The notes under the pieces: model-generated | The model's database searches: none | Told to the model about the DNA's origin: nothing | The model's input: only the letters and a program-made list of their open reading frames with translations | Shown here: positions 1 through 64,000 of the stretch, one piece after another | Numbering within the stretch: the stretch's first letter is position 1 | Layout of the letters: every line of letters begins with the position of its first letter | Position numbers and translations under genes: made by a program | DNA from: Paenibacillus tianjinensis | GTDB lineage: Bacteria; Bacillota; Bacilli; Paenibacillales; Paenibacillaceae | Assembly: GCF_017086365.1 (NCBI RefSeq) | Contig: NZ_CP070969.1 | Location: 1,798,001-1,862,000 of the forward strand | DNA length: 64,000 nucleotides | Reading direction: 5' to 3'

Positions 1-2
1 GC

Positions 3-1370
3 TATACACCGCTCGATCAATTGAAAGATAACTATGACATTATCATTATCGGTGCCGGCGGGGCAGGCATGTCTGCAGCGCTTGAAGCGAAGGCAAAGGG
101 CATGAATCCGGTTATTTTTGAAAAAATGCCGGTTGCCGGCGGAAATACAACGAAATCCTCTTCGGGAATGAACGCTTCCGAAACCAAATTCCAGAAAGAG
201 CAGGGGATTGAGGACAGCAATGATCTTTTCTATAATGAGACGCTAAAAGGCGGTCACGATACCAACGACAAAGAAATGCTCCGTTTCTTCGTTGATCAGT
301 CCGCGAGTGCGATTGACTGGCTGGATTCGATCGGAATCCGTTTGAACAATATTACGATTACCGGCGGTATGAACGAAAAACGTACACACCGTCCTGAGGA
401 CGGGTCTGCTGTAGGCCAATACCTGGTTAAAGGTCTGGTGCAAAATGTTCAGGACCAAGGCATTCCGCTGTTTGTAAATGCCGATGTGAAAGAAATTACT
501 CAGCAGGACGGTAAAGTAAACGGCGTTAAGGTCCTGTTTAACCAGGCTGACGAGAAAACGATCACTGCAGCAGCAGTTGTTGTGACCACCGGCGGTTTCG
601 GTGCCAATACGGATATGATCACTGAAGTCAGACCCGATCTCAAAGGATACGTGACTACCAACCAGATTGGCAGCACGGGTGACGGCATTAAGATGATTGA
701 GAAGGTTGGCGGTACGACGGTGGATATGGATCAAATCCAGGTTCATCCGACCGTGCAGCAGGAGAAATCCTATCTCATCGGGGAAGCGGTTCGCGGCGAA
801 GGGGCTATTCTTGTTTCGAGTGAAGGCAAACGGTTCACAAATGAACTGGACACCCGTGATAAAGTCACTGCGGCAATCAATACACTAGCTGAAAAGTCTG
901 CTTATCTTGTATTTGATTCCGGTGTTAAATCCCGTGTGAAAGCCATCGGGCAATATGAGAAAATGGGATTTGTGATCCATGGGGATACACCTCAAGCTTT
1001 AGCTGAGGCCATGAAGGTTCCGGCAGACCAGCTGCAAACTACAGTGGACACTTGGAACAGCGCTGTGAAAAATAAACAGGATGCCGAATTCGGCAGAACA
1101 ACAGGCATGGACAATGACCTGTCCGCAGGTCCTTACTATGCCATCAAAATTGGCCCGGGAGTTCACTACACTATGGGCGGTGTAAAGATCAACACCAATA
1201 CCGAAGTTCTGGATAAAGACGGTAATCCGATTACCGGCCTGTTTGCAGCAGGTGAAGTAACGGGCGGGCTGCATGGCCAGAACCGGATCGGAGGCAACTC
1301 TGTTGCCGAGATTATTATCTTTGGCCGTCAGGCAGGAATTAAATCCGCTGAATTCGTAAAAGCACAATAA
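3..1370 (+). CDS. flavocytochrome c / fumarate reductase-type flavoprotein (5' partial)
   Basis: FAD-dependent reductase of the fumarate/urocanate reductase flavoprotein family. Visible motifs are the dinucleotide-binding GAGGAGMSAALEA at the N-terminal end, GGNTTKSSSGMNAS, VVVTTGGFGAN, the catalytic-type RGEGAILVSSEGKRFTNE with ELDTRD, and the C-terminal FAD-contact region GLFAAGEVTGGLHGQNRIGGNS. The frame is open to the left edge, and the TTG at 21 has no ribosome binding site, so the start lies outside the window. Family members often carry an FMN-binding domain or signal peptide there. The hydride acceptor (fumarate, urocanate or another enoate) cannot be told from this part. A strong hairpin follows the stop. 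Confidence 0.85.
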   Translation, partial: YTPLDQLKDNYDIIIIGAGGAGMSAALEAKAKGMNPVIFEKMPVAGGNTTKSSSGMNASETKFQKEQGIEDSNDLFYNETLKGGHDTNDKEMLRFFVDQSASAIDWLDSIGIRLNNITITGGMNEKRTHRPEDGSAVGQYLVKGLVQNVQDQGIPLFVNADVKEITQQDGKVNGVKVLFNQADEKTITAAAVVVTTGGFGANTDMITEVRPDLKGYVTTNQIGSTGDGIKMIEKVGGTTVDMDQIQVHPTVQQEKSYLIGEAVRGEGAILVSSEGKRFTNELDTRDKVTAAINTLAEKSAYLVFDSGVKSRVKAIGQYEKMGFVIHGDTPQALAEAMKVPADQLQTTVDTWNSAVKNKQDAEFGRTTGMDNDLSAGPYYAIKIGPGVHYTMGGVKINTNTEVLDKDGNPITGLFAAGEVTGGLHGQNRIGGNSVAEIIIFGRQAGIKSAEFVKAQ

Positions 1371-1407
1371 GATCCGACTTCTGCAGCGTGCTAACCGGCA
1401 AAATGGC

Positions 1408-1457
1408 AAACACCAGCCGCCAGGGCTCAAAGGAGCCCGGGCAGCTGGTGTTTTTTT
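1408..1457 (+). terminator. intrinsic terminator
   Basis: A long hairpin (AAACACCAGC paired with GCTGGTGTTT, plus an inner GGGCTC/GAGCCC) is followed by seven T. It ends the flavoprotein gene and overlaps the stop of the convergent oxidoreductase gene. Confidence 0.85.
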
Positions 1458-2694
1458 AGGTCTGAACTGCAGGAGCAGGGGACGGCTTGGCGGTCCGTGT
1501 CAGCGAGAACAGCTCAAGCTCGGGCCGGTATTTGCCGGCAAGAGTATCGGCGAGCAGTTCAGAGGCAATCATGCTATAGACCGTTCCGTTACCGCCATAG
1601 CCTTCAATGAAATAACAATGGGGGAACTCCGGATGCGGCCCCACATACGGCAGCCCGTCGCGGGTGGAGCCGAAAACTCCCCCCCAGCAGTATTCCACTT
1701 CTACTCCCCTGATTTCCGGGAACAGCGCTTCAAGCTCTTCCAGCAGCCGCCGGCTCTGTGAAATAACTCGTACCTCCCGCCGTTCCGGAGTCGTCAGCTG
1801 CTCATCTTTGCCTCCGGCAATAATGCATCCGTCCGGGGTTGTGCGGAAATACAGGTAAGGCCGGGCCGTTTCCCAGATCAGACTTTGTTCATGCCACTTG
1901 GGAAGCTTTTTTAGGGGCCGGGTCTTCATAGCATACGTGTTGATCAGCTTGGCCCCCCGGTCTTTTTTCATTTCCTGTGTCTCATACCCCATCGCAAAAA
2001 TCACATGTTTAGCAAAGATCCGCCCTTGGTCAGTGTAACAGGTAACTCCTTCCGCGCTGAACTCATAATGCCGGGCTTTAGTGTGCTCAAATATGTTAAC
2101 TCCGCGGGAATGTGCCTTGCTGATCAGGCTGTGGACAGTACGGAAAGGGTTGGTTTCCGCATCACCACTGGAATACAAAGCCGCAGGCTTGGAAAAAGCG
2201 TAATGGGCACGCACCTTGTCCTCATCCCAGAATTCTGCGTCAAAGCCGTGTGCCGTCAGGGTTTCGTATTCCTGCAGAAGTAGAGGAACATCCTCGGGAG
2301 TGCTCGCATACAGCAGGGAGCTGCGGGGAATAATCAGCGGATCGATGTCCAGCTGGTCCGGCAGCTCCAGAATCTTGCCTAAGGCCCTCTTGCACAGCTT
2401 ATAGAACAGTACCCCTTGTTCTTCACCGAACGTGTTGATGCAAGAGGTCAGCGACTTGTCATTGGCGATTTGCAGAAGGCCGGTGTTAGCGTGGGAGCTG
2501 CCGTTGCCGGTAGCCCTTTTATCAATCAGGACAATATCTGCCCCGCTGAGGGATAGACGGTAAGCGGTCATAGCTCCGCCCATACCTGCGCCGACGATCA
2601 GACAATCGCAGGTGATATCTCCTTCCAGTGAAGGATAAGCCGGCGGATTAGGTAATGTCGATTCCCAGGGCAGCTGCCCGCTGATCAGGTTCAT
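1456..2694 (-). CDS. FAD-dependent oxidoreductase, DAO (glycine/D-amino acid oxidase) family
   Basis: 412-residue flavoprotein. The N-terminal Rossmann motif is CLIVGAGMGGAMTAYRLSLS (about residues 30-49) with the acidic ribose-binding end VLIDKR, followed by SSHANTGLL, a typical DAO FAD contact. The C-terminal part has GGVFGSTRDGLPYVGPHP and the second FAD contact GYGGNGTVYSMIASELLAD. Such enzymes oxidise amines or amino acids to imines with O2 as acceptor; the substrate is not evident. The ATG at 2694 is preceded by AAGGAG at good spacing. No signal peptide is seen, so it should be cytoplasmic. It reads convergently with the upstream flavoprotein gene and seems to be a single-gene unit. Confidence 0.8.
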   Translation of the reverse strand: MNLISGQLPWESTLPNPPAYPSLEGDITCDCLIVGAGMGGAMTAYRLSLSGADIVLIDKRATGNGSSHANTGLLQIANDKSLTSCINTFGEEQGVLFYKLCKRALGKILELPDQLDIDPLIIPRSSLLYASTPEDVPLLLQEYETLTAHGFDAEFWDEDKVRAHYAFSKPAALYSSGDAETNPFRTVHSLISKAHSRGVNIFEHTKARHYEFSAEGVTCYTDQGRIFAKHVIFAMGYETQEMKKDRGAKLINTYAMKTRPLKKLPKWHEQSLIWETARPYLYFRTTPDGCIIAGGKDEQLTTPERREVRVISQSRRLLEELEALFPEIRGVEVEYCWGGVFGSTRDGLPYVGPHPEFPHCYFIEGYGGNGTVYSMIASELLADTLAGKYRPELELFSLTRTAKPSPAPAVQT

Positions 2695-2873
2695 CTGTTG
2701 ATCTCTCCTTAATGAGATTCCGGTAGGGTAGTATTGGCGGAGATGCCTGTTCTAATACAACGGCCTTCCTCCAGTTCATAATGAGGCCGGGCTGTTCCAA
2801 AAAGCACATAAAGCATAGGCTGCCGCGGCATAATAAGAACTGCTTGTACAACTAGAAGGAGGGAATTCAGAAC

Positions 2874-3107
2874 ATGCAATCAACCCAAATGCAGGCACTC
2901 AGCGGTAAAGAGCTGGAATACATCTCAGACTCCATTTCCAACGAGGATTTGCTCATTAAGCAGCTGGCTGCTACCGCAGGTACGACCCAGAACTCTACGG
3001 TTCACCAGATTTGCGTTCAGCAAATCCAAAGCCACTCTCATCACATGAGCACGCTCATTCAGCTGCTGCAGCAGCACCAGCAATATGCGCCGACACAGCC
3101 TCAATAA
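2874..3107 (+). CDS. small CotF-like spore coat protein
   Basis: 77-residue, Gln/His/Ser-rich, mostly helical protein. It contains SNEDLLIKQLAATAGTTQNS, like the Coat_F helix-bundle start where NEDLL and TAVRE-type motifs occur, and ends in a Q-rich tail (QQHQQYAPTQPQ). RBS AGAAGGAGGG lies upstream of the ATG. It is followed after 42 bp by a clearer CotF-type gene, so both probably form one sporulation-time unit. The family assignment rests on this pairing and on composition. It is too short for the complete Coat_F domain. Confidence 0.6.
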   Translation: MQSTQMQALSGKELEYISDSISNEDLLIKQLAATAGTTQNSTVHQICVQQIQSHSHHMSTLIQLLQQHQQYAPTQPQ

Positions 3108-3155
3108 TCAGCTTTGCATGCAATCCAGTCCAAACAAAAATAGGAGGTAATGCTA

Positions 3156-3548
3156 GTGTACGCACAAAACGGATCGGCATTTATGGCAGATGAGGACCTG
3201 CTGACTATGATTCTGGATGACCTGAAACGGACAGTACGCGAGTATACGACAGCGGCTACCGAATCCAATTGTCAAACCGTGCGCCGGGTCTTCAATGACT
3301 TGACCATGGATACACTGCGTATTCAGGGGGATCTGTTCAACCAGATGTCTCAGATGGGATTCTATCAAACACCAGACAAAGCCCTTCGCCAAGCTGTGGA
3401 CAAGCAGATTCAAAGCGCCCAGCAAACGCAAGCAAAATGCCAGCAGTTCGTACAGCAGAAGACAGGCGGGGCCGGAAATTATACTCAGGCGGCAAATGTA
3501 CCGCTGCACCAGGCAAATGTGCATAGCCAAAACTCTTACTATATGTAA
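3156..3548 (+). CDS. CotF-family spore coat protein
   Basis: Coat_F-type helical protein. MADEDLLTMILDDLKRTVRE, TTAATESNCQTVRRVFNDL and LRIQGDLFNQMSQMGFYQTP match the family pattern of two long helices with a conserved MGWY-like turn. It ends in an N/Q/H-rich, Tyr-ending tail typical of coat proteins. An ATG at 3150 lies only 2 nt after AGGAGG (3142-3147). The in-frame GTG at 3156, 8 nt after it, is the better start and gives 130 residues. Expected location is the spore coat or the forespore surface; its exact role is unknown. Confidence 0.8.
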   Translation: MYAQNGSAFMADEDLLTMILDDLKRTVREYTTAATESNCQTVRRVFNDLTMDTLRIQGDLFNQMSQMGFYQTPDKALRQAVDKQIQSAQQTQAKCQQFVQQKTGGAGNYTQAANVPLHQANVHSQNSYYM

Positions 3549-3661
3549 CCCTTCTCCCCTTGAGGTGAAGCACCGCAAGGCAATGCTTCGTCTGTAAAAA
3601 GATAGGGGTAATCCGTCCGGCGAAATTTTTCTAAGGACGGTGTTTAAGGTTATTGATGTGA

Positions 3662-3684
3662 TGACCCCGCCCCGGCGGGGTTAT
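3662..3684 (+). terminator. intrinsic terminator
   Basis: GC-rich hairpin (ACCCCGCC paired with GGCGGGGT) followed by TATTTTGTTT, placed after the two coat genes and ahead of the Lrp-type regulator. Confidence 0.7.
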
Positions 3685-3791
3685 TTTGTTTGCAGAGCGG
3701 ACCGTTTCATGTCATATTAGTATTAAACTCTTTTCGCTATTGCCGCGCTGATTCAGAAAGGCGGCTAACGCGAACTATCCGGGGGGAAGGC

Positions 3792-4292
3792 ATGAAGGAA
3801 ATGGACGAATTGAAGCGGAAAGTGCTGGAACTGCTCAAGGAGGACGCTCGAAGCTCTACGGCGCTGATGGCGACCCTGCTTGGAGCGGAAGAAGAAGATA
3901 TTAAGACCGTTATCGCGCAAATGGAAAAGGACCACGTTATTGTGAAATATGCTACTGTTGTGAACTGGGATAAGGTGGACGACGAGCGGGTAACCGCGTT
4001 GATCGAAGTACAGATTACTCCGGAACGCGGCCGCGGCTTTGAGGGTATAGCCGAACGGATCTACCTGTATCCGCAGGTGAAATCGGTCTATTTAATGTCA
4101 GGGGCATATGATCTGCTGGTGGAAGTGGAAGGACGCAACCTCCGTGAGGTCGCTAATTTTGTCTCTGAGAAGCTCTCCCCGATTGATTCTGTACTCTCGA
4201 CCAAAACCAACTTTACGCTCAAAAAATACAAACAGGACGGTATCATCTTTGAAGAGCATGAAGAGGACAATCGTCTGCTGATATCTCCGTAA
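3792..4292 (+). CDS. Lrp/AsnC-family transcriptional regulator (AlaR-like)
   Basis: 166-residue Lrp/AsnC-type regulator. The N-terminal winged helix-turn-helix is MKEMDELKRKVLELLKEDAR with STALMATLLGAEEEDIKTVI. The C-terminal RAM (ligand-binding) domain contains ALIEVQITPERG and the characteristic GAYDLLVEVEG. The frame opens at 3690, but the ATG at 3792 follows GGGGGGAAGG and begins at the domain. The aminotransferase gene starts 13 bp downstream. This regulator-aminotransferase pairing matches alaR-alaT (yugG-yugH) of B. subtilis, where the Lrp protein activates alanine transaminase. The effector (alanine) is inferred only from that parallel. Confidence 0.85.
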   Translation: MKEMDELKRKVLELLKEDARSSTALMATLLGAEEEDIKTVIAQMEKDHVIVKYATVVNWDKVDDERVTALIEVQITPERGRGFEGIAERIYLYPQVKSVYLMSGAYDLLVEVEGRNLREVANFVSEKLSPIDSVLSTKTNFTLKKYKQDGIIFEEHEEDNRLLISP

Positions 4293-4305
4293 AGGAAGTA
4301 ATCAT

Positions 4306-5535
4306 ATGATCACGAATAACCAGAAGCAAACCGGAGAATCAGGTAAATCCATGAATTCGTATCTGGCACCGCTGGTTCAGCAGATCCAGCCGTCGGGTAT
4401 ACGCAAGTTTTTTGATCTGGCGGCAGGGAGTAAAGACATCATCTCACTGGGTGTCGGCGAACCGGATTTCAAGACGCCATGGCATGTCAGGGAAGCTTGT
4501 GTGTATTCGCTGGAAAGAGGCTTTACCGGCTATACCTCAAATGCGGGTATGCCGGAGCTGCGCGAAGGCATAGCGAATTATCTGCATTCACGGTTTGCAG
4601 TAGAGTATAATCCTGCGAACCAAATTATTGCGACGGTTGGCGGCAGTGAAGCGATCGATCTGGCGCTCCGCGCCTTAATCTCGCCTGGTGATGAAATTCT
4701 GATTCCCGAGCCTTGTTATATTTCTTATTCTCCGATTACTGCAATTGGCGGCGGGATACCGGTCGGGATTGAAACCTTTGGCGAGAATCACTTCAAATTG
4801 ACGGCAGAAGCGCTTGAAGCGAAAATTACGCCGCGTTCCAAGATTCTGATACTCTGTTATCCAAGCAATCCGACAGGAGCGATTATGAGCCGGGAGGATT
4901 GGGAACCGATTGCCAAGGTTGTGGAGAAGCATGATCTTATCGTGATTTCAGATGAAATCTACGCCGAGCTGACCTATGGAAGCAACCATGTAAGCTTCCC
5001 TTCGCTTCCGGGCATGATGGACCGGACGATTCTGGTCAGCGGCTTCTCCAAGGCCTTTGCTATGACCGGATGGCGGATGGGATATGCCTGTGGCCATCCT
5101 GATCTGATCTCTGCCATGCTGAAGATCCACCAGTACACCGTCATGTGCGCCCCTTCCATGGGCCAGGTTGCCGCCTTGGAGGCTCTGACCAACGGCATGG
5201 AGGAAAAGGACCGGATGACCGATTCGTACAACCAGCGGCGCCGTCTGATTGTCAAAGGCCTGCGTGATGCCGGATTGGACTGTCATGAACCGCAGGGCGC
5301 GTTTTACGCTTTTCCGAGCATCCAGCGGACCGGACTTACCTCCGATCAATTTGCTCAGCGACTGCTGCTGGAGTATAAAGTTGCCGCTGTGCCGGGCAGC
5401 GTATTCGGCTTAGGAGGAGAAGGCTATCTGCGCTGTTCCTACGCAACCTCCGTATCGCAGCTGAATGAAGCCATCGAACGGATAGGTGCTTTTGTCTCAC
5501 AGCTGGAACGGGAACGGACGGAATATGACGGTTAG
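4306..5535 (+). CDS. alaT: class I/II PLP-dependent aminotransferase, AlaT-like
   Basis: 409-residue fold-type I aminotransferase. SLGVGEPDF, the substrate-binding PSNPTG, DEIYAEL, the PLP lysine in SGFSKAFAMTGWRMG (about K249) and the C-terminal substrate Arg in YLRCSYA are all present. The sequence follows an Lrp-type regulator exactly as alaT does in B. subtilis, where AlaT makes alanine from pyruvate and glutamate. Other aromatic or branched-chain specificities cannot be excluded by motifs. The N-terminal 15 residues are polar and probably disordered. A second in-frame ATG (residue 16) has no good RBS, whereas AAGGAAGT precedes 4306. Confidence 0.85.
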   Translation: MITNNQKQTGESGKSMNSYLAPLVQQIQPSGIRKFFDLAAGSKDIISLGVGEPDFKTPWHVREACVYSLERGFTGYTSNAGMPELREGIANYLHSRFAVEYNPANQIIATVGGSEAIDLALRALISPGDEILIPEPCYISYSPITAIGGGIPVGIETFGENHFKLTAEALEAKITPRSKILILCYPSNPTGAIMSREDWEPIAKVVEKHDLIVISDEIYAELTYGSNHVSFPSLPGMMDRTILVSGFSKAFAMTGWRMGYACGHPDLISAMLKIHQYTVMCAPSMGQVAALEALTNGMEEKDRMTDSYNQRRRLIVKGLRDAGLDCHEPQGAFYAFPSIQRTGLTSDQFAQRLLLEYKVAAVPGSVFGLGGEGYLRCSYATSVSQLNEAIERIGAFVSQLERERTEYDG

Positions 5536-5716
5536 GAGCAAGTAAATCGGGCTATAGCGGATATCTCTGCTTTATGGTATTATTTTACTTTAAGAACAAG
5601 AAACACCTGTATTTATTTACATGGAACTCTTATTCTGGTAACCAGGCGATTGCGCAAAATGGGAGACTCCTTATGCTCCTGGGCAATTAGCAATAATCCA
5701 TTAGGAGGGATGACCA

Positions 5717-5968
5717 GTGCTCATCGGCGATTATTACTTGCCTTCCTACAGCGGGGATTGTTATCCGGGAAGCGGCCAACGCTCCTCGGACACTGATGCT
5801 GCTGCCCGCAAGCTTTCTCTGGAACATGAGATTCTGATCCTGCGCAGCAGGATGGAGCAGCTCTTCATGCAGGAGCAATCCTTCACTTCGCAGCATGTGA
5901 TCGAAATCAGCTGTCTGCTGGATCTCAAAATCAATGAATATATGAAGGAATCATACCGCAGCCTCTAG
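5717..5968 (+). CDS. Spo0E-like aspartyl-phosphate phosphatase
   Basis: 83-residue protein whose C-terminal half (from about residue 33) has the Spo0E-family pattern: a first helix with ILILRSRMEQLFM, then SQHVIEISCLLDLKINEYM. The S-x2-V-x3-S-x2-LD-x2-I-x3-Y signature carries the catalytic Asp. Such phosphatases remove phosphate from Spo0A~P and delay sporulation. TTAGGAGGG (5701) precedes two starts. The ATG at 5710 opens another frame without the motif, so the GTG at 5717 is used. The first 30 residues are a non-conserved extension. It stands alone and ends at a strong terminator. Confidence 0.75.
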   Translation: MLIGDYYLPSYSGDCYPGSGQRSSDTDAAARKLSLEHEILILRSRMEQLFMQEQSFTSQHVIEISCLLDLKINEYMKESYRSL

Positions 5969-5987
5969 CTGTGGATATCTTTTGACC

Positions 5988-6011
5988 AAGGGCCCCAGGG
6001 CCCTTTTTTTT
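5988..6011 (+). terminator. intrinsic terminator
   Basis: Perfect stem AAGGGCC-CCA-GGGCCCTT followed by eight T, directly downstream of the Spo0E-like gene. Confidence 0.9.
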
Positions 6012-6246
6012 GTGCTGATACATAGATCCGGATGGTGATGCATACCCTTGAGCCTCCTTTGGCGGGACTGATGAAGGTTTATTCCCCCTATTACCCATAG
6101 ACCGTGAGTATACATAAGAAGTCCGGCATTCCCGCGCCCAGGCAGTTATTGACATGGCAGAAATGCCGGGCTTTATTTGCCTAATTTGCACCGTTGCGAT
6201 TAAACTATACTTATATGATTTGAGTGTGAGGGGGAGGAAGAACACC

Positions 6247-6810
6247 ATGGCGATTTATACGCGTACGGGAGATAAAGGAGAGACATCAGTGATCGGCGGC
6301 CGGGTAGGCAAGGACGATGTCCGCGTCGAGGCTTACGGCACGATCGATGAGCTCAACAGCTTTGTAGGGCAGGCCCGCAGCCTGATGGAGGATGACAGCT
6401 TCACCGATGTGCGTGAGCAGCTGCTGGAGATTCAGCATGAGCTGTTTGACTGCGGCTCGGATCTGGCTTTTGTGAAGCTAAGCGAGAATAAATTCAAGGT
6501 TAAAAGCGAAATGGCTGAGCGGCTGGAAGGCTGGATTGATCAGCTCCAGGCGGAGAATCCGGTGCTGGAACGGTTCATCCTGCCGGGCGGAAGCCAGTTA
6601 TCTTCTGTGCTCCATGTTTGCCGTACAGTCTGCCGTCGTGCGGAACGGCGTGCGGTTACCCTTGGACGGAGTGCCGATATCAATCCGGAGGCGGTCATCT
6701 ACCTGAACCGGCTGTCGGACTATTTCTTTGCGCTCGCACGGACGGCAAATACACGGCTGGGGATTGCTGACGTAGAATATGTGCGCAGTAAAAAGGTGTT
6801 CCGCAACTAA
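6247..6810 (+). CDS. PduO-type cob(I)alamin adenosyltransferase
   Basis: 187-residue ATP:corrinoid adenosyltransferase of the PduO class. It opens with the ATP-binding IYTRTGDKGETSVIGG and continues with RVEAYGTIDELNSFVG and the helix pair LPGGSQLSSVLHVCRTVCRRAERR. It ends with the usual LNRLSDYFFALARTAN. It transfers the adenosyl group of ATP to Co(I) corrinoid to make coenzyme B12, consistent with the cobalamin operon at 13.5-24.4 kb. The open frame begins at 6154, but the ATG at 6247 after GAGGGGGAGG starts at the conserved domain. No B12 riboswitch is visible upstream. The pseudouridine synthase follows after 1 bp. Confidence 0.93.
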   Translation: MAIYTRTGDKGETSVIGGRVGKDDVRVEAYGTIDELNSFVGQARSLMEDDSFTDVREQLLEIQHELFDCGSDLAFVKLSENKFKVKSEMAERLEGWIDQLQAENPVLERFILPGGSQLSSVLHVCRTVCRRAERRAVTLGRSADINPEAVIYLNRLSDYFFALARTANTRLGIADVEYVRSKKVFRN

Positions 6811-6811
6811 C

Positions 6812-7840
6812 ATGAGCAGCTACTATTCACCGATTACGTATATAGTGCCGCCGCAGGAAGACGGCTGGCTGCTTAAAACCATCCTGCAGAAACGGATGGA
6901 TGTCTCCCGCAAGCTGCTGTCCCGGCTCAAGATGACGGAGCAGGGCATCATGCTGAACGGAGAACGCGTCTATATCAGTGTCAGAGTAAACAGCGGAGAC
7001 CGGGTGGAGATCCGCATGGAGCAGGAAACATCGGAGGATATTCTGCCGCAGGATATCCCCTTTGATATTTTGTATGAGGATGAGCATTTGCTGGTGGTAA
7101 ATAAAGCCGCAGGCATCATTGTGCATCCGACGCATGGACATTACACGGATACGCTGGCGAACGGAGTAGTGCATTACTGGGCGGCAAAAGGGGAGCGGTA
7201 CCGTTTTCGTCCGGTTCACCGCCTGGATCAGGAGACCTCCGGAGTGCTGGTGATTGCCAAGAATCCTTACAGCCACCAGCATATTTCCGAGCAGATGATT
7301 GCCGGCACGGTAGACAAGCGTTACGCCGCCTTCGTGCACGGCGTGCCTGCGCTTCCTGCGGGTGATATTGACGGTCCGATTGACCGGGACCCGGCAGAGC
7401 CGCACCGGCGGATCGTGACGCCGGATGGTTATCCCTCCTTGACCCGGTACGAGGTTAAGGAGGTTTTCCCGGGCCGCGCAGCCCGGGTCGAGCTGAAGCT
7501 GGAGAGCGGACGCACCCATCAGATCCGGGTGCATATGAGCTCGATCGGCTGCCCGCTGATCGGCGACGGCATGTACCGCCATCGGCTGTACGGCCGGGGG
7601 CCGGTGGAGGCGGAGCTGGAGGCCGAACTGTTGCCCCCAGCAAGGGAAGAGCTGACGCCGGAGGAAGCGGCGCAGCTTGCCCGGATCGCCGAGCTGGATG
7701 CGGCGATCCCGCGTCAGGCGCTGCACGCGGTGCGGCTCTCGTTCAAGCACCCGGTAGGGCTTGCGGAGCTGGTCTTCGAAGCGCCGCTGCCGTCTGATAT
7801 GGCGCTGCTGCAGGAGAAGCTGCGGCAGGAGCAACTTTAA
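6812..7840 (+). CDS. RluA-family RNA pseudouridine synthase
   Basis: 342-residue pseudouridine synthase. An S4-like N-terminal part (LLKTILQKRMDVSRKLLSRL...GIMLNGERV) precedes the RluA catalytic domain: DILYEDEHLLVVNKAAGIIVHP, the catalytic PVHRLDQETSGVLV with its essential Asp, and the C-terminal SGRTHQIRVHMSSIGCPLIGD. It isomerises uridine in 23S rRNA or tRNA; the target site is not predictable. A roughly 40-residue Ala/Glu-rich insertion (VEAELEAELLPPAREELTPE) lies between GDGMY and the final strand. The start at 6812 is 2 nt after the adenosyltransferase stop, so the two are probably co-translated. Confidence 0.9.
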   Translation: MSSYYSPITYIVPPQEDGWLLKTILQKRMDVSRKLLSRLKMTEQGIMLNGERVYISVRVNSGDRVEIRMEQETSEDILPQDIPFDILYEDEHLLVVNKAAGIIVHPTHGHYTDTLANGVVHYWAAKGERYRFRPVHRLDQETSGVLVIAKNPYSHQHISEQMIAGTVDKRYAAFVHGVPALPAGDIDGPIDRDPAEPHRRIVTPDGYPSLTRYEVKEVFPGRAARVELKLESGRTHQIRVHMSSIGCPLIGDGMYRHRLYGRGPVEAELEAELLPPAREELTPEEAAQLARIAELDAAIPRQALHAVRLSFKHPVGLAELVFEAPLPSDMALLQEKLRQEQL

Positions 7841-7862
7841 TTTAATACCGAAGGAGTCAGTT

Positions 7863-8228
7863 ATGAGTCACTTAAAAGTCTATCAATACCCGAAATGCAG
7901 CACATGCCGGAGTGCAGTGAAATGGCTGAAGGATCAGGGCCATGAGCTGGAACTGCAGCATATTGCCGAGCAGCCGCCTACAGTAGAGGAGCTGCGTGTG
8001 CTGGTGGCGAACAGCGGACTTCCGCTGAAGAAGTTTTTTAATACAAGCGGGGAAGTTTATAAGGAACTTGGGCTGAAGGACAAGCTGGCGGGTCTCAGTG
8101 AAGATGAACAGCTTGAGCTGCTGTCCAGCCACGGAATGCTGATCAAACGTCCGGTAGTGACAGACGGCAAGAAAGTCACCGTCGGCTTTAAAGAAGAACA
8201 ATACGGCGAAGCCTGGAGCAACGCCTAA
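7863..8228 (+). CDS. ArsC/Spx/MgsR-family thioredoxin-fold protein
   Basis: 121-residue ArsC-fold protein with the redox motif YPKCSTCRSAVKWL (C13-x-x-C16). It continues with PPTVEELRVLV, FNTSGEVYKELGLKDKL and the closing GMLIKRPVVTDGKKVTVGFKEEQY. The pattern fits the small arsenate-reductase-like/YffB-like group rather than true Spx, whose C-terminal region differs. RBS GAAGGAG precedes the ATG at 7863. Members are annotated as arsenate reductases, but most are uncharacterised redox or regulatory proteins. No ars genes lie nearby, so detoxification is not supported by context. Confidence 0.85.
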   Translation: MSHLKVYQYPKCSTCRSAVKWLKDQGHELELQHIAEQPPTVEELRVLVANSGLPLKKFFNTSGEVYKELGLKDKLAGLSEDEQLELLSSHGMLIKRPVVTDGKKVTVGFKEEQYGEAWSNA

Positions 8229-8256
8229 TCTGATTGAATATAAGGAGAGGTTACAC

Positions 8257-9195
8257 ATGAGTTCAGCAACAACGGGCCGGGTAATGATCGTCGATGGAAT
8301 GGCTCTGCTGTTCCGGGCCTTTTATGCAACCTCGTATGGAGGATATATCCGCAAGACAAAGGCCGGTCTGCCGACCAATGCGGTGTACGGGTTTTTGCAG
8401 TATTTTTTCGACGCGGTGAGCACGTTCGAGCCTTCCCATGTTGTCTGCTGCTGGGATATGGGCAAAGGCACCTTCCGCACCGAGAAGTATGACGGTTATA
8501 AGTCTAACCGGATAGATGCACCGCTGGAGCTGATTCCGCAGTTTGATCTGGTCAAGGAAGTAGTGGCCGAGCTGGGTGTACCGAATATCGGGCTTGTGGG
8601 CTATGAGGCGGATGACTGCATCGGCACACTGGCTGCCTGCTACGGCGGGGAGTCTGAGGTTTACATCCTCACCGGTGATCACGATATGCTGCAGCTGGTC
8701 AATGACAACGTCAAGGTCGTCATTATGAAAAAAGGCCGTTCCAACTATAAGGTGTACGATCCGGCGGAGCTGCTGGAGGAAAAAGGACTTACGCCCAGAC
8801 AGGTCATTGACCTGAAGGGCTTCATGGGCGATACGAGCGACAATTATCCTGGCGTAAAAGGCATCGGCGAGAAGACAGCGCTGAAGCTGCTGACCGAATA
8901 CGGCACCGTCGAAGGTGTAATTGAGAATCTGCATCTGCTGCCGAAGGGGGTACGCTCTAAGATTGAGGCAGATCTGGACATGCTGCATTTGTCGAGGGAG
9001 CTGGCTGAAATCCGCTGTGATGTGCCGGTTGTCTGCACCCTGGCTGAATGTATGTGGGAGCTGCAGCGTGAGACGGCGGCGCGCAAATTTCAGGAGCTGG
9101 AGTTCGGCAGCCTCATGCATCTGATCGGTGAGATGGGCGGCGGGGTGCGTGATGAGCGGGGCATTGTGCAGATTGAACTTGGGGATCTGGGTTAA
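8257..9195 (+). CDS. 5'-3' exonuclease / flap endonuclease (PolI N-domain type, YpcP-like)
   Basis: 312-residue stand-alone version of the DNA polymerase I 5'-nuclease domain. Metal-binding acidic residues are visible in VMIVDGMALLFRAFYA, CCWDMG, GYEADDCIGTLA and LTGDHDMLQLV. The helix-hairpin-helix is in GDTSDNYPGVKGIGEKTALKLL. It removes flaps or RNA primers and should act in Okazaki fragment maturation or repair. RBS AAGGAGAGG is at proper spacing. The protein ends about where the PolI 5'-nuclease domain ends, so it is a complete family member and not a truncated polymerase. Confidence 0.92.
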   Translation: MSSATTGRVMIVDGMALLFRAFYATSYGGYIRKTKAGLPTNAVYGFLQYFFDAVSTFEPSHVVCCWDMGKGTFRTEKYDGYKSNRIDAPLELIPQFDLVKEVVAELGVPNIGLVGYEADDCIGTLAACYGGESEVYILTGDHDMLQLVNDNVKVVIMKKGRSNYKVYDPAELLEEKGLTPRQVIDLKGFMGDTSDNYPGVKGIGEKTALKLLTEYGTVEGVIENLHLLPKGVRSKIEADLDMLHLSRELAEIRCDVPVVCTLAECMWELQRETAARKFQELEFGSLMHLIGEMGGGVRDERGIVQIELGDLG

Positions 9196-9261
9196 CGCTA
9201 GACATGCCCAAAAAGCTTGCCGGATTCAGGCATGTCCGTTTCATAATATTGTTCTGACAAA

Positions 9262-9304
9262 AAAAAGCGCTTTTGGACTGTTAACGGTCCGAAGGCGCTT
9301 TTTG
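9262..9304 (+). terminator. intrinsic terminator, probably bidirectional
   Basis: AAAAAGCGC...GCGCTTTTT outer stem with an inner GGAC/GTCC-type stem around GTTAAC. A runs and T runs flank both sides, between the exonuclease gene and the convergent deformylase gene. Confidence 0.85.
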
Positions 9305-9360
9305 AATGTGGAGGACAGATTCAAGCTATCGGTTGGCACACCAATAGCATCATACCAGAC

Positions 9361-9771
9361 TCAAATGATGATCCCCTCGCAGTGATCGACCTCGTGCTGA
9401 ATGATCTGCGCGGTCAGGCTGGTGAAAACCTGTTTCTGCTGCTTGAAGTTACGGTCTAAGAACTCTATCTCAATGCTCTGATAACGGATAGTCCTCCGTA
9501 CGCCTTCAAGTGAGAGGCAACCTTCCTCTGTTTCATAAGGCTGGGTACGCTTGGTGATGACCGGATTGATCATGGGTACGTTCACTGGCCCGATGCTGAA
9601 CACAATGATACGCTTGTTGACACCGATCATGTTGGCCGCCATACCGACACACCGGTCTGCATTTGCCCGGAGTGTATCCAGAAGGTCATCTACAACCTGC
9701 ATATCCTCCCTGGTTGCCGGAGCGGACCGCTGGCTTAAAATGTTCATATCTTTACAAATAGGTCTGATCAT
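9361..9771 (-). CDS. peptide deformylase-like protein (short, motif I variant)
   Basis: 136-residue deformylase-type metalloprotein. Motif II EEGCLSLEG and motif III IQHEVDHCEGI supply the metal Cys and two His plus the catalytic Glu. Motif I reads VGMAANMIG, where classical enzymes have GxGLAAxQ, so the transition-state Gln is replaced by Met. It is also shorter than essential Def proteins (about 150-185 residues) because it ends right after the HExDH helix. The frame opens at 9783, but the ATG at 9771 fits better: ATGGAGAG is then its SD and the protein begins MIRPICKDM, a usual deformylase N-terminus. It is a secondary, possibly specialised deformylase. Confidence 0.8.
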   Translation of the reverse strand: MIRPICKDMNILSQRSAPATREDMQVVDDLLDTLRANADRCVGMAANMIGVNKRIIVFSIGPVNVPMINPVITKRTQPYETEEGCLSLEGVRRTIRYQSIEIEFLDRNFKQQKQVFTSLTAQIIQHEVDHCEGIII

Positions 9772-9988
9772 CATACTCTCCATGTCTGCTGTATTTTGTT
9801 GTTAGCTGTCCCTGTCATAATATCATCTGGAGATTAGTCAGGACAATGAAATTAATCTTTTCCGATATGCAAAGGGAGCTGGGACTTTCATCGCTTCCCG
9901 AACCCATGCATAGCGTCAGGAGTGCTTCATATAAAGATTGACGAATAAGAAGAATCTTGATTATAATATTAATATTGCTATTAAATGA

Positions 9989-10006
9989 TTAATATATTCA
10001 TTAACT
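9989..10006 (+). promoter_or_regulatory. AT-rich operator-like palindrome upstream of abfA
   Basis: TTAATATATTCATTAACT has inverted half-sites TTAAT/ATTAA and ends 20 nt before the abfA ATG. It matches 15 of 18 positions of a site in the same orientation upstream of the ArsR-type regulator (12914-12931). It is probably the binding site of that regulator. Confidence 0.5.
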
Positions 10007-10026
10007 TTTAAGGGAGCGATAACTAA

Positions 10027-11523
10027 ATGGCTAAACGCATGGTACTGAACACGGACATCCGCAAAGGAACCATTAACCGCAACATCTACGGACATTTCGC
10101 TGAACATCTGGGACGCTGTATCTATGAAGGCATCTGGGTGGGCGAAGATTCGCCGATTGCCAATACAAAGGGTATCCGCAACGATGTTGTGGAAGCGCTT
10201 AAGGAAATCAAGATTCCGGTGCTGCGCTGGCCGGGCGGCTGCTTTGCGGATGAATACCACTGGAAGGACGGCATCGGTCCGCGCGAAGGCCGCAAACGGA
10301 TGATCAATACACACTGGGGCGGCACAGTGGAGAATAACCATTTTGGCACCCATGAATTTATGGAATTATGCGCCATGCTGGAATGTGAACCTTACATTAA
10401 CGGCAATGTAGGCAGTGGAACCGTGCAGGAAATGTCCGAATGGGTGGAATATTTGACGTTTAACGGAGTTTCACCGATGGCTGAGCTGCGCCAGGAGAAC
10501 GGACGCGAGGAGCCTTGGAGTGTGACTTATTTTGGCGTGGGGAATGAGAACTGGGGCTGCGGCGGAAACATGCGTCCAGAATATTACGCCGATCTGTACC
10601 GCCGTTACCAGACGTATGTCCGCAATTATGGCGACAATAAGATTCACCGTATCGCCTGCGGTGCGAATGCAGATGACTATAACTGGACAGAAGTGCTCAT
10701 GCGTGAAGCCACCCGGTTCATGGATTCGATCACACTGCATTATTACACGCTGCCAACAGGGGAATGGCATAACAAAGGCGCGGCTACCGGTTTTGAGACC
10801 AAGGAATGGTTCTCTACGCTGGAGAAGGCATTGCACATGGATGAGCTGGTTACCCGTCACAGTGTCATTATGGATAAATATGATCCGGAGAAGCGCGTTG
10901 GCCTGATCGTCGATGAATGGGGAACCTGGTATGATGTCGAGCCGGGAACCAATCCGGGCTTCCTCTACCAGCAGAATTCCATCCGCGATGCACTGGTTGC
11001 GGGCTTGACACTGAACATTTTCCACAAGCACAGTGACCGGGTGCGGATGGCTAACATTGCCCAGACGATCAACGTGCTGCAGGCTGTAATTCTTACCGAA
11101 GGGGAGAAAATGATTCTGACGCCTACCTACCATGTTTTCAACATGTATAAGGTGCATCAGGATGCAGAGCTGCTGGATTTGGCGCTGGAGAGCGGAACTT
11201 ACAGCTTCGAAGGACGCGAAATTCCGGAGGTGTCGGCATCTGCTTCTGTTAACTCAGAAGGCGTGATTCATGTCAGCTTGTGCAACCTGAACCATGCAGC
11301 AGCAGCCAAGCTTCCGCTAGAGCTGCGCGGACTTGCCGGGCAGGCGGCAGAAGTGACCGGAACGACACTTGCCGGAACGACAGTCGATGCCCATAATACC
11401 TTCAGTGAGCCGGAAGCAGTAGTGCCACAGCCGTTTACCGCCTTCCAGCTGGAAGACGGCGTCCTCAGCCTGGAGCTGCCTCCAATGTCGGTTACCGTAC
11501 TGGAAATTAAGCCGAAGGCTTAA
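10027..11523 (+). CDS. abfA: alpha-L-arabinofuranosidase, GH51
   Basis: 498-residue intracellular GH51 enzyme; no signal peptide. The N-terminal [20 protein letters not shown] and [14 protein letters not shown] are family hallmarks. [11 protein letters not shown] carries the acid/base Glu (E174) and [12 protein letters not shown] the nucleophile (E297). The C-terminal part (from about 390) is the usual beta-sandwich. It releases terminal arabinofuranose from imported arabino-oligosaccharides. RBS AAGGGAGCG precedes the ATG. A small Cys-rich gene follows by 14 bp. The ArsR-type regulator gene downstream, on the other strand, shares an operator-like sequence with it. Confidence 0.95.
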
Positions 11524-11537
11524 GTCGGAGATCTAAG

Positions 11538-11813
11538 ATGAGTACAACATCTGCCTGCAAAGGCTGCCGGGATGATTACAAAGTGACTGAGACACAGATA
11601 GCCCGGATTCTGGCTTCCCCGATGTTCACGCCGGACAATACAGCGCCGGAAGAAGTATACGCGGCCCGCTTCGCTCTGTGCTCCGCGTGTCCCAAGCTTC
11701 AAGACGGCGTGACCTGTACCGCCTGCGGCTGTATTATTCCGGTCGTCGCCCGGCTCAAAGCACGCGGCTGCCCGTTGCCGGGAGGCGGGCTGTGGCAGCC
11801 TGTCGTTGAATAA
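11538..11813 (+). CDS. small Cys-rich, probably zinc-binding protein (DUF6171-like)
   Basis: 91-residue protein with CKGC near the N-terminus, CSACPKL in the middle and CTACGCIIPVVARLKARGCP near the C-terminal end. These pairs suggest one or two zinc sites. The arrangement resembles the domain I remember as DUF6171, not verified here. The start is 14 bp after abfA, with GGAGATCTAAG as RBS, so it is co-transcribed with the arabinosidase, though nothing suggests a role in sugar use. Function unknown. Confidence 0.7.
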   Translation: MSTTSACKGCRDDYKVTETQIARILASPMFTPDNTAPEEVYAARFALCSACPKLQDGVTCTACGCIIPVVARLKARGCPLPGGGLWQPVVE

Positions 11814-11889
11814 ACCGCTTGGGTGAAGCCACGCGATGAATAAGCTTAACCTGTGCATAAGGATTTCCCGCTGCACGAGGCACAATAGA

Positions 11890-11942
11890 ACAGCAGCAGT
11901 CATGGACGATTGACAATGTCCTTGGCTGCCGCTGTTTTTTTG
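11890..11942. terminator. intrinsic terminator between convergent genes
   Basis: AACAGCAGCAGTC... pairs with ...GGCTGCCGCTGTT, with an inner GGAC/GTCC stem and a final TTTTTTT. It ends abfA and its neighbour, and lies against the end of the regulator gene. Confidence 0.8.
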
Positions 11943-11946
11943 TGTA

Positions 11947-12888
11947 TTATTCGGCTGCTTCAGCCGGATCTGCGGGGCTGGCGCTGTCGGTATAGAACAG
12001 CTCAACGACCAGATCGTCGTTATAATTGCCGAATCCTTTGCCGAACAGGGTGAGGCCGCCGATATGTTCAGCATCGTCATCTACCGAGAGACGGAAGGTC
12101 CATTGCTTGTCCCTGATGCCGACTTGCTCAAGCGTAATGTCAGACAGCTTAAGGCCGTCCATGAATGTTCCTTTAGGTGTAATGCGCAGCTGCTTGAGCA
12201 GGCCGTATTGATTGGTATACGCAGGCCACCATAACGGTGTGTATTTCCCCAGGCGGTCACCGTAGTCTCCCGGACTTGTCCAATAACCCAGTTTATGGCC
12301 ATTCAGGGTGAAGGCGATGTCTGACGGCCAATTGTTATTGGTAGAAGGGGCTTCGGAGGCAATCTCCATTGTAATGACGAGCTCCTCCGGCTGCTGGCTG
12401 GTTAACAGGAAGTTCGGGATTTTGTATTCGACATAACCTTTTCCAAACCAGAGTATACCGGCATTTACCCGTTCCATATCCCAGAAATAACGCGGGTCGT
12501 CGAAGTTGCCGATCACCTGCTCCGTAGTCGCCAGCCCGCAGGTGGGTTCGATCTGGAAATCGGAGTAGTGGCCGACAGGGATCTCCTTGCGGTAAGCCTT
12601 GCGTTCGGCCTTAACCTGTGCAGGGAAGATGATTTCTACATTCTCGGCAGCAAGTGAACAGATCTTCTGTAAACCGCTTCGTCCGGGAGCCATGTGGGTG
12701 CGGATTAGCCCGGCAGCCTCCAGTTTGCGCACATGCATCGTCATAATCGCGCTGCTGAGATTAACTGCTCCAGCCAGCTCCTTGACGTTCATGGATTGAA
12801 CCGCAAGCAACCGGAGCATATGAAGGCGTACGCTGCTGGATAATGCTTCGTACACCGGTAAAGAGTCTTCGGTAAGATCAAGTTTCAT
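11947..12888 (-). CDS. ArsR-type HTH regulator with a large C-terminal sensor-like domain
   Basis: 313-residue regulator. The N-terminal winged HTH (residues 8-80) is ArsR-like: VYEALSSSVRLHMLRLL, then NVKELAGAVNLSSAIMTMHV and RKLEAAGLIRT. No ArsR metal-binding Cys cluster is seen. The long C-terminal part (about 100-300) is rich in aromatic and beta-type segments (WTSPGDYGDRLGKYTPLWWP, GGLTLFGKGFGNYNDD) and looks like a jelly-roll sugar-binding fold, which would suit arabinose or arabino-oligosaccharide sensing. The frame opens at 12906, but GGAGG lies between that ATG and the one at 12888, which is therefore the start. Its promoter carries the palindrome also seen before abfA. Confidence 0.75.
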   Translation of the reverse strand: MKLDLTEDSLPVYEALSSSVRLHMLRLLAVQSMNVKELAGAVNLSSAIMTMHVRKLEAAGLIRTHMAPGRSGLQKICSLAAENVEIIFPAQVKAERKAYRKEIPVGHYSDFQIEPTCGLATTEQVIGNFDDPRYFWDMERVNAGILWFGKGYVEYKIPNFLLTSQQPEELVITMEIASEAPSTNNNWPSDIAFTLNGHKLGYWTSPGDYGDRLGKYTPLWWPAYTNQYGLLKQLRITPKGTFMDGLKLSDITLEQVGIRDKQWTFRLSVDDDAEHIGGLTLFGKGFGNYNDDLVVELFYTDSASPADPAEAAE

Positions 12889-12913
12889 GGAGAACCTCCG
12901 GTTCATGTTATAT

Positions 12914-12931
12914 AGTTAATAATTATATTAT
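12914..12931 (-). promoter_or_regulatory. operator-like palindrome upstream of the ArsR-type gene
   Basis: Read in gene direction: ATAATATAATTATTAACT, with TAATA/TATTA half-sites, ending 25 nt before the ATG. It is 15/18 identical to the element before abfA, suggesting autoregulation together with control of the arabinosidase. Confidence 0.5.
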
Positions 12932-13027
12932 TTAAATGTGTTAGGTACAAGCTAAAAGGCAAGAATGGCACTTCACTTTTATCACAGACAAGGTCTGGCG
13001 TGGGCCTCTATAATGGATTGGAAAATT

Positions 13028-13205
13028 AGCGAAGAAACAAGGTGCCCTTGTCAGGCGAGGGGTAACAGGGAATCGGGTGAAACTCCCGAGCGGTCCCGCC
13101 ACTGTAAGAAAGAGCTGAACTTCAGGATGTCACTCGGCAAGGCTGCCGGGGAAGACGAAGATTTGGCGTTTGTATTTCGAGCAAGGAGACCTACCTTGTT
13201 GGCGC
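13028..13205 (+). ncRNA. cobalamin riboswitch (aptamer)
   Basis: The B12-box core is present: AACAGGGAATCGGGTGAAAC, CCCGAGCGGTCCCGCCACTG and the 3' motif GCAAGGAGACCTACCTTG. These are the conserved elements of the AdoCbl-class aptamer in order. It lies about 300 nt before the first corrin gene on the same strand. Boundaries are approximate. Confidence 0.93.
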
Positions 13206-13402
13206 ATACCACGACTCTACGCGGATAAGAGCGGTGTACGAACGGGTTAATGAAATAGAGGCCGGGCAGCTTCCGCCGCTGACGGGAATCCTGAGATTTG
13301 TTGCGGTATCAGCCGGAATAAGCTGCTGTATTGCATTTCTGTGAAGGTTCCGGGCTGTAGCAGACCGACATCCTCTTTTGCATAACTGATGACGTACATA
13401 GC

Positions 13403-13435
13403 ACTCCCACCCCTAAGGGCCGGGAGTTTTTGTTA
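13403..13435 (+). terminator. riboswitch-controlled terminator
   Basis: CTCCC-A-CCC-CTAA-GGG-CC-GGGAG stem followed by TTTTTG, about 200 nt after the aptamer and 64 nt before the first cbi start. It is the probable expression platform: with B12 bound, the operon would stop here. Confidence 0.75.
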
Positions 13436-13498
13436 TGGACCAGGAAAATGGCGTTGGCGCATGTTCTGTCTGATCTACATATGAACGGGGGAAAAAGA

Positions 13499-16126
13499 AT
13501 GGAGAAACAAGGAAAGCTGCTGATCATCGGCTTTGGCCCCGGTGCCCTGGAACAGATTACAGGCCGAGCCCTCGCTGCGATTGAGGAGAGCGAAGCGATC
13601 ATCGGTTACAACACTTACGTCGAGCTTATTAAGCCGCTGCTGAAGCATCAGGAAATTGTCGGCACAGGGATGACCGAAGAAGTGAGCCGGGCTCAGGAAG
13701 CGGTGCGCCGGGCGGAGGCGGGCCAGACGATTGCCGTCATCTCCAGCGGGGATGCCGGCGTGTACGGAATGGCCGGACTGGTCTATGAGGTGCTGATGGA
13801 ACGCGGCTGGAATCGTACAGATGGTGTGGAGGTTGAGGTAATCCCCGGAATATCGGCGATTCAGTCCTGCTCGTCCCTCCTCGGAGCGCCGATTATGCAT
13901 GATTCGTGCACGATCAGCCTAAGTGACCATCTGACTCCATGGGAGAGCATTGCCGCGCGGGTTGATGCAGCGGGTGCTGCGGATTTTGTCATTGCCTTTT
14001 ATAATCCGCGCAGCGGCAAGCGGACGCGCCAGATCGAGGAGGCGCGCAGTATTCTGCTCCGCTACCGGGATCCGGCCACACCGGTAGGCATTGTCAAGAA
14101 TGCCTACCGGGACCGCCAGCAGGTCGTTGTAACGACGCTGCAGGCGATGCTGGAGCATGAGATCGGCATGCTCTCTACAGTCGTGGTAGGCAACTCTGCT
14201 ACCACTGTGTATGACGGCCTGATGGTGACGCCGCGCGGTTATGAGCGCAAGTACAATCTTGGCGCGCAGACCCAGGCGCTGAAGCCTCATGAGCGGCTGC
14301 GGACCGCAGCGGAGCCCTGGTCGCTGGCGGCTGCAGCGCAGAGCACTTCCGGCAGCGGCGGGAGCTGCGGCATTGCGGACAGCAGTGCCCCTGCTGTCCT
14401 GCAGAATATGCCCCGGGCGAATGCTTCTGCTGTATTATCGGCAATTGAGTTTGAAACGGCCGGACTTGAGGTTTCACCGGGGCTTGGCAGCCGGAGATAC
14501 AGCAGTACCCAGCTGCATCTGCTGGCAAAGCTTGCAGGCGATGAAGGTCAGCTTGTGTCTTTAAAGGACGGAGATTTTGTCCTGCGCAGCAGTCACTGCG
14601 GTCAAGAGGAGATTGCGGATAAACTGGCTGCTGCCGGGCTGAATGTCAGCCGGCCGGGTGATTTTGTAAAAGTGAAAACCTGCGGGTTCTGTGAGTTCAG
14701 AAAAAATGAAGGTCTTGGAGCAGCTATCCGCCTGCATGAGCGGCTTCATGGGCTTGCTGTCCCCCGAGGGCTACAGATCAGTGTTGCCGGCTGCGGCATG
14801 GCCTGCAGCTCGGCGGTACTGGAGGATATCGGCGTCGTGTACTCCAGAGGCAGCTATGAGCTTTACCTTGGTGGGAAGAAGACGGGCCGGGGGGCACATG
14901 CAGGCAGCCTGGTTCGTGAAGATATGAACGAGGATGAAGCTGTCGAAGCGGTAGCCGCTGTTGTAGAGCAATACCGGAATAAAGGAAAGGCAAACGAGCG
15001 TTTTTTTTCTTTTTTTGAGTCGATGGGCAGCGTGGAGAGCGGAGTATGGGGAACTGGGCAAGCGGATAACACAAGCTGGAGCGGAGAGAAGAACAGGATG
15101 ACCCAAAAAACAATACTGCTTGTAGGCCATGGCAGCCGGATTGAAGAGGGCAATGAGGAACTGCGGAGTTTTACAGCTCAGCTTGCTGCCCGTAAGCCTG
15201 AGCTGAACATTGAAACCTGCTTCATCGAATTGGCTTCTCCTTCAATTGCCGGAGGGATTGAACGATGTGTAGCCGGCGGTGCCGGGGTGGTGTATGTTGT
15301 GCCGATTATTTTATTTGCGGCAGGACATTTCAAGCTGGATATCCCTCTGGCGATTGACCAGGCTAAACGCAAATATCCTGAAGTGGAGTTTGTTTACGGA
15401 CGCCCGGTTGGAGTGCAGGAGAGAGCGGTGGACATTTTGCTGGACCGGATCTCAGAGGCAGTTCCTCTGACACTGAGGGATAAACCTATGACAGACACGG
15501 TAGCGGCCGAGGATACTATTGTGCTTGTCATGGGCCGAGGCGGGAGCGATCCCGATGCAAACAGTGACTTTTACAAGCTGGCAAGGCTGCTGTGGGAGCA
15601 CACTGCTTATAAAAGCGTTGAGAGCTGCTTCATCGCCATTGCCCGTCCATCGCTGAACGAGGGCCTGGAACGCTGTCTGGCACTGGGTGCGCGTAAAATT
15701 GTAGTGCTGCCGTATCTGCTCTTCACCGGAGTGCTGATGAAGCAGTTTACAGAGAGGGTCGCAGAGTTTGCCACAGCGCATCCGGAGGTCGAGGTGGAGC
15801 TCGGCAGCTATATCGGCAATCATCCGCTGCTGGCGGATATGCTCGCAGAGCGTATTGAGGAGACGCTGGAAGGCAAGTCCTTCGCCAACTGCGATAACTG
15901 CAGATACCGGGATGCAGCAGGATTGCATCACCATCATCATCACCATCATGGTGAAGAAGGACACGGGCATGACCATGGGTATGGACACAACCATCAGCCT
16001 CATCATGCTGATGAACATGACCCGCACCATGGTCACGATCATCATCACAGGCATTCCCATGCACATGATCATGAACATGATGAATCTGTTCCAGCGGCTG
16101 CTTCAGGCAGCCCGAAGGAGCTGTAA
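13499..16126 (+). CDS. cbiH-cbiX: CbiH60-CbiX fusion: precorrin-3B C17-methyltransferase, Fe-S domain and sirohydrochlorin cobaltochelatase
   Basis: 875-residue protein with three parts. Residues 1-245 are CbiH (GFGPGALEQITGRALAAIEE, SSGDAGVYGMAGL, DFVIAFYNPRSGKR), which performs ring contraction. Residues about 330-510 are a sulfite/nitrite reductase-like Fe-S domain with TCGFCEF and GCGMACSSAV, as in B. megaterium CbiH60. From residue 534 comes CbiX, with two homologous chelatase halves (LLVGHGSRIEEGNEEL and VLVMGRGGSDPDANSDFYKL), a CxxC (CDNCR) and a His-rich tail with an H8 run, like CbiXL. The ATG at 13499 follows GGGGGAAAAAG. The ORF crosses a T8-C-T7 tract at the CbiH/CbiX junction, and an internal ATG at 15098 has its own SD (GGAGAG), so separate products are possible. 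Confidence 0.9.
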   Translation: MEKQGKLLIIGFGPGALEQITGRALAAIEESEAIIGYNTYVELIKPLLKHQEIVGTGMTEEVSRAQEAVRRAEAGQTIAVISSGDAGVYGMAGLVYEVLMERGWNRTDGVEVEVIPGISAIQSCSSLLGAPIMHDSCTISLSDHLTPWESIAARVDAAGAADFVIAFYNPRSGKRTRQIEEARSILLRYRDPATPVGIVKNAYRDRQQVVVTTLQAMLEHEIGMLSTVVVGNSATTVYDGLMVTPRGYERKYNLGAQTQALKPHERLRTAAEPWSLAAAAQSTSGSGGSCGIADSSAPAVLQNMPRANASAVLSAIEFETAGLEVSPGLGSRRYSSTQLHLLAKLAGDEGQLVSLKDGDFVLRSSHCGQEEIADKLAAAGLNVSRPGDFVKVKTCGFCEFRKNEGLGAAIRLHERLHGLAVPRGLQISVAGCGMACSSAVLEDIGVVYSRGSYELYLGGKKTGRGAHAGSLVREDMNEDEAVEAVAAVVEQYRNKGKANERFFSFFESMGSVESGVWGTGQADNTSWSGEKNRMTQKTILLVGHGSRIEEGNEELRSFTAQLAARKPELNIETCFIELASPSIAGGIERCVAGGAGVVYVVPIILFAAGHFKLDIPLAIDQAKRKYPEVEFVYGRPVGVQERAVDILLDRISEAVPLTLRDKPMTDTVAAEDTIVLVMGRGGSDPDANSDFYKLARLLWEHTAYKSVESCFIAIARPSLNEGLERCLALGARKIVVLPYLLFTGVLMKQFTERVAEFATAHPEVEVELGSYIGNHPLLADMLAERIEETLEGKSFANCDNCRYRDAAGLHHHHHHHHGEEGHGHDHGYGHNHQPHHADEHDPHHGHDHHHRHSHAHDHEHDESVPAAASGSPKEL
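14981..15018 (+). promoter_or_regulatory. putative programmed -1 frameshift cassette between CbiH60 and CbiX
   Basis: AAAGGAAAGG (14981-14990) is SD-like. Ten nt later come two T_TTT_TTT heptamers in the proper phase (15001-15007 and 15010-15016). Slipping on the second puts TGA (15016-15018) next in the -1 frame; slipping on the first reaches the same TGA after three codons. Spacing and order equal the E. coli dnaX cassette. No clear 3' stem-loop was found. Confidence 0.5.
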
Positions 16127-16130
16127 CCCG

Positions 16131-16937
16131 ATGATTTTGATGCTCTGCGGGACAGGCGACGCGCGGGAGCTGGCGCTGGTCTTGTCACGCCGGGGACTGC
16201 CCCTGCTGGCCTCGGTAGTGACTCCAAGCGCGGCGGAACGGCTGGAGGAGGCTGGAATCCGCACCAGGACCGGGCCGCTGGATATGCAGGGGATGGTCAC
16301 TCTTTTGGAGGAAGGTAATTATCGTGCTGTGGTGGACGGCAGCCATCCCTTTGCGCTTGAAGCACATGCCAATGCTATCCAGGCTGCAGCAGCGCTGGGA
16401 TTGCCTTACTACCGCTATGAGCGGCGGAGTCTTGCGTTTGACAGCCATCCGAAGCTTATTCCCGTGCATTCCTATGAGGACGCGGCCCTTACAGCGAAGG
16501 CGATAAAAGGCTCGGTGATGCTGACGACCGGAGGCAAGACACTGGAGGTTTTTGCGCAGGTGCTGCTGGGTGATCCAGAGGTGCGTCTGACGGTCCGGCT
16601 GCTGCCCTGCCTGGAGAATATAGAGAAATGCCTGAGACTGGGGATTGAACAGCGGAATATCATTGCGATTCAGGGACCTTTTTCGCGGGAAATGAACGAA
16701 GCAATGTTCCGGCATTACGGTACACAGGTCATGGTTACTAAGGAAAGCGGCGCACAGGGAGCTGTGGATGAGAAGCTGCGTACAGCGCTGGATATGGGGC
16801 TATACGTCATCCTCATCAACCGGCCGCAGCTGTTGTTTGACGGGAATGGCGGAGTGTATGACTCCTTTGATGCGCTGGCAGAGGCGGTCCAGGCTGAGCT
16901 AACGGACAAGCCGGAGTACCGTGCGGTTAAATGCTGA
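16131..16937 (+). CDS. cbiJ: cobalt-precorrin-6A reductase
   Basis: 268-residue CbiJ/CobK. The N-terminal MILMLCGTGDARELALVLSRRG is the NAD(P)H-binding start of the family. GPLDMQGMVTLL, VVDGSHPFALEAHANAIQAA and VTKESGAQGAVDEKLRTA are typical. It reduces the macrocycle of cobalt-precorrin-6A to 6B. GAAGGAGCTG precedes the ATG at 16131, 4 bp after the stop of the fused cbiH-cbiX gene, so translation is probably coupled. The frame extends upstream antiparallel to the His-rich tail, but those upstream codons are only a shadow. Confidence 0.92.
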   Translation: MILMLCGTGDARELALVLSRRGLPLLASVVTPSAAERLEEAGIRTRTGPLDMQGMVTLLEEGNYRAVVDGSHPFALEAHANAIQAAAALGLPYYRYERRSLAFDSHPKLIPVHSYEDAALTAKAIKGSVMLTTGGKTLEVFAQVLLGDPEVRLTVRLLPCLENIEKCLRLGIEQRNIIAIQGPFSREMNEAMFRHYGTQVMVTKESGAQGAVDEKLRTALDMGLYVILINRPQLLFDGNGGVYDSFDALAEAVQAELTDKPEYRAVKC

Positions 16938-16965
16938 ACAGGTGGAGGAATGAAGAGAAAGGGGA

Positions 16966-17631
16966 ATGGACATGGATTTCGGGACGGAGTTTAAGCCACT
17001 GACGGTACAGCCGCAGGAAATAGAAGGTCTGAGCTTCCAAATGATTACGGAGGAACTTGGCGGGCATGATTTCAGTGCTGAGCAGTATCCGGTAGTGCAG
17101 CGGATCATCCATGCTTCGGCCGATTTCGAGCTGGGGCGGAGTCTGGTGTTTCATCCCCGGGCGATTGAAGCGGGAATCACCGCGATCCTGCAGGGAATGC
17201 CGGTTATCGCTGATGTGCGGATGGTGGAGGCGGGCATCGCGAAAGAGCGGATTCAGCGTTATGGCGGGGAAGTCCGTGTGCATATTTCGGATCCGGATGT
17301 TATCGAAGAAGCCAAGGCGCTGGACCTGACCCGGGCGATTGTCGCCACACGCAAAGCCTGTGCGGCTGCTCCGGGAGGAATCTATGTCATTGGTAATGCG
17401 CCAACGGCCCTCCTGGAATTGATACGTCTGATCAAAGAAGGTACAGCCCGGCCGGGTCTTGTAATCGGCATGCCGGTCGGCTTCGTATCCGCTGCTGAAT
17501 CCAAGGATGAGCTGCGCAAGCTGGATATTCCTTATATAACGAATACCGGTCGCAAAGGCGGCAGCACTATAGTTGTGGCAGCAGTAAATGCCCTTAGTCT
17601 GCTGGCCGACCGTCAGGCTGAGGGGAAATAA
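16966..17631 (+). CDS. cbiC: cobalt-precorrin-8 methylmutase
   Basis: 221-residue CbiC/CobH. VVQRIIHASADFELG carries the catalytic His, followed by FHPRAIEAGITAIL, GMPVIADVRMVEAGI, IYVIGNAPTALLELI and GMPVGFVSAAESKDEL. It moves the C11 methyl to C12, giving cobyrinic acid. RBS AAAGGGGAATGG spans the space just before 16966; a second in-frame ATG at 16972 is possible. It sits in the expected place of the anaerobic operon, 28 bp after cbiJ and 6 bp before cbiD. Confidence 0.95.
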   Translation: MDMDFGTEFKPLTVQPQEIEGLSFQMITEELGGHDFSAEQYPVVQRIIHASADFELGRSLVFHPRAIEAGITAILQGMPVIADVRMVEAGIAKERIQRYGGEVRVHISDPDVIEEAKALDLTRAIVATRKACAAAPGGIYVIGNAPTALLELIRLIKEGTARPGLVIGMPVGFVSAAESKDELRKLDIPYITNTGRKGGSTIVVAAVNALSLLADRQAEGK

Positions 17632-17637
17632 GCAGCC

Positions 17638-18765
17638 ATGACCGGAGAGAAAGGAATGGACGGGCAAGCGGCGGCTGGGAGTCCGGCTCCGATACGCCGG
17701 GGCTATACGACTGGTGCCTGTGCAGCAGCAGCAGCCAAAGGGGCGGCACTCCTGCTCATAACCGGTGAAGCACCGAATAGCGTAGAGCTCTACTTACCAG
17801 CGGGATTTCATCACCGCTTTGAATTGACCGGCTGCGAGCGCCAGGGTGACATTAGCGCGACCAGCGCAACAATTAAGGATGCCGGGGATGATCCCGATGC
17901 GACACACGGGGCGTGGATTGAGGCTACGGTGAGCTGGCTGGATCACCCCTCCATCGAGATTGACGGCGGAACCGGCGTCGGCCGGATAACAAAACCGGGC
18001 CTGCCGGTGCCAGTCGGCGAAGCGGCAATCAATCCGGTACCGCGGCGGATGATCATGGAGGCTGTCTCCGAGGTGCTGGAGGAACATGGTGCAGCGCGCG
18101 GACTGCGGGTAGTTATCAGTGTCCCCGAAGGCGAAGCGATTGCCCGAAAGACACTCAACCCGCGGCTCGGCATCCTGGGCGGCATTTCCATTCTTGGTAC
18201 GCGCGGCGTAGTAACTCCGTTCTCTACCGAAGCTTATCAGGCGAGTATCGTGCAGGCGATTTCGGTTGCCGCTGCTTCCGGGAACGGCCAGCTGGTATTG
18301 ACCACCGGAGGCAGCAGTGAAAAACATGCGCAGGCGATGTTCAATGAGCTTCCGGAGGAAGCTTTTATCCAAATGGGTGAATATGTAGGGTTCTCACTCG
18401 GCCATGCCAAAGCTTACGGATTTCAGAAAGTGACGCTGGTGGGCATGGCCGGTAAATATTCCAAGGTGGCGCAAGGTGCGATGCTGATCCATTCCAAAAA
18501 TGCGCCTGTAGACTTCGGCTTTCTCGCCGCCGTTGCCGCTGAAGCAGGGGCTGATAAACGGCTGGTACAGGAGGTTGCAGGCGCAAATACCGCCTCTCAG
18601 GTCGTGGATCTGATGACCGAGGCGGGGCATTTAGATTTTTTTGAACAGCTGTGCCGTCATGCCTGCATGCAATGTCTGAAGCAGGTGAATGGAGGCATGA
18701 CAGTGGAGATGGTGCTGATTACGATGAAGGGCAGGCTGCTGGGGAGGGCGGAGATCCGTGGATAA
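17638..18765 (+). CDS. cbiD: cobalt-precorrin-5B (C1)-methyltransferase
   Basis: 375-residue CbiD. It starts with the family motif RRGYTTGACAAAAAKGAALL, then HGAWIEATVSW, TGVGRITKPGLPVPVGEAAINP and LGGISILGTRGVVTPFS. It is specific to the anaerobic pathway (the aerobic route uses CobF), so this operon makes B12 by early cobalt insertion. Start is 17638; an in-frame ATG at 17656 after GGAGAGAAAGG is a good alternative, 6 residues shorter. Its stop overlaps the GTG start of cbiET by 8 bp. Confidence 0.95.
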   Translation: MTGEKGMDGQAAAGSPAPIRRGYTTGACAAAAAKGAALLLITGEAPNSVELYLPAGFHHRFELTGCERQGDISATSATIKDAGDDPDATHGAWIEATVSWLDHPSIEIDGGTGVGRITKPGLPVPVGEAAINPVPRRMIMEAVSEVLEEHGAARGLRVVISVPEGEAIARKTLNPRLGILGGISILGTRGVVTPFSTEAYQASIVQAISVAAASGNGQLVLTTGGSSEKHAQAMFNELPEEAFIQMGEYVGFSLGHAKAYGFQKVTLVGMAGKYSKVAQGAMLIHSKNAPVDFGFLAAVAAEAGADKRLVQEVAGANTASQVVDLMTEAGHLDFFEQLCRHACMQCLKQVNGGMTVEMVLITMKGRLLGRAEIRG

Positions 18766-19987
18766 AATAATATATGTCATCGGCATTGGTGAAGACGGCG
18801 CCGGCGGACTGACGCCGCAGAGCCTGAGCAGAGTGCAGGAGAGTGAAGTACTGTTCGGCGGGGAACGGCAGCTGTCGTTCTTCAGCCGGTACAGCGGGGA
18901 GAAAATCGTCCTGCAGGGTGGACTGGAAACCTTTGCCGACAAGCTGGAGGGGCTCTATAGAGAGCGTCAGACGGTGGTGCTTGCCTCCGGAGATCCGCTC
19001 TTTTATGGAATCGCCGGCTTTCTGGTCCGGCGGTTCGGGCCGCAGCATGTTGAGGTGGTTCCGCATTACAGCAGTGTGCAGCTTGCCTTTGCCCGGCTTG
19101 GCGACAGCTGGCAGGATGCGGAGCTTGTCAGTCTTCACGGGCGGCCGATAGAGGGACTGGCCCAGCGGATTGACGGCAGACACAAGGTGGCGCTGCTGAC
19201 CGATCCGGTTAATAATCCGGCGGTTATTGCTGCCTATTTGCTGGAGTTCGGGATGCTGGAATATGAAGCCTTTATCTGTGAGCGGCTGGGCGGTCCCGAA
19301 GAAGTCTGCCGGTTCTGGGAGCTGGATGAAATGGCCCGGCATGACTTTGCAGCGCTAAATGTAGTGATTCTGCGCCGGAAGCCGGAGAGCACTGCAGGTA
19401 GGAGGCGCGGGTTTGCTTATCCGGATGAAGCGTTCGAGCAGCGGAAACCGGAGAAGGGGCTGATCACAAAGCGCGAAGTACGCGCTCTGGTGTTGTCCGA
19501 GCTGAATCTGGCGGAGAATGCGGTAGTCTGGGATATCGGCTCCGGTTCCGGGGCAATTGCTGTGGAGTGTGCGCGGATTGCCCGGTTCGGCAGGGTTTTT
19601 GCATTGGAAAAAGAACGGGTTAATCTGCCGAACATGGAAGCGAACCGGCGGAAATTCCGCGCCGATTATACGATTGTTCACAGCAAGGCGCCGGAGGGGC
19701 TGGACAAGCTGCCCGATCCGGATGCTGTATTCATCGGCGGCAGCGGCGGTGAGCTTGCCGATATTATTGCACAATCGGCTGGACGGCTGCGGCCGGGCGG
19801 AGTGATTGTCGTTGCTGCGATCACGATTGAGACGCTATATGGAAGCATGGAGGCGCTGAGGGCGGCCGGTCTGAATCCGGAGGTTACGCACCTTCAGGCT
19901 TCACGGGGCAAGCCGATTATAGGCATGACAAGGCTGGAAGGGATGAATCCGGTCTATGTGGTCAGCGGGACAAAAGCCGAATGCTAG
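18758..19987 (+). CDS. cbiET: cobalt-precorrin-7 C5/C15-methyltransferase (CbiE-CbiT fusion)
   Basis: 409-residue fusion, the CobL-like arrangement. Residues 1-205 are CbiE, a tetrapyrrole methylase (IGIGEDGAGGLTPQSLSRV, LASGDPLFYGIAGFLVRRFG). Residues about 220-409 are CbiT, a Rossmann SAM methyltransferase (VWDIGSGSGAIAVECARIA) that also decarboxylates the acetate side chain. It starts with GTG at 18758 after GGGGAGGGCGGAG and overlaps cbiD by 8 bp. In many anaerobic operons cbiE and cbiT are separate; the fusion is common in Bacillales. Confidence 0.95.
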   Translation: MDKIIYVIGIGEDGAGGLTPQSLSRVQESEVLFGGERQLSFFSRYSGEKIVLQGGLETFADKLEGLYRERQTVVLASGDPLFYGIAGFLVRRFGPQHVEVVPHYSSVQLAFARLGDSWQDAELVSLHGRPIEGLAQRIDGRHKVALLTDPVNNPAVIAAYLLEFGMLEYEAFICERLGGPEEVCRFWELDEMARHDFAALNVVILRRKPESTAGRRRGFAYPDEAFEQRKPEKGLITKREVRALVLSELNLAENAVVWDIGSGSGAIAVECARIARFGRVFALEKERVNLPNMEANRRKFRADYTIVHSKAPEGLDKLPDPDAVFIGGSGGELADIIAQSAGRLRPGGVIVVAAITIETLYGSMEALRAAGLNPEVTHLQASRGKPIIGMTRLEGMNPVYVVSGTKAEC

Positions 19988-20070
19988 GCTGCACCCGGCT
20001 GGAATTGGCGGAGTACAACACCAATCGATCATAACTGCTTGGGAGTAGTTCAATATAAGGAGGAGCGAGG

Positions 20071-20928
20071 ATGAGCAAAATGGAGCAGGAGACACAGCCG
20101 CAGTTTGCAGGCGTGGACAATTCAGCTGGAACACAACGGGCCGAGGCAATGGAGCAGACGACAAGCGCAGGATATAGGCTTCTAGAGGAAGAGCTGCTTC
20201 CGGAGGATGAGCCTGCCCTGCTGGCAGTCGGCACGCTGTATGGAGTCGGTGTCGGCCCGGGCGATCCGGAGCTGATCACGGTCAAAGCTTGCCGTCTGCT
20301 CAAGGAATGTCCGGTTATCGCGTATCCCGCCGCCAAAAAAGGCGGCAAGTCCTACGCCCACGAAATCGTGGAAATGTATGTGGATGCAGAGCAAAAAACG
20401 ATGCTGGGCCTCGTCTTCCCCATGACCAAGGATCCGGTGCAGCTGGAGAACGGGTGGCGCTGGACAGTTGAGCTGTGCTGGAATGAGCTGCGTCACGGGA
20501 ATGATGTTGCTTTTGTGACCGAGGGTGATCCTAACCTGTACAGCACGTTTATCCATTTGGCCCGGCTGATGCAGGAGCTTCATCCCGGGGTGCCGGTTGT
20601 GTCCGTTCCGGGAATCTCCTCGGTGCTGGGTGCAGCCGCTGCGCTCGAACAGCCGCTTGCCGACGGCAACCAGCGGGTAGGCATTATTCCGGCAACCGAA
20701 GATCGTGAGGCGCTGAAGGAGGCGCTGCTCCATCACGACACCATCGTATTCCTAAAAGTAGCGAAGGTACTGGATACCGTGCTGGATGTCTTGGACGAAT
20801 TAGGCCTGGGCGGCAAAGCCTCGGTTGTCACCAAAGTGACTTCACCGTATGAAACGGTATGGCGGGATGCGCGCAAGCTGCGCGGCACGGAGCTGGAGTA
20901 TTTGAGCCTGATGGTGGTGAGCAAATGA
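20071..20928 (+). CDS. cbiL: cobalt-factor II / precorrin-2 C20-methyltransferase
   Basis: 285-residue CbiL/CobI. The methylase proper begins near residue 52 with TLYGVGVGPGDPELITVKACRLL, followed by FVTEGDPNLYSTFIHLARL and SVPGISSVLGAAAALEQPLAD. It adds the C20 methyl. The first ~50 residues are an acidic, polar extension (MSKMEQETQPQFAG and EEELLPEDEPALL) absent from the usual family length of about 230. It is supported by a strong RBS (AAGGAGGAGCGAGG) right before the ATG, so it seems truly translated. The stop overlaps the next start as ATGA. Confidence 0.94.
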   Translation: MSKMEQETQPQFAGVDNSAGTQRAEAMEQTTSAGYRLLEEELLPEDEPALLAVGTLYGVGVGPGDPELITVKACRLLKECPVIAYPAAKKGGKSYAHEIVEMYVDAEQKTMLGLVFPMTKDPVQLENGWRWTVELCWNELRHGNDVAFVTEGDPNLYSTFIHLARLMQELHPGVPVVSVPGISSVLGAAAALEQPLADGNQRVGIIPATEDREALKEALLHHDTIVFLKVAKVLDTVLDVLDELGLGGKASVVTKVTSPYETVWRDARKLRGTELEYLSLMVVSK

Positions 20929-21728
20929 CAGACCTGCTGCTGGAGCCAAAAGTATACATTGTCGGTGCCGGACCCGGCGACCCTGAGCTGATTACCGTCA
21001 AAGGCAGCCGGATTCTTCGTTCGGCGGATCTTGTGCTCTACGCGGATTCGCTGGTAAGCGAAGCGCTGATACACAGCGCTAAGGGCGGGGCTGAAGTGCT
21101 GCAAAGCTCGGGCATGGATCTGGAGCGGCAGGTGGAGCTGATGGTCCAGGCTGTCCGGACCGGAAAAAGCGTCGCCCGTGTGCACACCGGTGATCCTTCC
21201 ATGTACGGGGCGATCCTTGAACAGATGTCGCTGCTGAAGCTGTGCGGAGTCAGCTATGAGATCGTCCCGGGCGTCAGCTCCGTCTTCGCTTCGGCAGCGG
21301 CACTGGGTGCGGAGCTGACGGTGCCGGAACTGACGCAGACGGTGATCCTGACCCGTGCCGAAGGACGCACACCTGTTCCGGAACGCGAGCAGCTGCGCCG
21401 GCTGGCCGAGCATCACTGTACGGTGGCGCTGTTTCTCAGCGCTTCGCTGGCCGGGCATGTTGCCGGGGAATTTCTCGCCGCCGGCTGGAGTCCCGATACA
21501 CCTGTGGCTGTCGTTAAGCGGGCGACCTGGCCGGACCAGCAAATTCTGCGGACGACAGTGGAGCGGCTGGAAGGAGACCTGCAGGAAGCCGGGATTACGA
21601 TGCATGCGATGATTCTGGCCGGAAGGGCATTGGATCCGCAGCTGGTTGACCATGGAGCGCCCCGCTCCAAGCTTTATGATAAGACCTTCACCCATGGGTT
21701 CCGGGAGGGGACCGGCCAGCATGGCTAG
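20925..21728 (+). CDS. cbiF: cobalt-precorrin-4 C11-methyltransferase
   Basis: 267-residue CbiF/CobM. VYIVGAGPGDPELITVKGSRILR, LYADSLVSEALI, RVHTGDPSMYGAILEQM and VPGVSSVFASAAALGAELT are the family signatures. The open frame reaches back to 20859, but the ATG at 20925 lies in an ATGA overlap with the cbiL stop and begins a few residues before the domain. It methylates C11 of the ring-contracted intermediate. Its stop overlaps the cbiG start by 8 bp. Confidence 0.95.
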   Translation: MTDLLLEPKVYIVGAGPGDPELITVKGSRILRSADLVLYADSLVSEALIHSAKGGAEVLQSSGMDLERQVELMVQAVRTGKSVARVHTGDPSMYGAILEQMSLLKLCGVSYEIVPGVSSVFASAAALGAELTVPELTQTVILTRAEGRTPVPEREQLRRLAEHHCTVALFLSASLAGHVAGEFLAAGWSPDTPVAVVKRATWPDQQILRTTVERLEGDLQEAGITMHAMILAGRALDPQLVDHGAPRSKLYDKTFTHGFREGTGQHG

Positions 21729-22812
21729 GAAGTATGCGGCCGTAGCTATTACGCGGAACGGAATCAGACTGGCCTTGAAGCTGGGTGGGCTGCTCGCAGA
21801 TACTGAGGTGTATTGTTATGCGAAATACAGCGGGGAGCTGGAGGAGATTCCCGGCGAACGCCGGATTTTCAGTTCTGTCAAAGAGCTGCTGCCGGCGCTC
21901 TTCCGGCGTTATGAAGCTGTTATTCTGTTCTTCTCTCTCGGTGCAGCCGTCCGGCTGATTGCTCCGCTCCTGCAGGACAAAAAAACCGATCCTGCGGTCA
22001 TTGTCATTGATGAGGGCGGAGAACATGTCATCAGTGTGCTGTCCGGCCATCTGGGCGGGGCGAACAGGCTGACGCTGCAAATCGCTGAACTGCTGCAGAG
22101 CCATCCCGTGATTACTACAGCATCGGACGTGCAGGGCACCTTCGCGGCAGATCTGCTGGGCCGCGAATTCGGCTGGCGTGCGGATAGCTTCGCCCCGATG
22201 AAAAGTATCAGTGCGGCTATCGTCAACGGTGAGCCGGTAGCCTTCCTGCAGGAGACCGGCGAGCGGGACTGGCTTCCGGCAGGCGCTCTACTGCCGGAGC
22301 ATGTCCGGCTCTGCGGGGACATGCTAGAGCTGCTTAAGGCTCCCCGCAGCGCGGCAATTGTTGTAACCGACCGCCTGCTGAAGCCGGGGGAGGCTGCGGT
22401 GCTTGGGGAGCGGACTGCCGTGTACCGGCCCCGCAGTCTGGTGCTCGGCCTCGGCTGCAACCGCGGAACACCGGCAGCAGAGCTGGAAGCCGTGGTAATG
22501 GAAACCCTGGCTGAACTGGGCTTGTCTCCTTTAAGTGTCCGTAATGCCGCAACCGCTGCTATTAAAGGTGATGAAGCAGGGCTCCTTACGCTGTGCGGGA
22601 AATACGGCTGGGAGCTCAGCCTGTATTCTCCGGAGCAGCTTAACTCCGTGCCGCTGGACTGTCCTTCTGAGATTGTATTCAAGGCAACCGGTGCTTATGG
22701 TGTCTGTGAACCAGCAGCGCTATTGTCTTCCGGCAGCGGTCAACTGCTGTTGACGAAGAAAAAAAGCGGCAATGTAACGATTGCTGTAGCCAGGGTGACT
22801 TATACCGGATAA
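21721..22812 (+). CDS. cbiG: cobalt-precorrin-5A hydrolase
   Basis: 363-residue CbiG. The N-terminal domain has YAAVAITRNGIRLALKLGGLL and the central core VILFFSLGAAVRLIAPLLQDK, DPAVIVIDEGGEHVISVLSGHLGGANRLT. The C-terminal CobE/CbiG domain has LVLGLGCNRGTPAAELEAVV. It opens the delta-lactone and releases acetaldehyde, a step restricted to the anaerobic route. The frame starts earlier (21646), but the ATG at 21721 overlaps the cbiF end and fits the family N-terminus. No separate RBS is obvious, so coupling is likely. Confidence 0.94.
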   Translation: MARKYAAVAITRNGIRLALKLGGLLADTEVYCYAKYSGELEEIPGERRIFSSVKELLPALFRRYEAVILFFSLGAAVRLIAPLLQDKKTDPAVIVIDEGGEHVISVLSGHLGGANRLTLQIAELLQSHPVITTASDVQGTFAADLLGREFGWRADSFAPMKSISAAIVNGEPVAFLQETGERDWLPAGALLPEHVRLCGDMLELLKAPRSAAIVVTDRLLKPGEAAVLGERTAVYRPRSLVLGLGCNRGTPAAELEAVVMETLAELGLSPLSVRNAATAAIKGDEAGLLTLCGKYGWELSLYSPEQLNSVPLDCPSEIVFKATGAYGVCEPAALLSSGSGQLLLTKKKSGNVTIAVARVTYTG

Positions 22813-22860
22813 GGGATATCCCGGTAATGTTAATTTTCGGGATCGGAGGGGGGAAAGTGG

Positions 22861-24378
22861 ATGGATGAACAGGATGAGAGCAGTAACCTGAAGAAACAGC
22901 TAAGCCAGCAGCAGCACCGGCCGCGCCTCATCATAGCTGGCACCGGCAGCGGCTCGGGCAAAACGACTGTGACACTGGGGCTGATGCGGGCTTTTGCCCG
23001 GCGAGGGCTGAAGGTGCAGGGCTACAAATGCGGCCCGGATTATATTGATCCGGCCTATCATGCTGCCGTAACGGGCTATCCTGCCCGCAATCTCGATTCC
23101 TGGATGACCCCGGATAGCTATCTACTGGAATATTTCCTGCGTTCCTCCGAGAATGCAGAGCTCTCGGTCATTGAAGGGGTTATGGGGCTTTATGACGGTA
23201 AAGAGGCAGCGGCTCTGACTGGCTCTACTGCCGAGATTGCGCTTCTCACAGACAGCCCCGTTCTGCTTGTAGTGGATGTGCGCAGCATGGGCCGCAGCGC
23301 GGCGGCGGTTGTGCTTGGCTTTCAGCAGCTGGAGCCGCAGGTGCGGATTGCCGCCGTAATGGTGAACCGCTGCGGAAGCGCCAGCCATTTCCGCATGGTC
23401 AAAACGGCGATCGAAGCCGCCTGCGGAATCCCAGTTATCGGCGGGCTGCCGCGGGACGGCGGGCTGGACATTCCGGAACGGCATCTGGGCCTGCTGCCCG
23501 CCGTGGAGCGCGGGGAGCTGGAGCCCTTGTTTGATCACGCCGCCGATCTGCTGGCGGAAGGTACAGATCTGGAGATGCTGCTGGGCATTGCACAGGCAGC
23601 TAATCCGCTGCCTCTTGGTGCAGAAGACAAGGTTCGTTCCTGCATAGCAGCTTCATCCGCATCTGGCCGGACATCGGAGGAAATGCGGGCTGGCCCGGCT
23701 GCAGATGGCAGAAAGCCCCCGCACCCGGCTCCGGTCATCGCCGTCGCCAGGGATGCCGCGTTCAATTTCTACTACGCCGACAATCTGGAACTGCTGGCCC
23801 GTGCCGGAGCGCGGCTGGTTGAGTTCAGCCCGCTGCGCGGAGATGGCATCCCGCCGGAGGCAGACGGCATTTATCTCGGCGGCGGTTTCCCTGAGGAGTT
23901 CGCAGCCGAAATCGCCGGCATGGAGAGCTTTCTTGCAGGCCTTAGAGCTGCTGCAGGCCAGGGAATGCCGCTGTATGCGGAATGCGGCGGATACATGGTG
24001 CTGGCCCGCACACTTACCGACCGTGCCGGAGCTGTGCATAAGATGGCTGGGGTAATACCAGCCCATGCAGTCATGCAGGAACGGCGTGCGGCACTCGGCT
24101 ACCGTGAGGTTACAGCGCTGCAGGACAACCTGCTGCTCAAGCAGGGAGAGCGTCTGCGCGGCCATGAATTTCATTACTCCGTGATGAGCTACGAAGCAGG
24201 GGAACCCCGGTCCTATGCCTATGAGACCAAGGGAAGGGGAGGCGTTCATCCTGAGGGGTATCACAAGGGAAATGTCATGGCCGCCTATGCGCATATTCAT
24301 CTGGCCTCTTATCTGCCGGCGGCGGCACGGCTGGTGGCGGCATGCCGCAGCTATTTGCGCGGAAAAGACTTTAAGTGA
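22861..24378 (+). CDS. cbiA: cobyrinic acid a,c-diamide synthase
   Basis: 505-residue CbiA/CobB. The P-loop is IAGTGSGSGKTTVTLGLMRAF, with GYKCGPDYIDPAYH and VIEGVMGLYDG in the dethiobiotin-synthetase-like domain. The C-terminal glutaminase-like domain carries GGGFPEEFA and the catalytic Cys in YAECGGYMVL, and ends in HEFHYS. It amidates the a and c side chains with glutamine and ATP. A polar linker (about residues 255-285) joins the domains and looks longer than usual. RBS GGAGGGGGGA precedes the start. It is the last gene of the operon; CbiB, CbiP, CobU, CobS and CobT functions are not in this window. Confidence 0.94.
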   Translation: MDEQDESSNLKKQLSQQQHRPRLIIAGTGSGSGKTTVTLGLMRAFARRGLKVQGYKCGPDYIDPAYHAAVTGYPARNLDSWMTPDSYLLEYFLRSSENAELSVIEGVMGLYDGKEAAALTGSTAEIALLTDSPVLLVVDVRSMGRSAAAVVLGFQQLEPQVRIAAVMVNRCGSASHFRMVKTAIEAACGIPVIGGLPRDGGLDIPERHLGLLPAVERGELEPLFDHAADLLAEGTDLEMLLGIAQAANPLPLGAEDKVRSCIAASSASGRTSEEMRAGPAADGRKPPHPAPVIAVARDAAFNFYYADNLELLARAGARLVEFSPLRGDGIPPEADGIYLGGGFPEEFAAEIAGMESFLAGLRAAAGQGMPLYAECGGYMVLARTLTDRAGAVHKMAGVIPAHAVMQERRAALGYREVTALQDNLLLKQGERLRGHEFHYSVMSYEAGEPRSYAYETKGRGGVHPEGYHKGNVMAAYAHIHLASYLPAAARLVAACRSYLRGKDFK

Positions 24379-24380
24379 AG

Positions 24381-24429
24381 GATGCAGCAGCCTGCCCGGG
24401 TATTCCGAGTAGCTGCTGCATCTTTTTTT
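24381..24429 (+). terminator. intrinsic terminator of the cobalamin operon
   Basis: GATGCAGCAGC paired perfectly with GCTGCTGCATC, then TTTTTTT, directly behind cbiA. Confidence 0.9.
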
Positions 24430-24572
24430 GCTTTTAAGAGATGTGTGTCAACCGCTTGTCATATGAACAGCAGCCACGTATAATAATTTCAGAAGAGCGC
24501 TTTATTATCGGAATTATAACGGAGAAGCCGGTGACCCGGCTTTGCCGCTCATAACGAAGGGAGACTGCTGCA

Positions 24573-25454
24573 GTGAGAATACTGGGAGCAATTGAAGCAG
24601 GGGGAACAAAGTTTGTATGTGGAGTCGGGTATGAAGACGGTACAATTATCGAGCGGGTAAGCTTTCCTACGACTACCCCGCAGGAGACAATGAGTCTGGT
24701 GCTGGACTATTTTACCGGCAAGAAGGTAGAGGCGATCGGAATAGGTTCGTTCGGACCGATTGATCCGGTGCTTGGCAGTCCCACCTACGGACACATCACC
24801 ACTACTCCTAAACCCCATTGGGGAGGATATAATCTGGTTGGCGCTGTTACCGGACAATTTCAGGTGCCGGTTGGTTTCGATACGGATGTGAACGGTGCTG
24901 CGCTGGGCGAATATACGTGGGGTGCTGCGCAAGGACTGGACAGTTGTCTATATATTACTGTCGGCACAGGTATCGGAGCCGGTGCGGTTGCCGGAGGAGA
25001 GCTGATTCACGGCTTGTCCCATTCGGAAATGGGGCATATTCTCGTTCCCCGGCATCCCGAGGATACCTACAGCGGCTTCTGCCCTTATCACGGGGATTGC
25101 CTGGAAGGCCTGGCTGCGGGTCCGGCGATCGGCAGCCGCTGGGGCAAGCCTGCCGGGGAGCTCCCGGCGGATCATCCGGCCTGGGCGATGGAGGCTCACT
25201 ATCTGGCCCATGCTCTGATGAACTATGTACTGATCCTGTCTCCGCAAAGAATCGTTATGGGCGGCGGTGTCATGAAGCAGAGCCAGCTGTTTCCCCTGAT
25301 TCATGCCAAGCTGCAGGAGCTGCTCAGCGGGTATGTCCAGCATCCAGCGCTGAATGCAGAAATCGGCAGCTATATCGTTCCGCCGCAGCTTGGCGACAAT
25401 GCCGGGCTCTCCGGAGCACTGGGTCTTGCCAAGCTGGCACTCGCCAGAGCGTAG
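24573..25454 (+). CDS. ROK-family fructokinase
   Basis: 293-residue sugar kinase. ROK signatures are AIEAGGTKFVCGVG (phosphate 1), FDTDVNGAALGEYTWGAAQG and YITVGTGIGAGAVAGGELIHG. The zinc-binding block SEMGHILVPRHPED...CPYHGDCLEGLAAGPAI follows, typical of the fructokinase/mannose kinase branch (YdhR/GmuE-like). It starts with GTG at 24573 after GAAGGGAG. It phosphorylates fructose (or mannose) at C6. No transporter or regulator gene is adjacent, so it looks like a general fructokinase. Confidence 0.9.
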   Translation: MRILGAIEAGGTKFVCGVGYEDGTIIERVSFPTTTPQETMSLVLDYFTGKKVEAIGIGSFGPIDPVLGSPTYGHITTTPKPHWGGYNLVGAVTGQFQVPVGFDTDVNGAALGEYTWGAAQGLDSCLYITVGTGIGAGAVAGGELIHGLSHSEMGHILVPRHPEDTYSGFCPYHGDCLEGLAAGPAIGSRWGKPAGELPADHPAWAMEAHYLAHALMNYVLILSPQRIVMGGGVMKQSQLFPLIHAKLQELLSGYVQHPALNAEIGSYIVPPQLGDNAGLSGALGLAKLALARA

Positions 25455-25520
25455 CATAAAAAGAGATTGACTGTACGGAAATTTATGGTATTGTAGGATT
25501 CAACAGTATAGCATTCAGAG

Positions 25521-25562
25521 GAAGCACCTCTTTCACGATTATCGTGAAGGAGGTGCTTTTTG
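25521..25562 (+). terminator. intrinsic terminator
   Basis: AAGCACCTC-TTTCACGAT-TA-ATCGTGAAG-GAGGTGCTT is an almost perfect long stem followed by TTT, about 70 bp after the fructokinase gene. Confidence 0.88.
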
Positions 25563-25667
25563 TGCGTTCAGGAGATGTATTGGAGCTGCGGAGGCTCCGG
25601 TTACACCGGGGCCTCCGGCCGGCGCAGCGATCATGCTTGCTGTAAGACGAGGAAGGTAGGGATTCAA

Positions 25668-26684
25668 ATGCAGATTGTATTTATGAACCGGTTATCCAGA
25701 ATATCTGGAGTAGAACAGGAGATTTTTGCCCAGCTCTGGATTGGCGAGGAGGAGGGAGTGTGGCGCCTGGGCTGGAAGGATTATGCCGGCAGCCTTGAAA
25801 TGGATGAACATATCTGGTATGAGGGCAGCTCTTGGAATGAAATGCTCTGCGTCTACAGGCACGAGCTGGCAGTGAAGATGGGTGCCGGTTATCGTCCGCT
25901 GATTGATGGAGTATTTCATGACGAGGAGAACCTGGCCCAGCGAAGCCGTGAGCAGCTGCAGCTGCAGTACTACAGTGAACAGCACGGCAATGAGACAGTC
26001 TATGATGAGCTATGTGCCTGGCGCCGGGGCAAGGCATCCAGCGAACGGAAAGCGCCTTATATTCTCGCCAGTAACCGTCTGCTGCGGATGCTCAGCGCCT
26101 ACCTGCCCCGCACGCCTGAGGAGCTGCTGCAAATTCCGGGTGTAGGGGAAGGAAAGGCTTCGCAGCATGGCGGGGATTGGCTGAATATCACCGCTGCTGT
26201 ACCCCGGGAGCACAATTATCCTTTGAATTGGGTATTTGAAGCGGTGGATGATGAGGAATTCTCCTCCTGGCTCTTCAAGCAGAAAGAGATCAAATACAAG
26301 AAACAGCTGGAACGTTTGCGGCTGCGGCGGATCCTGCTTCAAGGTATTGAGAACGGCCTTGATATGGAGCAGCTGAAGGCATCCAGCGGAGTCAGCCGCC
26401 GCGAAGTGCTCGAATCAGTAGAAGAGCTGGAGAAGGAGGGGTATTCGGTGGAGAAGCTGATCGAGCTGGAGTTAAGGGAGGTTACGGCGGATGAGCAGAA
26501 CCGCATTTGGACTGCCTATGAGCTGATGGGTGATTCCTATCTGAAGCCGGCGCTTTATAAAGCTTACGGGGAGAACTTTTCACCAGCTGAGGGGCTGGAT
26601 CTGTATTATGAACGCCTGCGGCTGATCCGCATCCGTTTCCGCCGGATACAGGAAGCGGGAATGGGAATGGCGACAAGCTTTTAA
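25668..26684 (+). CDS. HRDC-domain protein without helicase core
   Basis: 338-residue protein. Residues about 115-190 form an HRDC domain (YDELCAWRRGKASSERKAPY, ILASNRLLRMLSAYLPRTPE, IPGVGEGKASQHG). The C-terminal third (KYKKQLERLRLRRILLQGIE...VSRREVLESVEELEKEG) looks like the helix-turn-helix that often follows HRDC in RecQ-type proteins. No helicase motifs exist. The N-terminal ~100 residues are unrecognised. The frame opens at 25560 inside a terminator, so the ATG at 25668 after GAGGAAGG is preferred. A nucleic-acid-binding role is inferred; the function is unknown. Confidence 0.75.
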   Translation: MQIVFMNRLSRISGVEQEIFAQLWIGEEEGVWRLGWKDYAGSLEMDEHIWYEGSSWNEMLCVYRHELAVKMGAGYRPLIDGVFHDEENLAQRSREQLQLQYYSEQHGNETVYDELCAWRRGKASSERKAPYILASNRLLRMLSAYLPRTPEELLQIPGVGEGKASQHGGDWLNITAAVPREHNYPLNWVFEAVDDEEFSSWLFKQKEIKYKKQLERLRLRRILLQGIENGLDMEQLKASSGVSRREVLESVEELEKEGYSVEKLIELELREVTADEQNRIWTAYELMGDSYLKPALYKAYGENFSPAEGLDLYYERLRLIRIRFRRIQEAGMGMATSF

Positions 26685-26771
26685 CCAGACAGGCATACAC
26701 AGCCCCTTTATGAATTAGCGGTTATTTGGGTTATGATACTGGTAAGCGCGATTACAAAAGGAGCGATTCTT

Positions 26772-27713
26772 ATGATTGTGACGTTGACAGTTAATCCAAG
26801 TGTGGATGCCAGCACCAGTATTGATAAGGTAGTTCCGGACCACAAGCTTCGCTGCCGGGAAGCCTCGTATAAACCGGGAGGTGGAGGGATCAATGTGTCC
26901 CGGGCGATCCACAGATTAGGTGGAGAATCTCTGGCTCTTTATGCTTCGGGCGGTCTGCATGGGCAATTGCTGCAGCATATGCTTGAGCAGGAGGGCGTGC
27001 GCCAACAGGAAATCCGGATCTCTGGGCAGACGCGGGAGAATCTGATCGTCGTTGAGGAATCAACGGGACAGCAGTTCCGCTTCGATATGCCGGGTCCGCA
27101 TTTTATTGAAGGGGACTGGAAGCAGTGCCTGGAGCAGCTACAAGCCTTAGCGGAGAAGCCAACCTACGTTGTTGCCAGCGGCAGCCTGCCGCCGGGGTGT
27201 CCGGCAGATTTCTATGGACGCGTAGTAGAAACTGCGAAGCAGTGGAATGCCCGGGTAATTGTGGATACTTCAGGAAAAGCGCTGCAATACGCTGCTGATG
27301 CCGGTGTCTACCTGCTGAAGCCGAATGCGCGTGAACTGGAAGAGCTTGTCGGGCACGGCATCGCTGGCGATGAAGAATTAAAGGCAGCTGCGCTGGAGCT
27401 GATTGAACAGGGACGGACAGAAGTGGTGGTGGTCTCTTTAGGCGGACAAGGTGCACTTCTGATTACCAGGGAAGGCTGTGAGCATCTGAATGCTCCTGAA
27501 GTTCAGGTGCTTAGCGTCGTTGGTGCAGGAGACAGTCTGGTAGCAGGGACCGTATATAGCCTGGAGCGCGGGTGGCCTCTGCGCGAAGCTGTCCAGTTCG
27601 GAATCGCCTCCGGCAGCGCGGCCGTGATGAACCCGGAGCGGGAGCTGTGCAAGCGTGAGGATACAGAACGTTTATTTGCAGCGATGAAGGAAGCGGATCA
27701 GGCAGGCGGCTAA
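26772..27713 (+). CDS. PfkB-family hexose phosphate kinase (1-phosphofructokinase type)
   Basis: 313-residue PfkB kinase. LTVNPSVDASTSIDKVVPDH and KPGGGGINVSRAIHRLGGES are the substrate-binding start of the FruK/LacC/PfkB subgroup. VASGSLPPGCPADFYG, VDTSGKAL, KPNARELEELVG and VVGAGDSLVAGTVY (catalytic Asp and anion hole) complete it. AAAAGGAGCG precedes the ATG at 26772. An upstream ATG at 26733 is unlikely. The exact substrate (fructose 1-phosphate, fructose 6-phosphate or tagatose 6-phosphate) cannot be decided, and there is no fru PTS gene beside it. Confidence 0.88.
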   Translation: MIVTLTVNPSVDASTSIDKVVPDHKLRCREASYKPGGGGINVSRAIHRLGGESLALYASGGLHGQLLQHMLEQEGVRQQEIRISGQTRENLIVVEESTGQQFRFDMPGPHFIEGDWKQCLEQLQALAEKPTYVVASGSLPPGCPADFYGRVVETAKQWNARVIVDTSGKALQYAADAGVYLLKPNARELEELVGHGIAGDEELKAAALELIEQGRTEVVVVSLGGQGALLITREGCEHLNAPEVQVLSVVGAGDSLVAGTVYSLERGWPLREAVQFGIASGSAAVMNPERELCKREDTERLFAAMKEADQAGG

Positions 27714-27754
27714 TCAGCGTCATGCCGGAAATGTGTTGTTTGTGATCTAACCAA

Positions 27755-27802
27755 AAAGGCGAAGGTTTCCTCAACCCTTACGGTAGCGGTAACCTTCGCC
27801 TT
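27755..27802 (-). terminator. intrinsic terminator of corA
   Basis: AAGGCGAAGGTT pairs with AACCTTCGCCTT. The run of A on the left gives TTTTT after the stem on the minus strand, so it mainly ends corA, while also separating it from the convergent kinase gene. Confidence 0.8.
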
Positions 27803-27823
27803 AGCGTATTCGTCCGTTAATGT

Positions 27824-28768
27824 TCATAGCCAATCCTTTTTGCGGAAAATAACCAGCATCCCGCAGCCGAGCGTTACCATTACGGCGATTACTCCATAGT
27901 AACCATATTGTGAATGGGTCTCGGGTATATTGTCGAAGTTCATCCCGTAGATACCGGTAATAACCGTCAGCGGCATGAATATCGTTGTAATTGCGGTAAA
28001 TACTCTCATGATTTCATTGGCACGGTTAGCGATACTGGATTGGTAGGCTTCGCGCAAGTTGCCCATGAGGTCGCGGTAGGTCTCGAATGTTTCAGAGATT
28101 TTAACCGCATTCTCATAAATATCGCTAAAGTACTTCTGCAGCTGATCATCGATCAGGCGGAGGTCCTTTTTGTTTAGTGTGTTGATAACTTCCTTCTGCG
28201 GCCCCAGCATCTTCTTCAGCCACAGAATTTCACTGCGCAGACCGATAATTTCGCTTAAGTGCGATTTCTTGGTATGCATGAGGATATCCTCTTCAAGCTT
28301 TTCGATCCGTGCTTCAATCCGGTCGCCGACGGAGAAATAATTATCCACGACGGTGTCGATCAGATGGTAAAGGAAACGGTCAGGTTCGCTGACCTCCTGC
28401 TCCCACAGAATGGGCTTCAGGACACGCAGCTCATGAATTTTTTGCTTGGTGACGGTAATTATGAAATGTCTGCCCAGAAAAACGTTAAGCGCCCGGAGGA
28501 AAATCTCCTCATCATCAAAACGGATGCTGTTGACTACAATAAAATAATGGCTCTCGTAAATTTCAATCTTCGGCCGCTGCTCTTCTTCGCTGAGGCAATC
28601 CTCAACGGCCAGATCATGCAGATTATACAGAGGCTGAAGCAGCTCCAAATCCTCGTCATCGGCATCGATCCAGTAGAACCCTTCTAAAGGGGCGGTAAGT
28701 GTTTCCTCAATATCATCGATCGGTGTAAAAACCCCTGCATTCACCAGCCGGATTTTCATCTGATTCAC
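27824..28768 (-). CDS. corA: CorA-type magnesium/divalent cation transporter
   Basis: 314-residue CorA. A large acidic cytoplasmic N-terminal domain (FYWIDADDEDLELL, LHDLAVEDCLSEEEQRPKIE) is followed by two C-terminal membrane helices. The first, FTAITTIFMPLTVITGIYGMNF, ends in the signature GMN of the selectivity filter; the second is GVIAVMVTLGCGMLVIF. The usual basic KKDWL tail closes the protein. It forms a pentameric Mg2+ channel. RBS GAAGGAG precedes the ATG. No M-box element was recognised upstream. Confidence 0.95.
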   Translation of the reverse strand: MNQMKIRLVNAGVFTPIDDIEETLTAPLEGFYWIDADDEDLELLQPLYNLHDLAVEDCLSEEEQRPKIEIYESHYFIVVNSIRFDDEEIFLRALNVFLGRHFIITVTKQKIHELRVLKPILWEQEVSEPDRFLYHLIDTVVDNYFSVGDRIEARIEKLEEDILMHTKKSHLSEIIGLRSEILWLKKMLGPQKEVINTLNKKDLRLIDDQLQKYFSDIYENAVKISETFETYRDLMGNLREAYQSSIANRANEIMRVFTAITTIFMPLTVITGIYGMNFDNIPETHSQYGYYGVIAVMVTLGCGMLVIFRKKDWL

Positions 28769-29095
28769 TCCTTCTGTCCCCGTTCTTCTCCAGGGGTATG
28801 CTAATTAAAGCACACGGAAAAAATCAGCTTGGCCGGTGGTACAATCAAGGAATCGGCCAGAATGACGTTTCGAGGACATAAAGAAGAAATGCTCCCGCCG
28901 CCGGCAAGCTGATGTTAATCCTGTGTGGTTGCTCACTTTGTACGCTTAACTGCGCACCCGGGTCGCCTTCCATTCTTTACTCACCTCTTCTTTTCGTCAA
29001 TTGTGCTGTGAAACACTTGTCTAGTATAACGCCGGGATATGCCTCTTACAAGCTAAATTCTTTACAGTTTAGGGGCTCTTCAGCATTGTATGGAC
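28769..29095. other. intergenic stretch between corA and the S-box
   Basis: About 330 bp between divergent genes. A weak hairpin (TGGCCG/CGGCCA) followed by T6 can be drawn on the minus strand at about 28817-28862 in the corA leader. No further structure is recognised. The 71-codon frame at 28912-29127 has no RBS and no recognisable content. Confidence 0.4.
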
Positions 29096-29124
29096 TTGAC
29101 GAAAAGCAGGTTCATGATTTAAAG
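29096..29124 (+). promoter_or_regulatory. probable sigma-A promoter of the methionine operon
   Basis: TTGACG, 17-nt spacer, TTAAAG. The -35 is good and the -10 weak. It lies about 35 nt before the S-box. Confidence 0.5.
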
Positions 29125-29157
29125 TAAATTTTAAGAAAATAATTGAATACAGCTAAA

Positions 29158-29344
29158 TCTTATCAAGAGCAGGTGGAGGGACTGGCCCGATGAAACCCGG
29201 CAACCGGCGTGTACACGCACGGTGCTAATTCTTGCGGAAGCTATGCAGGGGAAGAAGATATCCCGGCATCGTTCTCTGGCAGATGAGAGAGGCGCATATG
29301 ACTACAGCTATATGACCTTTCTCGTGCGAGAAAGGTCATTTTTG
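29158..29344 (+). ncRNA. SAM-I riboswitch (S-box) with terminator
   Basis: TTATCAAGAGCAGGTGGAGG, ACTGGCCCGATGAAACCCGG, CAACC, ACGGTGCTAATTC and AGATGAGAG are the S-box signature in order (aptamer to about 29292). The stem ATGACCTTTCTC/GAGAAAGGTCAT with TTTTT (29311-29344) is the terminator used when SAM is bound. Confidence 0.96.
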
Positions 29345-29398
29345 CATGCTTTACAGCGAGTAGAAGGACACTAATTCGATTAAGGAGTGGACACTGCA

Positions 29399-30316
29399 AT
29401 GCCAATCAAAATTCCCGACAGCTTACCGGCCAAAGAAATATTATCCGGAGAAAATATCTTTGTAATGGATGAGAGCCAGGCTTTTCATCAGGACATCCGT
29501 CCGCTGCGGATTGCGATCCTGAATTTAATGCCTACCAAGGAAACAACAGAAACGCAGCTGCTGCGTCTGATCGGGAATTCCCCGCTCCAGGTCGATGTAG
29601 TCCTGCTTCATCCGAGCTCCCATACCTCCAAGAATACTTCAGCTGAGCATTTGGAGAGCTTCTATACAACCTTTGATGAAATCAGTCACCGCCGGTTCGA
29701 CGGCCTGATTGTGACCGGGGCTCCGGTAGAGCAGCTGGAGTTCGAGGACGTGAATTACTGGGAAGAGCTGAAGCGGATTTTTGAATGGAGCAAGCATAAC
29801 GTAACCTCGACCATGCATATCTGTTGGGCAGCACAGGCTGGATTATATCACCACTTCGGCGTGCGCAAGGTTAGTCTGCCTGAGAAATGCTTCGGCGTCT
29901 TCCCGCACACCTTGAGCCATAATAACTTCAAGCTGCTGCGCGGTTTTGACGAGGTATTCCATGTTCCGCATTCCCGCCACACCGACGTTTCCAGGGAAGA
30001 CATCGAAGCGAATCCCGATCTGACGATTCTTGCTGAATCCGAAGAAGCCGGAGTCTATCTTGTGTCAACACATGACGGCAGGCAGATTTTTGTCACCGGC
30101 CACTCCGAGTATGATCCATTCTCCCTGAAATGGGAGTATGACCGCGATATAGCCAAAGGAATGGATATTGCACTGCCGAAGCATTACTATCCAAAGGATG
30201 ATCCGCAGCGTACCCCGCCGGCCGTATGGCGTGCCCATGCTAACTTATTGTTCGCCAATTGGCTCAATTACTATGTATATCAGGAGACCCCTTACGATAT
30301 TGGTCCCATCATTTAA
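29399..30316 (+). CDS. metA: homoserine O-acetyltransferase (MetA type)
   Basis: 305-residue MetA-fold homoserine acyltransferase. With the ATG at 29399 the catalytic Cys in [10 protein letters not shown] is C142, as in E. coli. FVTGHSEYD supplies the catalytic His/Glu region. Position 111 is Glu ([13 protein letters not shown]); Glu111 favours acetyl-CoA and Gly succinyl-CoA in this family, so O-acetylhomoserine is the likely product. The GTG at 29387 overlaps the RBS AAGGAG and is not the start. The S-box upstream and the metI-like gene downstream place it in methionine synthesis. Confidence 0.94.
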
Positions 30317-30364
30317 TCATAGATGAGAAGAGAATGCTCAACACCACATTTAGGAGGCTTACCC

Positions 30365-31549
30365 ATGGACGAGAAACTAAGGATTGAAAGCAGACTGGCG
30401 CAGATTGGCTCACAGGAGGATCCTGCTACCGGTGCAGTGAATTATCCGATTTATAATGCAACGGCATTCCGCCACCCGAGACTTGGACAAAGCACAGGTT
30501 TTGATTACATCCGTACCAAAAACCCGACCCGGTCGGTGCTGGAAACGGCTGCTGCCGAGCTGGAATCCGGCGATGCCGGCTTTGCCTGCAGCTCCGGTAT
30601 GGCTGCGTTAACCACCGTGTTTGCTTTGTTCGGCCAAGGCGACCATCTGGTAGTTTCGCTGGATCTGTATGGCGGAACCTACCGGCTGCTGGAACGGATT
30701 CTTTCGAAGTACGGCATCAGCGCCTCCTATGTGGATACTAATGACCTGGATGGCCTGGAAGCGGCCCGCCGTCCGAATACGAAGGCTGTGTTCATTGAGA
30801 CTCCGACCAATCCGCTGATGATGATAACCGATATATCGGCAGTTTGTACGTGGGCCCGCCGGCATGAGCTGCTCACGATTGTAGACAATACGCTGCTGAC
30901 TCCATTCTTCCAGCGTCCGCTGGAGCTGGGTGCAGATATTATTGTCCACAGCGCGACCAAATATCTGGGCGGCCACAATGATGTTCTGGCGGGTCTGATC
31001 GTGACTAAAGGCACCGAGCTCTCGGCAGAAATGGCCATCCTGCACAACTCTCTTGGTGCTGTGCTTGCTCCTAACGACAGCTATCAGCTGATGAAGGGTA
31101 TGAAGACTCTGGCCCTGCGCATGGAGCGGCATGAGAGTAACGCGCTGGCTATTGCCCGTTATCTGCTGGAGCATCCGGCAATCGGGGAGGTATTCCATCC
31201 GGGGCTGCCGGATCATCCCGGCTATGAGATTCAGAACCGCCAGTCCTCCGGGAATACCGGAATCTTCTCCTTCAAGGTAAAAGACGCCAGATATGTGGAG
31301 CCGCTGCTCCGCCATATCCGTCTGATTGCTTTCGCTGAAAGTCTGGGTGGCGTGGAATCGCTAATGACCTATCCGGCAGTGCAGACCCATGCCGACATTC
31401 CAGCGGAAATCCGTGATGCGGTCGGTGTGGATGACCGTCTGCTGCGCTTCTCCGTCGGCATTGAGCATGTAAATGATCTGATTGCGGACCTTGCCCAGGC
31501 GCTCGAAGCGGCACGGATCGAGCTGGAGCAAGCTGTGACAGCTGAATAA
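30365..31549 (+). CDS. metI: cystathionine gamma-synthase / O-acetylhomoserine thiolyase (MetI-like)
   Basis: 394-residue Cys/Met-metabolism PLP enzyme. SGMAALTTVFALFGQGDHLV, DLYGGTYRLLERIL, IETPTNPLM and the PLP lysine in VHSATKYLGGHNDVLAGL are visible. The C-terminal part has SLGGVESLMTYPA and LLRFSVGIEHVNDLI. The ATG at 30365 follows TAGGAGGC; the frame upstream to 30323 is not used. It joins O-acetylhomoserine with cysteine (or sulfide), directly using the product of the preceding gene. It is a metI/metB-type enzyme, not metC, judging from its place behind metA; motifs alone do not separate these. Confidence 0.88.
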   Translation: MDEKLRIESRLAQIGSQEDPATGAVNYPIYNATAFRHPRLGQSTGFDYIRTKNPTRSVLETAAAELESGDAGFACSSGMAALTTVFALFGQGDHLVVSLDLYGGTYRLLERILSKYGISASYVDTNDLDGLEAARRPNTKAVFIETPTNPLMMITDISAVCTWARRHELLTIVDNTLLTPFFQRPLELGADIIVHSATKYLGGHNDVLAGLIVTKGTELSAEMAILHNSLGAVLAPNDSYQLMKGMKTLALRMERHESNALAIARYLLEHPAIGEVFHPGLPDHPGYEIQNRQSSGNTGIFSFKVKDARYVEPLLRHIRLIAFAESLGGVESLMTYPAVQTHADIPAEIRDAVGVDDRLLRFSVGIEHVNDLIADLAQALEAARIELEQAVTAE

Positions 31550-31560
31550 TTATTTAAGGA

Positions 31561-31596
31561 AGACGGCAGCGAGGTTCATGCGCTGCCGTCTTTTTT
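31561..31596 (+). terminator. intrinsic terminator of the methionine operon
   Basis: AGACGGCAGC paired with GCTGCCGTCT followed by TTTTT. Confidence 0.92.
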
Positions 31597-31734
31597 GTGG
31601 GAGCCGGCGGCAAAAGATTTTTCAAGCCGCCGGAATTTATGTTACGATGGGAGAACGAATGCAATTATAAGATTCCTATCAACAACTAGATTTTATCAAC
31701 CATATTGTATGGACTTTAAAGGAGGCTGCGAACG

Positions 31735-32871
31735 ATGAGTGCGATAGATCTTATTCTGGATAAGACGCTGAAAGGCGAACGTCTCGGGCTGGAAGACACT
31801 ATCCGGTTGTTCGAGAGCAACGAAATTGAGAAAATGGGCGCTGCCGCAGACGTCATCATGAAACGTTGGCACCCCGATCCGATCACTACATTTGTAATTG
31901 GACGCAATATTAACTATACCAACGTATGCGATGTGTATTGCCGTTTCTGCGCGTTCTACCGCAGACCTGGTTCAGAGGAAGGGTATGTGCTTCCCGACGA
32001 AACCATCTATCAAAAAATCGCCGAGACGATTGCTGTGAACGGCACCGAAATCCTCATGCAGGGCGGGACGAACCCGAATTTGCCGTTCAGCTACTATACG
32101 GATATTCTCCGCGGGATTAAACAGCGTTTTCCGGAAATTACGATGCATTCCTTCTCCCCGGCGGAGATTATGAAGATGGTCGAAGTATCCGGATTACCGC
32201 TGGAGCAGGTAGTCCGCGAGATTCATGCCGCTGGGCTGGATTCCCTTCCGGGCGGCGGAGCCGAGATTCTTGATGACCGTACCCGCCGCAAAATCAGCCG
32301 GCTCAAAGGCTCCTGGCGCGAGTGGATGGATGTCATGCAGACTGCGCACAAAATAGGCATGAACACTACGGCAACCATGGTTATCGGTCTTGGTGAGAGC
32401 ATGGAGGAGCGTGCGCTGCATCTGTTGCGTGTTCGTGAAGCCCAGGATGAATGCATCGCCAATAAATATGATTCTGAGGGCTTCCTGGCGTTTATCTCCT
32501 GGACCTTCCAGCCGGATAACACCAACCTGAAGCTGGACAGACAGACTCCGGAAGAATACCTGAAGACGGTGGCCATCAGCCGCCTTGTCCTGGACAACAT
32601 CAAAAACTTCCAGTCCTCTTGGGTAACTATGGGACCGGAGGTCGGAAAGCTGTCCCTCCAATACGGCTGTAATGATTTTGGCAGCACCATGATTGAAGAA
32701 AACGTGGTCTCATCCGCTGGTGCCACTTACAAGGTCAACATCGAATCGATCACCCAGCTGATCCGTGAAGCAGGCAAGATTCCTGCACAGCGCAATACGC
32801 GCTACGACATTCTGCGTACCTTCGAAGACGGAAACACGAAGATCGACAATGATTTTGTAATGCAGAACTAA
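31735..32871 (+). CDS. mqnC: cyclic dehypoxanthinyl futalosine synthase (radical SAM)
   Basis: 378-residue radical SAM enzyme with the cluster motif C65-x3-C69-x2-C72 (CDVYCRFCAF). It has the MqnC-type blocks TFVIGRNINYTNVC, ILMQGGTNPNLPFSYY, LDSLPGGGAEIL and FISWTFQPDNT. It cyclises dehypoxanthine futalosine in the futalosine route to menaquinone. The other route enzymes (MqnA, MqnB, MqnD, MqnE) are not in the window; the gene stands alone between terminators. RBS AAAGGAGG is upstream. Related CofH/MqnE proteins share the fold, but the motifs fit MqnC best. Confidence 0.92.
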   Translation: MSAIDLILDKTLKGERLGLEDTIRLFESNEIEKMGAAADVIMKRWHPDPITTFVIGRNINYTNVCDVYCRFCAFYRRPGSEEGYVLPDETIYQKIAETIAVNGTEILMQGGTNPNLPFSYYTDILRGIKQRFPEITMHSFSPAEIMKMVEVSGLPLEQVVREIHAAGLDSLPGGGAEILDDRTRRKISRLKGSWREWMDVMQTAHKIGMNTTATMVIGLGESMEERALHLLRVREAQDECIANKYDSEGFLAFISWTFQPDNTNLKLDRQTPEEYLKTVAISRLVLDNIKNFQSSWVTMGPEVGKLSLQYGCNDFGSTMIEENVVSSAGATYKVNIESITQLIREAGKIPAQRNTRYDILRTFEDGNTKIDNDFVMQN

Positions 32872-32885
32872 TATATAGATGTGCA

Positions 32886-32928
32886 TAACCCCCGCCAAGC
32901 AGTGAGCCACTGTTTTGCGGGGGTTTAT
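32886..32928 (+). terminator. intrinsic terminator
   Basis: AACCCCCGC...GCGGGGGTT stem with an inner CAGTG/CACTG stem, followed by TATT. It ends mqnC. Confidence 0.8.
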
Positions 32929-33369
32929 TATGCACGGGTTGTCGAATTGTGACGTGAGACGACACAAGGGATGTAAGGGACATTAGTTCCAGTGTTTGGT
33001 CTTTAATTGAAATAACATCCACCTACGTATATATTATCTAACACTATATGAAGGTTTTAGGTTGTTTTTGATCAAAGTTTCATTAAAATATACTATATTT
33101 AAATCCAGGAATAATTACATTCGAATATTTGTGTAATGTTATTTCACCTATTAAGTTATGAAAATTACCTTTTGGATTAAAGATAGTGTGTCTCTTTTTA
33201 CCATAATTTCACTTTTGAATCAGGCACCATAACTAAATTCAATGCTAAAAATGTGATATTTTACACAACTATTGAACTTAGTTTATGATTTTCGCTAGAT
33301 TCATATAATCCCATATGATACAATCTTCCTCGGTCACTATAAAGAAAAAACTGGGAGGATTAATCGCTT
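32929..33369 (+). other. AT-rich promoter region of the surface nucleotidase
   Basis: About 440 bp, clearly richer in A+T than its surroundings. TATAAT (33304) and TACAAT (33319) are possible -10 elements, without a good -35. RBS CTGGGAGG is near 33351. No gene is recognised. Confidence 0.4.
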
Positions 33370-36300
33370 ATGGGAGAAAGACGATGGAACAAGCCGGTAG
33401 CTTCTATACTGGCAACCACGGTTCTGACTGCACAAGTTTTAAGCGGAGTTTTTGCAGGGCCGATTTTGGGAGTAAAGAAGGCTGCGGCAGCGGGCGCTGA
33501 AGTGGTTGCTGCTGGAGCGGTTAATCTGCGCTTGATGAGTACTACAGATGTTCATACTAATGTGAAAAGCTGGGACTACTTTAAAAACAGTGAATCCTTA
33601 ACAGTGGGGTTGGACAAAACAGCGACTTTGGTGAAACAAGCCAGAGCAGAGGACAAAGGGAAAATCAATCTTTTACTAGATAATGGCGATTTGATACAAG
33701 GCACACCACTGGGAACTTATATGGCGAAGCAGATGGACGCAGACGGCAATCTTAACCAAATTCATCCGATGATTGCTGCTCTGAATGCCATGCACTACGA
33801 TGCGGCTACCATGGGGAATCATGAATTTAATTATGGTTTGGATTATCTGGAGAGCATAACCTCCGCAACATCCGCTACTTATAAGTATACAAATATTCCT
33901 TTTTTGAATGCGAATGTATATGTGGATGACAAGGACGATAATCCAGATAATGATGTTAATTATTTCACTCCATATAAAATTGTAGATAAAACATTTACAG
34001 ACAGTAACGGAGTAGAGCAGACGCTTAAGGTCGGTCTGCTTGGGTTGGTAACACCGCAAATTATGCAATGGGATAAAGCCAATCTGGAAGGTAAGGTAAT
34101 CACCAAGGATATTGCCGAAACAGCTGGAAAATATGTTCCTTTGATGAAAGCTGAAGGTGCAGATATTATTGTCGCTATGGCACATACGGGATATGATGGT
34201 TCTGCTGTGATAGGTGACGGCTCAGAAAATGACATTAATGCACTCAGCAAGATTCCTGACATTGATGCCATTACATTCTCACATACCCATAAGATATTCC
34301 CTGCTGCAGACGAAACATCTCTGGATGCGTTGTTCAAGGATAATTCCGGAAAGGTACTTCCGGGCATTGACAATGCCAAAGGCCAGATTAACGGTGTTCC
34401 GGCCGTTCAGGCCGGCTATGGCGGTGGTTATCTGGGACTGATCGATCTTGCTATTGTTCCTGATCCGCAGAAGAGCGGACATTGGAAGGTGGACAAGACG
34501 GCTTCCCTTTCATCCACACGTTCTATTTATAAAACGGAAAACAAGGTAAACTACACTACTGTTGAACCGGATGCAGAAGTAGACGCGGTTGTTGATGCTG
34601 CTCATAAGGCAACGATCGACTATGTCAATCAACCGCTGGGTATAACGGATGTACCTATGAACAGCTACTTTGCTATGGTGCAGGATGATCCGACTGTACA
34701 GATTGTGACCTATGCTCAGAAGCATTATGTTGAGAATCTGATTAATACTGATCCGGCTTTAGCCCAGTATAAAGGGAAAGCCATTCTCAGTGTAGGTGCA
34801 CCATTCAAGGCCGGACGCAATGGTCCGGATGAATATACTGAAATTGCAGCAGGCCCCTTGACCATTCGCAGCGCAAGTGATTTATACCTCTATGACAACA
34901 CGCTGAAAGCAGTCATGATCAAGGGTTCCACAGTAAAAGAATGGGTGGAGATGAGCGCGGGTGCCTTCAATACTATTAACCCGGCAATTTCCACGCCGCA
35001 GGCACTGCTCAACTCTCAATTTGCGGTCTACAATTTCGATGTTATCGATGGAATCCAGTATAAGATAGACGTTACCAAAGATGCGAAATACGATCCGAAA
35101 GGTAATATCATCAATGATTCGTACAGTCGGGTTACGTCCATTACGTATGACGGCAAGCCGCTTGATATGAATCAGGACTTTATCGTCGTTACCAATAACT
35201 ACCGTGCAAGCGGCGGAGGTAACTTCCCGGGTCTCAAAGGTATCACTCCGATTATTGATACATTGGAAGAGAACCGTCAGGTTCTGATGGATTATATTAA
35301 GGCAGAGGGCAACGTTAAGCAGCCTGCTGATAACAACTGGTCCATCCAGCCGATTAAGGGAGATGTCAAAGTAACCTTTACCTCTTCTCCAAAAGCAAAA
35401 AAAGTTTTGCCTACCAATGAGAAAATTACCGATACAGGCACTATGGATAGCAAAGGGTTTGAGATTTATAACCTGGATCTGAGCGGGGATATCAAGGTTC
35501 ACATTCTTGGAATCAATGACCTGCACGGACAATTGGATACAACGTCTTATGTTGGCGACAAGCCTGTAGGTACGGCAGCTATTCTCGCAGCATACCTGAA
35601 AACAGCACGTGCGCAATACGATAACACATTGCTAGTCCACAACGGGGATTCCGTGGGGGCTTCTGCTCCGGTATCCTCTCTGGAGCGCGACAAGCCGACT
35701 CTGGAATGGATGAACATGATGAAGTTTGATGTCGGGACTTTGGGCAACCATGAGTTTGACCAGGGTGTAGCAGCACTGAAGGCGCAAATCTTTGGCGGTG
35801 TAGACCCAGTCAATAAGAATGTTACGCATGAACCAGTGAATTTTGACTATATCAATGCTAATGCGGTTGACAAAGAAACCGGAAAACCAATCATCAAGCC
35901 TTACGTAATCAAAGAAGTTGGCGGCGTGAAAATTGGATTTATCGGTGTCGTTACCAAAGCTACTCCAAGTAAAGTATCTCCAAAGGGAACAGAAGGCGTG
36001 AGATTCCTAAGTGCTGAGGAAGAAGTAGCAGCCATTAACAAATATGCAGCTGAGCTTCAGGCTGAAGGAGTTCAAACGATTATCGTCCTTGCCCATGATC
36101 CGGCAACGACCAAATCTGGAGTGACTACAGGGGAAGCTGCGGATTTAGCCAACGCCCTTCCGAAGGATTCTCCAGTTGATGTAATCTTGGCGGGTGACAA
36201 TCACGCATTAGCCAATGATGTAGTAAACAACAAGCTGATAGTTCAAGCTTATTCCTATGGTACTGCGTTTGAAGATGTCAAATTGGTTATTGACCCGGTT

Positions 36301-37728
36301 ACCAAAGATGTCAAATCCAAAACAGCTTCTGTAATTTCCACTTTCCAAGAAGGTGTGACCCCAGATGCAGAAACGGTGGCTTTGGTGGATAAATATCTCA
36401 AACTTCACCCTGAGCTTACTCTGCCTGTAGGGACTACTGACGGAACAATCACCCGTACAGATGCTTACAACAATGAATCTGCCCTGGGTAACTTAATTGC
36501 TGACGCAATGCGGCAAGCTGATTTCGGTGACGGAGTAGCTACTGCTGATTTCGCCTTTATGAATCCGGGCGGCATCCGTGCAGATCTTCCGAAAGGCAAT
36601 GTATCTTTTGGTGATCTTGCCAAAATTCAGCCATTCGGTAACACATTAGTAAAGCTGACTCTTACCGGTGAACAAATCAAAACGTTACTCCAACAGCAAT
36701 GGGCAACTAAAGCTGATGGAACTGCAGATACGAAGACACTGCAAATTTCGGGCTTGAAGTATTCCGCTGATATGGATCTGCCTGTGGCAAGCCGCGTTAT
36801 TTCCCTTACTAAGGCAGATGGAACACCAATCAGCATGACTCAAAGCTATACTGCCGTGGTTAACAATTTCATGGCTGCAGGTGGCGATAACTATAAGGTG
36901 TTGACCTTAGCCAGTAAATCCCTGGCTGGTCCAATTGATTTGGATGTATTTTACGATTACATTAAGAAAACTTTCAAAGGCGGTCAGATCACAGCGAAGA
37001 TCGAAGGCCGGATCAACAACAAACCTGTTCCTACTACCACTCCAACTCCGACTCCAGTAACCATTCCAGGCGGAACAGGAACAGCAACACCAACACCAAC
37101 TGCAACACCGGCACCAACAACAAGCCCTGCACCTTCGGCAACACCGGCACCAACAGTGAAGCCGGTTCCTTCGGCAGTACCGTTCAAGGATCTGGGCAAG
37201 GTAGTATGGGCTCAGGAAGCCATCAGCTCCCTGGCTACAAAAGGGATCTTGAAGGGACTTGAGGACGGCAACTTCGCACCAATGAAGAACGTTACCCGTG
37301 CGGAATTTGTTACTATGCTCGTTCGTGCCCTAAACCTCAGCAACTCCAATGCATCGGCAAGCTTCAGCGATGTGAAGCAGGGTGCATGGTATACTGACTC
37401 TATCGCTGCTGCTGTCCAGGCAGGTCTTGTCAAAGGCTCCGGAAACGGCAAATTTGAACCGGGTCGTCAAATTACCCGCGAAGAAATGGCGATTATGATT
37501 GTCAATGCTCTTGCAGGACAATTGCCTAAGATTGACACTTCTGCGGCTCTAGGTGAATTTGCTGACAAGTCCTCCATTGCCCCTTATGCTCAGGAAGCTG
37601 TTGCACAGCTGACTCAGGCGGGAATTGTAAATGGTGTGGACGGCGGTAAATTCGCACCGAAAGCAATCGCGAACCGTGCGCAGGCTGCAGTCATTATTTA
37701 CCGTATGCTGGAGAACAAAGCTTCCTAA
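33370..37728 (+). CDS. SLH-anchored two-module 2',3'-cyclic nucleotide phosphodiesterase / 5'-nucleotidase
   Basis: 1452-residue exported protein. It has a signal peptide (basic N-terminus, hydrophobic VASILATTVLTAQVL, AAAAG). Module 1 (about 50-670) is CpdB-like: DVHTN, DNGDLIQG, GNHEFNYG, SHTHKIF, then PFKAGRNGPDEYTE. Module 2 (about 700-1215) is UshA-like: NDLHGQL, HNGDSVGAS, GNHEFDQG, GDNHALA, FMNPGGIRADL. A Pro/Thr linker (1218-1268) leads to three SLH domains (1270-1450). It resembles B. subtilis YfkN, which has the same two enzymes but a sortase anchor. It should scavenge phosphate from extracellular nucleotides. The third SLH has NRAQ instead of TRAE. Confidence 0.93.
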   Translation: MGERRWNKPVASILATTVLTAQVLSGVFAGPILGVKKAAAAGAEVVAAGAVNLRLMSTTDVHTNVKSWDYFKNSESLTVGLDKTATLVKQARAEDKGKINLLLDNGDLIQGTPLGTYMAKQMDADGNLNQIHPMIAALNAMHYDAATMGNHEFNYGLDYLESITSATSATYKYTNIPFLNANVYVDDKDDNPDNDVNYFTPYKIVDKTFTDSNGVEQTLKVGLLGLVTPQIMQWDKANLEGKVITKDIAETAGKYVPLMKAEGADIIVAMAHTGYDGSAVIGDGSENDINALSKIPDIDAITFSHTHKIFPAADETSLDALFKDNSGKVLPGIDNAKGQINGVPAVQAGYGGGYLGLIDLAIVPDPQKSGHWKVDKTASLSSTRSIYKTENKVNYTTVEPDAEVDAVVDAAHKATIDYVNQPLGITDVPMNSYFAMVQDDPTVQIVTYAQKHYVENLINTDPALAQYKGKAILSVGAPFKAGRNGPDEYTEIAAGPLTIRSASDLYLYDNTLKAVMIKGSTVKEWVEMSAGAFNTINPAISTPQALLNSQFAVYNFDVIDGIQYKIDVTKDAKYDPKGNIINDSYSRVTSITYDGKPLDMNQDFIVVTNNYRASGGGNFPGLKGITPIIDTLEENRQVLMDYIKAEGNVKQPADNNWSIQPIKGDVKVTFTSSPKAKKVLPTNEKITDTGTMDSKGFEIYNLDLSGDIKVHILGINDLHGQLDTTSYVGDKPVGTAAILAAYLKTARAQYDNTLLVHNGDSVGASAPVSSLERDKPTLEWMNMMKFDVGTLGNHEFDQGVAALKAQIFGGVDPVNKNVTHEPVNFDYINANAVDKETGKPIIKPYVIKEVGGVKIGFIGVVTKATPSKVSPKGTEGVRFLSAEEEVAAINKYAAELQAEGVQTIIVLAHDPATTKSGVTTGEAADLANALPKDSPVDVILAGDNHALANDVVNNKLIVQAYSYGTAFEDVKLVIDPVTKDVKSKTASVISTFQEGVTPDAETVALVDKYLKLHPELTLPVGTTDGTITRTDAYNNESALGNLIADAMRQADFGDGVATADFAFMNPGGIRADLPKGNVSFGDLAKIQPFGNTLVKLTLTGEQIKTLLQQQWATKADGTADTKTLQISGLKYSADMDLPVASRVISLTKADGTPISMTQSYTAVVNNFMAAGGDNYKVLTLASKSLAGPIDLDVFYDYIKKTFKGGQITAKIEGRINNKPVPTTTPTPTPVTIPGGTGTATPTPTATPAPTTSPAPSATPAPTVKPVPSAVPFKDLGKVVWAQEAISSLATKGILKGLEDGNFAPMKNVTRAEFVTMLVRALNLSNSNASASFSDVKQGAWYTDSIAAAVQAGLVKGSGNGKFEPGRQITREEMAIMIVNALAGQLPKIDTSAALGEFADKSSIAPYAQEAVAQLTQAGIVNGVDGGKFAPKAIANRAQAAVIIYRMLENKAS

Positions 37729-37748
37729 TCTTTCATTTAACCAAAGGT

Positions 37749-37795
37749 GTTTCGTCAGTCATCTCCGGATGGCTGGCGGAGCATCTTTTTTTCAT
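37749..37795 (+). terminator. intrinsic terminator
   Basis: CGTCAGTCATC-TCCG-GATGGCTGGCG stem followed by GAGCATC and seven T, after the nucleotidase gene. Confidence 0.75.
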
Positions 37796-37827
37796 TATCT
37801 TCATTAAATGCAGTTTGTTGCTCAAGC

Positions 37828-37860
37828 AAAAAAGCCCGGTGCAAATCACGCCGGGCCTTT
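37828..37860 (-). terminator. intrinsic terminator of the small wHTH gene
   Basis: AAGCCCGG(TG)...CGCCGGGCCTT stem; the A6 on its left gives TTTTTT on the minus strand. Confidence 0.8.
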
Positions 37861-37884
37861 CACATTTCTTACCTGTAAGCCAAT

Positions 37885-38067
37885 TTATTTAACAGCAGCT
37901 TCCCATTTGCAGCGGACCGGAGAAACGATTGCATTTTCTTTCTTAAGCTCTGTAAAAGCTTTGTCGATGGCTTTGCGTTCCAGTCCGGAGAGCTTTTCTA
38001 CTTCGCCTGCGCTGAGCGGATTCGCTGAAGCTTTGAGAATATCCAGTACCTGATCTTTTACACTCAT
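37885..38067 (-). CDS. small winged-helix-like protein
   Basis: 60-residue protein that looks like one winged-helix domain: KDQVLDILKASANPLSAGEV, EKLSGLERKAIDKAFTELKK, then a short wing with NAIVSPVRCKW. One Cys and no extra sensor domain. GGGAGTGTACAC, an SD-like sequence, precedes the ATG, and a terminator follows. It may be a small DNA-binding regulator or a nucleoid-type protein. No target is evident, and it is not linked in orientation to its neighbours. Confidence 0.7.
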   Translation of the reverse strand: MSVKDQVLDILKASANPLSAGEVEKLSGLERKAIDKAFTELKKENAIVSPVRCKWEAAVK

Positions 38068-38259
38068 GTGTACACTCCCTATTCACTATAATTTTAATTG
38101 AAAGAATGAACTCTTAGATTTGTAGTATAGAAGAGAGCTTAGGGAAATGCAGTGATGTTTGTGGGGATAATCACAAAAAGTGTCACAGAACATATTTACA
38201 TATAAATCCAAAAGTGATATCATAATTATATCAAATACATATCTTATGGAGGTGCCATT

Positions 38260-39102
38260 ATGAAAGAAAAAGTATTGCGTCCGGTTAGTGGTTTCTGGGT
38301 GATTGCATTGATCGCCATTTGTATCGGGGGCGGGGTTTACGGGGCAGTTCAGGAGTATATCACGGTGCCGATTATTCTTTTTGTCCTTGCTTCGGTGTTG
38401 TGCACCAGTATTAGTGTGGTACAGCCCAATAAGTCGGTTGTGGTAACATTCTTCGGGCAGTATGTCGGAACAATTGTGCATAGCGGTTTATGGGCAGTTA
38501 TTCCTTTTAGTATCCGTAAGACAGTATCGCTTCGGGTACGCAACTTCAATAGTGTTAAGCTTAAGGTTAACGATGTAGAGGGAAATCCGATTGAGATTGC
38601 AGCAGTAATTGTTTTCAAAGTCATTAATTCGGCTAAGGCACTGTTCGATGTCGATAAATACATGGCCTTTGTGGAAATCCAGAGTGAGACAGCGCTGCGT
38701 CATGTAGCCAGTAAATATCCGTATGACAACTTTAATGAGTCCGGGATGTCGCTGCGGGCCAACGCTGACGAAATTGCCAAAGAGCTGGCAACTGAACTGC
38801 AGGAACGCCTTTCCTTGTCCGGGGTAGAAGTGATTGAAGCGCGTCTGACCCATTTAGCGTATTCAACTGAAATTGCCAGCACAATGCTGCAGCGCCAGCA
38901 GGCTTCTGCGATTCTCTCGGCACGGCAGATTATTGTGGAAGGTGCAGTCGGCATGGTAGATATGGCTATCCGCCAGCTGAAAGACAGCGGTGTTGTGGAG
39001 CTCGATGAAGAACGTAAAGCGGCAATGATCAACAATCTGATGGTGGCGATTGTGTCGGAGCGCGGAGCGAGTCCGGTCATCAACGCCGGCTCGTTGTACT
39101 AG
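38260..39102 (+). CDS. SPFH/Band 7 membrane protein
   Basis: 280-residue SPFH-domain protein. Two N-terminal hydrophobic segments ([20 protein letters not shown] and [20 protein letters not shown]) precede the Band 7 core: [41 protein letters not shown]. It ends with [20 protein letters not shown] and a short helical tail. Such proteins oligomerise at the membrane, often as scaffolds. A strong RBS (ATGGAGGTG) precedes the ATG. The ribbon-helix-helix gene starts 13 bp downstream, making a two-gene unit. Confidence 0.9.
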
Positions 39103-39115
39103 AGGGCGATCCATT

Positions 39116-39289
39116 ATGGCGGCCAAAAAAAGCTTTCCGCTGCGGATCGATCCTGAGCTGCACGAAGCGTTGGAACGCTGGGCGGGAGAGGAATTTCGCA
39201 GCGTTAACGGACATATTGAATATTTGCTGCGTGAGTCTTTGAAGCGGGCGGGCCGCTTGCCAGGCAAAAGAAGCCGGGAAGAGGAGTGA
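39116..39289 (+). CDS. Arc-like ribbon-helix-helix protein
   Basis: 57-residue protein: [20 protein letters not shown] is the beta strand plus helix 1 of an Arc/MetJ ribbon-helix-helix, and [18 protein letters not shown] is helix 2. A basic tail ([11 protein letters not shown]) follows. RBS AGAGGGCG is weak. It is translated right behind the SPFH gene, so the two are probably functionally linked. No toxin gene is adjacent, so I do not call it an antitoxin; it may regulate the pair or tether something to it. Confidence 0.8.
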
Positions 39290-39429
39290 TTAGTACAGGA
39301 AACTTCACCTGCACTAAGCTGCTTGACTGTCATATTTTGAATGTCGACCGCCGGCAGGCTTGACGGAAGCTGGCGACAGATTTATAATTACTCCATAATT
39401 CACGTTAACAGCTTCGACAAAGATATGGA

Positions 39430-39672
39430 TCGTTGATTCAGGACCGCTTCAGAGAGAGGGAACAAGGCTGCAATTTCCTCCGGTATCCGGCATTCGATCT
39501 ACCCCTTTATAGCTGCGGTTATGAACTCCCGGTACATTTACTAGCCGGGACAGTAAGAACCGCCGGTTCATGGCCGTTAATCCATGCTGACGAAGGATTC
39601 TGTTTCTGGAATCGAATTTGGGTGGAACCACGGGTGCAATCACTCGTCCCTTTGCGGGACGGGTGTTTTTTT
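39430..39672 (+). ncRNA. T-box leader of thrS
   Basis: GGGTGGAACCACGGGTG (39619-39636) is the T-box. The long 5' part includes AGAGAGAGGGAACAAGGCTG, typical of stem I. CACTCGTCCC-TTT-GCGGGACGGGTG with TTTTTTT (39641-39672) is the competing terminator. Uncharged tRNA-Thr should allow read-through into thrS. I could not fix the specifier codon with certainty. Confidence 0.9.
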
Positions 39673-39786
39673 GTATGCGTGGATTCTTCCGTTCCGCAGA
39701 ATTCGCCGCCCCGCGCGGGCTCAACAAATGAAGTTTTCGCCACAGGTAATTAGTGATGGCTAACCAATCCCTTAGGAGGAACAACA

Positions 39787-41724
39787 ATGTCAGTAAGTAT
39801 TAAACTGCCGGACGGATCGGTCCGGGAATATGAGAACGGAAGCAGCATTGAGGATGTAGCCGCTTCGATCAGCAGCGGACTTCGCAAGAATGCAGCCGCA
39901 GGCAAGCTCAATGGAGTCGTTGTCGATTTGTCGACGCCTCTGGAGGAGGGCGCACTGGTGGAGATCGTAACCTTGGATTCCCCCGAAGGCCTGGAGGTTA
40001 TGCGCCACAGTACAGCTCACTTGATGGCTCAGGCGGTTAGACGCCTTTTCGGTGCGAAGGAAGTTAAGCTGGGGGTAGGTCCGGTTATCGAGGACGGCTT
40101 CTACTATGATATGGACCTGGAACATCCGCTTAATCCGGAGGATCTGTTGAAGATCGAGAAGGAAATGGAGCGCATCGTTAACGAGAATCTGCCGATTGTG
40201 CGCAAAGAAGTCAGCCGTAAGGAAGCGCTCGAGATCTTTAGTGAACTGGGCGATCCGTATAAGCTGGAGCTGATTGAGGCTCTGCCGGAAGACAGCGTGA
40301 TCTCAATCTACGAACAAGGCGAGTTCTTCGACCTCTGCCGCGGTCCGCATGTACCTTCGACTTCGAAGATCAAAGTGTTCAAGCTGATGAATGTGGCTGG
40401 GGCTTACTGGCGCGGAGACAGCAAGAATAAAATGCTTCAGCGTGTATACGGTACTGCCTGGATCAAAAAAGCGCAGCTGGACGAGCATCTGCACCTGCTG
40501 GAGGAAGCGAAAAAACGTGACCACCGCAAGTTGGGCAAAGAACTGGAAATTTTCACATTCAACCAGCTGGTTGGACAAGGCCTTCCGATCTGGCTGCCAA
40601 AAGGTGCGAAGCTGCGCAGTATTCTTGAGCGCTATATTGTGGATCTGGAAGCAAGCCTTGGTTACCAGCATGTATACACTCCTGTACTAGGTAACGTAGA
40701 GCTGTATAAGACTTCCGGACACTGGGAGCACTACCAAGAGGACATGTTCCCTAAAATGGTCATCGACACCGAGGAGTTCGTGCTTCGTCCGATGAACTGC
40801 CCGCATCACATGATGATTTATAAGAGCTCGATGCATAGCTACCGTGATCTGCCGATCCGTATTGCTGAGCTGGGCACTATGCACCGCTACGAAATGTCCG
40901 GCGCGTTGACCGGTCTGCACCGTGTACGCTCCATGACGCTGAATGACTCGCATATTTTCTGCCGTCTGGATCAGATCAAGAGTGAATTCAAACGTGTGCT
41001 GGAGCTGATCAAACAGGTATACAGCGATTTCGGTATTCATGATTACCGCTTCCGCTTATCCTACCGTGATCCGCAGGATACAGAGAAGTATTTCCAGAAC
41101 GATGAAATGTGGGAAACTGCACAGCGTATGCTGCGCGAGGTAGCCGAAGAAGCGGGTCTGCCGTTCTTTGAAGCGGAAGGTGAAGCTGCCTTCTATGGAC
41201 CGAAGCTGGATGTGCAAATCCGCACGGCGCTGGGTAAGGAAGAAACTCTATCCACTGTACAAATTGACTTCCTGCTCCCTGAGCGCTTTGAATTGGAATA
41301 TGTCGGCGATGATGGTAACAAGCACCGTCCGGTCGTATTGCACCGCGGAATTCTTGGCACCATGGAACGTTTTGTAGCCTTCCTGCTGGAGAACTTTGCA
41401 GGTTCTCTGCCACTGTGGCTGTCACCGCAGCAGGTTAAGATTATACCTGTATCTTCAGCCTTTGATGACTATGCCAAGGAAGTCGAAGCGAAGCTGCTCA
41501 AGAGTGGTATCCGGGCTGAGGTCGATCTGCGCAATGAGAAGATGGGCTATAAGATCCGTGAAGCCCAGCTGGAAAAGCTTCCATATATGTTCGTAGTCGG
41601 TGAGAATGAGATGAATGCCGGTTCCGTATCGATCCGCAAACGCGGGGAAGGCGATCTCGGAGCAAAACCGCTAGATGAAGTTATCGAATCGCTGAATGCG
41701 GAAATTTCCGGCCGCGTAATATAA
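39787..41724 (+). CDS. thrS: threonyl-tRNA synthetase
   Basis: 645-residue class II synthetase with all domains: TGS ([20 protein letters not shown]), editing domain ([31 protein letters not shown]), catalytic core with zinc ligands ([48 protein letters not shown]) and anticodon-binding domain ([12 protein letters not shown] to the end). Length is normal. RBS TTAGGAGG precedes the ATG. It is controlled by the T-box directly upstream. Confidence 0.97.
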
Positions 41725-41868
41725 TTTTGCCGGGAGCTCTGCCGCAATCCGGCTTATAGTCACCCAACAAAAACCTCTGTCATCAGCCTCGTGGAGCCGA
41801 AGAATCGTGCTTCATGTATAAAATTTTGTGAAACGGGAAACCTTCGCTAATAGGGGGAGGTTTAACAA

Positions 41869-42720
41869 ATGAACAAAATGGGCTTATGCCAGAGGTTTTG
41901 GTGTCTGACTGTCACGATTGTGCTTGTATTGACTGCAGCCGGCATTTATCCGGATTATGGAAGCAAGTCAGTAGAGGCCAGCGGGATGGCAGACACTGCA
42001 GATCAGCTAAGCGTCAGCACAATGAAGCCAGGTAATTTACAAAATACACAGGATTCACCCTTCTTTACAAGCAGAAGCGGAACAGAGCAGCAGGTTATGC
42101 AGTCTACAGGCCGTGCCATTGTATATTCACAGGAGGCTCTTTTTACGGAAGCTTCCCAGCTCGGGGGCACTTCAAGAATCAAGCAACCGTCTGCAACAAA
42201 TGCACCCAAAGCGACTCCGGCACCTTCCGGCAAGAAGACGGATACGACTGCCAAGCAGCCTGCATCTGTTACGGTTGCTGCACCTGCACCGGAGCAGATC
42301 ATTACTTCGCTGAAGGTTACGGCAACGGGATATACGGCAGGTTATGAGTCAACCGGCAAAACAGCCAAACATCCGCAATACGGCATTACCTACTCAGGTG
42401 TTAAAGTACGACGGGATAAAAATGCAGTTTCTACCATAGCTGCCGATCCCAAGGTTCTGCCGCTGGGCAGTATCCTTTATATCCCGGGTTATGGATACGC
42501 TGTGGTGGCGGATACCGGTTCAGCGATCAAGGGACGGAAGATCGACTTATATTTTGCCACTACCAAACAGGTGTACAAGGAATGGGGCAAAAAAACAGTG
42601 GTTGTTCAGCTGATCAAACGGGGTAACGGGAAATGTACGGAGAGCATGCTGAAGAACTTAGGCAAAGCGATTCAAACGTATAATACAGTTCCGCAAAACC
42701 TGCTGGAAGAGATTATCTAG
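41869..42720 (+). CDS. exported 3D-domain cell-wall protein
   Basis: 283-residue protein with a signal-type N-terminus ([19 protein letters not shown]). A long Ser/Thr/Pro/Ala-rich linker (about 40-145) is followed by a C-terminal 3D domain: [65 protein letters not shown]. The three conserved Asp form the MltA-like active site. Relatives (YuiC, YocH, Sps) cleave peptidoglycan in stationary phase or germination. No LysM or SLH domain is present, so it may be soluble or released. RBS GGGGGAGG precedes the ATG. Confidence 0.88.
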
Positions 42721-42745
42721 GCTAGCCATATCCAAGCTGACAGCT

Positions 42746-42776
42746 TGAAATTTATTTCACTTAGGGATGCATAATA
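42746..42776 (+). promoter_or_regulatory. sigma-G-type promoter of the SASP gene (proximal copy 1)
   Basis: TGAAAT, 18-nt spacer, CATAATA. Fits the forespore sigma-G/sigma-F pattern (TGAATA / CATAMTA). Confidence 0.6.
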
Positions 42777-42798
42777 CGGCCCTGAGCTTCCCATAATA
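42768..42798 (+). promoter_or_regulatory. second sigma-G-like promoter, overlapping the first
   Basis: TGCATA, 18-nt spacer, CATAATACGG. The CATAATACGG string occurs twice, 22 bp apart, so its -35 falls on the -10 of the first. Confidence 0.4.
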
Positions 42799-42853
42799 CG
42801 GACTGGGGCAAAGCAAGTGCCTATTCCGAAAACACACAGGGAGGTGAAATTCA

Positions 42854-43054
42854 GTGGCTAAAAAACCTAAGGTACAAGAGAACTATAAGACACCGAATGA
42901 AAAATACAATGCGGAGTTTGCTGTAGAGAATGACGGCGCAACGAAGCAAGGTACATTCTCCAAAGCAGGACAAAAGGTACAAGAAAACTATAAAACACCG
43001 AATGAAAAATACAATGCAGAGTTTGCTGTTGAAAATGACGGCACAACGAAGTAA
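42854..43054 (+). CDS. sspE: gamma-type small acid-soluble spore protein
   Basis: 66-residue protein made of two near-identical units, each with VQENYKTPNEKYNAEFAVEN, joined by KQGTFSKAGQK. The NAEFAVEND strings are GPR-protease-type cleavage sites. Gamma-SASPs are amino acid stores made in the forespore and degraded at germination. It starts with GTG at 42854, after GGGAGGTGAAATTCA. Sigma-G-like promoters precede it and a terminator follows. Confidence 0.9.
   Translation: MAKKPKVQENYKTPNEKYNAEFAVENDGATKQGTFSKAGQKVQENYKTPNEKYNAEFAVENDGTTK
42869..42946 (+). repeat. 78-bp direct repeat, copy 1 (inside the SASP gene)
   Basis: First coding unit of the SASP. Copy 2 starts 105 bp further on and differs by only a few, mostly silent changes. 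Confidence 0.9.
42974..43051 (+). repeat. 78-bp direct repeat, copy 2 (inside the SASP gene)
   Basis: Second coding unit of the SASP; the only residue change seen is Ala to Thr before the final TK. Confidence 0.9.
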
Positions 43055-43132
43055 GGTGTGTTTTACAAACCACTGCAATAACCTCAGCAGTAACGCTGTG
43101 AATGTTTAATCTTACACCGATATGCTACAATT

Positions 43133-43184
43133 GGACTGTTCCGCTATGCGCTCATATTCTGAGCTGCGGGACAGTCTTTTTTTG
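43133..43184 (+). terminator. intrinsic terminator of the SASP gene
   Basis: GGACTGTTCCGC... pairs with ...GCGGGACAGTC, followed by TTTTTTT. Confidence 0.85.
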
Positions 43185-43235
43185 AGATATTAGAATGTAT
43201 CGTTTTTATGCTATAAATATGTCTTTATACTTTTC

Positions 43236-43279
43236 GCAGAAAAGGATATCTTCCTAAATAGGACGGTATCCTTTTCTGC
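43236..43279. repeat. inverted repeat in the liaF upstream region
   Basis: GCAGAAAAGGATA and TATCCTTTTCTGC form a perfect 13-bp stem around an 18-nt centre. No T run follows, so it may be a leader structure and not a terminator. The rest of 43055-43445 shows a short CTCGG-TC-CCGAG palindrome (about 43328) and no gene. Confidence 0.6.
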
Positions 43280-43445
43280 TTACGTAGATCAGATATATTC
43301 TTAACATTCATCCGGGTGACAGCTCGGTCCCGAGACGGAGGCAGGTTTACTTCTCACGCCGCTGTTCGCAGCGCAGCTGATGCTGTAGACTAAGGCTATA
43401 AGTAACAGATAAACGTGGACATCACAATTAAAGGAGAAATGACAG

Positions 43446-44531
43446 ATGAAAAGAAGGTTCACCAGCCAGATTCTCGGCGGCTTGATCCTGATAGGACTCG
43501 GCGGGATGTTTCTTCTGAGACAGATGGGATATACCGATTTCAGTATAAGTTCCCTGATTTCAGATTATTGGCCGCTCATTCTTATATGGATGGGTTTACA
43601 AAATTTTCTTTCTACAGGGGACCGCGGCTCGAAGGGTTCGTCCGCATTTTGGGGATTTTTCTTCATGGCGCTCGGAGTCTATTTCCTGGGCCGCAATTTG
43701 GAGTGGTTCGATGTATCGGCCGGTGATTTTTTCAAAATGCTGATTCCGGTGATGCTGATCGGCGGCGGGCTGTTTGTTATCTTTAAGCCGCGTGACCATA
43801 CACCGCCTATGCCTCCGGCACCGCCAGCACCACCTAACTTTTATCCGCCCGGACCCGGGACTCCAGATGCTGAGCCTCCGAAACCGCTGGAATCCACACT
43901 GGATGAGCAGTTTGAACAGAAGTTCGGCAAACCTGCCGGTGAGCGTGATTGGGATCAATATCTGCATAAAGAAGATTCGGATGAGAATGAGCAGGATCAG
44001 AGAAACAAGGGGTATTTTCAGTCGGCATCAGAAGCCCGCTGGCAGGAAAACCGGGAGCGGCATGAACGCAGACGGCAGGAGCGCCAGGAACGTCATGCCC
44101 GCAGACACGGCGAATGGCATGAGGAATTTCATGAAGCAGGGAACCGTAAGGAAACAACGAACCGTTCCGCGTTTATCGGTGATGTGCACATGGGCAAGGA
44201 GCATTTTCAACTGAAGCATACCAATATCTCGCAGTTCATCGGGGATACTGTGCTGGACCTGACGAACGCGCAAATTCCTTACGGCGAGACCAAAATTAAT
44301 ATCTCCGCATTTGTCGGCGACATTAAAGTCTATATCCCGGATGATATGAACCTCGGGGTTTCGGTGAACAGCAGCTCCTTTATTGGTGATATGCAGGTGC
44401 TGGAGGAATCGCGCAGCGGTTTTATGAGCAGCGTACAATGCAAGACGCCATATTATAAAGAAGCAGGCAAAAAAGTCCGGATTAACGTGAGTGCTTTTAT
44501 CGGCGATATAAAGGTTAAAACGGTGGGTTAA
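43446..44531 (+). CDS. liaF: LiaF-like envelope stress inhibitor protein
   Basis: 361-residue membrane protein. The N-terminal part has short hydrophobic helices of the LiaI/LiaF type (ILGGLILIGLGGMFLLRQMG, YWPLILIWMGLQNFL, FWGFFFMALGVYFLG, FKMLIPVMLIGGGLFVIF). A Pro-rich and then strongly charged Arg/Glu/His-rich section follows (about 118-235). The C-terminal beta-type domain is marked by three to four SAFIGD-like repeats (SAFIGDV, SQFIGDT, SAFVGDI, SSFIGDM, SAFIGDI). LiaF keeps LiaS inactive without cell-wall stress. RBS AAAGGAG. liaS follows 3 bp downstream. Confidence 0.9.
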   Translation: MKRRFTSQILGGLILIGLGGMFLLRQMGYTDFSISSLISDYWPLILIWMGLQNFLSTGDRGSKGSSAFWGFFFMALGVYFLGRNLEWFDVSAGDFFKMLIPVMLIGGGLFVIFKPRDHTPPMPPAPPAPPNFYPPGPGTPDAEPPKPLESTLDEQFEQKFGKPAGERDWDQYLHKEDSDENEQDQRNKGYFQSASEARWQENRERHERRRQERQERHARRHGEWHEEFHEAGNRKETTNRSAFIGDVHMGKEHFQLKHTNISQFIGDTVLDLTNAQIPYGETKINISAFVGDIKVYIPDDMNLGVSVNSSSFIGDMQVLEESRSGFMSSVQCKTPYYKEAGKKVRINVSAFIGDIKVKTVG

Positions 44532-44534
44532 CGG

Positions 44535-45572
44535 ATGGGGACGATCTTCAGCAATACCAAATGGCTGCTGCTGCTCTATTTCCTGCTTAGCGGAGGCGTT
44601 GCTGCCGGGCTCGTATATGCCGGGACATGCCTTAACTACATCGAAGTTGTCGATTACCGGATGTGGTTGTACCTGAGTATCGGCATTGTGCTGTTCAACG
44701 TCGTGGTCGGCTACATGGCCGGGCAGCGGATTCAGCGCCGGATCGATCATCTCGATCTGAACATGCTACAGGTGGCAAAGGGCAATCTTTCCGTCCGGAT
44801 GCCGGAGAGTGATGACCAGTCTTTTGCCCGGGTGTACCACGAGTTCAATATCATGATGGATACGGTTGAGAACAAGATGCAGATTTTGCAGCGGCTGGGA
44901 GAGCAAGAGGTAATTGAGAAAGAAAAGGCAGCGGAGAGCGCGGTACTGGAAGAGCGGAGGCGGATGGCCCGTGATTTGCATGATACGGTGAGCCAGCAGC
45001 TGTTCGCGATTCATATGTCCGCGTCTTCGCTGCCTAAAGTGCTGGAACGGAATGAAGAGCATGGGATGACGGTAATGAACCAGCTCATAACGATGTCACA
45101 AATGGCGCAGAAACAGATGAGAGCTCTGATAGCCCAACTGCGCCCGGTAGAACTGGAAGGCCGCAATCTGTTTGAGGCACTGGAGAAGTGGTTTCCGGAC
45201 TACTGCCGGCAGAATGGGCTTAAGGGAGTTAAGGAGCTAGAGCTGCAAGGGGAGCTCTCAGAGGCGATTGAGCATCAGCTATTTCTGATTATCCAGGAGT
45301 CCATGGCGAATATCGTCAAGCATGCCGGAGCCCGGGTAGTCAGTCTGTCTCTGCGTGAAGCGCCAAGACAGGTGGTGCTCAGCATCAGCGATGACGGCCA
45401 GGGGTTTGAGCATGTGCAGCATAAGCAGGGCTCTTATGGTCTGACTACGATGCGCGAGCGTGCAGAAAAGCTGGGCGGACAAGTGGAAATTATCAGCCGC
45501 AAAGGAGCGGGAACGACGATCCGCGTACATATTCCTAAGTTTGTGCAAGGCAATCAGGAACAGGAGGAATAG
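44535..45572 (+). CDS. liaS: LiaS-like sensor histidine kinase
   Basis: 345-residue intramembrane-sensing kinase. Two N-terminal helices with a very short loop (WLLLLYFLLSGGVAAGLVYA and MWLYLSIGIVLFNVVVGYM) are followed by a HAMP-like linker. The HisKA_3 box is EERRRMARDLHDTVSQQLFA (phospho-His H149). The HATPase domain has NIVKHAGA, DDGQGF and YGLTTMRERAEKLGG. It detects cell-envelope damage together with LiaF and phosphorylates LiaR. It is packed 3 bp from both neighbours. Confidence 0.93.
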   Translation: MGTIFSNTKWLLLLYFLLSGGVAAGLVYAGTCLNYIEVVDYRMWLYLSIGIVLFNVVVGYMAGQRIQRRIDHLDLNMLQVAKGNLSVRMPESDDQSFARVYHEFNIMMDTVENKMQILQRLGEQEVIEKEKAAESAVLEERRRMARDLHDTVSQQLFAIHMSASSLPKVLERNEEHGMTVMNQLITMSQMAQKQMRALIAQLRPVELEGRNLFEALEKWFPDYCRQNGLKGVKELELQGELSEAIEHQLFLIIQESMANIVKHAGARVVSLSLREAPRQVVLSISDDGQGFEHVQHKQGSYGLTTMRERAEKLGGQVEIISRKGAGTTIRVHIPKFVQGNQEQEE

Positions 45573-45575
45573 AAC

Positions 45576-46232
45576 ATGAGTGTCATAAAAGTGTTGCTGG
45601 TGGATGATCATGACATGGTGCGGATGGGGCTCAAAACCTATCTGATGCTGGATCCAAAGTTCGAGGTTATTGGCGAAGCAGGGAATGGAGCGGAAGCGCT
45701 GAATATGCTGCGCGAATGGGGGCAGGAAGGCCTGCCGGATCTGGTGCTGATGGATCTGATGATGCCGGTTATGAACGGAGCTGAGACGACCCGGGCCGTA
45801 CTGGCTGAATTTCCGGGACTCAAAATCGTCATTCTTACCAGCTTCCTGGAAGATGATCTTGTAGTGGATGCGATTGAAGCAGGAGCGGTCAGCTATGTGC
45901 TCAAAACGGTTTCCGCCGAAGAGCTGATCTACGCGCTGCAAGGGGCTTACCGCGGTATGCCGGTAATGACCGGTGATGTCTCTCAGGCATTGACCCGCGG
46001 CATCCGCCAGCGTACTGTCCAGGGCGACTCCTCCGGTTTAACTGAACGGGAGAAAGAGGTTCTGCTCCTTATTGCCGAAGGCAAGACCAATAAGGACATC
46101 GGTGAGGAGCTGCATATCAGCATTAAAACGGTAAAGACGCATGTCAGCAACCTGCTGATGAAATGCGAGCTGGACGACCGTACACAGCTGGCTATATACG
46201 CCCACCGCAAAGGCTGGGCGCAGCAAGGATAA
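45576..46232 (+). CDS. liaR: LiaR-like NarL-family response regulator
   Basis: 218-residue regulator. The receiver has VLLVDDHDMVRMGLKTYL, the phosphoacceptor in DLVLMDLMMP (D60), T in ILTSF and K in YVLKTVSAEEL. The LuxR-type HTH is LTEREKEVLLLIAEGKTNKDI with TVKTHVSNLLMK. It acts with LiaS and LiaF. Its target operon (liaIH in B. subtilis) is not adjacent; the downstream htrA gene is a candidate, though no binding site was identified. RBS AGGAGG precedes the ATG. Confidence 0.94.
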   Translation: MSVIKVLLVDDHDMVRMGLKTYLMLDPKFEVIGEAGNGAEALNMLREWGQEGLPDLVLMDLMMPVMNGAETTRAVLAEFPGLKIVILTSFLEDDLVVDAIEAGAVSYVLKTVSAEELIYALQGAYRGMPVMTGDVSQALTRGIRQRTVQGDSSGLTEREKEVLLLIAEGKTNKDIGEELHISIKTVKTHVSNLLMKCELDDRTQLAIYAHRKGWAQQG

Positions 46233-46297
46233 TTATAAACATTCAAACTATAAATCTGTCCTAGTTATGTATAAATGTATGGTGTTGCCCTTATTCC

Positions 46298-46332
46298 GAC
46301 CCGGCGCGTTTTAAGCGTTCGGGCTTTTTTTC
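46298..46332 (+). terminator. intrinsic terminator of liaFSR
   Basis: CCCGGCGCGTTTTAAGCGTTCGGG stem followed by CTTTTTTT. Confidence 0.75.
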
Positions 46333-46495
46333 GCTATCATTCACGGATTTTTGCTAGCCTCGCCCTGAGACTCCCTAGTTTTTATCTCCGCTTAAATTGT
46401 TTTTAATGTGAACTTAAGGTTTAAAGTACAAAATAAGATCAAGAAGAAAACATTACTCCTTGTCAGACAGACAAGGCACGGGAGGAACGTAAACA

Positions 46496-48163
46496 ATGGA
46501 CGATAACAAAAACAACTTCAATCGTGATCATGAACCCACCACGGATCGGGAATGGGATAACTCCAATAGCAGCAGTAATGATACTAGCAACAGCAGCAAT
46601 AATAACCAGTCATCTGAGTCAAGCTCTTCCTACTATTATTCCTATGGACCTTTTAAATCCCTTAACAATGATGAAGTAAATCCGGAGAACGGACAGCACT
46701 ATAACCGGCTTGAGCCTGAGCGTGTTGAGGTTACGCCTCCGCAGCCGGTCAAACAGCTTCCTTACAGCACTTCGCTGCGCACTACCGGTAATGACGGAAA
46801 TGGCGGAAGAGGCGGTAACGGTCCGGAAGGAAGCAACGGCTGGCAATATAACCGTAAGCCCAAGAAACCGGTAAAAGCAGTGCTGATCTCGTTCCTGGCC
46901 GGGATGGTCGTATTGTCCGGATCGATGTTCATGGCAGACCGGGGCAACTGGTTCACAGGGGATCCGGTGACAACGGCAGCAGTAGCAAGCACAACGGCGA
47001 AAACAGCGGTTGGCAGTGCCAATGTTACACCTTCAACATCCACTACGAACCTGTTTACAGGAACAACGGATGTTTCAAGCGTAGTAGATGCGGTAGGGCC
47101 TGCTGTCGTTAAAATTGAAACCCTAGTAAATACCAATTCCAGCAGAAGCTACTCCAATCCGAATATGAGTGATCCGTTCTCGCAATTCTTTTTCGGTGAC
47201 CAGTTCGGAGGCAGCAACTCTTCCGGCAATGATGAGAATTCACAGTCGGAATCGGGTTCAAATTCGTCTACACAGCTTACTCCATATGGAATCGGAACAG
47301 GCTTCATCTATGATTCCTCCGGCTATATTTTAACAAACCAGCATGTAGTCGAAAATGCTGATGTCATCCAGGTTACTGTGGACGGCACTACAAAACCATA
47401 TGAAGCGAAATTGCTTGGCGCAAGCAAAGATTTGGACCTCGCAGTGCTGAAGATTGAGGGTGCGGATTTCCCTACAGTTGCACTTGGTGATTCCGACAGC
47501 ATCAAGGTTGGTTCCGAGGTTGTAGCCATCGGTAATCCGCAGGGCTTCGATCATACCGTTACAGCCGGTGTGCTCAGTGCGAAGGACCGCAGTATTGATA
47601 TTAATGAAGAAGACGGCAGCGGCACACGCAATTACAAAAATCTGCTGCAGACCGATGCTTCGATCAATCCGGGGAACTCCGGTGGTCCGCTGCTTAATCT
47701 GAATGGTCAGGTTATCGGGATGAATGTGGCAGTCAGCACGGATTCACAGGGTATCGGGTTTGCGATCGCAGTCAATACCATTAAAGAGGTTGTCGACAAA
47801 CTCGAAGCCAATCAGGAAATTCCAAAGGAACCTGTTCCGTTCATTGGCGCATCGTTGATGACCATTACCGATGAAGTGGCTAAACAAATGGGTACTGACA
47901 TTAAAGAGGGATCCGTAGTTGCCGAGATTGTCTTCAAGTCGCCGGCTTATACTGCAGACCTGCGTCCTTACGATATTATTACAGGTGTAAATGGTACCAA
48001 ATACGCTACCAGCCAGGATCTGATTACTTACATTCAGTCCCTGAAGGTCGGTGACAAAGTAACCCTGAATGTTGTACGTGATGGCAAAACACTGGAGCTT
48101 CCGGTTACAATCGGAAATAAAAATGATTTTGACACCACCAAAACGAATTCCCAAGGGAAATAA
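46496..48163 (+). CDS. membrane-anchored HtrA/DegP-type serine protease
   Basis: 555-residue protease. A long, Asn/Ser-rich cytoplasmic N-terminal part (1-120) precedes one membrane helix (VKAVLISFLAGMVVLSGSMFM). The trypsin-like domain has H283 (LTNQHVVENA), D314 (KDLDLAVLKI) and S395 (NPGNSGGPL). An Asn/Ser-rich loop (about 225-260) lies ahead of it. One PDZ domain (about 440-530; PFIGASL, DIITGVNG) closes it. It degrades misfolded exported proteins. It sits between liaFSR and another two-component pair, as HtrA genes sit near CssRS-like systems, so envelope stress control is likely. RBS GGGAGG. Confidence 0.93.
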   Translation: MDDNKNNFNRDHEPTTDREWDNSNSSSNDTSNSSNNNQSSESSSSYYYSYGPFKSLNNDEVNPENGQHYNRLEPERVEVTPPQPVKQLPYSTSLRTTGNDGNGGRGGNGPEGSNGWQYNRKPKKPVKAVLISFLAGMVVLSGSMFMADRGNWFTGDPVTTAAVASTTAKTAVGSANVTPSTSTTNLFTGTTDVSSVVDAVGPAVVKIETLVNTNSSRSYSNPNMSDPFSQFFFGDQFGGSNSSGNDENSQSESGSNSSTQLTPYGIGTGFIYDSSGYILTNQHVVENADVIQVTVDGTTKPYEAKLLGASKDLDLAVLKIEGADFPTVALGDSDSIKVGSEVVAIGNPQGFDHTVTAGVLSAKDRSIDINEEDGSGTRNYKNLLQTDASINPGNSGGPLLNLNGQVIGMNVAVSTDSQGIGFAIAVNTIKEVVDKLEANQEIPKEPVPFIGASLMTITDEVAKQMGTDIKEGSVVAEIVFKSPAYTADLRPYDIITGVNGTKYATSQDLITYIQSLKVGDKVTLNVVRDGKTLELPVTIGNKNDFDTTKTNSQGK

Positions 48164-48182
48164 ACACACCGGACGGTAAAGG

Positions 48183-48212
48183 ACAAACGGAAGGGGAGAC
48201 CCTTCCGTTTGT
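48183..48212. terminator. hairpin after htrA
   Basis: ACAAACGGAAGGG and CCCTTCCGTTTGT form a perfect 13-bp stem with a 4-nt loop. No T run follows, so it may act as an mRNA 3' stabiliser or a weak terminator. Confidence 0.6.
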
Positions 48213-48285
48213 GCTGCTACTAGACGTGAAACCTTACATTCATGCTACAATAGATTGAAATGATTTGGACAATGGGGGCTGCTTG

Positions 48286-48975
48286 ATGCGACCGAATATT
48301 TTAATTATTGATGACGATGAGAAGATAATATCCATGCTGCGGCGTGGCCTGGCTTTTGAAGGCTATGACGTGAAAACGGCCTCTAACGGCGCTGACGGAT
48401 TACGTGCCGTCTTGACCAGCGATCCTGATGTGGTTGTTCTTGATGTCATGATGCCGCAGGTGGACGGATTTGAAGTGTGCCGGCGTCTGCGCGAGGGCGG
48501 AAGCAATGTGCCAGTGCTGATGCTGACGGCCAAGGACGAAATTGAACATCGTGTAAAGGGACTTGACCTGGGAGCGGACGATTATCTGGTGAAGCCATTC
48601 GCCCTGGAAGAACTGCTGGCCCGTGTACGTGCGCTGCTGCGCCGGAAGAGTGAGCAAGGGGGGAATCCGGATCAGTCGGTTTCCTATGAGGATATCACAC
48701 TGGATGTGGATTCCCGTGAGGTCACCCGTGCCGGTAAACGGCTGGAGCTTACGGCGAAGGAATTTGAGCTGCTGCATCTGTTTATGCAGAATCCGAAGCG
48801 TGTATTATCCCGTGATCTGATCATGGACAAAATATGGGGTTATGACTACAGCGGAGAATCCAATGTGCTTGAGGTATACATCGCCATGCTGCGGCAGAAG
48901 ACGGAGGAGCATGGCGGTAAACGGTTGATTCAGACGATCCGGGGAGCCGGTTACATTCTAAGAGGTGACAATTAA
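48286..48975 (+). CDS. OmpR-family response regulator
   Basis: 229-residue regulator. Receiver: ILIIDDDEKIISMLRRGL, phosphoacceptor in DVVVLDVMMP, LMLTAKD, DYLVKPF. The C-terminal winged helix has LTAKEFELLHLFMQNPKRVL and YIAMLRQKTEEHG with RTIRGAGYIL-type ending (QTIRGAGYIL). A TTG at 48265 opens the frame, but the ATG at 48286, 7 nt after GGGGG, is the start. The cognate kinase follows after 1 bp. Position behind htrA suggests a CssR-like stress role; this is inference. Confidence 0.93.
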   Translation: MRPNILIIDDDEKIISMLRRGLAFEGYDVKTASNGADGLRAVLTSDPDVVVLDVMMPQVDGFEVCRRLREGGSNVPVLMLTAKDEIEHRVKGLDLGADDYLVKPFALEELLARVRALLRRKSEQGGNPDQSVSYEDITLDVDSREVTRAGKRLELTAKEFELLHLFMQNPKRVLSRDLIMDKIWGYDYSGESNVLEVYIAMLRQKTEEHGGKRLIQTIRGAGYILRGDN

Positions 48976-48976
48976 C

Positions 48977-50428
48977 ATGTCTATTAAATTGCGGCTGACA
49001 GCTTGGTATTCAGGGATTTTGGCCGTTATGCTGCTGGCCTTATCAGCCGCAATTTACGGTTTTGTCTATATTAATACGTATGGCGATTTAAAGGAACGGC
49101 TGATGAAGCAGGCGCAGCAAGTAGATCTTAAGGTAGGCATAGACTATAACGACGGTACTTTGAAACAAATTCTCGGCGGTCCCGCCGGACAAAGCCTATT
49201 TGCCCAAATGTACATTTATGATCTGGAAAAACTGATTCCCAGCCAGAATATGGCGGAGATCAATCTGGAGTTCAAGGTCCCTGCAAAGGATGCTGTCTCC
49301 AAACAGCAAGGGTTCTTACAGGCAACTTACGGCGGCAATCCGTTTCTGATCTACCAGAAGGCTATTGAAGTAGTCAGTACGAACGAAACCCACTCGGCTG
49401 TGCTTCAGGTGGCCGTCTATACCGGGGAGCAGGTGACACTGCTGGCGAGGCTAAAGAACATTCTGCTGGTCGGTTCCTTTGCGACACTGATAGCAGCGTT
49501 TACATTTGGCCTGTTCCTGGCCCGGAAGTCGATGAGCCCGATCGGCAAGGTTATTGAGGCGGCTAACGGTATACAGACCGGCACAGATCTGAGCTCCCGG
49601 ATTGTCTATGACGGACCACCGGATGAAATTGGACGTCTGATTGAGACAGTCAACAGCATGCTTGGGCGGATGGAAGGGTTCTATAAAGAGCTGGAAGATT
49701 CATATGCTACTCAGCGCCGGTTTGTGTCCGATGCTTCACATGAGCTGCGCACCCCGCTTACAACGATTCGAGGCAATATTGACCTGCTGCAAAAGATTTG
49801 GGAGATGGAGCCGGAACAGAGCAGAATGAGCGAAGCGGAAATCCGCCAGCTGTCCATCGAATCCGTGAAGGATATCGCCGATGAATCGAAACGTATGAGC
49901 CGTCTCGTGGCCGATATGCTCTCCCTGGCGCGTGCCGATACCGGCCGCACGTTTGACAAGGAGCCAGTGGCGCTGGAGCCGCTAATGACTGAAGTAGCCC
50001 GAAGGGCTTCGTTCCTGCCGCGCCAGTCCGAATGGTCGACTGGCGACCTGAGTCATATGAACGGCAAATATATTGTGGGAAATAAGGATTATCTGCAGCA
50101 GATGCTGTTCATTTTCATCGATAATGCCTTTAAATATACGCCCTCCGGTGAAGTTACAATGGATGCAGTATTCTATCAGAACCAGGTAGGGATCCGAATT
50201 AAGGATACCGGAATCGGGATGGACAAGGATGAGGTGCCTCATATCTTTGACCGCTTCTACCGGGCGGATGAATCACGGGGCATTACGGAAGGAATCGGCC
50301 TCGGGCTCTCGATTGCCAAATGGATTATCGATGAACATGGCGGCTCTGTAGAAGTGGTAACCCGTCAAGGAGAGGGTACCACCTTCATCATCTGGTTGCC
50401 GCTTCTCTTTGCTCCGCCGCTGGAATAG
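48977..50428 (+). CDS. HAMP-containing sensor histidine kinase
   Basis: 483-residue kinase. The first helix is YSGILAVMLLALSAAIYGFV, followed by an external domain (about 32-150). The second helix (LLVGSFATLIAAFTFGLFLA) and HAMP come next. HisKA has FVSDASHELRTPLTTIRGNI and the ATPase domain has FIDNAFKYTPSGEV, DTGIGM and GLGLSIAKWIIDEHGG. The ATG at 48977 follows AGAGGTGA, 1 nt after the regulator stop; the GTG at 48965 overlaps that SD. The external domain holds no recognised ligand motif, so the signal is unknown. Confidence 0.92.
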   Translation: MSIKLRLTAWYSGILAVMLLALSAAIYGFVYINTYGDLKERLMKQAQQVDLKVGIDYNDGTLKQILGGPAGQSLFAQMYIYDLEKLIPSQNMAEINLEFKVPAKDAVSKQQGFLQATYGGNPFLIYQKAIEVVSTNETHSAVLQVAVYTGEQVTLLARLKNILLVGSFATLIAAFTFGLFLARKSMSPIGKVIEAANGIQTGTDLSSRIVYDGPPDEIGRLIETVNSMLGRMEGFYKELEDSYATQRRFVSDASHELRTPLTTIRGNIDLLQKIWEMEPEQSRMSEAEIRQLSIESVKDIADESKRMSRLVADMLSLARADTGRTFDKEPVALEPLMTEVARRASFLPRQSEWSTGDLSHMNGKYIVGNKDYLQQMLFIFIDNAFKYTPSGEVTMDAVFYQNQVGIRIKDTGIGMDKDEVPHIFDRFYRADESRGITEGIGLGLSIAKWIIDEHGGSVEVVTRQGEGTTFIIWLPLLFAPPLE

Positions 50429-50488
50429 GGTATAATAGATCAGGTCCTATTACAGCTGTCATTAACTGCAGAAAGCCGGTGAAAATAC

Positions 50489-51445
50489 ATGGAAGTCCTC
50501 AAAATTTCTCCCCGGGGCTATTGCTACGGTGTCGTCGATGCCATGGTTATGGCACGGCAGGCCGCACAAAATCTTGATCTGCCCCGGCCGATTTATATAC
50601 TTGGCATGATTGTGCATAACACTCATGTTACGAATTCCTTTGAAGACGACGGAATCATCACATTGGACGGGCATAACCGTCTGGATATTCTCGATAAAGT
50701 GGATAGCGGCACCGTCATCTTTACCGCACACGGCGTATCGCCGGAAGTCCGCAAGATGGCCCGCGCCAAGGGGCTTACTACCGTTGACGCTACTTGTCCG
50801 GATGTGACGAAGACTCATGACCTTATCCAGGAGAAAGTAGCTGAAGGCTACGAGATTATTTATATCGGTAAAAAAGGCCATCCGGAGCCCGAAGGCGCCG
50901 TTGGCATTGCTCCAGAGCATGTTCACCTGATCGAAAAGGAAGAAGAGATTGCCGGATTGTCTATTCCTTCTTCGCGGATCGTTATCACGAACCAGACCAC
51001 GATGAGCCAGTGGGATATTAAGCATATTATGAAAAAACTGCTGGAGACCTTCCCCGGCGCCGAGGTCCATAATGAGATCTGCATGGCTACACAGGTGCGG
51101 CAGGAAGCGGTAGCAGAGCAAGCCGGCCAATGTGATCTGGTGATTGTTGTCGGCGATCCTCGCAGCAACAACTCTAACCGTCTGGCTCAGGTGTCTGAGG
51201 AAATTGCCGGTGTGCCCGCTCACCGGATCTCTGATGTATCCGAGCTGAATACAGCATGGCTGCAGGGAATTTCCAAGGTGGGGGTAACCTCCGGTGCCTC
51301 GACGCCCACCCCGATCACGAAGGAAGTCATCAGCTACCTGGAGCAATACGATCCGGCGCTGCCTGAGACTTGGGAGATTAAGCGTACAGTGAATATGGCG
51401 AAGCTTCTGCCTCCTGTGAAGAGCAAGACGACAAGTGCAACCTAA
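50489..51445 (+). CDS. ispH: 4-hydroxy-3-methylbut-2-enyl diphosphate reductase
   Basis: 318-residue IspH of the MEP isoprenoid pathway. The [4Fe-4S] ligands are C12 (PRGYCYGV), C103 ([10 protein letters not shown]) and the Cys in [38 protein letters not shown] and the active-site TSGASTP are conserved. It makes IPP and DMAPP. TATAAT at 50431 just before it is a plausible -10, so it is probably transcribed alone. Residue pattern agrees with the Bacillus-type enzyme (YqfP). Confidence 0.95.
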
Positions 51446-51481
51446 TGATTTAGAGCTATGAACTTATTATTAATATATAAG

Positions 51482-51519
51482 CTGCACCTGGTTCCTGTTT
51501 GGGGCCGGGTGCATTTTCT
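51482..51519 (+). terminator. intrinsic terminator
   Basis: TGCACCTGG...CCGGGTGCA stem followed by TTTTCTT, after ispH. Confidence 0.75.
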
Positions 51520-51581
51520 TATGTTAAATCCTTTTGGGTGGAAATTGTTGGAAGACTAGGCTTGTTTTACGGGAAAAAAAG

Positions 51582-51610
51582 TTGACGTAAGATGCAATAT
51601 GCGGTAAAAT
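51582..51610 (+). promoter_or_regulatory. sigma-A promoter of the DAHP synthase gene
   Basis: TTGACG, 17-nt spacer, TAAAAT. About 100 nt of leader follow before the ATG, with no recognised riboswitch or T-box. Confidence 0.75.
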
Positions 51611-51711
51611 CACTTTAGCGCTTAAAAGCACACACGCGTCGTAGCGAAATAGTGTTTTACCATTAGCAGGACAATAGTTGAGAATAAAAGGCCTAAAAGG
51701 GGAGCTATAAT

Positions 51712-52758
51712 ATGATCGTTATTACATCCAATCAAACACCGCAGGAACAGGTAAATGATATTATTGCAGTTATTGAAAAAGAAGGTCTGCAGGTTCATCT
51801 TTCACGGGGAGCGGATCATACGGTAATCGGTTTGGTTGGCGGAGTGACGCCGAAGCTTGCTGAGCATCTGCGGCAGATGAAGGGCGTAGAGAATGTCGTG
51901 AAAATCACCAAATCCTACAAGCTGGCCAGCCGTGACTTCCATCCCGAGGATACTATTATTGATATCCGCGGTGTTAAAATCGGCGGAGAGAACCTCGTCA
52001 TTATGGGAGGCCCTTGCGCCGTTGAGTCCCCTGAACAGATCGATGAAATTGCCCGGCTGGTCAAGGCTTCGGGCGGCCAGGTGCTGCGCGGCGGTGCATT
52101 CAAGCCGCGGACGGGTCCTTACAGCTTCCAGGGTGTAGGTGTGGAAGGCCTGACTATGATGGCGGAGGCCGGCAGAAAACATGGCCTGCTTACCATCACT
52201 GAGGTAATGACTCCCGAGTATGTTGATATTTGTGCGGAGCACGCGGATATTCTGCAGGTAGGCACGCGCAATATGCAGAATTTCGATCTGTTGCGCAAGC
52301 TGGGCACCTGCGGCCGCCCGGTGTTGCTCAAACGCGGTTTCAGTGCAACCTATGATGAACTGCTGAATGCGGCGGAGTACATTCTGGCCGGAGGTAACCG
52401 GGATGTTATGCTGTGCGAGCGCGGCATCCGGACCTTTGAAACTTATACACGCAATACGCTAGATCTGTCTGCTATTCCGGTGCTCCAGAACCTGAGCCAT
52501 CTGCCGGTTATTTCCGATCCGAGCCACGGCACAGGCCGCCGCGAATTAGTAGAGCCTATGGCCAAAGCCTCAGTTGCTGCCGGTGCCAATGGCCTGATTA
52601 TCGAAATGCATACCGATCCGGACAATTCCATGACTGGTGACGGAGTCCAATCCCTATTCCCTGAACAGTTCGATAAGCTGCTCAGAGATCTGGAGAAGCT
52701 TGCACCAATCGTGGGACGCAGGTTCTCAGATTCGCTTGAAGCGGCTCCTATCGCTTAA
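51712..52758 (+). CDS. aroF: 3-deoxy-7-phosphoheptulonate synthase (type I beta)
   Basis: 348-residue DAHP synthase. An N-terminal ~70-residue ferredoxin-like (ACT-like) regulatory domain (VITSNQTPQEQVNDII) precedes the barrel: GGPCAVESPEQID, LRGGAFKPRTGPYSFQGVG, QVGTRNMQNFDLLRKLG, VLLKRGFSATYDELL, VISDPSHGTGRRELVEP. It condenses PEP with erythrose 4-phosphate, the first shikimate step. The N-terminal domain in this subtype binds Tyr or Phe for feedback. No chorismate mutase domain is fused, unlike B. subtilis AroA. Confidence 0.94.
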   Translation: MIVITSNQTPQEQVNDIIAVIEKEGLQVHLSRGADHTVIGLVGGVTPKLAEHLRQMKGVENVVKITKSYKLASRDFHPEDTIIDIRGVKIGGENLVIMGGPCAVESPEQIDEIARLVKASGGQVLRGGAFKPRTGPYSFQGVGVEGLTMMAEAGRKHGLLTITEVMTPEYVDICAEHADILQVGTRNMQNFDLLRKLGTCGRPVLLKRGFSATYDELLNAAEYILAGGNRDVMLCERGIRTFETYTRNTLDLSAIPVLQNLSHLPVISDPSHGTGRRELVEPMAKASVAAGANGLIIEMHTDPDNSMTGDGVQSLFPEQFDKLLRDLEKLAPIVGRRFSDSLEAAPIA

Positions 52759-52889
52759 ATCAACCAGAAGAAATCGGTCTGGCTTACGGTCCTCTTTTGC
52801 CGCTCACGGGCGGAGGAAGAGGGCCTGTTTCAGTTACAGCAGAAACCATATGTCACTATTTAGGACAGGCTAAGCGTTTTTCACGAAAG

Positions 52890-52928
52890 CGTCAGAATAT
52901 CTTACATTGTCGTCAGAAATACCTGACA
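52890..52928 (+). promoter_or_regulatory. probable GlnR/TnrA sites upstream of glnA
   Basis: CGTCAGAATATCTTACA fits TGTNA-N7-TNACA except for its first base. A second copy, CGTCAGAAATACCTGACA, has an 8-nt spacer. Both lie just ahead of the glnA promoter. Confidence 0.55.
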
Positions 52929-52934
52929 TAAGCA

Positions 52935-52963
52935 TTGACGATGTTAGGTTTGAGTTTTATAAT
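52935..52963 (+). promoter_or_regulatory. sigma-A promoter of glnA
   Basis: TTGACG, 17-nt spacer, perfect TATAAT. The leader is about 75 nt. Confidence 0.85.
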
Positions 52964-53043
52964 GACGACAGTAAAAAAATTAAAACAAGAACATTTGATA
53001 CTGTGAGCGGCCTAATGTTCGGAACTTGGGGAGGAATTAATTC

Positions 53044-54468
53044 ATGTCGGTTGAAAAAGTGTTGCAGACGATCAAGGAAAACAATATCGAGTGGGTGGAT
53101 TTTCGGTTTGTAGATTTAGGTGGACGTGCTCACCACATCTCATTGCCAGCATCCGCAGTGGAAGAAGAGACATTTGTAAATGGTGTAGCATTTGACGGTT
53201 CTTCCATCAAAGGGTTCCGCGGTATCGAAGAATCGGACATGGTTATGATGCCTGATCCAAGTACTACATACATCGATCCTTTTACAGCTCACCCGACGCT
53301 GAATGTTATGTGTGACATTTTCACACCTGATGGCGAACGTTATGAGCGCGACCCGCGCGGTATCGCAGTAAAAGCAGAAGAGTTCCTGCAAGCAAGCGGT
53401 GTGGGTACAGCAGCTTTCTTCGCTCCAGAGTCCGAGTTCTTTATCTTTGACGATGTGCGCTACGAAAGCGGAATGAACAGCTCTTCCTTCTTCGTAGATT
53501 CCGAAGAAGCAGCATGGAACACAAACCGCAAAGACGAAGGCGGCAATCTTGCATTCAAAGTTGGCGTTAAAGGCGGATATGTTCCGGTAGCTCCAGTAGA
53601 TTCCCAACAGGATATCCGCAGTGAAATGTGCCGCTTGCTTAGCGAAGCAGGCCTTGAAATCGAACGCCATCACCATGAAGTGGCGACTGCAGGCCAAGCG
53701 GAAATCAACTTCCGTTTTGACACCCTGAAGAAAACAGCTGACAATCTCCTTACTTACAAATATATTGTGCAAAATACTGCACGCCAGTACGGCAAAGTTG
53801 CAACCTTCATGCCAAAACCGCTGTTCGGCGATAATGGTAGCGGAATGCACGTTCACCAATCCATCTTCAACGGCAGCGAGCCTTTGTTCTATGAAAAAGG
53901 CGCATACGCTAACCTGAGTGAAATGGCTTTGAACTACATCGGCGGTATCCTGTATCATGCTCCGGCACTGATCGCGCTGACTAACCCAAGCACCAACTCA
54001 TTCAAACGTCTGGTTCCTGGTTATGAAGCACCGGTTAACCTGGTTTACTCCAAAGGTAACCGCTCCGCTGCTGTCCGTATCCCGGTAGCTGCTGTAACGC
54101 CTAAGGGCTGTCGTATTGAATTCCGTACTCCTGACTCCACTGCTAACCCTTACCTGGCTTTCTCGGCTATGCTGATGGCGGGTCTGGACGGAATCAAGAA
54201 GAAGATCAACCCTGAAGAAATGGGTTACGGTCCACTTGACAAGAACATCTACGAATTGTCTGATGCAGACAAAGGGAAGATCCGCAGCGTTCCAGGCAGC
54301 CTGAACGAAGCGCTTGACGCTTTGGAAGCTGACTATGAATTCCTGACTGAAGGCGGCGTCTTCACTAAAGACTTCATCGACAACTATATTGCTCTGAAAC
54401 GTGGAGAAGCACAAGAGGTTGCTATTCGTGTTCATCCTCACGAATACTCCCTGTACTTTGATGTATAA
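53044..54468 (+). CDS. glnA: glutamine synthetase, type I (beta-like)
   Basis: 474-residue glutamine synthetase. Start VEKVLQTIKENNIEWVDFRF, active-site FAPESEFFIF, HHHEVATAGQAEINFRF, the ATP-loop motif DNGSGMHVHQSI, LVPGYEAPVNLVYSKGNRSA and IEFRTPDSTANPYLAFSAML are all present. It is about 30 residues longer than the GlnR-linked Bacillus GSI-alpha enzyme (444), and DKNIYELSD aligns with the Tyr region of GSI-beta, where adenylylation takes place in proteobacteria. No glnR is adjacent. RBS TTGGGGAGG. The IS element begins 32 bp after its stop. Confidence 0.92.
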   Translation: MSVEKVLQTIKENNIEWVDFRFVDLGGRAHHISLPASAVEEETFVNGVAFDGSSIKGFRGIEESDMVMMPDPSTTYIDPFTAHPTLNVMCDIFTPDGERYERDPRGIAVKAEEFLQASGVGTAAFFAPESEFFIFDDVRYESGMNSSSFFVDSEEAAWNTNRKDEGGNLAFKVGVKGGYVPVAPVDSQQDIRSEMCRLLSEAGLEIERHHHEVATAGQAEINFRFDTLKKTADNLLTYKYIVQNTARQYGKVATFMPKPLFGDNGSGMHVHQSIFNGSEPLFYEKGAYANLSEMALNYIGGILYHAPALIALTNPSTNSFKRLVPGYEAPVNLVYSKGNRSAAVRIPVAAVTPKGCRIEFRTPDSTANPYLAFSAMLMAGLDGIKKKINPEEMGYGPLDKNIYELSDADKGKIRSVPGSLNEALDALEADYEFLTEGGVFTKDFIDNYIALKRGEAQEVAIRVHPHEYSLYFDV

Positions 54469-54595
54469 GATTGATTAAATCTTAAATAAGCTTTACTTTA
54501 GAAGAGGCTGTCCCATAAGTAGATTTTTTCGAGTAGAGACAGACCCTTTTCATTATTCAAAACCGAAAAATGTCAACAATGAAGCGATTCTCCTG

Positions 54596-56155
54596 TTATT
54601 GGAGGATCGCTGCTCTGCGTTTTTGGTCGTTTGCAGCTTGCTTCAGTAGATTGTGGGCAAGGGAAAGCCATCCGACTTCAAGCGTCACTTTTTCCATGCC
54701 GCGAAGCAGAAACCGCCGGAAACCCCGGTTGTTCTTTAGTTGTCCAAATACACTTTCTGGTTCTGTCATTCGACGTACGGCCAAAGTGAAGCCTTCCTCG
54801 CTTTGCAAAATTGCCCGAGCTTGTTTCTGGTACCGCAGTCGTTCCAGACTGACAACCACTTCCCGATTTCCTTCGGCTTTCGTACATCTTTCCTTCAGTG
54901 GACAGCCCACGCAGCTCTGGCTACGGTAATGACGTTTTCGGATTTCATATCCACTCTCTAACGTTTCCTTGCTTTCTTTGCGAAAATGCAGCGTTTGTCC
55001 GGCGGGGCATGTCCATGTATCCACGGCTTCGTCGTACGTCCAGTTCTCAATCTTTCCGATATTCTCTTTCCACGCTTTGCTCTTTTCTTTGTGGTAGCTG
55101 CCGTATTTGACCACGGCCTTCACGTGTTCGTTTTCCAAATAGGCATAATTTTCTTCACTGCCGTAGCCGGCATCCGCGATCACCGCCCTCGGAAGTCTCC
55201 CTAGGATCTGCCGCACCTTTTTTAAGTGCGGCTGTAAACAACGCGTATCCGTCGGTCTTTGGTGTAGACTGTACGCCAAAATAAACTGGTTTTCGGTGCC
55301 GATCTGTACATTGTAGCCGGGTTTGAGTTGACCGTTTCGCATGTGATCTTCCTTCATCCGCATGAAGGTGGCATCCGGGTCCGTCTTACTAAAGCTGTTT
55401 CGGTCCCCGAGCAGGTTTTGGTATTGCTCATATTTCAGCAGTCTCGGAAACAGATCCTTACGGAGCCTCCGAACCGCTTTTTTCAATGGCTTGTTCTTGG
55501 GCTTCTTCAGCAGTTGCGACTCTAACGACTGGGTCATTTGTTCAAGTTTCTCACTGTCGATCTCGGCGGACTCGCCAAGTTCGCTCAGATCCTGGCCGCG
55601 GTGTTCCTGTTCTTCTTGTTTCTCTACAGCCTCAATGTCGGCAAACAATGCATGTACCTTTTCTTGCAGCTTGGCTTTATGCTTACTAACGGCTTTACCC
55701 CACACGAAGGTATAGCGATTCGCATTTGCCTCTATTTTTGTGCCATCTACAAAATAATGCTCGAAGGAGATGTATTTCTCGTCCGCCAGAAACTGAAGCA
55801 CGGCGGTAAATACCATTTCTAGGACGTCCTTCATCCGCTGAGAACGAAAGCGGTTGAGCGTGCGGAAATCCGGGCGTTGTCGTCCCGCTAGCCACATGAA
55901 GGGAATGTTTTCTCGGACCGCTTTGGCGATTTGCCGGGAGGAATAAATGCGCTGCGTATACGCATAGATAATGACTTTGGTGAGCATTTTAGGGTGGTAG
56001 CTGTCACGGCCGCCACCGGGATAGGCAGCGTCAAAGATGGTGTCGTCTAGCCGATTGACGGCTGCGTTAACGACACGAACGAGGTGGTTTTCGGGAATAT
56101 CTTCTTCCAGATCCATTGGCAAGCAAAGTTGGTCCATGGTATATTGAATGTACAA
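54596..56155 (-). CDS. IS1182-family DDE transposase
   Basis: About 519 residues. The N-terminal DUF772-type block is HPKMLTKVIIYAYTQRIYSS with FMWLAGRQRPDFRTLNRFRS. The catalytic core follows: EHYFVDGTKIEANANRYTFV (first Asp), VIADAGYGSEENYAYLE (second Asp) and FGQLKNNRGFRRFLLRG (Glu upstream in MTEPESVFG). The Cys motif is CVGCPLKERCTK. The open frame extends to 56248. AAAGGAGAGG lies just ahead of the TTG at 56155, giving the start YIQYTMDQLCLPMDL, which fits the family. No frameshift or stop interrupts it. Confidence 0.9.
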   Translation of the reverse strand: MYIQYTMDQLCLPMDLEEDIPENHLVRVVNAAVNRLDDTIFDAAYPGGGRDSYHPKMLTKVIIYAYTQRIYSSRQIAKAVRENIPFMWLAGRQRPDFRTLNRFRSQRMKDVLEMVFTAVLQFLADEKYISFEHYFVDGTKIEANANRYTFVWGKAVSKHKAKLQEKVHALFADIEAVEKQEEQEHRGQDLSELGESAEIDSEKLEQMTQSLESQLLKKPKNKPLKKAVRRLRKDLFPRLLKYEQYQNLLGDRNSFSKTDPDATFMRMKEDHMRNGQLKPGYNVQIGTENQFILAYSLHQRPTDTRCLQPHLKKVRQILGRLPRAVIADAGYGSEENYAYLENEHVKAVVKYGSYHKEKSKAWKENIGKIENWTYDEAVDTWTCPAGQTLHFRKESKETLESGYEIRKRHYRSQSCVGCPLKERCTKAEGNREVVVSLERLRYQKQARAILQSEEGFTLAVRRMTEPESVFGQLKNNRGFRRFLLRGMEKVTLEVGWLSLAHNLLKQAANDQKRRAAILQ

Positions 56156-56426
56156 AAGAAACCTCTCCTTTGAAATGGTTGTGTGGTAACTCCATTTTAC
56201 CAAAGGATGGTTTCTTTTTTGTGCGATTTTTAAAGATTGTAGATCCATTTCCCGCTTAAACAGCGGAGAGGACGGAACGATTGTGGAAAAGCGGCAGCGG
56301 TCGCCTTGGTCTCCGGATTTTCACCGCTAAGGGGAATGAAAAAAATCTGGAGAGCACAGCGATTGGAACAACGGTCCGTTCGCGGAGCGTCCACCCAAGT
56401 GCTCACGTTGATCCTACTTAAAAAAA

Positions 56427-56475
56427 CAGGGGCTATCCCAAGCAGCCATTTCATGGCTTTTGGGACAGCCCCTTC
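56427..56475. repeat. palindromic right end of the IS
   Basis: AGGGGCTATCCCAA...CCAT-TTC-ATGG...TTGGGACAGCCCCT. The right terminal repeat is preceded by an inverted copy of itself, so the end folds into a long hairpin that may shield the transposase from outside transcription. Confidence 0.7.
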
Positions 56476-56479
56476 TTTA

Positions 56480-56938
56480 TATGCTTTTATTTGAACGCTA
56501 AAGGCTCTGTAATGGCCTTGGTTGGATTTAATGCGTCACAGTGGCGTGTTGGTGCAGTGGGAAAGTCTCAGCCTTAGAATTAGCCTCAGAGGCTTCTGTT
56601 GCGTTAGCATAATTTACTGATAAAAGTCGTTAGCCTTTGCATGTCATACATTTTCGAAAGTTTTCGTAAATCTGGTTGATACATATCTATTTTATAGAAA
56701 AAATAGAAAAGAGTGCGCTTGCTATAATCCGTGTCTACTTATTCACCCTATAAATAATAGATATTATGATTGTGAATTTCTGACTTTGGATCAGTTAAGA
56801 GCTGTTCCGAAAATAATTTCGGTAATTTAAAACACAATATTTTTAATAAAAATATTTGGTATAATCGCATGAAGACATTGATATATCGCTATTTTATCTG
56901 GTAATTTTGTATGCTATAAAGCGAGTGTAAGAATTATC
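56480..56938 (+). other. AT-rich intergenic region
   Basis: About 460 bp between the IS and the GH94 promoter. It is strongly AT-rich with several T/A runs. No gene, RNA or clear hairpin was recognised. Confidence 0.4.
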
Positions 56939-56988
56939 TTTACAATAATAAATAACGATGTAATAATAATACCGAAATCGGTTTCGGT
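56939..56988 (+). promoter_or_regulatory. promoter with LacI-type operator for the GH94 gene
   Basis: TTTACA (56939), 17-nt spacer, AATAAT (56962), then ACCGAAA-TCGG-TTTCGGT (56971-56988), a perfect 7-bp inverted repeat with 4-bp centre at the expected +1. A LacI/GalR-family repressor would block initiation here. Confidence 0.75.
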
Positions 56989-57036
56989 ATGAATGAGTAC
57001 GCCAATTTAGCCTCATCGATAGAAAGGATGAACACA

Positions 57037-59775
57037 TTGAATCAAAAGAGCACACCTAACTGGTATTTCACCGGGAGCAATGGAGAGTTCAGTCTTAAAC
57101 ACCCTGACCGGAGCAGCTTTTTATATTTTCCCTTGGTCAATGAAGGAGGAATGATGTCCTCCATCAGCCCACAGCTTCACGGTCAAGTAACTACAGGGCA
57201 TAATACCTTCCTGACACCGCCAATATCAGTGGAGGATTTACATAACTCCAGAGGGTCGCGTAATTTTTGGGTCTATGTAGAGGGTAAAGGAGCCTGGTCG
57301 GCGGCTGGAAATTCTGCCCGCCAGCATGCACAGGCCTACGCGGATTCTGCGGATGAGTCGCTGCTCGAAGCAGGTTTGCTGTGGCACCGGGTAACCCGGG
57401 AGAATAAAGAGCTAGGGATTAAGGCGGTAGTGACCAGCTTTGTCCCTATCGGTACAGACAAAGTAGAACTGATGAAAGTAGTACTGACGAATACGGGAAC
57501 AGAGGAGATCAAGATCACACCGACCGCAGCCATTCCAATGTATGCGCGCTCAGCAGATGATCTGCGGGATCACCGCCACGTTACTTCTCTGCTGAACCGG
57601 ATATATACGTCAGCTCATGGTGTCGAAGTCCAGCCGGCTCTTTCCTTTGACGAACGGGGCCATCGGGTTAATCATACATCTTACGGTGTGTTTGGAGCTG
57701 AAGAGGAGGGGGGGCAGCCAGCCGGCTTCTTCCCTGTGCAGGAGGATTTTATCGGTGAGGGAGGCAGCCTGGATTGGCCGGAAGCGGTCGTCCTTAATGC
57801 GGAACCGCAAATCGGTCATGGCGGTGGCATACATAAAGAGGGCTATGAAGCACTGGGCGGATTACGATTTGCCTCTGCATCGCTGCTGCCGGGGCAGAGC
57901 CGTTCGTATGTAGTTGTGCTGGCGATAGAGAGCGACCGGATCGATATCTCCAGACTGATGTCCAAGTACGGTTCTTCCGGTGCTTTTGACGCGCATCTGG
58001 AAGAGAATAAGCTATACTGGGCGGATAAAGTGAATACGGTGGAATTTCACACTGGCGATGATGCCGCTGACCAATGGATGAAATGGGTTACGCTGCAGCC
58101 GGTGCTCCGCAGGCTGTACGGAAACTCTTTTCTGCCATACCATGATTATGGAAGAGGCGGCCGAGGCTGGCGCGATCTGTGGCAGGATTGTCTGGCCCTG
58201 CTCATTATGGAGCCGGGCGATGTACGCAGCCTCCTGCTGAATAATTATGCCGGTGTAAGAATCGACGGAAGTAATGCGACTATTATCGGCCAGCAACCGG
58301 GCGAATTCATCGCCGACCGCAACAACATTCCGCGGGTCTGGATGGATCACGGGGCCTGGCCGTTGATGACCACGATGCTCTACTTGAATCAGAGCGGCGA
58401 TCTGGACTTCCTGCTGCAGGAGCAGACCTATTTCCGGGATTCCTTCATGAGCCGCTGCCGTGAGCGTGACAGCTCCTGGGAAGCAGCCGCAGGCAGCAGT
58501 CTGCGGACAGCAGCCGGGAACATTTATAAAGGAACCATCCTGGAGCATATTCTGCTGCAGAATCTGGTGCCATTCTTCAATGTAGGCGAGCATAACAATA
58601 TTCTGCTGGAAGGTGCAGACTGGAATGACGGGTTGGATATGGCGGCCCAGCGCGGGGAAAGCGTTACTTTTACCGCCTTCTATGCCAGCAATCTGTATGA
58701 ACTCTCCTTGCTGCTGCGCACCCTGAAAGAACGCACTGGACAGAAGACGCTGGAACTGGCTGAAGAAATGGTGCTGCTGCTGGATTCATTGGGAGATGCG
58801 GTGGATTATTCGTCTGTATCAGCGAAGCTGGAACGGCTGAGCCGCTTCTATGCCGCTGCGCCAAATGTGGTTAGCGGAGTCCGTGCTAACCTGGATCTTG
58901 AGCAGGTGGCAGATGACCTGGCTCGAAAAGCAGAGTGGATCTTTAACCACCTTCGCGACAATGAGTGGGTAGAAAGCGAGCATGGCGACGGCTGGTTCAA
59001 CGGTTATTACAACAATGATGGTGAACGGGTGGAAGGGGAAACGGCAGAAGGCGTCCGCATGACGCTCACAGGACAGGTATTCCCGCTGCTTGGCCATGCC
59101 GCGGGACCAGAGCAGATCCCGCACATCATCACAGCTGTGGAACGCAATCTGTTTGACGAGAAAATCGGCTACCGGCTGAATTCCAATTTTGGCGGCATTC
59201 AGCAGAATTTAGGGCGTGCATTCGGTTTTGCTTTTGGGCATAAGGAGAACGGGGCAATGTTCAGTCATATGACCGTAATGTACGGAAATGCGCTCTATAA
59301 ACGCGGCTATGTGCAGGAAGGACGCAAGGTGCTGGATTCGCTATATAACTTAAGTGCGAATTTTGAGCTTAGCCGGATGTATCCCGGCATTCCAGAGTAT
59401 ATCAATGAACAGGGCAGGGGCATGTACACCTATTTGACCGGCTCGGCCAGCTGGCTGCTGCTGACAATGGTAACCGAGGTGTTTGGTGTGAAAGGACAGC
59501 TCGGGGACTTGCTGCTTGAGCCGAAGCTTGTTAAAGAGCAGTTTGATCAGGAGGGCAAAGCGTCAATCAAGACCCTTTTTGCAGACCGCCAGCTGGAAGT
59601 CGTCTATACGTCCACAGGCAGCGCCGGATACGGGGAGTATCAAATACACTCTGTAACGCTGAACGGCGCTGAGGTGACGCTTCAGCGCGTCTCAGAAGGT
59701 GTTATGATCCCGCGCGATGTATTGAGTGCTCTGCCGGAGGGGCAAGTTCATCTGCTGCAAATCGCTCTGGCTTAA
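57037..59775 (+). CDS. GH94-family disaccharide phosphorylase-like enzyme
   Basis: 912-residue cytoplasmic protein with GH94 architecture: N-terminal beta-sandwich (1-290), helical linker and (alpha/alpha)6 barrel with LPYHDYGRGGRGWRDLWQD, GADWNDGLDM (proton-donor Asp, about D531), GVRMTLTGQVFPLLG and a C-terminal jelly roll. It should split a beta-glycoside with phosphate. Specificity (cellobiose, chitobiose, laminaribiose, sophorose or other) cannot be read. The frame reaches the ATG at 56989, which lies right behind the operator. AGAAAGG (57021-57027) best serves the TTG at 57037; the ATG at 57028 is too near. Confidence 0.85.
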   Translation: MNQKSTPNWYFTGSNGEFSLKHPDRSSFLYFPLVNEGGMMSSISPQLHGQVTTGHNTFLTPPISVEDLHNSRGSRNFWVYVEGKGAWSAAGNSARQHAQAYADSADESLLEAGLLWHRVTRENKELGIKAVVTSFVPIGTDKVELMKVVLTNTGTEEIKITPTAAIPMYARSADDLRDHRHVTSLLNRIYTSAHGVEVQPALSFDERGHRVNHTSYGVFGAEEEGGQPAGFFPVQEDFIGEGGSLDWPEAVVLNAEPQIGHGGGIHKEGYEALGGLRFASASLLPGQSRSYVVVLAIESDRIDISRLMSKYGSSGAFDAHLEENKLYWADKVNTVEFHTGDDAADQWMKWVTLQPVLRRLYGNSFLPYHDYGRGGRGWRDLWQDCLALLIMEPGDVRSLLLNNYAGVRIDGSNATIIGQQPGEFIADRNNIPRVWMDHGAWPLMTTMLYLNQSGDLDFLLQEQTYFRDSFMSRCRERDSSWEAAAGSSLRTAAGNIYKGTILEHILLQNLVPFFNVGEHNNILLEGADWNDGLDMAAQRGESVTFTAFYASNLYELSLLLRTLKERTGQKTLELAEEMVLLLDSLGDAVDYSSVSAKLERLSRFYAAAPNVVSGVRANLDLEQVADDLARKAEWIFNHLRDNEWVESEHGDGWFNGYYNNDGERVEGETAEGVRMTLTGQVFPLLGHAAGPEQIPHIITAVERNLFDEKIGYRLNSNFGGIQQNLGRAFGFAFGHKENGAMFSHMTVMYGNALYKRGYVQEGRKVLDSLYNLSANFELSRMYPGIPEYINEQGRGMYTYLTGSASWLLLTMVTEVFGVKGQLGDLLLEPKLVKEQFDQEGKASIKTLFADRQLEVVYTSTGSAGYGEYQIHSVTLNGAEVTLQRVSEGVMIPRDVLSALPEGQVHLLQIALA

Positions 59776-59791
59776 GTATACAAGGTTAACA

Positions 59792-59835
59792 GGAGCGCCT
59801 GTTCCGCCGGATATGGCGCTGCAGGCGCTTTTTGA
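59792..59835 (+). terminator. intrinsic terminator of the GH94 gene
   Basis: AGCGCCTG...CAGGCGCT stem with an inner CGCC/GGCG stem, followed by TTTTT. Confidence 0.85.
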
Positions 59836-59894
59836 ATCTGATGAAATAGTATTATAGATGTAATCAGCAATGGAGAAAGGAAGGAGAACAACAA

Positions 59895-60779
59895 ATGTCT
59901 AACATTCTCTCGAACGGCGTCCTTACTGTTGAGATTGCGGAACCCGGAGCCTATAACGGTACTCGGTTTGACTGGACCGGATTTATAACCCAAGTCACTC
60001 TGGAGGAGGGCAAACATACCTTTTGTGTTCCCGAGAGCCTTGTACCCGGACACGGCAGCAACGGGGTCGGACTATGCAACGAGTTCGGCATTTCCCGGGC
60101 AATTGGGTATGACGAAGCAGCTGCTGGAGAATGGTTTCCTAAGCCAGGCGTAGGCCTGCTGCAAAAGCTAGATGAGGAAGCTTATGATTTTAGCCGAACC
60201 TATCCTTTAACTCCCTTCAAGATAAGCGTGGAAAACAGTGAGCAAGAGATAACGTATACAATTCTTCCCGAGGAGTGCCGGGGGTACAGCATGCTATTGA
60301 CCAAGCGTATATCCCTGGAAGGTGTCCGGCTAAATATTGACTACAGGCTGGAGAATAAAGGAACAAAGCCGCTGCATACGGAGGAATATATTCATAACTT
60401 TATAGGAATTAACGGCAGGCTCACCGGGGAAGGCTATGAACTAAGGCTGCCTGGAACAGCCGTCGTTGAGGCGCCCGAGTCCTCCTTTACGGCTGAGCTG
60501 CTGCATACATCCGGGGACAGACTGGGCTGGAATACAGAGCCGGGACGTCCCTTCTACTGCAGGCTGGCAGGTTGGGAGCATTCGGATGCCGTATTTTTTT
60601 GGGAACTGATTCATCATCCTAGCAGAGTTGGTATCCGTGAGAGCGGGAATTTCCGTCCGGAGCGGATGGCGCTCTGGGGTGAGCGGCATGTAATTTCACC
60701 CGAAGTTTTTGCGGACATTAGCATTTTACCGCGTCACAGCAAGGGTTGGCGCCGCAGCTATCAATTTTTCACGATCTGA
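59895..60779 (+). CDS. galactose-mutarotase-like protein of unknown function
   Basis: 294-residue protein, mostly beta structure. ILSNGVLTVEIAEPGAYNGT, FDWTGFITQVTL, PLTPFKISVENSEQEITYTI, LEGVRLNIDYRLENKGTKPL and the Trp-rich AGWEHSDAVFFWELIHHPSR resemble the aldose-epimerase/GH-associated super-sandwich. The usual mutarotase catalytic His-Glu set is not recognised with certainty (EYIHNFIGING may hold one His). RBS AAGGAAGGAG. It follows the GH94 gene after a terminator and is likely linked to sugar metabolism. Confidence 0.6.
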   Translation: MSNILSNGVLTVEIAEPGAYNGTRFDWTGFITQVTLEEGKHTFCVPESLVPGHGSNGVGLCNEFGISRAIGYDEAAAGEWFPKPGVGLLQKLDEEAYDFSRTYPLTPFKISVENSEQEITYTILPEECRGYSMLLTKRISLEGVRLNIDYRLENKGTKPLHTEEYIHNFIGINGRLTGEGYELRLPGTAVVEAPESSFTAELLHTSGDRLGWNTEPGRPFYCRLAGWEHSDAVFFWELIHHPSRVGIRESGNFRPERMALWGERHVISPEVFADISILPRHSKGWRRSYQFFTI

Positions 60780-60816
60780 ACTGCAGTGATCTTACGTTCT
60801 ATGTGAATAATTATAC

Positions 60817-60845
60817 TTGCTGGCGTGTTAGAATGCTGCTATCAT
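60817..60845 (+). promoter_or_regulatory. probable sigma-A promoter of serC
   Basis: TTGCTG, 17-nt spacer, TATCAT; 30 nt before the GTG start. Confidence 0.6.
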
Positions 60846-60875
60846 ATCGATATCCATATTCGTAGGAGAGAAAGG

Positions 60876-61976
60876 GTGGGGAGCAATTTGAGCAAGAGAG
60901 CATACAATTTTAATGCAGGTCCGGCGGCGCTGCCGCTTGAAGTATTGGAACGCGCACAAACGGAGTTTGTAGAATTCCGCGAAAGCGGAATGTCCATTAT
61001 GGAGATGTCGCACCGCGGGGCAATATACGAATCCGTGCATAATGAAGCACAGGAGCGTCTGTTGTCACTGCTCGGCAATCCGGAGGGCTACAAGGTATTG
61101 TTCGTTCAAGGCGGAGCAAGCACACAGTTCGCTATGATCCCGATGAACCTCATCTCCAGCGGCCAGGTCGGCAGCTATGTTATGACAGGAAGCTGGGCGG
61201 ACAAAGCGCTCAAGGAAGCCAAACTGCTGGGTGGCGGACATGTTGCCGCATCCTCAGAGGACAAGAAGTTCCTGGCGATTCCGGAGCTCAGCAGCATCAA
61301 GCCGGCCGACAACGCTGCATACCTGCACATCACATCCAATGAGACGATTGAAGGAACACAATATGCAGAGTATCCGGATACGGGTTCCATTCCGCTGATC
61401 GCGGACATGTCGAGCGATATTCTGAGCCGTTCGTTTGATGTCAGCAAATTCGGACTGATCTATGCCGGTGCTCAAAAAAATCTCGGACCTTCGGGAGTAA
61501 CCGTTGTAATCGCCAAGGAAGAGCTGATTGCCAACTCACCTTCGAACATTCCGACGATTCTGCGGTATGACACGCATTACAAAAACAACTCTCTGTACAA
61601 TACGCCGCCATCCTTTTCTGTATATATGGTTAATGAAGTGTTAAAATGGATCGAGGAGCAGGGTGGGCTTGCCGGCATCGAATCCAAAAACCGTGACAAA
61701 GCAGGTCTGCTGTATGACCATATCGACGGCAGCGACGGTTTCTACCGCGGGGTTGCGGAAGCAGGCAGCCGTTCCATTATGAACGTTACCTTCCGGATGC
61801 AGTCGGAAGAGCTGGAGAAGCAATTCGTCAAGGCTGCTGAGCAAGAAGGTTTTGTCGGTCTGAAGGGCCACCGCAGCGTTGGAGGCTTGCGTGCTTCCAT
61901 CTATAATGCTGTTCCTTACGAGAGCGTCAAGGCACTTGCTGATTTCATGAATCATTTCCGGCAAACTCAAGGCTAA
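60876..61976 (+). CDS. serC: phosphoserine aminotransferase
   Basis: 366-residue SerC. RAYNFNAGPAALPLEVLERA, EMSHRGAIYESVHNEAQERL, FVQGGASTQFAMIPMNL, HITSNETIEGTQY, ADMSSDILSR and the PLP lysine in YAGAQKNLGPSGVT are conserved. It makes 3-phosphoserine from glutamate. The ATG at 60825 overlaps the promoter and is rejected. The GTG at 60876 has AGGAG 7 nt upstream; a TTG at 60888 after GGGGAG is the alternative and gives the usual SKRAYNFN start. Confidence 0.93.
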   Translation: MGSNLSKRAYNFNAGPAALPLEVLERAQTEFVEFRESGMSIMEMSHRGAIYESVHNEAQERLLSLLGNPEGYKVLFVQGGASTQFAMIPMNLISSGQVGSYVMTGSWADKALKEAKLLGGGHVAASSEDKKFLAIPELSSIKPADNAAYLHITSNETIEGTQYAEYPDTGSIPLIADMSSDILSRSFDVSKFGLIYAGAQKNLGPSGVTVVIAKEELIANSPSNIPTILRYDTHYKNNSLYNTPPSFSVYMVNEVLKWIEEQGGLAGIESKNRDKAGLLYDHIDGSDGFYRGVAEAGSRSIMNVTFRMQSEELEKQFVKAAEQEGFVGLKGHRSVGGLRASIYNAVPYESVKALADFMNHFRQTQG

Positions 61977-61991
61977 TGAATGAAATTCCCG

Positions 61992-62023
61992 GACCTTCCG
62001 CCAGCAGGCGGGAGGTTTTCTGC
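61992..62023 (+). terminator. intrinsic terminator of serC
   Basis: ACCTTCCGCC-AGCA-GGCGGGAGGT followed by TTTCT. Confidence 0.8.
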
Positions 62024-62111
62024 TTGTACGGGCCTGCCCCTCAGCTTAGAATCAAAGTTACTTTACACCACATTACAGGGCTGGTAAGCCTACAGAGAGG
62101 AACATTCTATT

Positions 62112-62576
62112 ATGGCATTACACATTGTGCTGGTTGAACCGGAAATTCCGGCAAATACAGGTAATATTGCCCGTACCTGCGCAGCCACAGGCACCCATCT
62201 CCACCTGGTCCGCCCGCTGGGCTTCCGGACCGACGACGCAACCTTGAAACGGGCAGGGCTTGATTACTGGCATGCTGTCACAATCGAATATCATGATTCG
62301 TTTGCGGAAGTGCAGGAAAAGTATAGCGGGGGACGCTTTTTCTATGCCACGACAAAAGCTCAGAAGCGCTATACGGATTTTGCTTTCCGGGACGGGGATT
62401 TCTTCGTATTCGGGAAGGAAACCAAGGGGTTGCCGCCCGAAATTATCGAAGCCGGCAAGGAAACCGCTATGCGCATGCCGATGGGAGAAGCTGTGAGATC
62501 GTTGAATTTATCCAATTCCGCAGCGATTATTGTTTACGAAGCATTGCGTCAAATGGATTTTCCGCAACTTTTCTAA
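62112..62576 (+). CDS. trmL: tRNA (cytidine(34)-2'-O)-methyltransferase
   Basis: 154-residue SPOUT methyltransferase. IVLVEPEIPANTGNIARTCA, LHLVRPLGF, AGLDYW and the C-terminal SAM knot FGKETKGLPPEII with MRMPMGEAVRSLNLSNSAAI match TrmL/YibK (B. subtilis CspR). It methylates the wobble ribose of tRNA-Leu. RBS AGAGAGG. Single-gene unit. Confidence 0.95.
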   Translation: MALHIVLVEPEIPANTGNIARTCAATGTHLHLVRPLGFRTDDATLKRAGLDYWHAVTIEYHDSFAEVQEKYSGGRFFYATTKAQKRYTDFAFRDGDFFVFGKETKGLPPEIIEAGKETAMRMPMGEAVRSLNLSNSAAIIVYEALRQMDFPQLF

Positions 62577-62648
62577 AAGTAGACATGTTTTTTTGTTTTT
62601 TTCAGCAGGATTCGACAATATAGTAACGAAATAGAAGAATACTGCCGA

Positions 62649-62669
62649 AATAAGTAGTGACTACTAATT
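62649..62669. promoter_or_regulatory. operator-like palindrome upstream of the AbrB-type gene
   Basis: AATAAGTAGT-G-ACTACTAATT: 9 of 10 positions are mirrored around a single base, 31 nt before the ATG. Likely an autoregulatory or Spo0A-independent operator. Confidence 0.5.
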
Positions 62670-62700
62670 ATTTGTTGAACAGGAGAGGTGTACGTTAGAT

Positions 62701-62955
62701 ATGAAACCTGCTGGCGTAGTTCGTAAAGTAGATCAGCTGGGTAGAATTGTTCTGCCTAAGTCCCTGCGTAAAAGGTACCAAATGAATGAAGGCGATCCGG
62801 TAGAAATTCTGGTACAGGGCGACCATATCATTTTGGAGCGCTACCGTCCCAAGTGTGTATTTTGCGGATCTATGGAAGGTGTAAGCGAGTATAAAGATCG
62901 TTATATTTGCGCCGCATGCCTTGCAGAAATGACGCAATTGCCAAGACACGCCTAG
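62701..62955 (+). CDS. abrB: AbrB-type transition-state regulator with C-terminal Cys motif
   Basis: 84-residue protein. The N-terminal swapped-hairpin DNA-binding domain (GVVRKVDQLGRIVLPKSLRK, GDPVEILVQGDHIILERYRP) is closely AbrB-like. The C-terminal part has CVFCGS and YICAACLAEM, two CxxC pairs that probably bind zinc, unlike B. subtilis AbrB, which has a C-terminal multimerisation domain with one Cys. RBS AGGAGAGG. It should repress stationary-phase and sporulation genes; function is assigned by family. Confidence 0.9.
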   Translation: MKPAGVVRKVDQLGRIVLPKSLRKRYQMNEGDPVEILVQGDHIILERYRPKCVFCGSMEGVSEYKDRYICAACLAEMTQLPRHA

Positions 62956-63041
62956 TAATACCGCTTTCTCCTGGAGAAGACGGGCAAGGAAAATAATTAC
63001 ATAGTATGGTGCTGCGTGATTTCCGTCGTGGACCAGTGCTG

Positions 63042-63073
63042 AAAAAACGCCGCACATTGTGCGGCGTTTTTTT
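63042..63073. terminator. bidirectional intrinsic terminator
   Basis: AAAAAACGCCGCACA-TTG-TGCGGCGTTTTTT is a nearly perfect palindrome with A and T runs. It serves both the abrB gene and the convergent small membrane protein gene. Confidence 0.92.
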
Positions 63074-63099
63074 AGAATATAAGAATATTCCGGCAGCTG

Positions 63100-63204
63100 T
63101 TACAGGCCCTTGGTTTTGTCGTCGTTGTAGGATGAGGTTAGAATACCGGTCAGAAAGAGCAGGAATACCAGGGTGACAATCCAAAAGGTCAGGGAAAACG
63201 ACAT
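63100..63204 (-). CDS. 34-residue single-pass membrane protein
   Basis: A short frame encoding MSFSLTFWIVTLVFLLFLTG, ILTSSYNDDKTKGL. It has one strongly hydrophobic helix (residues 6-24) and a polar, charged C-terminal tail. GGAGGTG with 6-nt spacing precedes the ATG, and a bidirectional terminator follows the stop. No known family is recognised. Such proteins are often partners of larger membrane complexes or spore-envelope components. Confidence 0.7.
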   Translation of the reverse strand: MSFSLTFWIVTLVFLLFLTGILTSSYNDDKTKGL

Positions 63205-63306
63205 GCTGGACACCTCCATCAAGGACTGTAGTAATTACATAGATTATAACCCGCCGCATGCTGAAATTAAAAGCGCAAAAGTGAGATTCCGCATTGACAC
63301 CGATTT

Positions 63307-64000
63307 TTATTTAAAGAACAGGAAGTTGGTTGGCACCTGCCGGAGATTTCCGTCAGACGGGTCGTTAATCACTTTGCCTCTGAAAATAAGGGATGAGGAA
63401 CCGCCGCCATCGAGATTATAGGCGTCGGTCACCCCCATGCTCCACAGCTTGTTTTGTATTTCTTCCAGGGTAGCCCCCGAGTTTCCGTTCTCGTTATATC
63501 CGTCCGCAACCAGAACCAGCAGCTGATCATCTTTATATTTGCCGATAACGGTGCGGGGGGCACGTTTGGGACTGGTCATCCATTTATACGGAATCGCCTG
63601 CCGCACACTGTTCTTAAGGAGAACCGGCACAAAGGTTGCCCCAAACACCGGTTCCAGCTGGTCAAGCTGCGATTTGCTTGTGAATTTGCCCCCTATGAGC
63701 CGGCCCGACTTATTCAGGCCCACGAAGCTGAGATCCTTGTAGGTCGGTTCAAAACCGTATATATATTTGCCGCCTACGATTGTAGTGGACAAAGGGTACC
63801 GTCTTCCTCCCTGATCGGCAAATCCTCCGGCGTTGATCCCGGCAACCGCACCATAGCGGGCCACGGCATGCATCGTGGTCTCAGCTTGACCGGTGCCGTC
63901 TCCGGCCAGGCTCATTTTCATTGCTGTAGCATCCTTCAGCCTGATCTTAAGGGCGTAAGCTTTATAGTTGCCGGGATTCAGCCGGTATAATTCAATCGTA
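63307..64000 (-). CDS. phosphodiester glycosidase (NAGPA) family protein, 5' partial
   Basis: C-terminal part of an exported-type protein. RYGAVAGINAGGFADQGGRR, IVGGKYIYGFEP, KRAPRTVIGKYKDDQLLVLV, ATLEEIQNKLWSMGVTDAYN and LDGGGSSSLIFRGKVINDPS are the family signatures. The open frame continues through the right edge (readable upstream residues include LYRLNPGNYKAYALKIRLKD), so the ATG at 63921 is internal. Relatives remove GlcNAc from phosphodiesters or act in exopolysaccharide metabolism. Signal peptide and start are outside the window. Confidence 0.88.
   Translation of the reverse strand, partial: TIELYRLNPGNYKAYALKIRLKDATAMKMSLAGDGTGQAETTMHAVARYGAVAGINAGGFADQGGRRYPLSTTIVGGKYIYGFEPTYKDLSFVGLNKSGRLIGGKFTSKSQLDQLEPVFGATFVPVLLKNSVRQAIPYKWMTSPKRAPRTVIGKYKDDQLLVLVADGYNENGNSGATLEEIQNKLWSMGVTDAYNLDGGGSSSLIFRGKVINDPSDGNLRQVPTNFLFFK

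Follow-up and report, generated by a model that had tools for sequence, protein, structure and literature searches.

The window, that is, the whole stretch of 64,000 nucleotides that was analyzed, contains a gene in which cbiH60 and cbiX are joined in one open reading frame (ORF), with a cobalamin riboswitch aptamer upstream (Table 1). CbiH60 is the ring-contraction methyltransferase and CbiX the cobalt chelatase of vitamin B12 synthesis. The ORF starts with the ATG at 13499 and stops at 16126, and the single protein carries the Pfam domains TP_methylase (residues 6-216), NIR_SIR (residues 407-510, the C-terminal domain of CbiH60) and CbiX, the last in two stretches. That one ORF joins CbiH60 and CbiX had been claimed in the initial annotation of this DNA and is borne out by the ORF, by its Pfam domains and by 32 relatives with the same fusion; every letter and coordinate given there for the T tracts, the Shine-Dalgarno (SD)-like site, both TGA codons, the ATG and the GGAGAG was also right. 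Judged by gene order only, the ORFs after the fused gene read as cbiJ, cbiC, cbiD and so on. The closest relatives differ, always by whole codons, in how long the His-rich C-terminal tail of CbiX (15924-16086) is.

Table 1. Features of the fused cbiH60-cbiX locus, in window positions.
Feature	Position	Strand	Basis
Cobalamin riboswitch aptamer preceding cbiH60-cbiX	13023..13212	+	Rfam RF00174, 119.2 bits
Fused cbiH60-cbiX gene, 875 aa	13499..16126	+	ORF; Pfam TP_methylase, NIR_SIR, CbiX
NIR_SIR domain of CbiH60, residues 407-510	14717..15028	+	Pfam PF01077
SD-like AAAGGAAAGG, ten bases upstream of the T tracts	14981..14990	+	Sequence; duplex -7.9 kcal/mol
T8-C-T7 tract (codons TTT TTT TCT TTT TTT after CGT); candidate site of slippage and possible hot spot for mutation	15001..15016	+	Sequence
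TGA in the -1 frame, made by TTT GAG (Phe-Glu) codons	15016..15018	+	Sequence
GGAGAG, SD site of the inner start	15083..15088	+	Duplex -8.8 kcal/mol
In-frame ATG where cbiX starts in unfused relatives	15098..15100	+	Comparison
TGA in the +1 frame, overlapping the ATG (ATGA)	15099..15101	+	Sequence; in G056 cbiH60 and cbiX meet at this ATGA
Free CbiX (342 aa), predicted from initiation at the inner ATG	15098..16126	+	Translation; product inferred

Near the junction the reading frame passes through T8 (15001-15008), a C (15009) and T7 (15010-15016) before GAG. Zero-frame TTT codons lie at 15002, 15005, 15011 and 15014, and the heptamer T_TTT_TTT, which is not of the A_AAA_AAG type, is found twice in the phase for a -1 shift (15001-15007 and 15010-15016). 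A -1 product ending at the TGA at 15016-15018 would count 506 residues. In the protein, the tracts correspond to the C-terminal edge of the NIR_SIR match and not to a free linker. The duplex energy of the SD-like AAAGGAAAGG is equalled by 8.8% of windows across the ORF. The double tract is rare, since T7-N-T7 was found at just three places in the 6.27-Mb genome. One of the two other places falls in the same 64-kb window (T7-G-T7, 62588-62602). The single heptamer is not special, because T_TTT_TTT_GA is also found in phase at 18636-18642 within a neighboring gene of the same cluster (ORF 17638-18765). The initial annotation had interpreted the junction as a dnaX-like -1 frameshift cassette or slippage site, combined with an overlapping restart giving free CbiX.

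We searched 100 genomes of the window's genus for the fused protein and 394 genomes of its family for the junction. From the better of the matches listed, 108 junctions were tabulated, 45 of them from the window's genus. The two genes were fused in 33 of the 108 tabulated genomes and separate in 75. All fused genomes belong to the window's genus, where they make up 33 of the 45 tabulated. A further contig scan gave 23 loci, mostly distant; both genes could be placed in order in 10 of these and were separate in all 10, two of which (L162 and L167) probably stem from G374 and G194. A tree was built from the CbiH and CbiX domains of 48 genomes (44 of the 45 of the genus and four others, with two long rows omitted), and the fused genomes all fell in a single clade of 36 genomes with a support of 100/100. 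Related genomes are not independent counts. The fused or split state changed four times in all on the tree, which we read, most simply, as one in-frame fusion in the ancestor of this clade and three later splits (G056, G029, and G064). G064 was given no weight because its gene is broken in more than one place; it lies in at least three frames (L054 and L156), from a pseudogene or an assembly error. The NIR_SIR domain was absent by tblastn in 8 of the 33 fused genes (L025 from G006, L033-L036, L039, L044, and L045, at about five places in the tree), and seven of these eight also lack the inner CbiX ATG.

The T tracts were not conserved within this clade. An in-phase T_TTT_TTT was found in 7 of the 33 fused genes, the window included, and was missing from the other 26, of which eight lack the NIR_SIR domain entirely. 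Each of the seven heptamers sits at the peptide (A/S/T)FFE, with a further one at RFF in the window, and its presence depends on the codon before the conserved FF ending in T. A TGA after TTT TTT was found in nine of the 33 and is TTT GAG read one base back; the Phe-Phe-Glu codons create it. Genome G040, 93% identical to the window, is fused at the same place with T6 tracts and with both heptamers broken (cgg ttt ttt gcc ttt ttt gag); it is a relative of the kind that the initial annotation itself had named as refuting its cassette. A deletion of 669 bases in G006 took the NIR_SIR domain and the T tracts, leaving the frame, the SD site and the ATG, and the genes are still fused. No downstream stem-loop was found: in a test for stem-loops, shuffled sequences folded as well as the region 15017-15096 (z 0.59).

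These observations weigh on the proposal that a programmed -1 frameshift at T_TTT_TTT, aided by the SD-like site, supplies 506-residue CbiH60 in a fixed proportion along with the fusion. It would account for the two in-phase heptamers with an SD-like sequence at 10 nt and an immediate -1 TGA, and heptamer and TGA do occur together in the seven genes, five of them in one clade lacking the inner ATG. However, the site is missing even from the closest fused relatives, G040 and G006, it hangs on the last base of one codon, the stem-loop is lacking, and the identical heptamer lies in phase in the neighboring gene. In addition, U_UUU_UUU is reported to shift poorly in E. coli, far less readily than A_AAA_AAG (PMC5009743), and a large survey took a conserved site as a criterion for programmed frameshifts (PMC3711429), whereas the T tracts are not such a site. 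The dnaX-like cassette thus failed on its main points, and we consider programmed frameshifting highly improbable and reject it as the main mechanism. Most likely the T8-C-T7 tract is incidental: it encodes a conserved Phe-rich end of the CbiH60 domain and would be T-rich by chance in the window's species.

The close relative G029, one of the split genomes, carries the tract T8-C-T6, and the loss of one T splits the frames. Apart from this lost T, the fused ORF region of G029 differs in length from that of the window only by a single change of three bases in the His-rich tail. The cbiH60 frame of G029 stops 59 bases short of the conserved CbiX motif that served as anchor, and its cbiX frame offers three open start codons with SD energies of -8.6 (a TTG at the place of ATG 15098), -1.5 and -4.0; the TTG sits behind GGGGAG and is alone of the three in having a strong SD site. 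Compared to the window over 60,947 aligned bases, G029 has 43 frame-changing indels in ORFs, of which 30 are in the divergent ORF 33364-37728, eight in 3153-3680 and five isolated, including the tract deletion. Of the other four isolated indels, three lie at most 75 bases from the 5' end of a stop-to-stop frame and may precede the true start, and the fourth is in a run altered in G040 too, so that the tract deletion comes close to being the sole isolated internal one. The remainder of the 60 kb does not appear full of frameshifts. The long ORF 33364-37728 is unusually rich in indels relative to both close relatives. The lost T is possibly a homopolymer sequencing error, because nine of 48 runs of six or more had a changed length in G029, against five of 47 in G040, and the G029 genome is rated 95% complete with 4% contamination. 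A one-T loss in this tract makes the tract a possible hot spot at the DNA level; if the G029 split is real, it would indeed be one, and the inner start would suffice for CbiX.

Given that one T fewer yields separate frames, the fusion itself might be an assembly artefact of T counting, with the genes truly separate as in G029. This explanation is scarcely credible and was rejected, as the fusion recurs in 32 relatives, among them G040, whose junction lies at the same place and has T6 tracts.

RNA polymerase slippage on T8 and T7 is a further alternative. It would generate mixed mRNAs encoding the fusion and a truncated CbiH60, with CbiX restarted at 15098, and would fit the long T tracts, rare as a genomic pair, and a relative that differs by exactly one T. 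According to PMC1088944, a large proportion of genomes show evident selection against A/T runs of nine, though in some bacteria slippage may occur on shorter runs. The runs here count 8 and 7, under the usual length of about nine; they are not conserved, and the run of 8 is limited to the window's gene among the 33 fused genes. Therefore, transcriptional slippage was rejected as the main mechanism and appears very unlikely to explain the locus, although low-level slippage may occur in the window's species. A related possibility joins slippage with mutation: in the window's species slippage on T8-C-T7 would add free CbiH60 to the fusion and to the internally started CbiX, and the gain or loss of one T in the DNA would move lineages between the fused and the split state, changes that would be tolerable solely through the continued function of the enclosed cbiX start. 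We regard this as quite unlikely; if true, it would be a case of reversible gene fusion observed while under way.

The other part of the initial interpretation was free CbiX from an overlapping restart at 15098, and for this the comparison was favorable. The GGAGAG is separated by 9 nt from the ATG. A listed cbiX start with an SD of -8.6 kcal/mol or better was found in all 75 genomes with separate genes. The ATG was kept in frame in 19 of the 33 fused genes, all 19 with an SD of this strength, whereas one this strong precedes only 18 of the 550 other ATGs inside the 33 fused ORFs. SD and ATG were kept across these 19 genomes despite linkers that differ in length and sequence. The start region was among the most open 5% of its own ORF in 18 of the 19 genes with the ATG and in four of the 14 without. 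The combination of an SD of -8.6 or better with a fold of -5 or weaker was found for 13 of the 19 inner starts compared to five of 330 other AUGs in the same ORFs. In the window's ORF, scanned except for its last 90 bases, 15098 is the sole AUG with an SD of -7.5 or better. The split genome G056 shows the same position as a gene boundary, with cbiH60 ending and cbiX starting in the ATGA overlap; the SD is -9.1 and this ATG is the only ATG, GTG or TTG in frame from the last stop to the CbiX domain. Overall, the frameshift cassette is most likely incidental and the restart most likely real.

An alternative to a working restart is that the inner SD and ATG are decaying relics without function and that only the 875-residue fusion is made. 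The ATG is missing in 14 of the 33 fused genes, so free CbiX may not be needed, and three of these 14 still carry an SD of -8.6 or better at the matching place. The genes without ATG include the earliest branches of the tree (weakly supported, 82/47), so that repeated loss of the start, or loss and regain, must be assumed. Shuffling the codons of its own linker gave an SD as good as that of the window in a fraction of 0.30, a weak control, against 0.02-0.09 in the 14-genome sister clade. Openness is largely a matter of base composition, since shuffles of the same 50 bases do comparably (median p 0.16; 0.42 in the window). In the 14-genome sister clade the Gly codon of the SD is GGA throughout, which is only mildly unusual, because all-GGA was found in 3 of 63 invariant Gly columns of this clade (0 of 40 across all 19), and the test is a weak one. 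Against the relic explanation stand the joint conservation of SD and ATG in 19 genomes with differing linkers and the absence of both from 11 of the other 14 fused genes, and we find it unlikely.

Thus, we favor internal initiation and consider it likely that the operon gives both the 875-residue fusion and a free 342-residue CbiX. The start site of cbiX itself often still lies inside the merged gene, which suggests that both proteins are probably made. After the fusion, the old ribosome-binding site and ATG of cbiX stayed inside the fused frame, where they would still work. A single mRNA behind the cobalamin riboswitch would be translated in full to the fusion, and initiation at 15098 on the same mRNA would give free CbiX; a kept inner start on one riboswitch-led mRNA would therefore supply both. 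The loss of one T could then re-split the gene in a relative without the loss of CbiX. CbiX works at the step of cobalt insertion, before CbiL, which in turn precedes CbiH (PMC7242693). As CbiX precedes CbiH in the pathway, a pool of free CbiX above the CbiH60 level is plausible, and both products may matter.

Altogether, the genus appears to offer a natural series, from separate genes to a fusion with the inner start kept, a fusion with the start lost and genes that have separated once more. Such a series lets one follow what becomes of an enclosed start site after gene fusion. The predicted short CbiX of a vitamin B12 operon would be missed if only the 875-residue ORF were annotated, and a T-rich motif that looks like that of dnaX needs comparison before it is believed. 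Internal in-frame initiation is of a known kind; a literature search on CbiH60/CbiX fusions, with most subscription papers outside its reach, found neither a cbiH60-cbiX fusion nor such initiation within one.

In-frame internal initiation with N-terminally shortened products is known for bacterial infB/IF2 and cheA. The locus resembles these in having one ORF with a second in-frame SD and start, and two proteins with a common C terminus. It differs in that the inner start lies at the place where unfused relatives begin a separate gene and that the short product is predicted to be a whole enzyme. With E. coli dnaX it shares an in-phase heptamer, an upstream SD-like sequence and an immediate -1 stop, but it has U_UUU_UUU for A_AAA_AAG, no stem-loop was found, and the motif is not conserved in relatives. 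In Bacillus (Priestia) megaterium cbiH60 and cbiX are separate genes, whereas they are fused in the window. The operon order there is given as cbiWHXJCDETLFGA (PMC8123684), with H (CbiH60) adjoining X as in the window, and cbiH60 and cbiX were named and produced apart (PMC8390425). Frameshifting in chlD supplies chelatase subunits from a frameshift signal that is highly conserved (PMC9227772). Both chlD and the fused gene would give two chelatase products from one tetrapyrrole gene, the second being predicted here; the signal is conserved in chlD, whereas in the window's gene it is not.
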